Source: Bacteroidota bacterium
Lineage (GTDB): Bacteria; Bacteroidota; Rhodothermia; Rhodothermales; UBA10348
Length of the DNA stretch: 34,317 bases
NCBI GenBank assembly: GCA_029262835.1
Contig: JAJCYQ010000027.1
Location: forward strand, 1 to 34,317
Direction: 5' to 3'
Below the pieces are notes generated by a model, which worked only from the letters and a program-made list of their open reading frames with translations, made no database searches and was not told the DNA's origin. This document shows positions 1-34,317 of the stretch, one piece after another. Numbering within the stretch: position 1 is the stretch's first letter; each line of letters opens with the position of its first letter. A program made the translations under genes and the position numbers.

Positions 1-44
1 ATTTCACTTTTTAAAAATACAGTGGTGCGTTAATGACTTCTATT

Positions 45-73
45 GCGGGGGCGGCGCACTTTCCGCCCCCCGC
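45..73 (-). terminator. GC-rich hairpin downstream of the cytochrome c gene
   Basis: The ten bases at 45-54 (GCGGGGGCGG) can pair with 63-73 with one bulged C, giving a strong stem with an eight-base loop. It lies about 35 bases after the stop codon of the minus-strand cytochrome gene, where a terminator would be expected. On that strand the stem is not followed by a clean U-tract, so intrinsic termination is uncertain and it may only protect the 3' end. The rest of 1-107 shows no gene. Confidence 0.35.
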
Positions 74-107
74 CCCTCTTCATGTAAGGATGGGACGGAC
101 TATCGCT

Positions 108-647
108 TCATTTACTCTCGCCGCCTTTCTTGTCGTGCTTCATGCCTTGGCCGTTTTTTTTGCCGTGCTGCATGCCCTGGCTGTCTTTTTTGCCGTGTTG
201 CATGCCCTGGCCGCCGCCCATACCCATGCCGCCTTTCTCCGGTTTGAGCGTGAGCAGGTAGGTCGTGATCTCCTGGAGTTCATCGTCGGAGAGCGTCGTG
301 ATGGGCGGCATGAGTCCGTGGTGCTCGATGGCCATGGCGGGCATGAGTGAGCGCTCCTCGGCGGGATCGACTACCCATTCCATGACCGTTGTCCGGATGG
401 CCTCGTCCGAATCGAGGGCCTTACGATAGTGCTGCATGATCATGGCCATGGGCGGCGCGAGGCTGGCGGGGGGCTGCACGCTGTGGCAGGTGGCGCATGT
501 GGCGTTGAAGAGTTTTTCTCCAGTCGATTGAGCCTGCTCAGCGGCGGCTTCCGCTGGTGCGGATTGAGCCTGGGCGGGGGCGACTGTTGTTGCCAGCAGG
601 AGCGCCGCGGCCAGTATCGGTGTGAGAGCGATGTGTCGTGTACGCAT
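108..647 (-). CDS. Secreted monoheme c-type cytochrome with Met/His/Lys-rich C-terminal repeats
   Basis: A 179-residue class I-like cytochrome c, probably an exported electron carrier or a small oxidase/reductase subunit. An N-terminal signal peptide (hydrophobic core about residues 8-26, cleavage near AQA-QS) is followed by the heme motif CATCH at residues 51-55. The sixth ligand is probably Met113 in GLMPP or Met102. The ORF continues past the usual cytochrome fold, which ends near residue 136, into a low-complexity tail (139-179) with three 10-residue repeats of the form QGMxHxKKxx at 147-176. Such Met/His tails could bind copper or other metals, but that is inference. It is monocistronic; the promoter should lie in the large interval at 648-1098. 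The electron-transfer partner cannot be read from the neighbours. Confidence 0.88.
   Translation of the reverse strand: MRTRHIALTPILAAALLLATTVAPAQAQSAPAEAAAEQAQSTGEKLFNATCATCHSVQPPASLAPPMAMIMQHYRKALDSDEAIRTTVMEWVVDPAEERSLMPAMAIEHHGLMPPITTLSDDELQEITTYLLTLKPEKGGMGMGGGQGMQHGKKDSQGMQHGKKNGQGMKHDKKGGESK
120..209 (-). repeat. Three 30-bp in-frame repeats in the cytochrome tail
   Basis: Three consecutive 30-nt units encode QGMQHGKKDS, QGMQHGKKNG and QGMKHDKKGG. Each unit supplies one Met, one His and two or more Lys. The DNA copies are similar enough to expand or contract by slippage, so the copy number may vary between strains. Confidence 0.85.
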
Positions 648-901
648 AATGGATAACCGGATGGGAAGGAGTACCGGGTGATTCTACGTCCAGTATGCAT
701 GCTTTCAAGCCGCCTTGCAAGCGCCTTGCCCCGACCTTTCTGTAGGGGATTCCTGCGTGCATGGGAATCCTGCCTACCTGTTCTGTACGTGTAGAGGGAC
801 ATAAGGTCGAAATGTCGCGATTTACAGCGCAAAAACCCATGCATCTCTTTGTCCGTCTTTCACTTACCTACGCATCCGCATCCAACAGCTAAGATACAGG
901 A

Positions 902-1005
902 TGGCGCAAGCCCGCTTGAGATGGCGCGAGCGGCTTCGAGCCGTCGCGAGCAGTTGCTTGCGACATTCCAGGGCCGCTCGCGCCAGCCTGGGCACCCTCG
1001 CGCCA
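902..1005. repeat. Symmetric array of six 9-10 bp repeats at exact 20-bp spacing
   Basis: Three forward copies of a TGGCGCRAGC-like motif begin at 902, 922 and 942. Three reverse copies occupy 957-965, 977-985 and 997-1005. Spacing inside each arm is exactly 20 bp, and all three forward/reverse pairs are centred on the same point, 953.5. The copies at 922-930, 977-985 and 997-1005 are identical over nine bases; the others differ by one or two. The 11-bp spacers are much less conserved than the motifs. Twenty bp is close to two helical turns, so the copies in an arm would lie on one face of DNA. As RNA it could form a 104-nt interrupted hairpin whose core is 943-952 paired with 955-964. The function is unknown: an operator array, a palindromic repetitive element or a structured RNA are all possible. 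Confidence 0.8.
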
Positions 1006-1070
1006 CGTAAGTACAATGCGATTTATATATAAATAATTGTTTATAAAGTAACTTACGCAAATATATTGCG
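1005..1070. promoter_or_regulatory. AT-rich block with nested palindromes next to the repeat array
   Basis: Sharply AT-rich against its surroundings. It contains a perfect 12-bp palindrome TTTATATATAAA at 1022-1033, an inverted pair CGTAAGT/ACTTACG near 1006-1057, and CGCAA-N5-TTGCG at 1056-1070. These look like promoter or protein-binding DNA. The direction of any promoter is unclear, because the only gene it could directly serve is the minus-strand cytochrome about 360 bases away. Confidence 0.4.
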
Positions 1071-1098
1071 ACATTTCGTCCTTATGTCCTCGACGACA

Positions 1099-1680
1099 TC
1101 ATGTGCGGTGCCCGTTCGGATGAGTCGCGGAGCCAGCTCCGATAGCCCAGCTCCGATAGCCGACGACGGCGAGAACCAGATACACGCCGTAGAGGCCGGC
1201 CGTCAGGTGCAGGTCGCGCAGCAGGTAGACGCCCACGGCGACGGAATCGATGACGATCCAGAAGAGCCAGTGCTCGATTTTCTTGTGGGCCATCAGGAAC
1301 TGGGCGACAAAGCTGGCGACGGTGGTGAAGGCGTCGGCCCAGGGAAGGGCGGCATCGGTCCAGGCGTGCATAGCCCAGCCCCAGAAGGCGCTGCCGAGGA
1401 GGGTGCCGGAGACAAGGACGGCGAGGGGGCGCCGGGCGAGAGTGGAGACAGGAAGAACCGGGCGCCCGGCGCCCCCTCGCCACGTCCACCACCCATAGAG
1501 CTGCACCCCCACATAGAACACGTGCAGGATCATGTCCGAGTAGAGCTTTGCATCCAGAAAAATAAACACGTAGAGCGCTACCGAGACGAGTCCGATGGGC
1601 CACGTCGCGATGTGCCGGCGTGTCGCCAGGTAGACGGCCACAATGCCGGTGGCGACGGCAACCCATTCAAGTGTGGCCAT
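1099..1680 (-). CDS. pnuC: PnuC-family nicotinamide riboside/vitamin transporter
   Basis: A 193-residue polytopic membrane protein of the PnuC family, which carries out facilitated uptake of nicotinamide riboside or related vitamins that are trapped by phosphorylation inside the cell. Family features are WPIGLVS at residues 27-33, VQLYGWWTW at 59-67, and the conserved block at 119-153 containing FVAQFLMAHKKIEHWLFW followed by D145. About seven hydrophobic segments fit the family. No kinase or NAD-salvage gene adjoins it, so the substrate (nicotinamide riboside, riboflavin or thiamine in some relatives) is inferred. The last 15 residues, after GYRSW, are read from a second copy of a 14-bp tandem duplication in a shifted frame, so this C-terminus is probably not ancestral. 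Confidence 0.88.
   Translation of the reverse strand: MATLEWVAVATGIVAVYLATRRHIATWPIGLVSVALYVFIFLDAKLYSDMILHVFYVGVQLYGWWTWRGGAGRPVLPVSTLARRPLAVLVSGTLLGSAFWGWAMHAWTDAALPWADAFTTVASFVAQFLMAHKKIEHWLFWIVIDSVAVGVYLLRDLHLTAGLYGVYLVLAVVGYRSWAIGAGSATHPNGHRT
1133..1160. repeat. Perfect 14-bp tandem duplication inside the 3' end of pnuC
   Basis: The 14 bases at 1133-1146 are repeated exactly at 1147-1160. Fourteen is not a multiple of three, so the duplication moves the pnuC reading frame. With two copies the protein ends ...GYRSWAIGAGS...HRT with a stop at 1099. With one copy it would continue as GYRSWLRDSSERAP... and stop at 1082. Confidence 0.9.
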
Positions 1681-1767
1681 GAAATCGGCTCAGGCTACAA
1701 AAGTCCAGAAGTTTATTGATCGGTTTGGTCCGGAGTTGGCGCAAAAACGGGTGCCCGCGCATCCACC

Positions 1768-2604
1768 ATGAGAACCGCCGGGCCTGCATTTCGTGCAAGC
1801 ACGATGGAACCGAATGACACAGAGGACGGGAAGTTCATCCTGCTCGAGGGCGTCTCGAAGTCTTACGATGAGCATGGGAACCGCCGTGAGGTGCTGCGGA
1901 ATCTGGACTTCTCCATCGGGAAGGGCCAGTTCGTTGCGCTTCTTGGACGCTCCGGGGCGGGCAAGAGTACGCTGCTCAACCTGCTCGGGGGGCTCGATGT
2001 GCCCACGGCAGGCCGGGTATCGGTGGGTGGGCAGCGCATTGACGGGCTGGGCGAAGATGAGCGTACGCTTTTCCGGCGCCGGAATCTGGGCTTCGTTTTC
2101 CAGTCGTTCAACCTGATTCCGACGCTGAATGTGATGGATAATCTGCTGCTGCCGTTGCAACTGGCGGGGAAGCAGCGTGGCTCGGCGGCGGCGGGCGCCC
2201 AGGACCAGGCGGTGGGCGAGAACGACCACACCCGGAACGACCACACGCAAAGCGTCCAGAGCGCCCCGGACCGCGCCCGGTGGTTGCTCGAGGAAGTGGG
2301 GCTTGCCGATCGCGGCGCATCGTGGCCGGACCGTCTGTCGGGCGGCGAGCAGCAGCGTGTGGCTATTGCGCGGGCCCTTGCCGCGGCGCCCATGTTGCTT
2401 CTGGCCGATGAACCGACCGGGAATCTCGACTACCAGACCGGCCGAACCGTCATGGACCTTCTGCACCGTCTGGTCCGGGAAACGCATACGACCATGCTCG
2501 TCGTTACCCATGATCGTGACTTTCTGCAGGCATCTGATCGGATTGTGCGCCTGCATGAGGGGCGCGTCCAGGAAATTTCGATCGATGAGGCCACGGCGAG
2601 GTAA
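1768..2604 (+). CDS. ABC transporter ATPase, LolD/MacB/AttE type
   Basis: A 278-residue ATPase that would power the FtsX-type permease encoded 36 bases downstream. Walker A GRSGAGKS is at 60-67, the Q-loop glutamine at 112, the signature LSGGEQQRV at 190-198, Walker B MLLLADEP at 209-216, and the switch histidine at 248. Between Q-loop and signature, residues about 135-168 form an extra hydrophilic segment absent from typical 220-235 residue LolD proteins. It contains the repeated [10 protein letters not shown], encoded by an 11-bp direct repeat (2221-2231, 2236-2246). The start is uncertain: ATG at 1804 (residue 13) would give a more usual N-terminus, and neither start has a clear Shine-Dalgarno. 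The following permease and AttH-like gene point to an AttEFGH-type system. Confidence 0.93.
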
Positions 2605-2640
2605 TCCATTGGGACAATACGTAACGACAAGGTCTTCATC

Positions 2641-5271
2641 GTGGCGCTGAGTCCACTACTTTTTCGGTCGAGCCTGCGCCATTTGGCGAGCCACCCGTGG
2701 CAGTTCGTGCTGTCGGTCGTGGGCGTCGCGGTCGGCGTGGCGGTCGTAGTCGCGATCGATCTGGCGAACGTGAGCGCGGAAAATTCCTTTCGCGAATCGT
2801 CCGAGATCGTAGCCGGCCGCGCCACACACCGGATCCAGGGCCCCTCGGCAGTGGGCCTGCCCGACTCCGTAATCGCACATCTGGTTCGACGCGGTCCGGC
2901 CCAGGGCTTGGACGTACCCATGACCCCGATCGTGGAGGGCTGGGTGCGGCCACGGCGCGCACCGGAGGTTACGCTGCAGGTGCTGGGTGTAGATCCGCTC
3001 CTCGAGCAGGCCTTCCGTCCCTATGCATCAGAGATTGCGCGGGAAGGAAATTCGGGAGATGCGGGGCAGAAAGCCGCGGCCTACGGTCTGGCTGACTTCC
3101 TCGGCGGAGAGCCCGTCGTGCTGCTGTCGTCGGAGACGGCCACGCGGCTTGAGCTCGCGCCGGGCGATACGTTCCGTGTGGCGGCGGGCGGCGTCGAGGA
3201 GGTGCTGACGCTGGCCCGAGCCGTCGATGCGGGGGACAACCTCGTCATCATGGATATTTCCCGTGCGCAGCAGGTGCTGGGCATGCAGGGGCGGCTCTCG
3301 CGCATTGACCTGATTTTGCCGGATGGCGGCGGCGCTGGCGCTGGCGGCGGCCCAGATGGTGCGGCGGCCCATCTGGCGCAGATGCTGCCGCCGGGCGCGG
3401 TGCTGGAGCGCTCATCGGCCCGGACCGAGACGCTGGCTCAGATGACGCGCGCGTTTTCGCTCAATCTGACGGCGCTCAGCCTGCTCGCGCTCATTGTGGG
3501 CATGTTTTTGACCTACAACACCATGTCCTTCTCCGTCGTGCAGCGCTATGCGCTCATTGGTCGGCTGCGCGCGGTCGGGGTGCGACGGCGCGAGGTGCTT
3601 TCCATGATCCTCTCGGAGGCGCTGGTTGTGGGGCTCATCGGGACGACGCTCGGCCTGGTGTTTGGTGTCGTGCTTGGCGAAGGGCTCGTGACGCTCGTCT
3701 CGCAGACCATCAACGATCTCTATTACAGCGTCTCGGTGTCGAAGCTCACCATTCATCCATTGACGCTTGCCAAAGGCATTGGCCTCGGGCTCGGCGCGAC
3801 GCTCGTCGCGGCCTGGGTACCAGCTCGCGCGGCGGCGGGTGTGACGGCGACGTCGCTGCTCAAGCGCTCGTCGGTCGAGGACCGCCTGCGTGGCCGGCTA
3901 CCCTTCCTTACGGCGCTCGGATGTCTGCTACTGGTGGCGGGCGGCGTGCTTCTATGGGCATCTGGACGGGGTATTGTGGTGGCGTATGCCGGTATTTTCA
4001 TGCTGATCATGGGATGGGCGCTGCTGGCCCCGGCGCTCACGACAGCTATTGTAGTGGGGCTGCGTCCGGCCATGTCGGCCGCGGGCGGTGTCGTTGGGCG
4101 CATGGCCGCTGGCAGCGTCAGGGCGCATCTGAGCCGAACGGCTGTGGCCATTGCGGCGCTCTCGATTGCGGTGAGTTCGGTCCTTGGCGTTGGCATCATG
4201 GTCGGCAGTTTCCGCACGACCGTCGTGACGTGGCTCCAGGGTGCGCTGCAGGCGGACATTTATGTGCAGCCGGTGGGCAATGGATTCCGGACCGGCCAGA
4301 GCGCCATTCGCGCCGATGTGCTCGCGGCGCTTGTCCAGGCGCCCGGCGTGGAGGCCGCGTTTGTCATTCGCCACGCCGAAGTGCTGTGGGAGGGCACACC
4401 GGTCCATCTGGCTGCTGTGGAGTTCGGGCCGCATTCGGCGACGACCCTTGCGCTCAAGACAGGTAGTGCGGAGGTGCTCGTTCCGCGGCTCCAGTCGGAG
4501 GACGTGGCCCTTGTGTCCGAGCCCTTCGCCTATCGGCACGGGACCGCGCCGGGCGACACGCTGCGCCTGGCCACGCCGTCGGGCCATGTGCTGATTCCTA
4601 TCGTCGGCATCTATCATGACTACGCGTCGGACCAGGGGACGATCATGATGGACCGCACGCGCTACGCCCGCCTGTTCGGCGACACAGCAGCCAGTGGGCT
4701 CGCCGTATTCGTGGCGCCGACGGGCGCCAGTGGCCAGGCGGCGGCCAGTGCGGACATCGACGCGGTCATGGCGTTGATGCAGTCCCGCGCGGGGCCGCTC
4801 CAGAACCTGGTCATTCGATCGAACCGCGAACTGCGGACCTATTCCATGGAGGTATTCGACCGCACGTTCACCGTCACGAAAGTGCTGCAGCTGCTGGCCG
4901 TGATCGTGGCATTTATTGGCATACTGAGCGCCCTCATGGCGCTCCAGCTCGAGCGTGCCCGTGAGTACGGCGTGCTGCGCGCATCGGGTATGACCGGGCG
5001 GCAACTCGGGCGGTTCGTGTCCTGGGAGTGCGGTCTGATGGGACTGGTATCGGGCCTGCTGGCCCTTCCGCTCGGCGGCGCACTCGCCATGGCGCTCATT
5101 TTCGTAATCAATCGGCGCAGTTTTGGATGGACGCTGCAGGTCGACGTATCCAGCGGAATATTCTTGGAAGGGCTGGTTGTGGCCGTTGTGGCGTCGCTGC
5201 TCGCGGGCATTCTGCCGGCGCGTGCCCTTCGGCGTCAACGCGCGGTCGATGCGCTCAGGGAGGGGGTGTGA
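2641..5271 (+). CDS. Duplicated FtsX-type ABC permease (AttF/AttG-like)
   Basis: An 876-residue inner-membrane permease with a GTG start preceded by an AAGG-type ribosome site. One transmembrane helix lies at about 21-40, then a large periplasmic domain, an FtsX block of three helices at about 270-410, further helices between about 420 and 525, a second periplasmic domain, and a C-terminal FtsX block at 748-876 with the typical ERAREYGVLRASG coupling region. This is two permease modules in one chain, as in YbbP-like proteins. LolC/E-like half-permeases would be about 400 residues. Such exporters move lipids or lipoproteins, or act mechanically on the envelope, rather than importing solutes. 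Its stop TGA shares one base with the ATG of the next gene, so translation is probably coupled. Confidence 0.92.
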   Translation: MALSPLLFRSSLRHLASHPWQFVLSVVGVAVGVAVVVAIDLANVSAENSFRESSEIVAGRATHRIQGPSAVGLPDSVIAHLVRRGPAQGLDVPMTPIVEGWVRPRRAPEVTLQVLGVDPLLEQAFRPYASEIAREGNSGDAGQKAAAYGLADFLGGEPVVLLSSETATRLELAPGDTFRVAAGGVEEVLTLARAVDAGDNLVIMDISRAQQVLGMQGRLSRIDLILPDGGGAGAGGGPDGAAAHLAQMLPPGAVLERSSARTETLAQMTRAFSLNLTALSLLALIVGMFLTYNTMSFSVVQRYALIGRLRAVGVRRREVLSMILSEALVVGLIGTTLGLVFGVVLGEGLVTLVSQTINDLYYSVSVSKLTIHPLTLAKGIGLGLGATLVAAWVPARAAAGVTATSLLKRSSVEDRLRGRLPFLTALGCLLLVAGGVLLWASGRGIVVAYAGIFMLIMGWALLAPALTTAIVVGLRPAMSAAGGVVGRMAAGSVRAHLSRTAVAIAALSIAVSSVLGVGIMVGSFRTTVVTWLQGALQADIYVQPVGNGFRTGQSAIRADVLAALVQAPGVEAAFVIRHAEVLWEGTPVHLAAVEFGPHSATTLALKTGSAEVLVPRLQSEDVALVSEPFAYRHGTAPGDTLRLATPSGHVLIPIVGIYHDYASDQGTIMMDRTRYARLFGDTAASGLAVFVAPTGASGQAAASADIDAVMALMQSRAGPLQNLVIRSNRELRTYSMEVFDRTFTVTKVLQLLAVIVAFIGILSALMALQLERAREYGVLRASGMTGRQLGRFVSWECGLMGLVSGLLALPLGGALAMALIFVINRRSFGWTLQVDVSSGIFLEGLVVAVVASLLAGILPARALRRQRAVDALREGV

Positions 5272-6458
5272 TGAAACGAGGTGTCCATATATCGTTGTGG
5301 TTCATAGTGTTAGCGGCGGGTGTCGTTCTGGCCGCCTGTGGAGGTGCTGCGCCCGGCAGTCAGGCTGAACGGGAGTCTGGCGGCGGGATGAGTCTGTCGG
5401 ATGCCCTCTCGACCGATATCGAAGGGTATGCGCGCGCGTTCGACGTGGCGCGCGCGTGGCAATTCCCGGCCGACCACGGACCGCATCCGGACTACAAGCT
5501 GGAGTGGTGGTATGTGACGGGAAACCTGGTGGATGCGGCGGGTGGCGACTGGGGCTACCAGGTGACGATTTTCAGGAACGCCATAGCGCCGCCTTCCGGG
5601 GAAGAAGCGGCGCCGGACAGTGCGTCAGCGGCCGCATCGGAGCCAGGTGCGGCCTGGGCCTCCCGACAGCTCTACATTGCGCACGTCGCGCTGACCGATG
5701 TGGCAGGCGGTCGCTACAGGTCCGAAGAGCGCGTGCTGCGCGGGGGTGGCGGCCTCGCGGGTGCGGCTACGGACCGGATGCACGTGTGGGCCGGGCCGGT
5801 TTCGATGACCTCAAACGAGACGGGGCTCGACACGCTTCGCATCCAGGCGCCCGTTCAGGATCTGTTCCTCGATTTGACGCTCACAGCGCAGAAACCGATT
5901 GTGCTGCAGGGGGAAGAAGGGTTCAGTCCGAAGAGCGACGAGCCCGGGAATGCGTCGTGGTATTATGCCCTGACGCGGTTTTCTGCAGCGGGGACGGTGC
6001 GCCAGATCGGGACGGGCGCGGCCGAGGCCGTGGCCATGTCGGGCACGGGATGGCTCGACCGGGAATGGAGCACGAGCCTGCTCGGCCGCACGCAGACGGG
6101 CTGGGACTGGTTCTCGCTTCAACTGGACGACGGGCGCGACCTGATGTATTTCCAGCTACGAGAACGTGAGGACGTGCCATTTGTAGATGCATCGCTCGTG
6201 CTCGTCGATGGCACGCGTGGACTGCTCGATGCGCGGGAGGTGGCGCTTGAGGTATTGTCCGAATGGACGAGTCCGCATTCGGGGGCGACCTACCCGGCCG
6301 CCTGGCGCCTGCGTCACGCGGGGCTCGGACTCGACCTTATGATTGAGCCGCTCCTGGCCGACCAGGAATTCCAGGCATCGGTCCGGTACTGGGAAGGCGC
6401 TGTCCGCGTCAGCGGATCCCACACGGGCCGCGGGTATGTGGAGCTCACGGGGTATTGA
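5271..6458 (+). CDS. AttH/CrtC-like lipocalin-fold lipoprotein
   Basis: A 395-residue predicted lipoprotein. The start at 5271 is chosen because it overlaps the permease stop (TGATG) and is followed at once by a signal peptide with lipobox LAAC (lipidated Cys23). The mature part matches the CrtC/AttH family: KLEWWYVTGN at 76-85, a conserved HVALTD at 138-143, and SGTGWLDREWS at 257-267 followed by WDWFSLQLDDG. Relatives include carotenoid 1,2-hydratase and AttH of Agrobacterium attEFGH. No other carotenoid genes are present, so I favour the AttH role, an extracytoplasmic partner of the ABC exporter that handles a hydrophobic ligand. The 3' end overlaps the convergent thioesterase gene by 14 bases. 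Confidence 0.9.
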   Translation: MKRGVHISLWFIVLAAGVVLAACGGAAPGSQAERESGGGMSLSDALSTDIEGYARAFDVARAWQFPADHGPHPDYKLEWWYVTGNLVDAAGGDWGYQVTIFRNAIAPPSGEEAAPDSASAAASEPGAAWASRQLYIAHVALTDVAGGRYRSEERVLRGGGGLAGAATDRMHVWAGPVSMTSNETGLDTLRIQAPVQDLFLDLTLTAQKPIVLQGEEGFSPKSDEPGNASWYYALTRFSAAGTVRQIGTGAAEAVAMSGTGWLDREWSTSLLGRTQTGWDWFSLQLDDGRDLMYFQLREREDVPFVDASLVLVDGTRGLLDAREVALEVLSEWTSPHSGATYPAAWRLRHAGLGLDLMIEPLLADQEFQASVRYWEGAVRVSGSHTGRGYVELTGY

Positions 6459-6852
6459 ACGCAGCCACTACGCGTTCCGGGATGGCGCGCGGCCGGCCGG
6501 AGGTGCTGTCAATGAAGACCCAGAGCGTCCGGCCGCGCGCCACTTCGCGGCCTGACTCCGCATCCTTGAACACGTACCGCCGCGTGGAGCGGACTCCGTC
6601 GGCGTCGTCGATCCAGGTTTCAAGCAGCACGGTTACACCCGGTAGGAGGGGGCGAAGGTACTCGATGGTGTGTTCTCTGACCACCCAGGTTCCGCCCTCT
6701 TCAATCGCTGCCGCAGTGGCGCCCGTCGTATCGGAATGGGCCACGGCCACGTCCTGCATCCAGCCGACGTAGGCCACGTTGTTGGCGTGCCCGTTCGCAT
6801 CTATCGCGTGCTCGGGTACGGGAAAGGTGTGCGTGAAGGGAGATCCAATCAT
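6445..6852 (-). CDS. Hotdog-fold acyl-CoA thioesterase (4HBT/YbgC-like)
   Basis: A 135-residue single hotdog-domain protein expected to hydrolyse acyl- or aryl-CoA thioesters in the cytoplasm. The N-terminal active-site block IDANGHANNVAYVGWMQD begins at residue 17, with Asp18, His22 and Asn25 in the positions of the 4HBT/YbgC catalytic loop. The rest follows the family pattern, with EYLRPLLPG near residue 65 and late beta strands to LWVFID. Its ATG overlaps the response-regulator stop (ATGA), making it the last gene of a coupled set. The substrate cannot be read from the sequence. Confidence 0.9.
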   Translation of the reverse strand: MIGSPFTHTFPVPEHAIDANGHANNVAYVGWMQDVAVAHSDTTGATAAAIEEGGTWVVREHTIEYLRPLLPGVTVLLETWIDDADGVRSTRRYVFKDAESGREVARGRTLWVFIDSTSGRPRAIPERVVAAFNTP

Positions 6853-7484
6853 GTTCGGGCGGTGGAGGGGCCCATACCATTGGCGTGAGCAAAGTTGATG
6901 AGGCCGACGAGCGAAGACGTTCCAGTCTTTCGGTAGATGTTTTTGCGGTGGGTCTCGACCGTGAGCTCCGAGATGAACAGCGCTTCGGCGATATCTCGCG
7001 TTGATTTTTCCTGGAGAATGAGCTGCAGGATCTGTTTTTCGCGCCGCGTGAGCAGGCGGCCACGGTCGGGGTCGGTGCGGGCCCGGCGGACCGCGTCGGC
7101 GAGCGACGGGCTGGTATAACGGGCGCCACCAGCGACGACGCGAATGGCGCGGACAAGCTCTTCGTGGCTGTCCTTCTTGAGTACATAGCCGTGGGCACCC
7201 GCTCGATCCATTTCCATGAACAGGTGAAGTTCATCGTGCATCGTGAGGACGACGGTGCGGAGCGCAGGCGCAATGGCGAGCGCCTCGCGAAGGAGCTCAA
7301 GGCCCGACATGCCGGGCATGGAATGATCTGTGACCAGTATATCGACATTGCCGCCCGCCACCTGGCGAAGCGCCTCCGAGCCATCAGTGACAGCACCGGC
7401 GACATCGAGATCCGGCTCGGCCTCGACGAGCGCTTCCAGGCCGCGGAGCAGCACTGCATGGTCGTCGACCAGGAGGACCCTCAT
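6849..7484 (-). CDS. NarL/FixJ-type response regulator
   Basis: A 211-residue two-component regulator. The receiver domain spans about 1-120, with acidic pair Asp7-Asp8, phosphoacceptor Asp53 (TDHSMPGMSG), Thr81 and Lys103 or Lys104. A LuxR-type helix-turn-helix lies at about 140-205 (LTRREKQILQL and ISELTVETHRKNIYRK). Its start overlaps the stop of the histidine kinase gene (ATGA), so the kinase is almost certainly its partner. The targets are unknown; autoregulation of this operon is an untested possibility. Confidence 0.95.
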   Translation of the reverse strand: MRVLLVDDHAVLLRGLEALVEAEPDLDVAGAVTDGSEALRQVAGGNVDILVTDHSMPGMSGLELLREALAIAPALRTVVLTMHDELHLFMEMDRAGAHGYVLKKDSHEELVRAIRVVAGGARYTSPSLADAVRRARTDPDRGRLLTRREKQILQLILQEKSTRDIAEALFISELTVETHRKNIYRKTGTSSLVGLINFAHANGMGPSTART

Positions 7485-9283
7485 GCGACGCGGCCCTCCG
7501 GTCTGTTCATTGCGGCAGGCGCCACCTGTACCAGCGAGGCCCCAGGAATGCGGATGGTGAATGTCGTGCCCATGACTCCCGGCAGACTGTCTACCACAAC
7601 CCGTCCCCTGAGGTGCTCGGCGCGTGCTTCCAGGTTAGTCCAGCCATGACCCGGGCCATGGCCGAGCCGGGTGGTGTCAAATCCCTGTCCATCGTCCTCC
7701 ACCATGACGACGAGTTCGTCGTCGTGCGATACAAACTGGATAGTGACTTCGCCCGCGCCAGCATGCTTCGCGACGTTGTTCAGCCATTCCTGTATCATGC
7801 GGTAGAGGTCAATCTCCACAGCTTCCGAATACCGCTCGACGCCCAGGGCGCTGACCGTGACGCGGAAGAACCCCACTTCCTCAAGACGACGGCCGAGTTC
7901 TTCGACGGCGGCCACAGGGCCCTCCCGGAGGAGCGTCTCCGGCATCAGATTGAAGGCGATGTTCCGGACCTCGATATGCATGTCATTGAGGGCGTCTACA
8001 GAGCGGCCTGCGTCCACGTTTTCGAGCGCCGCGACCTGCAGGCGCGCCGTGGAAATGAGCTGTCCGAGTCCGTCGTGCAAATCGCGGGCAATGCGCTTGC
8101 GTTCGGCCTCCTGCGACTGGATGGAGGCGTGCATCTGGGCCGTCCGGATGCGGACCTGCTCGCGGCTGCGCCGAACCAGAATGAAGAGGCCGAGCGTGAC
8201 GAGGAGGGCCAGTGCAAGAGCCAGCAGTACGTAATTACGCTCAAGTGCGGCCTGGCGCTCGGCCAATTCAGCCCCCTGGAGTGCGATGGTATGTTCTTTT
8301 TCTTCGGTCTCAAGCTGCGCCCGCATTTCAGCAAGTTGGCGGTTGCGGTCCTCGTTGAATAGGCTGTCTTTGATGGCGGTCATGGCGCGGAATGCGCCGA
8401 GCGCCTCTTCGTGACGCCCCAGGCGCTCGAGCGCCGTGGCCCGCTGTCCGTGAACGTGACGACGGAAGTCATGGAAGTGCGTGCGTTCGGCAACAGCGAG
8501 TGCTTCGTTGAACCGGTCAAGCGCCTCGACGGGCCGGTCCTGCATGAGGAACAGCTCGCCCACATTGTTGACAACAATCGCGTACCCGGTCTCATCTCCG
8601 AGTTCCCGTCGGAGCTCGGCCGCACGGCCAAACCATGTGCGGGCCTCGTCGTAGCGCCCGCGCCTCGCCGTCGCCTGGCCCATGTTGTCGTAGTTGTAGG
8701 TCAGCCCGTCCAGGTCTCCGATCGCCTCCTTGATATCGGCTGACTCCATGAAGAGTGCCATGGCCTCATCGAACCTGTCTGTGACATCCATCACGATGCC
8801 CAGGTTGTTCATGCTGTTGGCAAGCTGCGTGGAATCGCTCGCCTCCTGGCTCCTGGCAAGTGCATCCCGAAAGTGCCGTTCCGATGCCTCGAGGTCACCC
8901 TGTTTCTTGACGAGCGTACCGAGTTCGTTGAGGATTGCCGCCTGGCTTCCAGGGAGGGTGGCGGCCCGGGCCAGTCGGAGGCCCTCCGTATACCGCTCCA
9001 GGGCCTCATCGAAAAGCCCTTCAAAGTAGAAATGGACACCTTCGACGCGGTACGCTTCAACGGCGAGGACCGTATCGCCAGCCACGAGTGCCATGCGGGC
9101 GGCATCGGCGGCCAGGGCGCGGGTTCGGGCGTTGTCAGAGGTGCCGACCTCTTTGGCCACCTCCAGAAGAGCACGGGCACTATCGGCCGGCGCGACCTGC
9201 GCGGCTGCGGGTACGGCCTTGCTGACAAAGCACGCCAGTCCGAGGGCTCCCCAAAGAATAAGCGTGGGTGGTGTACGGAGCAT
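7481..9283 (-). CDS. TPR-containing sensor histidine kinase (NarX/HisKA_3 family)
   Basis: A 600-residue membrane kinase. The start at 9283 is preferred over longer options because its ATG overlaps the TAA of the phosphatase gene and is followed by a signal sequence (1-28). A periplasmic region of about seven TPR repeats (about 50-310) leads into a coiled coil (about 315-350), one transmembrane helix (351-370) and a HisKA_3 dimerisation domain with phosphoacceptor His403 in RDLHDGLGQ. The HATPase domain follows, with Asn503 (WLNNVAKHA) and DGQGF at 531-535. TPR sensors of this build are common in Bacteroidota and may sense protein or peptide partners; the stimulus is unknown. Confidence 0.94.
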   Translation of the reverse strand: MLRTPPTLILWGALGLACFVSKAVPAAAQVAPADSARALLEVAKEVGTSDNARTRALAADAARMALVAGDTVLAVEAYRVEGVHFYFEGLFDEALERYTEGLRLARAATLPGSQAAILNELGTLVKKQGDLEASERHFRDALARSQEASDSTQLANSMNNLGIVMDVTDRFDEAMALFMESADIKEAIGDLDGLTYNYDNMGQATARRGRYDEARTWFGRAAELRRELGDETGYAIVVNNVGELFLMQDRPVEALDRFNEALAVAERTHFHDFRRHVHGQRATALERLGRHEEALGAFRAMTAIKDSLFNEDRNRQLAEMRAQLETEEKEHTIALQGAELAERQAALERNYVLLALALALLVTLGLFILVRRSREQVRIRTAQMHASIQSQEAERKRIARDLHDGLGQLISTARLQVAALENVDAGRSVDALNDMHIEVRNIAFNLMPETLLREGPVAAVEELGRRLEEVGFFRVTVSALGVERYSEAVEIDLYRMIQEWLNNVAKHAGAGEVTIQFVSHDDELVVMVEDDGQGFDTTRLGHGPGHGWTNLEARAEHLRGRVVVDSLPGVMGTTFTIRIPGASLVQVAPAAMNRPEGRVA

Positions 9284-10071
9284 TACCCAGTATACAGGAT
9301 GCGCACAATTTCGTCCAGCAGTTCCCGGCTCGAGGCCGTCACGAGGTCGGGCGCGTGGATCAGGTTGTCCGTTTTTCCGCGGGTGGATGCTACGGCCCCG
9401 CCTGCTTCGAGCACGCAGGGAATAATGGCCGCATTGTCCCACGGATGCATTTCCGTGTCAATGGCCGCGTGGATGGTGCCTTTGGCGACGAGTGCATGCT
9501 GCAGGCAGTCGCCCACAAAGCGAAACCGGGCGGCCTGCCGGATGACAGCCCCCAGGTCCATGGGCTCGGCGGCGCCGAGCGGCTGGATGTGCGTCCGGTA
9601 GACGCCCGTCGTCGAGACGTAGGCTTCCCGAAGCGCCGTAGCGCCCCTGTCGACACGGACCTCTGTCGCCTGTCCATCCCGCCCCCGATACCAGCACCCC
9701 ATATCTCGGGCCGCGTACACCGTCTCGCCAAGCGCCGGCAGGTGGATGACGCCGGTCGTTGCGACGCCGTTTTCTTCCAGCGCCACGAGTGTGCCGAACG
9801 AGGGCAGTCCGAGCGTGAAGGCGGCCGTGCCATCAATGGGATCCAGGATCCAGCGCCGGCCCGACGTCCCAGGCGTCTCGCCGTATTCCTCTCCCAGAAC
9901 GCCATCGTCCGGGAATTCTTCGGCGATGAGGGCGCGCATGAGGCGCTCGGCCGCCCGGTCCGCCTCGGTCACGACCGTGCCGTCGGGCTTGGTCAGCACT
10001 TCCGTGCGCTGGAAACGCGGCAATATTTCAGCTTCGGCGCGGCGCGCGAGTTCGAGGGCGAATTCAATCAT
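9283..10071 (-). CDS. Inositol monophosphatase-family phosphatase, HisN-like
   Basis: A 262-residue Mg2+-dependent phosphatase of the IMPase superfamily. Metal-binding motifs are GEEYGE at 60-65, DPIDGT at 77-82, and WDNAA at 211-215 near the C-terminus. The IMPase-type histidinol-phosphatase (HisN) subfamily shares this layout, but 3'-phosphoadenosine and inositol phosphatases are close relatives and no his genes adjoin it, so the substrate is uncertain. It lies 26 bases after the PLP decarboxylase gene and its stop overlaps the kinase start (TAATG). That ties a metabolic enzyme to a signalling pair. Confidence 0.9.
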   Translation of the reverse strand: MIEFALELARRAEAEILPRFQRTEVLTKPDGTVVTEADRAAERLMRALIAEEFPDDGVLGEEYGETPGTSGRRWILDPIDGTAAFTLGLPSFGTLVALEENGVATTGVIHLPALGETVYAARDMGCWYRGRDGQATEVRVDRGATALREAYVSTTGVYRTHIQPLGAAEPMDLGAVIRQAARFRFVGDCLQHALVAKGTIHAAIDTEMHPWDNAAIIPCVLEAGGAVASTRGKTDNLIHAPDLVTASSRELLDEIVRILYTG

Positions 10072-10097
10072 GGCGTTGGGGTACGTGTGGCCCTGGA

Positions 10098-11555
10098 CTA
10101 TCCAGGTGGGATGGCAGCGGCCAGCTCCTCCAGGATGCGGAGCGTGAGCTCGATATCTTCCAGATGCGAGCGAAAGCTCACAATGGCCAGACGCAGCGTG
10201 AAGCGGCCGTCGATGACGGTGGAGCTGAAAAAGACGCGCCCGTCGGCGTGCACGGCCTCGAGCAGGCGCCGGTTTGCTTCGTCTGTTCCCTTGAGTCGAA
10301 ACGTGACGACCGAGAGATCAGGCTCGGGGCCGACCTCGAAACGGTCGGAGCGGCCGAGCTCCTGCCAGGCCCATCGGGCGAGCAGCAGCTTCTCGTCGAG
10401 CGCATGCCGAAAGGGTGCCACACCGTGTACCTGCAGCGGAAGCCACATCCTCAGTCCCCGGAAGTGCTTCGTGAGTTCGGGCGACATGTGGGCGGGGGAC
10501 CACTCGCCGTCTGACGCCCGGGCATCCTGCATGTAACTGGCATCCGAAAGGTGGGATTGCCGTATGAGGGCGCCGTCGCGTACAATCAATGCGCCCGTTC
10601 CGTACGGCAGGAAGAGCGTTTTGTGCGGGTCCATGACGACCGAGTGGGCCCGCCGAATGCCCCGGAGCCGCTCCTTTCCGGTCTCCGTCAGCACAAAGAA
10701 ACCGCCGTACGCCGCATCCACATGGAACCAGAGGCCGTGCCGCTCAGCGACGTCGGCAATGGCACCGAGTGGATCGACACTGCCCGTGTTCGTGGTCCCG
10801 GCGCTGGCCACGATGAGCCACGGCGTGAGGCCGGCCGCAAGGTCATCTTCAATGGCCTTTTCAAGCGCTCGGGCATCCATGCGCCAGGCTTCGTCTACCG
10901 GAACACGGCGCAGCACGGCGCGCCCCAGGCCCGCCACGCGGAGGGCCTTGTCCACACAGTGGTGTGCATGATCGCTGAGGTAGACCACGGCGCGGGGCAC
11001 GGCCTCGGCTTCGATACCGTGTACATCCCGCGCCGTCACAATCGCCGTCAAATTGGCCAGGCTGCCGCCCGCCGACAGGTACCCGCCTGCGGTATCGGGA
11101 AAACCAATGATACCCGCCATCCAGCGCACCAGCTGGTTTTCCATACGGACCGCGCCGGGGCTGGCAAAAAATACGCCCGCGTACCGGTTCGATACGGCCG
11201 CCAGGTAATCGCCCAGGGCCGCCTCGTAGACGCCGCCTCCGGGAATGTACCCGGTGAAGCGCCCAGACGTTGTGTTGAGTCCTTCGTTGTCCACGAACCG
11301 GTCCAGCAGGTCAAGGGCTACATCGAGACCTGCTCCCGATTCCGAAATGGGTGTTTCAAGCAGGCCCGCCGAGAGGTCCGGGCTGCGCGTGTAGGCAGGC
11401 GCACTGTCCTGCGCGTCAAGGTAGGACGCGGCGTAGGCCTGGACCGCGCGCGTGCGGGTCTCGCGCTCGCCAGGGGTTGTATCGAGTGAGCGGGAGAGCC
11501 GTTCGAGCCGCGCCAGCTCCTCTTCCAGGCGGTCCGTATCATGGGGTGTTTTCAT
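10098..11555 (-). CDS. PLP-dependent group II decarboxylase (aromatic-L-amino-acid type)
   Basis: A 485-residue fold-type I PLP enzyme. The start at 11555 follows a GGGGG-rich ribosome site; the longer ORF has no family sequence before it. Signature features are the substrate loop with GYIPGGG near 102-108, the cofactor region DHAHHCVDKA with a stacking His around 197-199, HVDAAYGGF with Asp280, and the PLP lysine in DPHKTLFLPYGTG (Lys312). Family members decarboxylate aromatic amino acids, histidine, diaminobutyrate or glutamate. The exact substrate is not predictable here. It is the first gene of the minus-strand set and diverges from the AGMO-like gene with only 40 bases between starts. 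Confidence 0.92.
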   Translation of the reverse strand: MKTPHDTDRLEEELARLERLSRSLDTTPGERETRTRAVQAYAASYLDAQDSAPAYTRSPDLSAGLLETPISESGAGLDVALDLLDRFVDNEGLNTTSGRFTGYIPGGGVYEAALGDYLAAVSNRYAGVFFASPGAVRMENQLVRWMAGIIGFPDTAGGYLSAGGSLANLTAIVTARDVHGIEAEAVPRAVVYLSDHAHHCVDKALRVAGLGRAVLRRVPVDEAWRMDARALEKAIEDDLAAGLTPWLIVASAGTTNTGSVDPLGAIADVAERHGLWFHVDAAYGGFFVLTETGKERLRGIRRAHSVVMDPHKTLFLPYGTGALIVRDGALIRQSHLSDASYMQDARASDGEWSPAHMSPELTKHFRGLRMWLPLQVHGVAPFRHALDEKLLLARWAWQELGRSDRFEVGPEPDLSVVTFRLKGTDEANRRLLEAVHADGRVFFSSTVIDGRFTLRLAIVSFRSHLEDIELTLRILEELAAAIPPG

Positions 11556-11595
11556 GCCCCCAAAATACAGCCATTCGATTGAACGCGCGGAGAAT
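11556..11595. promoter_or_regulatory. Compact 40-bp divergent start region
   Basis: Only 40 bases separate the ATG codons of the PLP decarboxylase (minus) and the AGMO-like gene (plus). A GGAG ribosome site at 11589-11592 serves the plus-strand gene. There is no room for two separate full promoters, so they must overlap each other or extend into the opposite gene. Confidence 0.5.
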
Positions 11596-12840
11596 ATGGA
11601 CCTGAACCCCGTCATCCTCGCCATTCCGGTGTACTTCGCTCTGATGGGCGCCGAGCTGATCTACGAGGCGCTCTCCGGCAAGCGGACCTACCGCCTCAGC
11701 GACGCTGTCACGAACATCAATCTCGGCGCGCTCGATCAGCTCACGAGTACGTTCACGTACGTCATCAAGGTTGGCATATATACGCTTGTGTACGAGCAGT
11801 TGCGACTCATGACCATTCCGGCCACATGGATCTCATTTGCCGTGCTCTTTGTACTCTGGGACCTTTGCTACTACTGGAGCCACCGCATGGCGCACGAGGT
11901 GAGCCTGTTCTGGGGCGGACATGTGGTGCACCACCAGTCGGAAGACTTCAACCTCTCGACAGCGCTCCGTCAGAGCTCGACCTCCTTCATCTGGAGCATT
12001 CCGTTCTATCTGCCACTCGCCCTCTTCGGGTTTTCCCCCGTTCAATACCTTTTTGTGGGCGGCATCAACCTGCTCTACCAGTTCTGGATCCACACGGAGC
12101 ACATTGGTCGCCTCGGCGCGCTTGAATGGGTCATGAACACGCCCTCACACCACCGTGTGCACCACGGGCGCGACCCCAAGTACATTGATCGCAACTACGC
12201 CGGGGTATTCATTGTGTGGGATCGGCTTTTCGGTACGTTCAAGGAGGAGGAAGAGCGGCCGCACTACGGCATTACGCGGCCTCTCGCGAGTTGGAATCCT
12301 GTCTACGCGAATGTAGCACACTATATGGACCTGTTTCGCGACGTGCGCAAGGCCCGCGCGGCAGGCGACGCCGTCCGCATGCTCTTCGGCCCGCCGGGAT
12401 GGCGTCCCGAGTACATGGGGGGATACGACGCTCCGCAGCCCGTTCCGGAGCACTACGAAAAATACAATGCCCACCTGGCGGGCGCCAGGATGCAGCGCTA
12501 TGTCGTCGTGCAGTTCCTTTTCGCCATGGGCATCGTGGCGTTCTATCTGTTCCAGTTCGGGACGTTTCCTGTGAGCGTCAAGATCGCCATGGCCGCCTGG
12601 ATCATGGTAACGACGGTGACTTTTGGCGTGTTCTTTGAGTCGCGGCGCCCCGGTGTGTGGCTGCTTGAAGTCGTGCGCCAGGTGACAATCGGCGTGGGCG
12701 CGTGGTGGCTGGGTGCGGAGGGGCTCCTCACGGCGCCATATGGTATGGTCGTACCGCTTGCCGCCGGCGCGAGCCTGATCTGGTTTTTACGTGTCAGTAC
12801 CCGGCGGGGACGCTGGCTGCTTCCAGGGACGTCCGGATGA
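11596..12840 (+). CDS. Sterol desaturase / fatty-acid hydroxylase family protein (AGMO-like)
   Basis: A 414-residue integral membrane di-iron oxygenase-type protein. The start at 11596 is set by the GGAG site and by the first hydrophobic helix right after it. The histidine clusters of the superfamily are complete: SHRMAH (His96, His100), HVVHH (His109, His112, His113), HTEH (His166, His169) and SHHRVHHG (His185-186, His189-190). The spacing and the H-TEH-GRLG block resemble alkylglycerol monooxygenase (TMEM195) and bacterial ether- or lipid-hydroxylating relatives. The C-terminal part (about 300-410) adds further hydrophobic segments of unclear role. The likely reaction is O2-dependent hydroxylation or cleavage of a membrane lipid. 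The 3' end overlaps the convergent peptidase gene by 47 bases. Confidence 0.9.
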   Translation: MDLNPVILAIPVYFALMGAELIYEALSGKRTYRLSDAVTNINLGALDQLTSTFTYVIKVGIYTLVYEQLRLMTIPATWISFAVLFVLWDLCYYWSHRMAHEVSLFWGGHVVHHQSEDFNLSTALRQSSTSFIWSIPFYLPLALFGFSPVQYLFVGGINLLYQFWIHTEHIGRLGALEWVMNTPSHHRVHHGRDPKYIDRNYAGVFIVWDRLFGTFKEEEERPHYGITRPLASWNPVYANVAHYMDLFRDVRKARAAGDAVRMLFGPPGWRPEYMGGYDAPQPVPEHYEKYNAHLAGARMQRYVVVQFLFAMGIVAFYLFQFGTFPVSVKIAMAAWIMVTTVTFGVFFESRRPGVWLLEVVRQVTIGVGAWWLGAEGLLTAPYGMVVPLAAGASLIWFLRVSTRRGRWLLPGTSG

Positions 12841-14287
12841 ACCGTCGGATGTCTTCGTTCGACGTTACAAGGTCCTCCTCCCGCAGATACATCATGTGTC
12901 CGCTCCGATAGCCGATGAACGCCATCCTCTCCTGCAGTCGTCCTGCCGGATCCAGATTCCACATCGTGTACTTCGCGTTGAAGTAATCCGTGCCGCCGTC
13001 GTAGAAACCGGACTGGACCAGCACATGCAGGTACGGATTGCGGGCCATGGCATCGCGCAGGTTTTCGCCCGTCCGGTCGGAGGAGCGGTCCCACGGCGAA
13101 ACGGAGCCGAACAGGTTGTATTGCAGGTCGGTCCTGAAACCCACCACCTCGCGCAGATAGTGGTTGATGGCCGGCGCGAAGGCGTGGTTCCAGGCCGTGA
13201 GCGCCGGGTCATGATCGTAGCGCACGCCCGCATCCTGCCGGTCCCTGCCCCGGTACCGCGAGTCCAGGCGCCCGACCGTGAGTCCATCGTGTCGAAGCAG
13301 CTCCTTCCAGAAAAAGGATGTGGGTACGCGGAGGTTGTGTTCGAGGACGGTATCGGCGTCGAGCCCGGAATAGCGGGCCACGGTCTTGGCCAGCGCCCGG
13401 CGCTCGGCCGTGGGAAGTGAACCGCCGCGCGCGAGGGCGGGGAGGAGGGTCGATACCGTCCAGGCTTCTACTTCGGGCAGGAGCGCGTCCAGGTCCCGCG
13501 CCTGCAGGTCGGATTCGAGCTGCCCGTGATACCACGCCGTGGCGGCGTAATAGGGCAGGTAGAGCGCATCACGGACGGGTCCGTCACGGTCCACGCCGAG
13601 CCCGGTGGGCGAGACGAGGATGACTCCGTTCAGGAACATCCAATGCCGGTTCTGAAGCTGCGCGGCCAGCCCCGATACCCGCGTCGTGCCGTACGATTCG
13701 CCGATCAGATACTTGGGAGATGTCCACCGGTCCTTCCGCGATACGAAGGTATGGATCCACTCCGCGAGGTAGCGGATATCGGCTTCGACACCGAAAAACT
13801 GCTTTTCATCAACGCCGGGAAGTGCGCGGCTGAATCCGGTATTTACTGGATTCACGTAGACGATATCAGCCACATCAAGGATGGAGTGCGGGTTGTCGTG
13901 GACTCCGTAGGGCTGCGTAGGAAGTCCTTCGGGATCGATGTTGAGTTGGACGGGTGACGTATAGCCGATATGCATCCAAAGCGATGCCGAGCCAGGGCCG
14001 CCGTTGAATGAGATAACGAGCGGGCGGCGCGCCGTCGGTCCGTCATTTGTGCGCGTGTAATAGGTATACTGAAGGGCCGCGATAGGTTGGCCTTCCTCGC
14101 CAAAAACAGGCTGGAATCCGAACTCGCGCGTGTATTCGACCGTTTCGCCGTTGATGTCGGCACGGACCGTGGCCGAGAATGACGTATCGGCAGGCGGGTG
14201 TGTCTGGGCCCAGGACGGGACGACGGTCAATCCGACGAGGAGTGCGACAAGGGCGGGAAGGAAGGAGCTTCTACGTGGTGTATTCAT
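12794..14287 (-). CDS. Secreted S10-like serine carboxypeptidase
   Basis: A 497-residue exported alpha/beta-hydrolase peptidase. The start at 14287 is chosen because an AGAGA-type ribosome site precedes it and a signal peptide follows (1-27, ending SWAQ). The oxyanion block NGGPGS lies at 95-100, the nucleophile Ser198 in GESYG, Asp430 in SGFYDGGTDYF and His464 in YRSGHMMY, in the order Ser-Asp-His expected of S10 carboxypeptidases. It probably trims C-terminal residues of peptides in the periplasm or outside the cell. It is a single gene, convergent with the AGMO-like gene and divergent from the RRM gene. Confidence 0.92.
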   Translation of the reverse strand: MNTPRRSSFLPALVALLVGLTVVPSWAQTHPPADTSFSATVRADINGETVEYTREFGFQPVFGEEGQPIAALQYTYYTRTNDGPTARRPLVISFNGGPGSASLWMHIGYTSPVQLNIDPEGLPTQPYGVHDNPHSILDVADIVYVNPVNTGFSRALPGVDEKQFFGVEADIRYLAEWIHTFVSRKDRWTSPKYLIGESYGTTRVSGLAAQLQNRHWMFLNGVILVSPTGLGVDRDGPVRDALYLPYYAATAWYHGQLESDLQARDLDALLPEVEAWTVSTLLPALARGGSLPTAERRALAKTVARYSGLDADTVLEHNLRVPTSFFWKELLRHDGLTVGRLDSRYRGRDRQDAGVRYDHDPALTAWNHAFAPAINHYLREVVGFRTDLQYNLFGSVSPWDRSSDRTGENLRDAMARNPYLHVLVQSGFYDGGTDYFNAKYTMWNLDPAGRLQERMAFIGYRSGHMMYLREEDLVTSNEDIRRFIRTSLEAASVPAGY

Positions 14288-14531
14288 GTCTCTATGGTAC
14301 GAAATGTGGGGTAATTCGGCGTACCCTTGCGCCATTACGGCACCAAGTGCGTATATTGATCTTGATTTCCATATCCACGCCGCAGTCCCCGCGGCTCGTC
14401 GCGCTCCCCAGTTGGCTCCTTTTGTTGTCTGACGCAGGTACGTTCCGATGCCACAAGAGGTCTGAGGCTGAAGACTGGAATGTTCGAACCCTGTAAGATA
14501 AACATGGGCCCAAAAGGCCCCAAGGACCGAT
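14288..14531. promoter_or_regulatory. Divergent promoter region with leader of the RRM gene
   Basis: These 244 bases lie between the starts of the peptidase (minus) and the RRM protein (plus) and must hold both promoters. A stretch TATATTGATCTTG near 14353-14365 is a possible plus-strand promoter element. If it is used, the RRM mRNA would carry a leader of roughly 150 bases, as cold-shock-type genes often do. I cannot confirm either promoter by eye. Confidence 0.4.
14505..14526 (+). promoter_or_regulatory. Small hairpin abutting the Shine-Dalgarno of the RRM gene
   Basis: TGGGCC at 14505-14510 can pair with the GGCCC run ending near 14520 across a short A-rich loop. The ribosome site AAGGA (14522-14526) follows directly, five bases before the ATG at 14532. 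A stem this close to the site could tune translation. Confidence 0.5.
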
Positions 14532-14834
14532 ATGAAAAAGCTTTTTGTGGGCAACCTGCCCTGGGGCGTTGATGATCAGCAGCTCGAAGAAATGTTCGCA
14601 CAGTACGGTGCGGTGGCATCTGCCAAAGTAATCCAGGATCGTGACACGGGCCGTTCCCGTGGTTTCGGTTTTGTGGAAATGGAAGAAGATGCGGCTGCTG
14701 ACGACGCCGTGGACGCGCTCGACGGCTCCGAGGTCAATGGACGCCCACTCCGCGTGAATGAAGCCAACGACCGTCCTCCCCGTCGGGAAGGTGGTGGTGG
14801 CGGTGGAAACCGCGGTGGCGGAAATCGCTGGTAG
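14532..14834 (+). CDS. Single-RRM RNA-binding protein with Gly-rich tail
   Basis: A 100-residue RNA-binding protein of the bacterial/cyanobacterial Rbp type. One RRM covers about 3-78, with RNP2 LFVGNL (4-9) and RNP1 RGFGFVEM (43-50), including the aromatic residues that stack on RNA. Residues 82-100 are a Gly/Arg/Asn-rich tail. Relatives bind single-stranded RNA, are often cold-induced and may act in place of other RNA chaperones. A good AAGGA site five bases upstream fixes the start. The gene stands alone and ends in a strong terminator. Confidence 0.95.
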   Translation: MKKLFVGNLPWGVDDQQLEEMFAQYGAVASAKVIQDRDTGRSRGFGFVEMEEDAAADDAVDALDGSEVNGRPLRVNEANDRPPRREGGGGGGNRGGGNRW

Positions 14835-14888
14835 TCAATTGACGGGGCCTGCTTGCGGGCCCGGACCAGTCGGTTTTACGACATGAAA

Positions 14889-14930
14889 GAAGGGGGGGCG
14901 GGCCGCAAGGCCCGCCCCCCCTTTTTCTTT
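14889..14930. terminator. Strong bidirectional intrinsic terminator
   Basis: A perfect 13-bp GC stem (14892-14904 with 14909-14921) closes a GCAA tetraloop. A T-rich run follows on the plus strand and an A-rich run precedes it, so it can end both the RRM transcript and the convergent RND operon. Confidence 0.93.
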
Positions 14931-14969
14931 GGTCTGCCGCTACCCGCAACATCCGGCTCCCGCAGAAGG

Positions 14970-17900
14970 TCAGCTCGCGGCTGGTGCCGTCACAGCCGCC
15001 GTACCGGACTTAGCGGCCTTACGACTTGCAACCCATTCGCGGCCGCGATCAAGGAGTTCGTGCGTCGAGACGTAGACTGTCGGAATCAGCACCAGTGTCA
15101 CGAGTGTCGAGGCCGCCAGGCCACCGATGACCACGCGGGCCAGGGAGGCCTGAATCTCCGCGCCCGCACCGATACCCAGTGCCAGCGGGAAAAGGCCCAG
15201 GATCGTTGTCAGCGTCGTCATCAGGATGGGGCGCAGACGAAGTCGTCCCGCCTCTACGACAGCAGGCACCAGGTCCATTCCTTTCTCTCGGCGCAGCAGG
15301 TTGATGTAGTCCACCAGCACGATGGCATTGTTTACCACAATACCGACCAGCATGACGACACCCATGATGCTCTGCATGTTCAGGCTCGTTCCTGTGAGCA
15401 CGAGCGTCGGCACAACACCCACGACTGCGACCGGGACGGCAAACATCACGATCAGCGGATCCACGAAGCGCTCGAACTGACCGGCCATAACCATATAGAT
15501 AAGCGCCAGTGCCAGTAGAATGGCCAGCAGGAAGTCGCCCTGTGCGCGCTGCTGCTCCTCATACTCGCCACCGATTGTGGCCGTGTATCCATCCGGAAAT
15601 GTCATGCCTGCCAGACCAGCCTGAATGTCCTTTACGGCCTCTCCGAGCGGGATACCTTCCTCAAGGTTGGCCGTGACATAGGTCACACGCTGCCCATCGA
15701 CACGCTGTATGGTCGTCGGAGCCCTCGACCGGTCTCGTGCGACAAGAGAGGAGACGGGAATGACATCGCCTCCAGCCGTACGTACGCCAATATCATCCAG
15801 ATCCTGTACGCTGAGCCGGTCTTCCGGCCGCAGGCGAACCATGATCGGGAATTCATCTCCGTCCACGCGGTAGGAGCCAGCACGACTGCCACCCACACTG
15901 GTCTGGATGGCGCGACCCACCTGTTGGACCGAGAGGCCGAGATTGGCAATTTTCTCGCGATCGAAGATCATGTTTTCCTCAGGGCGTCCTTCGCGCCGGC
16001 TCATGCGCACACCGGCCACTCCGTCAATACGCTCCAGCCTGTCCCGGATCTGTCGGCTCAGGTTGTCCGCGACCTCCAGATTGTAGCCGCGCACCTCGAC
16101 CTGTATGGCTTCCGTGCCGCCACCCGAGCTGAAGAGCCGCCGCAGGATCCATAGACCCGACTGCGCACTCACGCGCAGCTGCGCCCCTGGAATGGTGCCT
16201 TCCAGGTTTGTTCGCAGATGGTCGGCCAACTCGTCGGGATCGACGGTGCGCTCGCCTGCCGGCTTGAGTTTGACCTCGATCGATGCATTGCCCCAGCGTA
16301 CTTCTGTGGCTACATCGACAATCTCGTCCATAGGAAGCAGCGGCTTCACGTTGCGTTCCAGTTCGTCGAGATAGGTCTTCACAACGGCTATATTCGTACC
16401 TTCTGCCATGTCGAGACTGATGTCGATCTCATCGGCATCGGTCGGTGGGGCCAGTTCAACGGGAATCGTAGGAAGTACAACGAAACTGGCAATAACCAGT
16501 ACCAACGTTACGGAGAACACAGTCTTCGGGCGTCGGACCACGCCGCCGAGCGAGCCCGAGTACCACGTTTCGAGACGGGTGAATGCCTTTTGGAACGCGG
16601 AACGCTTGTCGCGCTTCGCCTTGCCATCGCCAGCGGTCAGAAAGCGCGACGCCATGACGGGAACGAGTGTCATGGCGACGAGCAGGGAAGCCGCCAGCGA
16701 GAACACGATAACAATGGCGAGTGCCTGAAAGAGATCGCCCGTCGTCGTTTTCATGAACACGAGCGGCACAAAAATGACGGTTGTCGTGAGCGTCGAAGCC
16801 ACAATGGCTCCAATTACTTCTCGCGCCCCCACGCGCGCCGCCTCAAGAAGGGGCATCTTGTGCTCCTCCCTGTGCCTGACAATGTTCTCAAGGACCACGA
16901 TGGCATTGTCTACCATGAGCCCGATACCGAGTGCCAGTCCTCCAAAGGTCATCTGGTTGAGCGTCATGCCGCCGAAGAACATGAGCCCAAACGTGGCAAT
17001 CACTGAAATCGGTATGGCCAGCGCAATGATGAACGTGGACGACCCGTTGCGCAGGAACAGATACAGGACAAAAATGGCCAGCAGTCCCCCCCAGAGCGCG
17101 GAGTTCTGGACGTTGTCTATGCTCTGACGAATGAATGTGCTCTGGTCGCTGATGACATGGAAGCGCATCTCTGTCTGCTCGGCGTGGATCCGCTCAATTT
17201 CCTTCATCACATTGTCAGCCACCTCTACGGTGTTGGCGCCGCTCTGCTTCTGGATATCGAGTCGGAGTACCGGAATGCCGTTCAATTCGGACATCCTGTC
17301 AATATCAGAGAACCCGTCCACCACCGTGGCCACGTCCCGCACCCGCACGGGCCTGTCACCAACGTACCGGATGACGGTATTCGAAATCTGCCCCACTGAT
17401 GTGAATTCTCCGGTTGATCGGACATATAGGTCTTTGACCCCCTCCTTAACATTACCGCCCGGGAGTTTGATGTTCTGGCTGGACAGAGCCTGCTGGATGT
17501 CGGCCGGCGTGAGCCCGGTTGCCTGCAGGCGGTCGCGCTCAAGTTCAATCCGGATTTCGCGCTGAACCCCACCGCGCAGTTCAATGGTACCCACGCCCTG
17601 GATCTGCTCAAATCGCTGGGAATATTCCCGTTCAATGGCCCGAGTGACCTGGTCGAGTGGAAGGGTCGATTCGACGGCAAGCGTAACGACGGAAATATTG
17701 TTCGGGTCGAATTTCCAGATGCCCGGTGGTTCGACCTCGGGGGGCAGGTTGTCGCGGATCCGGTCAAGCGCACCTCGGATGTCATTGGCTGCTTCGTCCG
17801 TATTGGTACCCTGAACGAACTCAAGCGTCACCCATGCGGAGCCTTCAGACGACCTCGATGTGACACGTTCCACATTCGGAACGCCCGCGATGGCATTCTC

Positions 17901-18104
17901 TATGGGATCAGTGACGATCTGCTCGACTTCCTCCGGGCCTACGTTCGGGTAGGATGCCCAGACGGTGAGGCGCGACACCTCAATGGGTGGTAAAAGGTCT
18001 ACGGGCAGGTATGTGAATCCGGCCGCACCGACCGTGATGACTACCAGGTAGAACATGGCCGTCGCAACGGGACGGCGGATGGACAAATTGGTCAGGCTTC
18101 CCAT
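14970..18104 (-). CDS. RND-family efflux pump inner-membrane subunit (HAE1/AcrB-like)
   Basis: A 1044-residue proton-driven exporter with the full RND layout: an N-terminal helix (about 14-34), a large periplasmic loop, helices 2-6, a second periplasmic loop, and helices 8-12 ending near 1025. The N-terminal [11 protein letters not shown], the helix-4 block [16 protein letters not shown] (Asp399, Asn400) and the late [19 protein letters not shown] are family hallmarks. AcrB has a DD pair in helix 4; here it is DN, as in several multidrug and SwrC-like pumps. It works with the adaptor encoded eight bases upstream. No TolC-type channel is in the window. Substrates are unknown. Confidence 0.96.
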
Positions 18105-18113
18105 AGGTTCCGG

Positions 18114-19541
18114 TTACTGTGCTGTCGAAGACGACGCGTTGGATGAAGAGGACCCGGTCGTTGAAACGGATGTCGTGGCCGACTGCCGTTCGCGTTCCCG
18201 CTCTGCAGCAATACTGTCGGCCATGCGTTGTTGCTTGTCCATGAATTCAAGCAACAGATCCTGGTCCTGCATTTCCTGCAGCACCGCTACGCGCGGCCAT
18301 GTAACCGGGCGCGCCCGGGCAATCAGGTCCGTCCCCGTCTTTAGCGCGAGCATGTCCTGGCCAATCGTAACCACCCATTCGCCCATCGTTATGCCGGTAA
18401 CACCAACTACACCACGTCCACGCGCGAGTACTTCCACTGGCATGAAACTGACGGGCGTCGGTTCGGTCAGAGGCGGCGGATTGTCCGCATCGTATTCGTC
18501 CGGCTCCCGGACAGGCGTTTCCCGTGCGAGCGAGGGAGCTACATAGACGCCCATCTTGCCTGATGTCGGATGCTCAAACAATGCGCTTTCCGGAACGAGT
18601 GTAGCCTGTTCGCTCTCTCCATAGGCTACGTCGACGGCCACAAACATCCCTGGCCGCAGAACACCACCCGGATTCGGTACGTCGATTTCGGCCGCAGCAC
18701 TGAAGCTGCCAGCTTCGAGAAATGGTGAAATGCGGGAGACCTGGGCTGTGATAATTGTATCCGGCCTGTTTTCCATGATGATGACGGCAGTCTGGCCCGG
18801 CGTGATATTTCCCATCATGTTGTCGGTCACGGAGACCTCTACCCGAACAGTTTCGAAATCTCCGATCATGAAGAGCGGTGTCGATGGACTGACACTCATG
18901 CCCGGCTCCACGCCGCGTTGGCCGACAAGGCCACCAAACGGAGCGCGTACGACGGTCCGTCTCAGGGCCTCGCGGCGCTCCTGGACCGTTGCTTCTGCCT
19001 GCGAAATGCGCGCCAGGGCCTGTTCATGGGCGGCCTGGGCCGAAGCCCGATTCGTTTCGGCCATTTCAAGCTGCTGCTGACTCTGAAGTCCTTTCGATAC
19101 AAGCTCCTGCATGCGCTTGTAGGCGGCGTCGGCCTCATTCAGTGCGGCCTGCGTACGACCGGCATCGGCTTCATTGATGCGAAGCTGCGCTTCGGCCTGA
19201 CGGAGTTGGTCCTGGAATTGCTGGTCGCGCAGATAGACCAGTGCATCGCCGCGCTCCACGCGGTCTCCGTTCCTAACCGGTACGCGCTCCACCGGGGCCG
19301 ATATCTCGGCAAAGACTGTAACCTGGTTGTCGGCCCTGACAATCCCGGACATCCGCTCCTGCAGTGGGAGCGACCCTACCCGTGCCTGTACAACTTCGAC
19401 GGCAGTCGGCTGGACCGCGCTCCCTCGCGCCCATGGAGGCCCACCTCCAGCTCCGGAAGAGGATTCAGAGTCCGAATTACACCCGGCCAACAGCAGAATG
19501 GAGAGCAGGCTCGCCCCAAAGAAGCGGAAAAATGGCATCAT
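18114..19541 (-). CDS. RND periplasmic adaptor lipoprotein (membrane fusion protein)
   Basis: A 475-residue adaptor linking the RND pump to an outer-membrane channel. The signal peptide has lipobox LLAG-C (Cys21), so it is anchored by lipid. A lipoyl/barrel-sandwich half (EISAPVERVPVRNGDRVERGDALVYL) is followed by an alpha-helical hairpin rich in Gln and Ala (about 110-200), then the second lipoyl half, a beta-barrel domain and a membrane-proximal domain. The C-terminal 60 residues are unusually Ser/Thr- and Gln-rich. It is the first gene of the pump operon, nine bases before the pump. Confidence 0.94.
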   Translation of the reverse strand: MMPFFRFFGASLLSILLLAGCNSDSESSSGAGGGPPWARGSAVQPTAVEVVQARVGSLPLQERMSGIVRADNQVTVFAEISAPVERVPVRNGDRVERGDALVYLRDQQFQDQLRQAEAQLRINEADAGRTQAALNEADAAYKRMQELVSKGLQSQQQLEMAETNRASAQAAHEQALARISQAEATVQERREALRRTVVRAPFGGLVGQRGVEPGMSVSPSTPLFMIGDFETVRVEVSVTDNMMGNITPGQTAVIIMENRPDTIITAQVSRISPFLEAGSFSAAAEIDVPNPGGVLRPGMFVAVDVAYGESEQATLVPESALFEHPTSGKMGVYVAPSLARETPVREPDEYDADNPPPLTEPTPVSFMPVEVLARGRGVVGVTGITMGEWVVTIGQDMLALKTGTDLIARARPVTWPRVAVLQEMQDQDLLLEFMDKQQRMADSIAAERERERQSATTSVSTTGSSSSNASSSTAQ

Positions 19542-19750
19542 GAACGTGTTAGGTATCGGATTTGGCGAGCGAAAACGCTCAAAGTATCATTTTGAATGTT
19601 TTTCGTATCCATTAGACGGCTTCCAGGTTCCATGCATTCCAATACACACACGATCTTGACACGGCGCACTGGCCCGGATCCACACACGGATCGGTGCATT
19701 GAAAACAGACATCGTTTCACGACCCTGAACACCCATACCCCCATACCCCC
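19542..19750. promoter_or_regulatory. Divergent region between the RND operon and the HmuY-like gene
   Basis: These 209 bases must hold promoters for both directions. A perfect small hairpin GAGCG-AAAA-CGCTC lies at 19567-19580, inside the likely promoter or leader of the RND operon. Two CATACCCC-like units directly precede the HmuY-like ATG (about 19735-19750). I see no clear operator for a known regulator. Confidence 0.45.
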
Positions 19751-20290
19751 ATGCTCCGCTTTCCATGGCCTCCGACGCTGGCCGGTCTGTTTTCAGCATC
19801 CATTTTCAGCTTCCTGATGTCCCTGAACCCCGTATTGGCCCAAGAGGCCTTCTTTGTGGATGCGACGGGGAGCGACTACACCTACTACAGTCTTCAGAAA
19901 AACCGTCCCGTTCCGCAGGCCGTGTCGGACACAGGAGGCTGGGACCTGGCCTTCAAAGGATCCGAGATCCGCGTCAACGGCGCTGCCCAGTATGTGGACG
20001 TGGCATTTGATTCCCTCATGACGGCCCCTGAGGACGGTTATGCGACCGATACGCCGGATGAACCTGCACTTCCGGTCAGCAGCGGAAAGGGATGGTTCAA
20101 CTATAACCCGATGACGCATGTGGTAACGCCTGTTGAGAACAGGACCATTGTGCTGAAGCGCACAGATGGCGGGTACGTGAAAATAGAAATCACGGACTAC
20201 TACAGGCAGGAGTTCACCGATGACGGTCCGAGACCCCTGCCGCGGTACTATTCGTTCCGGTTTGAACTCTCTGAATCCGGTTCCTGGTGA
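19751..20290 (+). CDS. HmuY-family heme-binding protein
   Basis: A 179-residue exported protein. A signal peptide (about 1-30, ending VLAQ) is followed by a beta-rich domain with HmuY-family features: TGGWDLAFKGSEIRVNG (about 56-72), a GKGWFNYNP stretch near 112, and TIVLKRTDGGYVKIEITDYYR near 132-153 followed by YSFRF. HmuY of Porphyromonas captures heme at the cell surface and passes it to a TonB-dependent receptor. No such receptor adjoins it here, and no Cys lipobox is seen, so it may be soluble. The heme ligands cannot be assigned with confidence. Confidence 0.82.
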   Translation: MLRFPWPPTLAGLFSASIFSFLMSLNPVLAQEAFFVDATGSDYTYYSLQKNRPVPQAVSDTGGWDLAFKGSEIRVNGAAQYVDVAFDSLMTAPEDGYATDTPDEPALPVSSGKGWFNYNPMTHVVTPVENRTIVLKRTDGGYVKIEITDYYRQEFTDDGPRPLPRYYSFRFELSESGSW

Positions 20291-20315
20291 CATTCATTCC
20301 AGCGCAACATGGCAC

Positions 20316-20352
20316 AAAAAAAGGGGCGTCCACATGGACGCCCCTTTTTTTT
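20316..20352. terminator. Bidirectional intrinsic terminator
   Basis: A 16-bp stem (20316-20331 with 20336-20351), GC-rich in its inner half and A/T in its outer half, closes on an ACAT loop. It lies between the 3' ends of the convergent HmuY-like and cupredoxin genes and carries a T-run on each strand's downstream side. Confidence 0.95.
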
Positions 20353-20400
20353 CAGGGAGTGTTAACACCCCCTGGATTCGGACGCGGCCGTCCCGGACCG

Positions 20401-20901
20401 TTATTCCACGATCATGACGCCACGCATGGTGCCATAGTGTCCCGGGAATGTGCAGAGGAACTCATACTCTCCGGGCTCGGTCGGAGCCATGAAGGTAATG
20501 GTGTCTTCCTCGTCCGGGCCTAGCAGGGCGGTGTGAGCCAGTACGTTCGACATATCAGTCGGCAGGTATTCGTTCGCCGAGTTGCCCATCGCTTCCGTTG
20601 CGAACGCTTCAAGGTCAGCGCCGGCTGTCAGAATGACGAAGTTGTGACCGAACGTCTCCTTTGGGAGCGTTCCTACGTTATGGAGCGTGACGGTTACTTC
20701 TTCACCCGCTGCCACCGTGAATTCCTTCACGCTGAACTGGAGTTGGTCGTTGGCTTCAATGACTATGCCCTCTGCGGCAGTATCTGCAGCCGCCTCTTCC
20801 TGTGCAGGCGCAGGAGCTTCAGCCTGGTCACCACCGCCGCCACAACCGGCAACGACAAGCGCAGCAAAGAGAACCGCGAATATAGATAGATTTTTGAACA
20901 T
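20401..20901 (-). CDS. Azurin-like cupredoxin lipoprotein
   Basis: A 166-residue blue-copper electron carrier anchored by lipid. The lipobox VVAGC places the lipidated Cys at 20, followed by a Gly/Ala/Glu linker (21-44). The cupredoxin domain has the type 1 copper set His86 (FGHNFV), Cys150, His155 and Met159 in CTFPGHYGTM, in azurin/auracyanin order and spacing. It would shuttle electrons at the outer or inner membrane surface, possibly to an oxidase. It is a single gene preceded by an AT-rich stretch (20880-20925). The 132 bases upstream, before the AbgT gene, show no other feature. Confidence 0.93.
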   Translation of the reverse strand: MFKNLSIFAVLFAALVVAGCGGGGDQAEAPAPAQEEAAADTAAEGIVIEANDQLQFSVKEFTVAAGEEVTVTLHNVGTLPKETFGHNFVILTAGADLEAFATEAMGNSANEYLPTDMSNVLAHTALLGPDEEDTITFMAPTEPGEYEFLCTFPGHYGTMRGVMIVE

Positions 20902-21033
20902 GGTTTTTGTATTTCAATGGGGTAGGGATGAGGGCGACAAACACGCGTACGGATAATCAGATCCGCCACTCAACGTGGTTCAGCCATAGTTCACGCCTTT
21001 TTTGGATTTAAACGGGGCGCCCCAGGGGAACGA

Positions 21034-22587
21034 TCATCCCACCGGATAGACGTAGGACGCTCCGAATCCGAGAGGCAGCCCGATGGTCCAATACAGAATC
21101 AGGAAGGCTGTCCACGCCACAATGAAGACGATCGAAAATGGGATCATGATCGACGTGAGCGTCCCGATGCCCGTTTTCTTCACATAGCGCTGGCAGTAGA
21201 CCACAACCAGCGGGAAGTACGGCATGAGTGGCGTAATGATGTTCGTCGACGAATCGCCAATGCGGTAGGCTGCCTGCGTGAGATCGGGTGAGATTCCGAC
21301 CTGCATGAGCATGGGTACGAAGATGGGCGCCAGGAGGGCCCACTTGGCTGAGGACGACCCGACGAACAGGTTGACGAACCCGGCCAGAAAAATAATGCCG
21401 AACATGGTGACCGATCCCGGCAGGGCGAGGGCCTGCAGAATGGAAGCACCCTTGAGCGCGAGCAGCGCCCCGATGTTGGACTGCCCGAATGCATACACGA
21501 AGAGCGAGCAGAAAAACGCCATGACAATATAATAGGACATGCCCTGCATGGCCTTGGTCATGGCATCGACCATGTCCTTGGACGACGTGAATACCTTGGC
21601 GACGAACCCGTACACAACGCCGGGCAGCAGGAACAGCAGGAAAATGAGAGGCACGATCGACTGCATGATGGGCGCAGAGAACGAATTCAACGAACCCGAT
21701 GCATCACGCATGGGCGAATCGGCGGGGAGCAGCGTCAGGACGAGTACGGCCAGGCCAGCCAGCATGGTCAGGTTGGCCCAGAGAAACGCCTTCTTCTCCC
21801 GCGGCCCGATGGCATCCATGTCGTCGGCTGGCGCGGCGTCCGCATCTACCGGGGTATTCCTGTTCAGGCGGGGCTCGACAATTTTGTCTGTAATCAGCCA
21901 GCCGAGGGTAACGATCAGGAGGCTCGATGTGGCGGTAAAGAAATAGTTGTTGAGTGGGTTGACCAGGATGGACGGGTCAATGAGCTGCGCGGCAGGCTGC
22001 GTGAAGCCCTGCAGCAGCGGATCCAGGGCGCCTGGAAGCGGATTGGCACTGAAGCCGCCCGATACGCCGGCGAATGCCGCCGCAATGCCCGCGAGCGGAT
22101 GCCGACCAGCCGCGTGGAAAATAATGCCGCCGAGCGGGATGACGAGCACATACCCGGCGTCAATGGCGCTGTGACTGATGAGTCCAACCAGCACGACGGC
22201 CGGCGTAAGCAGCATGGCAGGCGTCACGCGAAGCAGCAGCTTGATGCTGGTATTGAAATACCCGGCTTCGTCCGCCACGCCCACGCCCAGCATGGCGACG
22301 AGCACCACACCAAGCGGCGCAAAACTCGTAAAAATGGTGACCATGCTCGAGAGGAAGGTGGCCATCGCCGACCCCGTGAGCAGGTTATTGATGACAAGCG
22401 GATTGCCCGAACGCGGGTCAATGTCGGAAAAGCTCATGGGCGCCATCAGGGCCGACAGCACCCACACGATGACAAGCGAAATCAGAAACAGCATCGACGG
22501 ATCGGGCAGCTTGTTGCCGACGGCCTCAATGTGGCCCAGCATGCGGCCAATCCGGCCTGTTTTTTCCGAGGGGTGCGTGGCTTCCAT
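21034..22587 (-). CDS. abgT: AbgT-family transporter
   Basis: A 517-residue membrane protein of the AbgT family, known for p-aminobenzoyl-glutamate uptake and, in some members, sulfonamide export. Family marks are FAGVSGGFSANPLPGALDPLLQGFT (about 173-197), the conserved GSSSAKWALLAPIFVPM segment, and IGDSSTNIITPLMPYFPLVV near the C-terminus. Roughly 11-13 helices are visible. No AbgA/AbgB peptidase subunits adjoin it, so the substrate is uncertain; a short peptide or folate fragment is plausible. It is a single gene on the minus strand. Confidence 0.93.
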   Translation of the reverse strand: MEATHPSEKTGRIGRMLGHIEAVGNKLPDPSMLFLISLVIVWVLSALMAPMSFSDIDPRSGNPLVINNLLTGSAMATFLSSMVTIFTSFAPLGVVLVAMLGVGVADEAGYFNTSIKLLLRVTPAMLLTPAVVLVGLISHSAIDAGYVLVIPLGGIIFHAAGRHPLAGIAAAFAGVSGGFSANPLPGALDPLLQGFTQPAAQLIDPSILVNPLNNYFFTATSSLLIVTLGWLITDKIVEPRLNRNTPVDADAAPADDMDAIGPREKKAFLWANLTMLAGLAVLVLTLLPADSPMRDASGSLNSFSAPIMQSIVPLIFLLFLLPGVVYGFVAKVFTSSKDMVDAMTKAMQGMSYYIVMAFFCSLFVYAFGQSNIGALLALKGASILQALALPGSVTMFGIIFLAGFVNLFVGSSSAKWALLAPIFVPMLMQVGISPDLTQAAYRIGDSSTNIITPLMPYFPLVVVYCQRYVKKTGIGTLTSIMIPFSIVFIVAWTAFLILYWTIGLPLGFGASYVYPVG

Positions 22588-22622
22588 GGTGCCTTTTGAT
22601 TGGTTTGACGGCCAAACCTACG

Positions 22623-23180
22623 CTATTCCCGCGTGAAGCGCCAACCCATCTTCACCGAGAGTTCAGGATTCAGCAGGCGGGAATCGTAGGTGGAGTCGCC
22701 CACGCGGATATCCCGGTCACCGGCAGCGCGCAGGCTCAGGCCTGCCCACGGCCGCACGTAGAGCTGCTTCCAGATGTCCCGGTGCCACCCCAGACTGCCA
22801 TTCAGGAGCCAGACATCATAGTTCTCGGAAATCCCTGTGGATGCATCGCGGATGCGGCCATCCCAGCGGACGAGTCCCCCGGCCACCCACCAGGGAGACG
22901 CGGCGCCGAGCGGATGCACATCCAGCAGGAGGGCCGTCGCGTCAATCTCCTGCCGGTCGAAGGCATCTGGTCGTGCCAGATCGGGCATGTTGACCCGGGC
23001 CACGAGGGCGCGGACCTGGACGCGCGGCGTTCCCGCCCAGAGCGCCGCCAGGTATCCTCCGGTAGCCAATGGAAGAGCATCGGTTTCGATGCCGGCCGTG
23101 AACTGGCGCGCCGTCGCGCTCTGTCCCTGGGTTGCCCATAATCCAACTACGAGCATCGATAGAATGCATGCCCGTCGCAT
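22623..23180 (-). CDS. Hypothetical exported protein, possibly a small outer-membrane beta-barrel
   Basis: A 185-residue protein. The start at 23180 is preferred because a signal peptide follows (about 1-25). The mature part alternates polar and hydrophobic residues with many Trp, Gly and Arg (QFTAGIETDALPLATGGYLA, WWVAGGLVRWDGR, LYVRPWAGLSLRA) and ends in KMGWRF close to the C-terminus. That pattern fits an 8-stranded outer-membrane barrel with a near-terminal aromatic. I do not recognise a family. It diverges from the large LVIVD gene with 105 bases between starts. Confidence 0.7.
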   Translation of the reverse strand: MRRACILSMLVVGLWATQGQSATARQFTAGIETDALPLATGGYLAALWAGTPRVQVRALVARVNMPDLARPDAFDRQEIDATALLLDVHPLGAASPWWVAGGLVRWDGRIRDASTGISENYDVWLLNGSLGWHRDIWKQLYVRPWAGLSLRAAGDRDIRVGDSTYDSRLLNPELSVKMGWRFTRE

Positions 23181-23285
23181 CCAGACCAGACCCCGGTCGT
23201 GAAATCGAGCGGCGCCAGAGAACCGACAGAGCGCTTCTGTGGTATGCGCTGTCCTGTTCCGCGAAACCACCACCTGAGTTCTGCC

Positions 23286-25679
23286 ATGCATAGATTTTTC
23301 CTCGTCCTTCTCGTGTCTGCGTTCGTCGCTTTTCCATCGACAGCGCAGCAATCTAACGCTGGCATGTCACATGCGACAGGCCTCGGCTTTGGAGGCGTAT
23401 CGGCAACCGATGGCTCGCGCATTTTCGTTGGCTCGGCGCCCATGGGCTGGCCGCGCGGGGACGAACCGGCCGGAGCCGTTTACGAATTCCAGCTCGGACC
23501 GGATGGCGCGTGGATCAACACATCGCAGCTCACCGCGCCAAACGGAAGGATTGGTGATGATTTTGGGCGAAGCATTGCCCTTCACGGGGAGTCGGTGCTC
23601 GTTGGTGCGCCGGGTCTGTCAACGGTCCATGTGTATGAGTTGGATACCACGGGCGCCTGGCGTGCTACGCGCGCGCTTGCGCCCTCGACGCTGCCCGATG
23701 GCATGGAGTTCGGCGGTGCGTATGCGCGTGCCGGGTCGAGGACGGCGAATATTGCTGTCACGGCCACGTTTGCGGCAGTGAATGCATTTGACGCAGAGAA
23801 GAATGATGGCCAGGTCCACGTATTCGTGTCGGGGTCGGATGGCTCGTGGCGCGAAACGAGTGTTGTGCGGCCCGATGGCGTGCAGCCTGGCGATGGTTTT
23901 GGATTCGCCGTGGCCGCTATCGATGATATTCTGGTCGTTGGTGCACCAGGCGCGAACGAGCGTGCTGGCGCCGTGTATGCCTTCCGCGTGGCGGCAGACG
24001 GAAGCACGACGCTCGAAAAGCGTATCGTGCTGGAGAATCACGCGGGCCCCGCCGGTCTGGGCACCAGCCTCGCCATGCACCGTGCACACCTTGTTGCCGG
24101 GACGCCGCTCGTTGCTGGCGGCGGCGGTGTTGTGGTCTATGATGGATACAACGACTGGGTGGAAATGGCGCGCGCCGCGCCTCCGGCCATTGACGGCTTC
24201 CGGATGGCAGGTTTCGGGGCCATGGTGGCCGTTTCCGAGACCGACGTGCTCGTCGGTACGCGCCGTGGCATCGTCTTCGCCTCGCCCTTTGCCGCCGAGC
24301 CCGATTTCAGTGTGATTCAGGCGCCCGGTGAGCGTCAGCAGCCAGGATTCGGAGCGGGTCTGTCGATTGCGGGAGATGTGGCCGTCATTGGATCGCCAAC
24401 GGCCGACTTTGAGGCCGGCGTGGCAACCGTCTTCGAGCGCAGCGCCGCCTCCGGGCGCTGGGTAGCGACTGATATCCTGGAGAGCGAAGTGGGCCATTTT
24501 GAGGCCGTGACCGGCGCTGACATTCGGTGCGAAGACGGTGAGGCCGGTGCTTTCGGATGTGAAGGGGTCGATCTTCTGGCATTTCTGCCCATCAAGGACC
24601 TGGCATCGCAGCGCGGCGTCGGTATGACGGACATCTGGGGCTGGACCGATGAAGTAACCGGCAAGGAGTGGGTGCTGGCAGGCCGAACCGACGGCGTGAG
24701 CTTCGTGGATATTTCGAACCCGAACAATCCAGTCTACGTCGGTGAACTCCCCAAAACGGCCACCTCACCCGGCAGTGGGTGGCGCGATGTCAAGGTATAC
24801 CGGGACCATGCGTACGTCGTGGCCGATGGCGCCGAGCATCATGGCGTGCAGATATTCGACCTGCGCCAGCTTCGCGATGTAAAGCCCGAGGACATGCCGG
24901 TCACCTTCATGGAAACGAACTGGTATGGGGGCGTAGCCAGCACGCACAATTTTGTGATCAACGAGGAGACCGGGTTTGGATACGCGGTAGGGAATCGGAG
25001 TGGTGGCGAAACCTGCCAGGGGCAACTCCACATGCTGGATCTTTCGGATCCGGCCAATCCGGTGTTTGCGGGCTGCTTTTCGGCTACCGAGACGGGAGGC
25101 ACGCATGACTCGCAGTGCGTAGTGTACCGCGGTCCCGATGCCGACTACCAGGGCCGGGAAATCTGTCTCAACTCCAACGGCTCCTCATTCGTGATTGCCG
25201 ATGTGACCGACAAAGAAAATCCGGTCACGATCGTCAATACGAAGTACCCGCTCCTCGCCTACACCCACCAGGGTTGGCTGTCGGAAGATCAGCGCTATTT
25301 CTACATGAACGATGAACTCGATGAGCTCAACAACCTCGTAGAAGGAACGCGGACGCTGATCTGGGACGTTGCCGACCTCGACGATCCCCTGCTGGTTGCC
25401 GAGTACACATCCGACGTGCCCGCGAGCGACCACAATCTGTACATTGACGGCACGACCATGTACCAGGCCAATTACCAGGCCGGTCTGCGCGTCCTCGACG
25501 TCTCCGATCCGCTGAACCCCGTTGAAATTGGCTACTTCGACACGGTCCCCTTTGGCGTGGACGAACCCGGCTTCGGCGGCGCGTGGAGCAGCTACCCGTA
25601 CTTCGAAAGCGGTGTCATTCCGGTCACGAGCCGGGGCGAGGGGCTCTTTCTGCTCCGCAAACAGCAGCAGGATCTATAA
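23286..25679 (+). CDS. FG-GAP / LVIVD 'choice-of-anchor B' extracellular protein
   Basis: A 797-residue secreted beta-propeller-type protein. The start at 23286 gives a signal peptide (MHRFFLVLL...PSTAQQ). Residues about 30-400 hold FG-GAP-like repeats with DDFG/GDGFG motifs followed by VGAPG-type strands, as in integrin-like propellers. From about 413 a Cys-containing junction (CEDGEAGAFGCEG) leads into LVIVD repeats with VDISNPNNPVYVGELP, VADVTDKENPVTIV and LDVSDPLNPVEIGYFDT. This is the arrangement of the 'choice-of-anchor B' family. Members usually end in a sorting tag or anchor; this one stops after LLRKQQQDL with none visible. The role is unknown; cell-surface binding or an enzyme scaffold is possible. 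Confidence 0.88.
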   Translation: MHRFFLVLLVSAFVAFPSTAQQSNAGMSHATGLGFGGVSATDGSRIFVGSAPMGWPRGDEPAGAVYEFQLGPDGAWINTSQLTAPNGRIGDDFGRSIALHGESVLVGAPGLSTVHVYELDTTGAWRATRALAPSTLPDGMEFGGAYARAGSRTANIAVTATFAAVNAFDAEKNDGQVHVFVSGSDGSWRETSVVRPDGVQPGDGFGFAVAAIDDILVVGAPGANERAGAVYAFRVAADGSTTLEKRIVLENHAGPAGLGTSLAMHRAHLVAGTPLVAGGGGVVVYDGYNDWVEMARAAPPAIDGFRMAGFGAMVAVSETDVLVGTRRGIVFASPFAAEPDFSVIQAPGERQQPGFGAGLSIAGDVAVIGSPTADFEAGVATVFERSAASGRWVATDILESEVGHFEAVTGADIRCEDGEAGAFGCEGVDLLAFLPIKDLASQRGVGMTDIWGWTDEVTGKEWVLAGRTDGVSFVDISNPNNPVYVGELPKTATSPGSGWRDVKVYRDHAYVVADGAEHHGVQIFDLRQLRDVKPEDMPVTFMETNWYGGVASTHNFVINEETGFGYAVGNRSGGETCQGQLHMLDLSDPANPVFAGCFSATETGGTHDSQCVVYRGPDADYQGREICLNSNGSSFVIADVTDKENPVTIVNTKYPLLAYTHQGWLSEDQRYFYMNDELDELNNLVEGTRTLIWDVADLDDPLLVAEYTSDVPASDHNLYIDGTTMYQANYQAGLRVLDVSDPLNPVEIGYFDTVPFGVDEPGFGGAWSSYPYFESGVIPVTSRGEGLFLLRKQQQDL

Positions 25680-25976
25680 AGCCCCCGACGTGGAGCAGGA
25701 CGCGGCCGGCGTTATTCCGTCTACCGACAGGATAGCGTCGGCCCGGACCGTGCGCGTGTGACCGTTCCGTATTTCAAACCGGACCCAATCGGCGCCGTTC
25801 TGGGCAAAAACGTCGCGGATGATCGCCTCGGCTACCTGTCCGTCCGTCTCTGCCATTCGTCCGTCCGCGCACTTTTCATCACGATAGACGACGCACACGA
25901 CGCGCCCCAACACCGCATGGTGCTCCAACCGATCGTGGAACGAGCAGTCAATGGGTGTATAGGGGACGGTGCTCAT
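25674..25976 (-). CDS. Rof-like (Rho-binding antiterminator) small protein
   Basis: A 100-residue protein resembling the Rof/YaeO family, whose E. coli member binds Rho and inhibits termination. Family marks are the N-terminal YTPIDCSFHDRLEHHAVL (about 6-23), a central VVYRDE strand, and a C-terminal TRTVRADAILSVDG that matches the 'IRLDxLVSVDG' end of Bacteroidota members. Its ATG overlaps the TGA of the DUF427 gene (TGATG), so the two are co-translated. Its own 3' end overlaps the convergent LVIVD gene by six bases. Whether it binds Rho here is inference. Confidence 0.72.
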   Translation of the reverse strand: MSTVPYTPIDCSFHDRLEHHAVLGRVVCVVYRDEKCADGRMAETDGQVAEAIIRDVFAQNGADWVRFEIRNGHTRTVRADAILSVDGITPAASCSTSGAL

Positions 25977-26389
25977 CAGTGCTCAGCCAGCAGCTCGATC
26001 GTGGCCCAGCGTTGGTCGAACCCGATATGACCCTTCAGCATGTCCGAGTAGGGCAGCGGATCTTCGTACGCCCAGGCAGCTCGCTCTATATCTACGGGTC
26101 CACCTGTGAAACGGAAATACGATGCCGCACCCTTTATGGGACATGCCGTTGTAAACCCCTCCTCTTTCTCGAACATCTCCATGCGCGTGTCGTCCACGGG
26201 AATGTAAAACGAAGGGTTGTAGACAGAGCGGCCTACTTCTTTGAGAATGAGTGCACGATCGGTCTCTGCAATTACCTCGCCGCCAATGCGGACGCGGACT
26301 ACGTTCGGATACGTGTCGGTAATATGCCAGTGACCGGCACCATTGGGGCTTTCCTTACGTCGGATCAGAATCGGATTGTCGTCAGACAT
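25976..26389 (-). CDS. DUF427 family protein
   Basis: A 137-residue protein of the DUF427 family, a small compact beta-fold of unknown function. Typical features are IGGEVIAETDRALILKE (about 36-52), YNPSFYIPVDDTRMEMFE (about 57-74), TTACPIKGAASYF (about 80-92), and AAWAYEDPLP near 104. It is probably cytoplasmic, with no signal or membrane segment. It is the first gene of a two-gene unit with the Rof-like gene and lies 32 bases from the 3' end of the upstream DUF1028 gene, so it may share that transcript. Confidence 0.9.
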   Translation of the reverse strand: MSDDNPILIRRKESPNGAGHWHITDTYPNVVRVRIGGEVIAETDRALILKEVGRSVYNPSFYIPVDDTRMEMFEKEEGFTTACPIKGAASYFRFTGGPVDIERAAWAYEDPLPYSDMLKGHIGFDQRWATIELLAEH

Positions 26390-26421
26390 GGGCAGAATAT
26401 ATGCGGACTGTGAACAGCCTT

Positions 26422-27450
26422 TCAGTTGGAGGTCATTTCGCGTACAAGTCGTCCTATCAGCGCGTCGTCATCCGGAAGCAGCTTTGACGACGGGAGACGG
26501 GTCACGAGCTCGGCCCACCGCTCGTCCTGGGCTTGGGCCCGCTTCAGGAAGGGAATGGCGTCGTTCACGTCCCCATTTCCGACGAGCGTAATCCCGACCC
26601 AGAACGGCGCCTCGCCGTTCGTGGCGTCATCAGGCAGAAGCGACATGGCCATGTCGTACTGCTCAAGCGCCGCGGCCATGTCGCCTGCCGTGACAAAGGC
26701 ATCGCCGGCGTTCATGGCATTGTAGGCGCGCTGCATCCGAACCAGGCGCCTCAGTTCAGCAATCGGCTCCGGATGGTCGTCAATACGGAGGTCGAAAAGC
26801 CGGTCCTGCCACGCGAGCCCCGTACCTTCGGCCTTGGCCACGATGAGCGCCGCGGACTGTTTGCCGCGGATATCCCCGCCCTCGGCCTGCGCCGCTTCGA
26901 GCGCCGCCAGCATGCGGTCGGCAAGGTCGCCCTCCGTCGTTTCAAACGCACGCGCCATGGCTGGCCATACCGTCTCGCTTTCCATCATGTTGGCCTGTAC
27001 CGAATATCCGTCTCCCACGTGGTGGCCCGCCGCCTGCACCGCCAGGCTCCCGGTGTGCGCCGCGACGCGGCCCGATGCATCGACCATGGCTACCTGACGA
27101 ACGGCTTCACCGGTATCGGTCGAGACCAATGCGGCGAGCGCTTCTTCCGCGGTGCGCCCGGTGCGCATGAGTTCGAGGCCAAGCGGGCCATAGCGCGAAT
27201 CGACGAACGACTGTGTGGCGACCGCTCCCACTCCGGGCTCAACGAAGGGCACAATCGGGCCGACCGAGAACCAGTGGGATTGCACGGCGACGCCAAGCTG
27301 GCCGGTCTCCGCATCGTAGGCGACGATGGAATACGTAGCGACGGGCCGCTTCGGCGCGTCATCGGGGCGCGTCCCGCTCTGGGCGACAGCTGTGTGCGTA
27401 AAAACCAGGGCGATAACCAGAACGGAGGCAAATAAACGGAGACGGATCAT
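26422..27450 (-). CDS. Exported DUF1028 (Ntn-hydrolase-like) protein with C-terminal TPR
   Basis: A 342-residue secreted protein. A signal peptide (1-23, ending AVAQ) precedes a DUF1028 domain (about 38-235) with TYSIVAYDAETGQLGVAVQSHWFSVG, GVGAVATQSFVDSRYGPLGLELM and NMMESETVWPAMARAFE. The fold is related to N-terminal-nucleophile hydrolases, though substrates are not well established. Residues about 235-320 form one or two TPR-like repeats (AYNAMNAGDAFVTAGDMAAALEQYD). Its start overlaps the stop of the S33 hydrolase gene (ATGA), so the two are probably made together. Confidence 0.9.
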   Translation of the reverse strand: MIRLRLFASVLVIALVFTHTAVAQSGTRPDDAPKRPVATYSIVAYDAETGQLGVAVQSHWFSVGPIVPFVEPGVGAVATQSFVDSRYGPLGLELMRTGRTAEEALAALVSTDTGEAVRQVAMVDASGRVAAHTGSLAVQAAGHHVGDGYSVQANMMESETVWPAMARAFETTEGDLADRMLAALEAAQAEGGDIRGKQSAALIVAKAEGTGLAWQDRLFDLRIDDHPEPIAELRRLVRMQRAYNAMNAGDAFVTAGDMAAALEQYDMAMSLLPDDATNGEAPFWVGITLVGNGDVNDAIPFLKRAQAQDERWAELVTRLPSSKLLPDDDALIGRLVREMTSN

Positions 27451-28406
27451 GGCGTTTGCGGTTCAATGCGTGAAAGGAAACGGCGGACGGCAGCGGCAAA
27501 CTCATCGGGTTTGTCGACCATCGATACGTGGCCGGCGTCGTCAATGACTTCGACGCGGGCATCTGGTATGATGGCGGCGAATTCGTGCATGGTTTCCGGA
27601 CGGGCTTCATCGAACTCGCCGGCAATGAGGAGTGTCGGGACGCGGATATTCTGGAGTTCGACCGTTCGGTCGTAGGTCAGGAGCGTACCTGTAGCGGTGA
27701 ACTCGCTCGGCCCCCACATGGCCTGGTACATCTCCGTGTTCCCATCGACTCCCGCGCATTCCGGGACCTCGCGTGGGGGCTGCTGGTGATACAGGAACCG
27801 GGCGTAGAACGAGTCGGTGGCGGCCACATATTCCGCGTCGCTGAACGTGCCCGCCGCCTCGTGCCGGCGGATGACGTCCTGCAGGCGCGGCGAGAGTTCG
27901 TCAATGAGTGAGGTCGCATCCTCGAGCCACCGGGGTGTGCTCAGAAGCGGTCCGGCCAGGATGAGCGACTCCAGTCCACGAGCGGGCGTCGTGAGCGCAT
28001 ATTCCGCGGCCACGGTGCCGCCCCAGGAAGAGCCGAGCAGGTGCACCGTATCCAGGTCCAACGCCGCGCGCAGGGCATCTATTTCCGATACAAAGTGTGG
28101 CAGGTTCCAGTAGGACGTATCGGTCGGCCTGACCGATAGCCCCGTTCCGAGCTGATCATACCGGATGACGGGCCGGTCGGTAATGCGTTCGTCGAGCAGC
28201 CCGAAATAACAGCTGGTCGATCCCGGGCCGCCGTGGATCATGACGAGCGGCGTGCCAGGTGCGTCGGCGTGATGCATCTCATAGAAAATGCGGCCGCCAT
28301 CGACATCCACGAACCCGCTGCGCGTGTCGGACCCGGGCGGTGGGGTGCCACAGGCTGCGGCGAACAGCAGGGCGACGAAGGCAACGGCACCCATCGGACG
28401 TCGCAT
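27447..28406 (-). CDS. Proline iminopeptidase-like alpha/beta hydrolase lipoprotein (S33)
   Basis: A 319-residue predicted lipoprotein from the ATG at 28406; an upstream ATG at 28439 would add 11 residues, and neither has a clear ribosome site. The lipobox LFAAAC sits near residue 19. The alpha/beta hydrolase core shows the oxyanion motif HGGPGS, nucleophile Ser in LGSSWGGT, Asp in GEFDEARPE and His in DDAGHVS, all in S33 order. S33 relatives release N-terminal Pro or other residues from short peptides. Pairing with a DUF1028-TPR protein suggests a shared envelope peptide-processing job (inference). Confidence 0.85.
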   Translation of the reverse strand: MRRPMGAVAFVALLFAAACGTPPPGSDTRSGFVDVDGGRIFYEMHHADAPGTPLVMIHGGPGSTSCYFGLLDERITDRPVIRYDQLGTGLSVRPTDTSYWNLPHFVSEIDALRAALDLDTVHLLGSSWGGTVAAEYALTTPARGLESLILAGPLLSTPRWLEDATSLIDELSPRLQDVIRRHEAAGTFSDAEYVAATDSFYARFLYHQQPPREVPECAGVDGNTEMYQAMWGPSEFTATGTLLTYDRTVELQNIRVPTLLIAGEFDEARPETMHEFAAIIPDARVEVIDDAGHVSMVDKPDEFAAAVRRFLSRIEPQTP

Positions 28407-28472
28407 GGCCGGCCCGTGGAACGTACGACGATAAACCATGGCGGGGGTATCTGGAATTGGTTACGGCAAGAA

Positions 28473-28502
28473 CTCAATGTACAACGGCTCAATGTACAAC
28501 GG
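28473..28502. repeat. Perfect 15-bp tandem duplication across the modC stop codon
   Basis: The 15 bases at 28473-28487 are repeated exactly at 28488-28502. On the modC strand the copies read GCC-GTT-GTA-CAT-TGA twice in the same frame, so the last codons and the stop are duplicated. Translation ends at the first TGA (28489-28491), and the second copy is an in-frame reserve stop. Confidence 0.92.
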
Positions 28503-29547
28503 CGCCCGGAATGTGTGCCAAGACCCGCGTGCCAACCACCAGCCCGAGTTGGTTCGCCTGACGACGGGACACCCGCGACAGAAACTCCACTTCACCCGAG
28601 GTGAGGACGACAATCATGGTCGATTCGCCGCTGCTGCACGTGGAGCGGACCGTGCATGGGATGGCTTCGTCGGCGTCCGGGCCCAACGGCACGGTTGGGG
28701 GGGAAAGCAACGTGCGATTGGCGTAGACAATGAGCCTCATTGGATGCGTGACCTCATACGGACCACCGGGCACCCAGATTGACCCGTCGCCGAGCCGAAT
28801 ACGCGACATCCGGGTCTCGGCGTCGTACCCGAGCGGCAGGACGCCGACGGGGACGGCAGCGTCTGCACGGTGGGCCAGCGGGCTGTCCAGATCGGTCATG
28901 ATCTTTGCAATCGGCAGGCACGGCGCCGCACGGCCGGCATCCAGGAAAGCCATGTAGTCTGCAAGCCGGATTACATCGTCCATATTGTGACTCACGAAGA
29001 TCATTGGAATGTCCCACGAACGGCGGATATGCAGGAGTTGGGACAGTACAGGTTCTTTTCGATCGGCGTCGAGGCTGGCCAGCGGTTCGTCCAACAGAAG
29101 CAGGCGGGGTCCTGACGCGAGGGCACGTGCAATGGCGACGCGTTGGCGCTCGCCGCCCGAGAGCGTGGCAGGTCGCCGCTCGAGCAGTGCCTCAATTTCC
29201 AGGACATCCGTGATGTCGCCCAGGTGCGGGTGTCCGTTGTGTGATGCGCGTTTCACTGCATACGCCAAATTCTCGCGGACGCTCAGATGCGGGAACAGCT
29301 GGGCATCCTGGAATACGTATCCGATACGTCGCCGATGGGGTGGAACGAAGAGGTCGTCGTCCTGCCACGTTTCGCCAGCGACATGAATGTGGCACGCGGC
29401 GTGCCGGTCGAGGCCTGCGAGCGTGCGGAGAAGCGTGGTTTTTCCGGCCCCTGACGGCCCGAAGAGTGCTGTCACCCCGGTGTCCGGCCACGAATCGGAA
29501 ACGTCGAGTCGAAAATTACCCTGTCTGATGTGCAGGTCCAGCTTCAT
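28489..29547 (-). CDS. modC: Molybdate ABC transporter ATPase
   Basis: A 352-residue ATPase of the molybdate/tungstate importer. Walker A GPSGAGKT is at 30-37, the Q-loop in [14 protein letters not shown] near 78-90, the signature [10 protein letters not shown] at 129-138, and Walker B LLLLDEP at 149-155. The nucleotide domain ends near residue 235. The C-terminal 115 residues hold a TOBE-type domain (about 285-350) that in ModC binds oxyanion and lowers transport when molybdate is plentiful. Its ATG overlaps the modB stop (ATGA). Confidence 0.95.
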
Positions 29548-30242
29548 GGAAGCACCCGGGCTGTTCCTGCTCCCGCTGCCTGCTGGTCGTGCTGGTGATT
29601 GTAGGCATAGACGACGATGAGCATCAGGAGCGATGCCGCGACGAGAACGAGCGAGAGCGCGTGGGCGCTGGCGTAGTTGAGCGTTTCAACGTGGTCGTAA
29701 ACGGCGATCGAGGCCACGCGCGTAACGCCCGGAATATTGCCGCCAATCATAAGCACGACACCGAACTCGCCCACGGTATGGGCGAACCCAAGGACCGAGG
29801 CTGTCACGAATCCGGGGCGCGCGAGTGGCAGGGCCACGGTGAAGAACCGATCGAGTGGGCCCGCCCCGAGCGTCGCCGCCGTGTCCAGCGGCGCGCGGCC
29901 CGCCGCACGAAAGGCGTTTTGAACCGGCTGGACGACGAAGGGCAGCGAGTAGATGACCGAGCCGATCACGAGGCCGGGAAACGTGAACGCCAGGGAAGGC
30001 TCGGCGAAGAGTGTGCCCAGTGGCCCTCGGGGCCCCAATACCAGCAAAAGATAGAAACCGAGTACGGTCGGAGGAAGGACGAGCGGGAGCGCGACGACGG
30101 CTTCCAGTACGGCTCGGAATCGGGACGCGGAGCGGGCCATGAACCACGCCAGCGGCGTTCCGATCAAAAGCAGGATACCCGTGGTCACAAGTGCGAGGCG
30201 CAGCGTGAGCAGAAGGGCATTGGTGTCGGCCGGCGTCAGCAT
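29544..30242 (-). CDS. modB: Molybdate ABC transporter permease
   Basis: A 232-residue inner-membrane permease with about five helices. The EAA coupling loop, [28 protein letters not shown], is clear near residues 125-152, and [19 protein letters not shown] (about 51-69) is typical of ModB. It would form the dimeric channel driven by ModC and fed by ModA. It lies nine bases after modA and overlaps modC by four bases. Confidence 0.96.
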
Positions 30243-30251
30243 CTCGCAGTA

Positions 30252-31070
30252 TCAGGGCGTGTTGTATCCATGGGCTCGGATAATACGGCGCGCTGCAGGG
30301 GACTGCATCCATTCGAAAAAAGACCGGGCGGCGTCCTGATCGGAAAGCAGGACCATATGCTGTTCAATTGGAGTGTGCAGCGAATCGGGGACGATCCAGA
30401 TGCCGGAAGATCCCGTGCCTCGTTCGTCCGCCGGGAGCGCGTCGTCGCGGACACGTCCGGACTGGATGAGAGAGGAGAGCGCCACGAATCCGCGATGCGC
30501 GTGGCCTGTGGCGACAAACGTGTAGGCCTGGGAGACGCTCTCGCCGAATACGAGTCCCTCTGGAGGTGGGGTCCACCAGGCCGAGTCCTGCCACGTGGTT
30601 GCAGACGAGAGTGCGTCAAGGGCCGCCGCGCCGTAAGGAGCTGTTTCCGGGTTGGCGATGGCGGTGCGCCCGGGAGCGGCGCTCCATGAGGGAGACCAGA
30701 GAGCGAGACGGCCCGTGGCGTAGGCGGCGCGTCCGAGCGCCCGGTGATCGAGGCGGGCCGGGCGGAGCGTATCGGCGGCCAGGAAAACGTCGTACGGCGC
30801 GCCGGCTTCGATCTGGGCAAACAGTTTGCCGGTCGATCCACTTGTCAGCGTGGCATGGAGGCCGGTCTCCCGTTCCCATTCCGCAGACAGTATTTCCATG
30901 GTGACCATGAAGTTGCTGGCGACGGCAACGTATACTGGCTGGATGCTTCCCTCCCTGCCGGAATCCAAGCCTGAATCCACGCCGGAATCGTCGCCAGGTG
31001 AACGGCCGCACGCCGACCCCATCAGAATCAGCAGCAGAACCAGGACCGGGAATGGGGTAATGCCCTTCAT
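30252..31070 (-). CDS. modA: Molybdate-binding lipoprotein
   Basis: A 272-residue substrate-binding lipoprotein. The start at 31070 is chosen because the signal peptide follows directly, with lipobox GSAC (Cys21) and then a linker with repeated DSG. The type II binding-protein domain shows VYVAVASNFMVTMEILSAEWERETG (about 40-64), the SGSTGKLFAQIEAGAPYDVFLAAD block that carries the oxyanion-binding Ser residues, and the C-terminal FFEWMQSPAARRIIRAHGY typical of ModA. It is the first gene of modABC. It would bind molybdate or tungstate; the sequence does not decide which. Confidence 0.94.
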   Translation of the reverse strand: MKGITPFPVLVLLLILMGSACGRSPGDDSGVDSGLDSGREGSIQPVYVAVASNFMVTMEILSAEWERETGLHATLTSGSTGKLFAQIEAGAPYDVFLAADTLRPARLDHRALGRAAYATGRLALWSPSWSAAPGRTAIANPETAPYGAAALDALSSATTWQDSAWWTPPPEGLVFGESVSQAYTFVATGHAHRGFVALSSLIQSGRVRDDALPADERGTGSSGIWIVPDSLHTPIEQHMVLLSDQDAARSFFEWMQSPAARRIIRAHGYNTP

Positions 31071-31094
31071 AGGCGTGAATGATATATTACCGGC
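31071..31094. promoter_or_regulatory. Very short divergent gap between modA and a small membrane protein gene
   Basis: Only 24 bases, AT-rich in the middle (GATATATTA), separate the two starts. One or both promoters must extend into the genes. I see no full ModE-type operator. Confidence 0.4.
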
Positions 31095-31523
31095 ATGATT
31101 ACAGCAATGCTCGACGCCGGAATGGCTGTCCTGATCTGGCTCGTTCAGATCATCGTCTATCCGTCGTTTCGGACGCAGCGCGTGGAAGGTTTTGCGTTCT
31201 GGCATGCCGCGTACACGCAGCGCATGGGATACATCGTGGGGCCCCTCATGCTGTTCCAGGCGACATTCCACGCCGTGGCCTGGCGTGGTGTTCTGCTCGA
31301 GGAGGGCTTCCTGTCGTGGCCCGCGGCGCTCCAGACCACATCATTGCTGCTCATTCTTACAGCCTGGGCCGTAACCGCATTCGTCAGCGTGCCGTGTCAC
31401 CGTGCCTTGTCCACGACAGGATACAGCACGCACCCCATAGAGCGGCTCATCCGCACGAACTGGTGGCGAACCGGCCTCTGGACCCTTGTGGCCGTGCTTT
31501 CTCTGCTGACTGGCCTTCAATAA
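31095..31523 (+). CDS. Four-helix integral membrane protein of unknown function
   Basis: A 142-residue hydrophobic protein with about four helices (7-22, 45-63, 80-100 and 122-140). Conserved-looking charged and aromatic residues lie between them: YPSFR at 22-26, FWHAAYTQRMGYIVGPLMLFQ at about 34-54, VPCHRALS near 98, and IRTNWWRTGLW near 119-129. The pattern resembles small Bacteroidota membrane proteins in the broad DUF1772-like group, but I cannot assign a family firmly. It diverges from modA and converges with the propeller lipoprotein gene. A link to molybdate uptake is only positional. Confidence 0.78.
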   Translation: MITAMLDAGMAVLIWLVQIIVYPSFRTQRVEGFAFWHAAYTQRMGYIVGPLMLFQATFHAVAWRGVLLEEGFLSWPAALQTTSLLLILTAWAVTAFVSVPCHRALSTTGYSTHPIERLIRTNWWRTGLWTLVAVLSLLTGLQ

Positions 31524-31547
31524 ATGTAACAATGAAAGTTACATTTG
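31523..31547. terminator. AT-rich perfect inverted repeat between convergent genes
   Basis: AAATGTAAC (31523-31531) and GTTACATTT (31539-31547) are exact inverted copies around a seven-base spacer. The repeat starts at the last base of the membrane-protein stop and ends two bases before the stop of the convergent propeller gene. It could be a weak bidirectional terminator. It has much less GC than the other terminators here, so a protein-binding site is an alternative. Confidence 0.5.
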
Positions 31548-31549
31548 GG

Positions 31550-32596
31550 TTACGGCAGTGTGGCGCGGCCGACCGTGTTGGCGTCCGTGCCGAACCAGAT
31601 GACTCCGGCTTCTGTATCCCGGTACATGTGCCGCACCGTGCCGCCGCCACTCGGAACGGCTGTGGCGTGTTCAAACGTGGCGGTTGCCGTATTGAACGCG
31701 GTGAACAGGTTGGGCTCGACGCCCGTTTCCACGAACCAGACGCGGTCCTGATCATCGACCTCCATGGCGTACGGACGGGCATTTTCGCCGGATGGCATTT
31801 CCCATTCCTCGTAGGAACCATCGGCCGGGTTGTAGGCGCCGAGGTAGCCGCGCGTGTAGTCGCCCACCCAGACCCGGTCGTCCGAGGTGACGACGAGCCG
31901 GCGGGGACGCGTGTCTTCGTTTGGCAGTTCGATTTCAACGAGTTCCATGGCTTCGGAATCGACCCGTGCAATCCGGTTTGTGCCGAAGAGTGCAATCCAC
32001 GGCGTGCCGCGAGAATCCAGCCAGATCCCGTAGGGGCGCGCACTGTCGGTACGTGCAGGCATGAGCTGGACGTCGCCCGTCGTGGTGTCGAGGTGACCGA
32101 CCATGTTCGAGCCCTGGAGCGTGAACCATATCGAACCGTCAGGGGCCCAGACCAACGTGTGCGGATCACGCGCCTCGGGTATGGGCATGTCGTACTTCGT
32201 GATGTCGCCCGTTGCGGGATCGAGTCGGCCAATGTGCGCGCGGCGGTTGCCCGCGTACCACACCATGCCCTCCGCATCTACAATAAGATTGTGTGGCCCG
32301 GCGCCTTCACCGAGGTCGTAGCGGGTCATGTCGCCGGTTTCGGGATCCAGTACCGCAACGTAGCCGGCACGTTGTCCGCAGAACCAGACGCGGCCGTCGG
32401 GCGCCACATAGGGGTCGCGCGGGCGCGAGTTTTCCCACTCGACGGCCCATTCTTCGATTACGAGTTCGGCTGGCGCCGTGTCCGCCGGTGAGCCAGCGCG
32501 CGTGTTGTCCGCTTGCTCATTGCCGCAGCCAAGCGTGAGGACGAGGGCCAGCGCCACCATGATGGTTGCAGCTCGGTGAAGTGGTGGGCGATTCAT
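31550..32596 (-). CDS. Vgb/NHL-type beta-propeller lipoprotein
   Basis: A 348-residue lipoprotein with start at 32596, followed at once by a signal peptide with lipobox LTLGC (Cys24). The mature part is a repeat propeller of the streptogramin-lyase (Vgb)/NHL kind. Repeated units such as PDGRVWFCGQRAGYVAVLDPETGDMTRYDLG, AEGMVWYAGNRRAHIGRLDPATGDITKYDMP and PDGSIWFTLQGSNMVGHLDTTTGDVQL occur at about 42-residue spacing, suggesting six or seven blades. True Vgb enzymes are cytoplasmic, so export and lipidation argue for another role, such as a sugar- or lactone-type lyase or a binding scaffold. Confidence 0.88.
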   Translation of the reverse strand: MNRPPLHRAATIMVALALVLTLGCGNEQADNTRAGSPADTAPAELVIEEWAVEWENSRPRDPYVAPDGRVWFCGQRAGYVAVLDPETGDMTRYDLGEGAGPHNLIVDAEGMVWYAGNRRAHIGRLDPATGDITKYDMPIPEARDPHTLVWAPDGSIWFTLQGSNMVGHLDTTTGDVQLMPARTDSARPYGIWLDSRGTPWIALFGTNRIARVDSEAMELVEIELPNEDTRPRRLVVTSDDRVWVGDYTRGYLGAYNPADGSYEEWEMPSGENARPYAMEVDDQDRVWFVETGVEPNLFTAFNTATATFEHATAVPSGGGTVRHMYRDTEAGVIWFGTDANTVGRATLP

Positions 32597-32630
32597 AATG
32601 TGCGTAGTCTGTGTTGGCGGTTGGCGGTTT

Positions 32631-32999
32631 TTACTCCTCAGGTCGATTCGGCGAAGGGGCACGCTGTCGAGCCCGGAGTTCGACCACGAATTCCTCGGCG
32701 GCGGCCCGGTCGGCTCGTCTTGTCTTGAGGATCAATTCGGCGAGATGGTCGCCGGGCACGGCATCGAGCAGGTCCCGTTTCTTGGGTCGAAGAATAATGC
32801 GGTCGCGAATAAGCTTTCGTTCGAATACGATGGAGGCGAGAGCAGAGGGCTCGATTTTGACGGTCTTGTGCTCCTTGCCAAATTCGCCGAGGAGGGCCGT
32901 TTCAATTTCGAGCACGAGGAATTCATCCTCGAACCAGGCGGCACCCTGAACTTCCGTGAAGCCCGCATTCATGTCCGGTAACTTGTACTTGATATACAT
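32631..32999 (-). CDS. Hypothetical 122-residue cytoplasmic protein
   Basis: There is no signal peptide or membrane helix. The N-terminal half looks beta-rich (AAWFEDEFLVLEIETALLG, KTVKIEPSALASIVFERKLIRDRIILRPKK), the C-terminal half is a charged helix (LAELILKTRRADRAAAEEFVVELRARQR). The pattern of strands followed by one long helix recalls bacterial PH-like domains, but I do not recognise a family. It starts two bases after the stop of the upstream lipoprotein gene and lies 34 bases before the propeller gene, so the set is probably one transcript. Confidence 0.75.
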   Translation of the reverse strand: MYIKYKLPDMNAGFTEVQGAAWFEDEFLVLEIETALLGEFGKEHKTVKIEPSALASIVFERKLIRDRIILRPKKRDLLDAVPGDHLAELILKTRRADRAAAEEFVVELRARQRAPSPNRPEE

Positions 33000-33001
33000 C
33001 G

Positions 33002-33718
33002 TCAGCGCACAGTCATGTTGGTATAGCGCTCGGTAACCCGCATCTGGCCCTCCGGAAAAGATACAAGTTGTCGGCGAATACGTGGAAGGCCGTCCCTGCC
33101 GAGCGAAAGTTTGGCCGCTCCCGCGGGCTGACCGTCAACGGTGATGTCGAAGGCTACGCCTGCCGGATCGGCGCTGAAGGCACCAACGCGTACCCAGTCC
33201 TCGACGCCGCCCTCGGCCCGGTCGGGAGGCGCCGCGGCCACGAGACGCGCCAGGTTGTGCAGGAGTCCCATGCGTGTCATGCCTACGATGAGGGCTTCCT
33301 GCAGGAAGGCGGGCGCCAGTAGTTCGATCGTTTCGCCATTGCGGCCGAATGCCATGGTTGTTCCGTCCGAACGGAGCATGACGTTCACGGAATCGCGTCC
33401 GAAGGTGCCGCTCCCCGTGATGTCGGCACGCCCACCGGGGGAAATCACGACGTCACCACGCAGATCGGCGGCAAACACGCCTTCAGAGGTGATATGATAG
33501 GAAAACCGCACCTCGTCAGCGGCCAGCAGTGCGCTTTCCATCTGCTGGTAGGCGGAAACAGGGTCGGTCGGCACGGCGGGTGCCGCCGGAGCAGGGTCCT
33601 CTCCGGAAGCCGCGGACCCGGGCCCTTTCTGCTCGGCGCACCCGGAGGCCGCAAGCAGCACGAGCACGCCGACGGCCATGCGCGGCAGGAGCATGAAGGA
33701 ACGTAATCGAAGCGTCAT
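33002..33718 (-). CDS. Lipoprotein with LolA/DUF2092-like beta domain, function unknown
   Basis: A 238-residue lipoprotein with lipobox LAASGC (Cys27) and a Pro/Ala-rich linker (about 29-52). The domain that follows (AYQQMESALLAADEVRFSYHITSEGVFAADLRGDVVISPGG...) begins like LolA-type or DUF2092 half-barrels that bind lipid or act as chaperones, with a later LRSDGTTMAFGRNGETIELL segment. The similarity is by eye only. Its ATG overlaps the stop of the M24 peptidase (ATGA), and the hypothetical gene follows two bases downstream. Confidence 0.75.
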   Translation of the reverse strand: MTLRLRSFMLLPRMAVGVLVLLAASGCAEQKGPGSAASGEDPAPAAPAVPTDPVSAYQQMESALLAADEVRFSYHITSEGVFAADLRGDVVISPGGRADITGSGTFGRDSVNVMLRSDGTTMAFGRNGETIELLAPAFLQEALIVGMTRMGLLHNLARLVAAAPPDRAEGGVEDWVRVGAFSADPAGVAFDITVDGQPAGAAKLSLGRDGLPRIRRQLVSFPEGQMRVTERYTNMTVR

Positions 33719-34317
33719 GGGGTCAAAAAAGAGGCCATTTCGGCGGCGGTTGTGGGCACATGGGCCGTCAGGACATCGGCGCCAACTTCAGTGATGAGAA
33801 TCATGTCTTCCAGATAATACGCATCGCCCTGCCACACAAACATGGGCTCGTACGCGATGACGGTACCTGTTCGGAGCGTATCGGTGTTCGGCTCGGCGCT
33901 TTCTATGCCAATACTGTGGATATGCCAGTCAATTCCGGTCATCATGGCTTCCAGGATGTCTCGTTCGGCGGGTGTCGTGAAGTCGCCACTTTCGAGGGCC
34001 GCTTCCAGATGCCTGGTAGATGCCGCGCGGACGGCATCGAGCGTCACTCCGCTCCCCATGGCATCGATGCCGGCGCGGTAGGCACTGACAAGCCGGTCCC
34101 AGATCAGGGCCTGCTCGCCTTCGAATCTACCTGAGACGGGAACCGTACGCCCGACGTCACCGCCATAGCCGCCCGCCATGCAACCAATGTCTGCGCGAAG
34201 GAGCTCGCCCGCCTGCATGGTGCGATTCAGGTTGTCATACACGTGGAAGGAGTTGATGAGGCGGTTGAAGAGGGCATTGGGTCCCGACTGCATCCAGGGC
34301 CAGAAGGACGGGCCGTT
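33715..34317 (-). CDS. M24-family metallopeptidase (Xaa-Pro aminopeptidase-like), 5' part beyond the window
   Basis: The C-terminal 200 residues are present and the reading frame stays open to the window edge (NGPSFWPW precedes the first internal Met), so the start is outside. The pita-bread catalytic domain shows the di-metal ligands in order: Asp in RADIGC, Asp in GGDVGRTVP, His in IHSIG, Glu in AYEPMF, and Glu in ITEVG. This fits proline-specific aminopeptidase-like M24 enzymes rather than methionine aminopeptidase. It is the first visible gene of the minus-strand group and overlaps the lipoprotein gene by four bases. Confidence 0.9.
   Translation of the reverse strand, partial: NGPSFWPWMQSGPNALFNRLINSFHVYDNLNRTMQAGELLRADIGCMAGGYGGDVGRTVPVSGRFEGEQALIWDRLVSAYRAGIDAMGSGVTLDAVRAASTRHLEAALESGDFTTPAERDILEAMMTGIDWHIHSIGIESAEPNTDTLRTGTVIAYEPMFVWQGDAYYLEDMILITEVGADVLTAHVPTTAAEMASFLTP

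Follow-up and report, generated by a model that had tools for sequence, protein, structure and literature searches.

The window analysed here is the whole stretch of 34,317 nucleotides taken from a draft genome of the Bacteroidota (Rhodothermales; contig JAJCYQ010000027.1). Near its beginning, a cytochrome c gene (108–647, minus strand; Pfam Cytochrome_CBB3/Cytochrom_C) and a gene for a pnuC-type NMN transporter (1099–1680, minus strand) are separated by the interval 648–1098, in which no gene was called, in agreement with the geneless region of the original prediction. Six boxes of 10 bp can be read from the sequence of this interval, three on the plus strand (TGGCGCAAGC, 902–911; TGGCGCGAGC, 922–931; CGTCGCGAGC, 942–951) and three on the minus strand (GCTTGCGACA, 956–965; GCTCGCGCCA, 976–985; CCTCGCGCCA, 996–1005). 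As had been described, the forward and the reverse boxes follow each other in exact 20-bp steps and are arranged around position 953.5. The dyad centre (952–955) comprises 4 nt between the 10-mers, or 8 nt between the 8-bp box cores, compared with 7 nt in most other copies of the same genome. The two innermost boxes have the GTCGC form, which is a regular alternative in other copies of the element, and the outermost reverse box deviates at one end. When scored as three plus three boxes in 20-bp steps, the array at 902–1005 reached 47 of 48, whereas the maximum in 60 dinucleotide-preserving shuffles was 36. Together with the recurrence of the same design across the genome, this speaks against a chance pattern in GC-rich DNA.

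The array forms the middle of an element of 293 bp (797–1089) with terminal inverted repeats of 24–28 bp, a frame that was absent from the original prediction. The left terminal repeat (797–824, plus strand; 24-mer core GGACATAAGGTCGAAATGTCGCGA at 797–820) and the right one (1062–1089, minus strand; 24-mer core at 1066–1089) form a 28-nt inverted repeat with 89% complementarity, and no match to the terminus pattern is expected by chance in the window. Towards the interior of the element, the terminus ends in another box (ATGTCGCGA). Between the left terminus and the array lies a long arm (825–901), which contains a weak form of the sequence block TTGTCTRCCA..ACTTAC and places the first box at element position 106, and on the other side a short AT-rich arm (1006–1061) places the first box at position 85 from the right end. 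The terminal repeats also enclose the pair TAAGATACA (890–898) and TAAGTACA (1008–1015), which had been proposed as a decayed target duplication. The pair exists, but since it is located inside the element, it cannot be the target duplication of that element. Both flanking genes lie outside the element, with the cytochrome c gene downstream and pnuC upstream of it.

Copies in the host genome and their common plan

When the array alone was compared with its own genome (G000, a draft assembly of 103 contigs with 97.6% completeness) by BLAST, 15 matches including the array itself were obtained on both strands. The left terminus GGACATAAGGTCGAAATGTCGCGA gave 18 matches with up to three mismatches in this genome, compared with none for the reversed control. 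Thirteen elements with paired inverted termini, and two more that were recognised by slightly looser termini, add up to 15 copies in G000, which additionally contains one lone terminus on contig C9. The search for the motif with 20-bp spacing that had been suggested thus yielded dispersed copies, favouring a repetitive element, and the 15 terminus-paired copies bear out the palindromic mobile or repetitive element that had been listed as one option.

The family has a common plan, in which a terminus is followed by an arm, forward boxes in 20-bp steps, a short centre, reverse boxes in 20-bp steps, a second arm and the second terminus. The paired elements are 184–333 bp long, with a range of 203–333 bp in G000, and 12 of the 15 copies in G000, including the one in the window, contain the full array of three plus three boxes, whereas the array is cut in C80, C87 and C96b. 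Left and right 24-mer termini have a mean identity of 83% (21 elements). Outward of the 24-mer, a weaker pattern, T..AT.ATGT..TC.G, extends to about position –16 (58 ends), and the full terminus perhaps measures 37–40 bp, as judged from this alignment of ends. None of 31 elements wholly contains an open reading frame called by a codon-score caller, and in five of them (C70b, C32, g3C82, g3C88x and g3C88) called reading frames intrude 24–72 bp into one end.

The spacing within the elements is nearly constant. In 51 of 53 scorable arms, the distance of the first box to the terminus is either 83–85 bp (22 arms) or 104–106 bp (29 arms). Scorable are those of the 62 arms of the 31 elements that reached a box score of at least 21, among them the four that belong to the near-copies g3C48 and g3C75; box positions for these and for the array counts were searched within set ranges, with 6–11 as the range for the centre. 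Arms and spacers hardly align between copies, both in G000 and in the second species that carries the family; the long arms share the weak block TTGTCTRCCA..ACTTAC and the short arms are AT-rich. In 17 aligned cores, all 22 invariant columns fall inside boxes, which is in line with the earlier statement that the boxes are kept and the spacers are not, and is partly a consequence of construction, as the cores were registered by their boxes. Wherever the array is clear, 7 or 8 bp separate the innermost box cores, and the 7-bp variant has an asymmetric, GCGTGAA-like sequence. Miniature elements of bacteria are generally regarded as decayed transposons with uninformative interiors; in this family, the interior is the most regular part, since the boxes keep their positions and the arms their lengths in both species, whereas the rest drifts.

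Distribution among relatives

Among 60 genomes searched with the terminus pattern (up to two mismatches), eight including G000 gave matches, and paired, repeated copies were found exclusively in G000 and the congeneric G003 (MAG Bacteroidota bacterium OFTM240), which contains about 18 loci when truncated ones are counted. In G013, G026, G027, G043, G049 and G059, one or two lone terminus matches were detected, and no match to the core was present within 1.5 kb of them. A core model of 116 positions, built from sequence alone with the 17 cores (R1), found matches with E ≤ 0.001 in three of 114 genomes of the order, namely G000, G003 and, marginally (21 bits), G020, in a scan with strict filters by which weak matches may be lost. 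G001 and G002, which belong to the same genus, matched neither the terminus pattern nor the core model; G001 contains the exact 13-mer of the terminus core at two isolated places. Five elements of G003 (L142, L144–L147) have an outer terminus with CCTCTG where CATACG is otherwise found; three of the five show this at a single end, and from this mixing of sequences the ends of the elements appear to be exchangeable.

No match was obtained in the plasmids and phages searched, and no exact terminus in the viral contigs searched. A collection of genome contigs contained matches in OFTM240 (7 loci) and one in a member of the Sphingomonadaceae, which we rejected as a chance match because it consists of a lone terminus with a 16-bit core match 4.5 kb away. 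In G020, which represents another genus of the same taxonomic family, the box recurs on contig C224 (L149, 1172–1239) as TCGCGCCA, in four direct copies at exact 20-bp steps, and no inverted half was seen there. A related protein may use this tandem repeat as an array of sites, or the repeat may have arisen by chance. On contig C27 of G003 (L087, around 3650–3716), tandem units of about 9 bp (GGACATAGG) derived from the outer terminus are located directly beside the left end of an element. The genus also contains a second abundant repeat family, which consists of modules of about 170 bp and about 90 bp with dozens of copies in G000–G003. Its copies are mostly 80–100% identical, a number of them are located at contig ends, and it adjoins one copy of the array element at C48 of G003 (L053, 1843–2102).

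At the site of the window, G001 and G002 retain the pair of cytochrome c gene and pnuC with a much shorter interval and without the element, whereas the gene order differs in G003, so that the comparison for the window copy (C27) gives no call. The original prediction had reasoned that relatives keeping the flanking genes but lacking the motifs would make a chance pattern likely. Exactly this constellation exists at the window locus, but as further copies of the element are present in the genome, it demonstrates presence/absence variation and not chance. Eight further elements of G000 were compared with G003 by flank searches. For five of them (C12, C50a, C50b, C87 and C100), both flanks were found without an element between them, and the search gave no decision for C32, C96 and C58. 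C70b is missing from a collinear contig of G003, as is about 1.7 kb of the DNA around it, and the number of G000 elements absent from G003 is thus six in total. At C12, C100 and C50a, the interval in G003 differs by more than the element alone, and at the empty sites of C12, C100, C87 and C50a the absence is clear, while divergence or enlargement of the intergenic DNA prevents the junction from being located. The missing stretch of about 1.7 kb on contig C70 of G000 (L080, about 12322–14056) contains an alpha/beta-hydrolase reading frame in addition to C70b, and could be either a cargo-bearing insertion in G000 or a deletion in G003.

Elements at corresponding places in G000 and G003 were found for C98, C59, C70a and C80, and possibly for C96b, for which a single flank was matched. 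The lone terminus on C9 of G000 corresponds to the place of a full element in G003, and one shared copy, g3C41, has lost most of its array. The flanking DNA at the shared sites is approximately 70–89% identical. G003 additionally contains three copies that are 94–96% identical over 359–397 bp and a fourth, truncated one. At the C48 site, no element is present in G000 and G001; at the C40 site, it is lacking in G002, and G000 and G001 share only the left flank with no element after it. In these recent copies, the identity extends about 54 bp on the left and about 30 bp on the right beyond the 24-mers, and the mobile unit may accordingly be larger than the element, or copying may occur via recombination. 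Elsewhere, arms and spacers are highly divergent between copies, and a recent master copy is visible in G003 only. Taken together, the family looks old, with recent spreading at least in G003 and decay in places.

Mobility, maintenance and related elements

We consider it probable that the segment 797–1089 is a copy of a gene-less, non-autonomous, MITE-like family of mobile repeats, in which the boxes would dock the mobilising enzyme. This reading builds directly on the common plan, the copy number, the presence or absence among congeners, the constant spacing and the lack of covariation beyond the consensus that is described below. The boxes, which also occur at the inner end of each terminal repeat, would be duplex-DNA sites of one protein, most likely the mobilising transposase or recombinase, which would be provided in trans. 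By virtue of the constant arm lengths and the 20-bp phase, this protein could fold the element into a synaptic complex. The natural copies directly reveal which architecture movement, or else a host function, requires, and the element is a ready bait for finding its protein.

Several observations do not agree with a mobile repeat: neither a parent element nor a target duplication was found, Tn3-type transposase genes are lacking and the integrase genes show no informative link. No target-site duplication was detected at offsets of 0–20 in 13 elements, and direct repeats were not in excess, with a mean longest repeat of 4.59 bp within elements compared with 4.73 bp between elements (29 elements). 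The lack of duplications is not decisive, as most copies look old. The exact 13-mer terminus cores in the draft assembly of G000 are all (18 of 18) located inside the listed elements and thus reveal no autonomous parent there, and among 31 terminus hits with one mismatch in the same genome no inward-facing pair suggested a larger element; inward pairs 0.4–20 kb apart were joins of separate elements or involved one distant single match. The parent element may reside elsewhere. A Tn3-type transposase (PF01526) is encoded in none of the four congeneric genomes, whereas all four contain integrase-family genes (5, 3, 5 and 4), which have no clear link to the presence of the element. In a rough comparison that included a wrong reading frame at at least one locus (G3C65), zero to two scattered boxes were found in the 2.7–3.5 kb around each integrase-family gene. 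Since a duplication and an autonomous partner are expected features of MITEs and were sought without success, we use the term MITE-like and do not assign the family to MITEs of a known kind.

The main rival of a mobile repeat is a domesticated host element, because some copies were kept through speciation together with their architecture. According to this explanation, selection would now retain the resident copies of an old mobile repeat because a nucleoid, boundary or regulatory protein of the host assembles at these dispersed sites. The four elements and one relic at corresponding places in G000 and G003, with flanks of merely 70–89% identity, are consistent with such a role, as is the fixed architecture around hardly alignable filler sequence in both species. 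In the orthologous pair C98/g3C27, the sole pair with an alignment clean enough for a test, termini and boxes kept 76 of 96 positions compared with 97 of 172 in arms and spacers (P = 1.2e-4). However, boxes compared with spacers alone gave P = 0.07 in this single pair, six copies are specific to G000 at sites where both flanks were found in G003, and two congeners have no match to terminus or core model apart from the two lone 13-mers in G001. The lack of a common function among the flanking genes, the loss of most of the array in g3C41 and the reduction of C9 to a single terminus likewise make retention by the host the less convincing explanation, and we regard it as unlikely. A related and rather doubtful generalisation is that the family constitutes a gene-less scaffold for protein assembly, with inverted-repeat ends and two facing, phased arrays that meet head to head around an asymmetric core of 7–8 bp. 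Position and spacing would then be under selection while the filler is free to change, and resident copies would be kept through speciation as docking sites of one putative protein.

An additional possibility concerns the function of the centre. The inverted pair of boxes around an asymmetric centre of 7–8 bp, which we take to be similar to att and IRS sites, could form the crossover core for a tyrosine recombinase, with the outer boxes as accessory sites, and the element would then be a gene-less transposon with a complete recombination or resolution site. Such a site would be compatible with the 7 or 8 bp that separate the box cores where the array is clear, and with the asymmetry of the 7-bp form. 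By the asymmetric centre, 9 of 13 elements in G000 can be oriented, and in each of the six among these with arms of unequal length the long arm occupies the same side, according to a criterion that was chosen after seeing the data. Precedents are IS101 and the TIMEs, which in the published account combine inverted repeats with a possible resolution site and contain no genes (PMC4133298). However, the 8-bp centre of the window copy does not allow this copy to be oriented, and the spacers of the copy point in the opposite direction. Considering also the missing Tn3-type transposase in the four congeneric genomes and the integrase-family genes that have no clear link to the elements and few boxes in their surroundings, a recombination site appears quite improbable.

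Ends with several similar sites bound by a transposase, about 19–22 bp apart, are known from Tn7- and Tn402-type elements, which carry genes and make 5-bp duplications. The family described here differs from them in that the arrays meet in the middle of the element without cargo and in that the sequence of the ends is different. REP/BIME repeats, which are mobilised by RAYT, are defined by a GTAG-type hairpin and the RAYT transposase gene. A literature search brought up no paper on the present repeat, which is not proof of its absence from the literature. With a review on MITEs as frame of comparison (PMC10969869), the closest likeness among the papers compared was found for BrickBuilt of Porphyromonas gingivalis, which is likewise from the Bacteroidota and in which inverted-repeat ends enclose direct repeats of about 20 bp (PMC4596501). 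BrickBuilt is described as a MITE with an internal minisatellite, for which 19 copies are reported in strain ATCC 33277, always intergenic, with no transposase remnant and with a narrow host range (PMC4596501). Its 23-nt repeats are arranged head to tail without spacers and in variable number, leader and tail are distinct, and the short GAGACCTT-type ends are listed beside an IS5-family end, with target duplications in three of four testable copies (PMC4596501). In contrast, the present family has two facing arrays, spacers of 10–12 bp, fixed arms and a GGACATAAGG-type terminus of 24–40 bp, and no duplication was seen. With 20-bp steps that include spacers, facing arrays and GGACATAAGG-type ends, it does not belong to BrickBuilt. 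TIMEs are described as 262 bp in length, with long inverted repeats, no gene and possibly an internal recombination site, and have 38-bp ends of the Tn3 family with target duplications of 5–6 bp (PMC4133298). Judged by the missing duplication and the absence of PF01526 from all four congeneric genomes, the present family is probably not a Tn3-derived TIME. The pneumococcal BOX element is similarly a modular interspersed repeat with variable internal modules between fixed end modules, but it consists of tandem boxB modules between unlike boxA and boxC, has inverted ends with a target duplication, and facing arrays with 20-bp phase are not part of its description in the account consulted (PMC3049150).

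Base pairing and gene context

Folding of the dyad into a long hairpin, either as structured RNA or as DNA cruciform, would be the functional form under a further explanation, of which the RNA variant had been part of the original prediction. Single strands of the array fold with z = –8.35 relative to shuffles, as expected of any dyad, and the innermost boxes face each other across 3–4 nt between the 10-mers. Pairing in register exceeded pairing with the 3' side slid by one to three columns, also in the spacers (59.4% compared with 30–48%), which follows from the shared consensus. However, boxes paired to 89.7% compared with 88.7% when the partners were redealt among elements (78 of 500 shuffles were as high), spacers to 59.4% in both cases (264 of 500 shuffles as high), and pairs changed on both sides were fewer than in the shuffles. 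These values were obtained with 17 cores, while pairs that never vary provide no information on covariation. A permutation test with 19 of 23 elements agreed in finding no covariation beyond the consensus. For this test, C87 and g3C41 were left out because of deletions and g3C48 and g3C75 as near-copies of g3C40, and in C80 and C96b the centre was placed manually; the 17 cores are the same set further reduced by these two elements with cut arrays.

Individual positions gave a mixed picture. Box position 3 (T/G/A) matched between the halves in 0.67 of cases compared with 0.53 expected (P = 0.009 and 0.016 in two shuffles), and left and right termini matched slightly better within than between elements (P = 0.016, and 0.006 for the outer part; 21 elements), both of which would be compatible with a hairpin. 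In contrast, box positions 6–7 and the spacer positions adjacent to the boxes matched less than expected between the halves (19 elements). Mismatches in the terminal stem comprised 28 G-U pairs compared with 22 A-C pairs and 34 of other kinds, with no clear strand signal, and the core model scored both strands alike in several copies. A search of Rfam returned exclusively microRNA families, far below the gathering score. With halves of the dyad that do not covary beyond the consensus and no Rfam match at gathering level, we judge a structured RNA or cruciform to be very improbable. The same lack of covariation favours boxes that act as protein sites on duplex DNA, as far as can be deduced from aligned sequences. 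Conserved boxes, free spacers and independent halves therefore fit the cooperative protein-binding array that was originally favoured, but not its specific form as an operator of the cytochrome gene.

In 31 loci for which the gene context was determined by the codon-score caller (a slightly different set, with g3C38 and without g3C75), the flanking genes were co-directional in 14, divergent in 11 and convergent in 5 cases, and one interval was undetermined. Pfam domains of 20 neighbouring proteins (18 from G000, 2 from G003) included BacA, NFACT, SecG, phosphoglucomutase, a SpoU methylase, glutamate dehydrogenase, DHDPS, an ABC protein, a trypsin/PDZ protease, ferritin, TetR and a rhomboid protein, among others, with five proteins lacking a Pfam match and no function common to the neighbours. 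The position of the element, upstream of one gene and downstream of the other, could be cited for a cooperative operator that serves cytochrome c or pnuC. Such an operator is hardly credible, since the genome-wide distribution contradicts it, in which the other 14 copies with paired termini adjoin unrelated genes, some of them convergent and thus not expected to have a promoter between them, and since G001 and G002 have the cytochrome-pnuC pair without the element. As a caution, a palindromic array near a gene can be the core of an element and need not be an operator.

The two genes that flank the element in the window contain repeats of their own. The cytochrome c reading frame terminates in repeats (108–240), and bases 5–145 match a segment on another contig of the same genome (G000:C49:99067–99207) with 83% identity. 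Near the 3' end of pnuC, CCAGCTCCGATAGC is exactly duplicated in tandem (1133–1160), and further inside its coding region, positions 1420–1481 contain a GC-rich, near-perfect inverted repeat formed by GGCGAGGGGGCGCCGGGCG and CGCCCGGCGCCCCCTCGCC.
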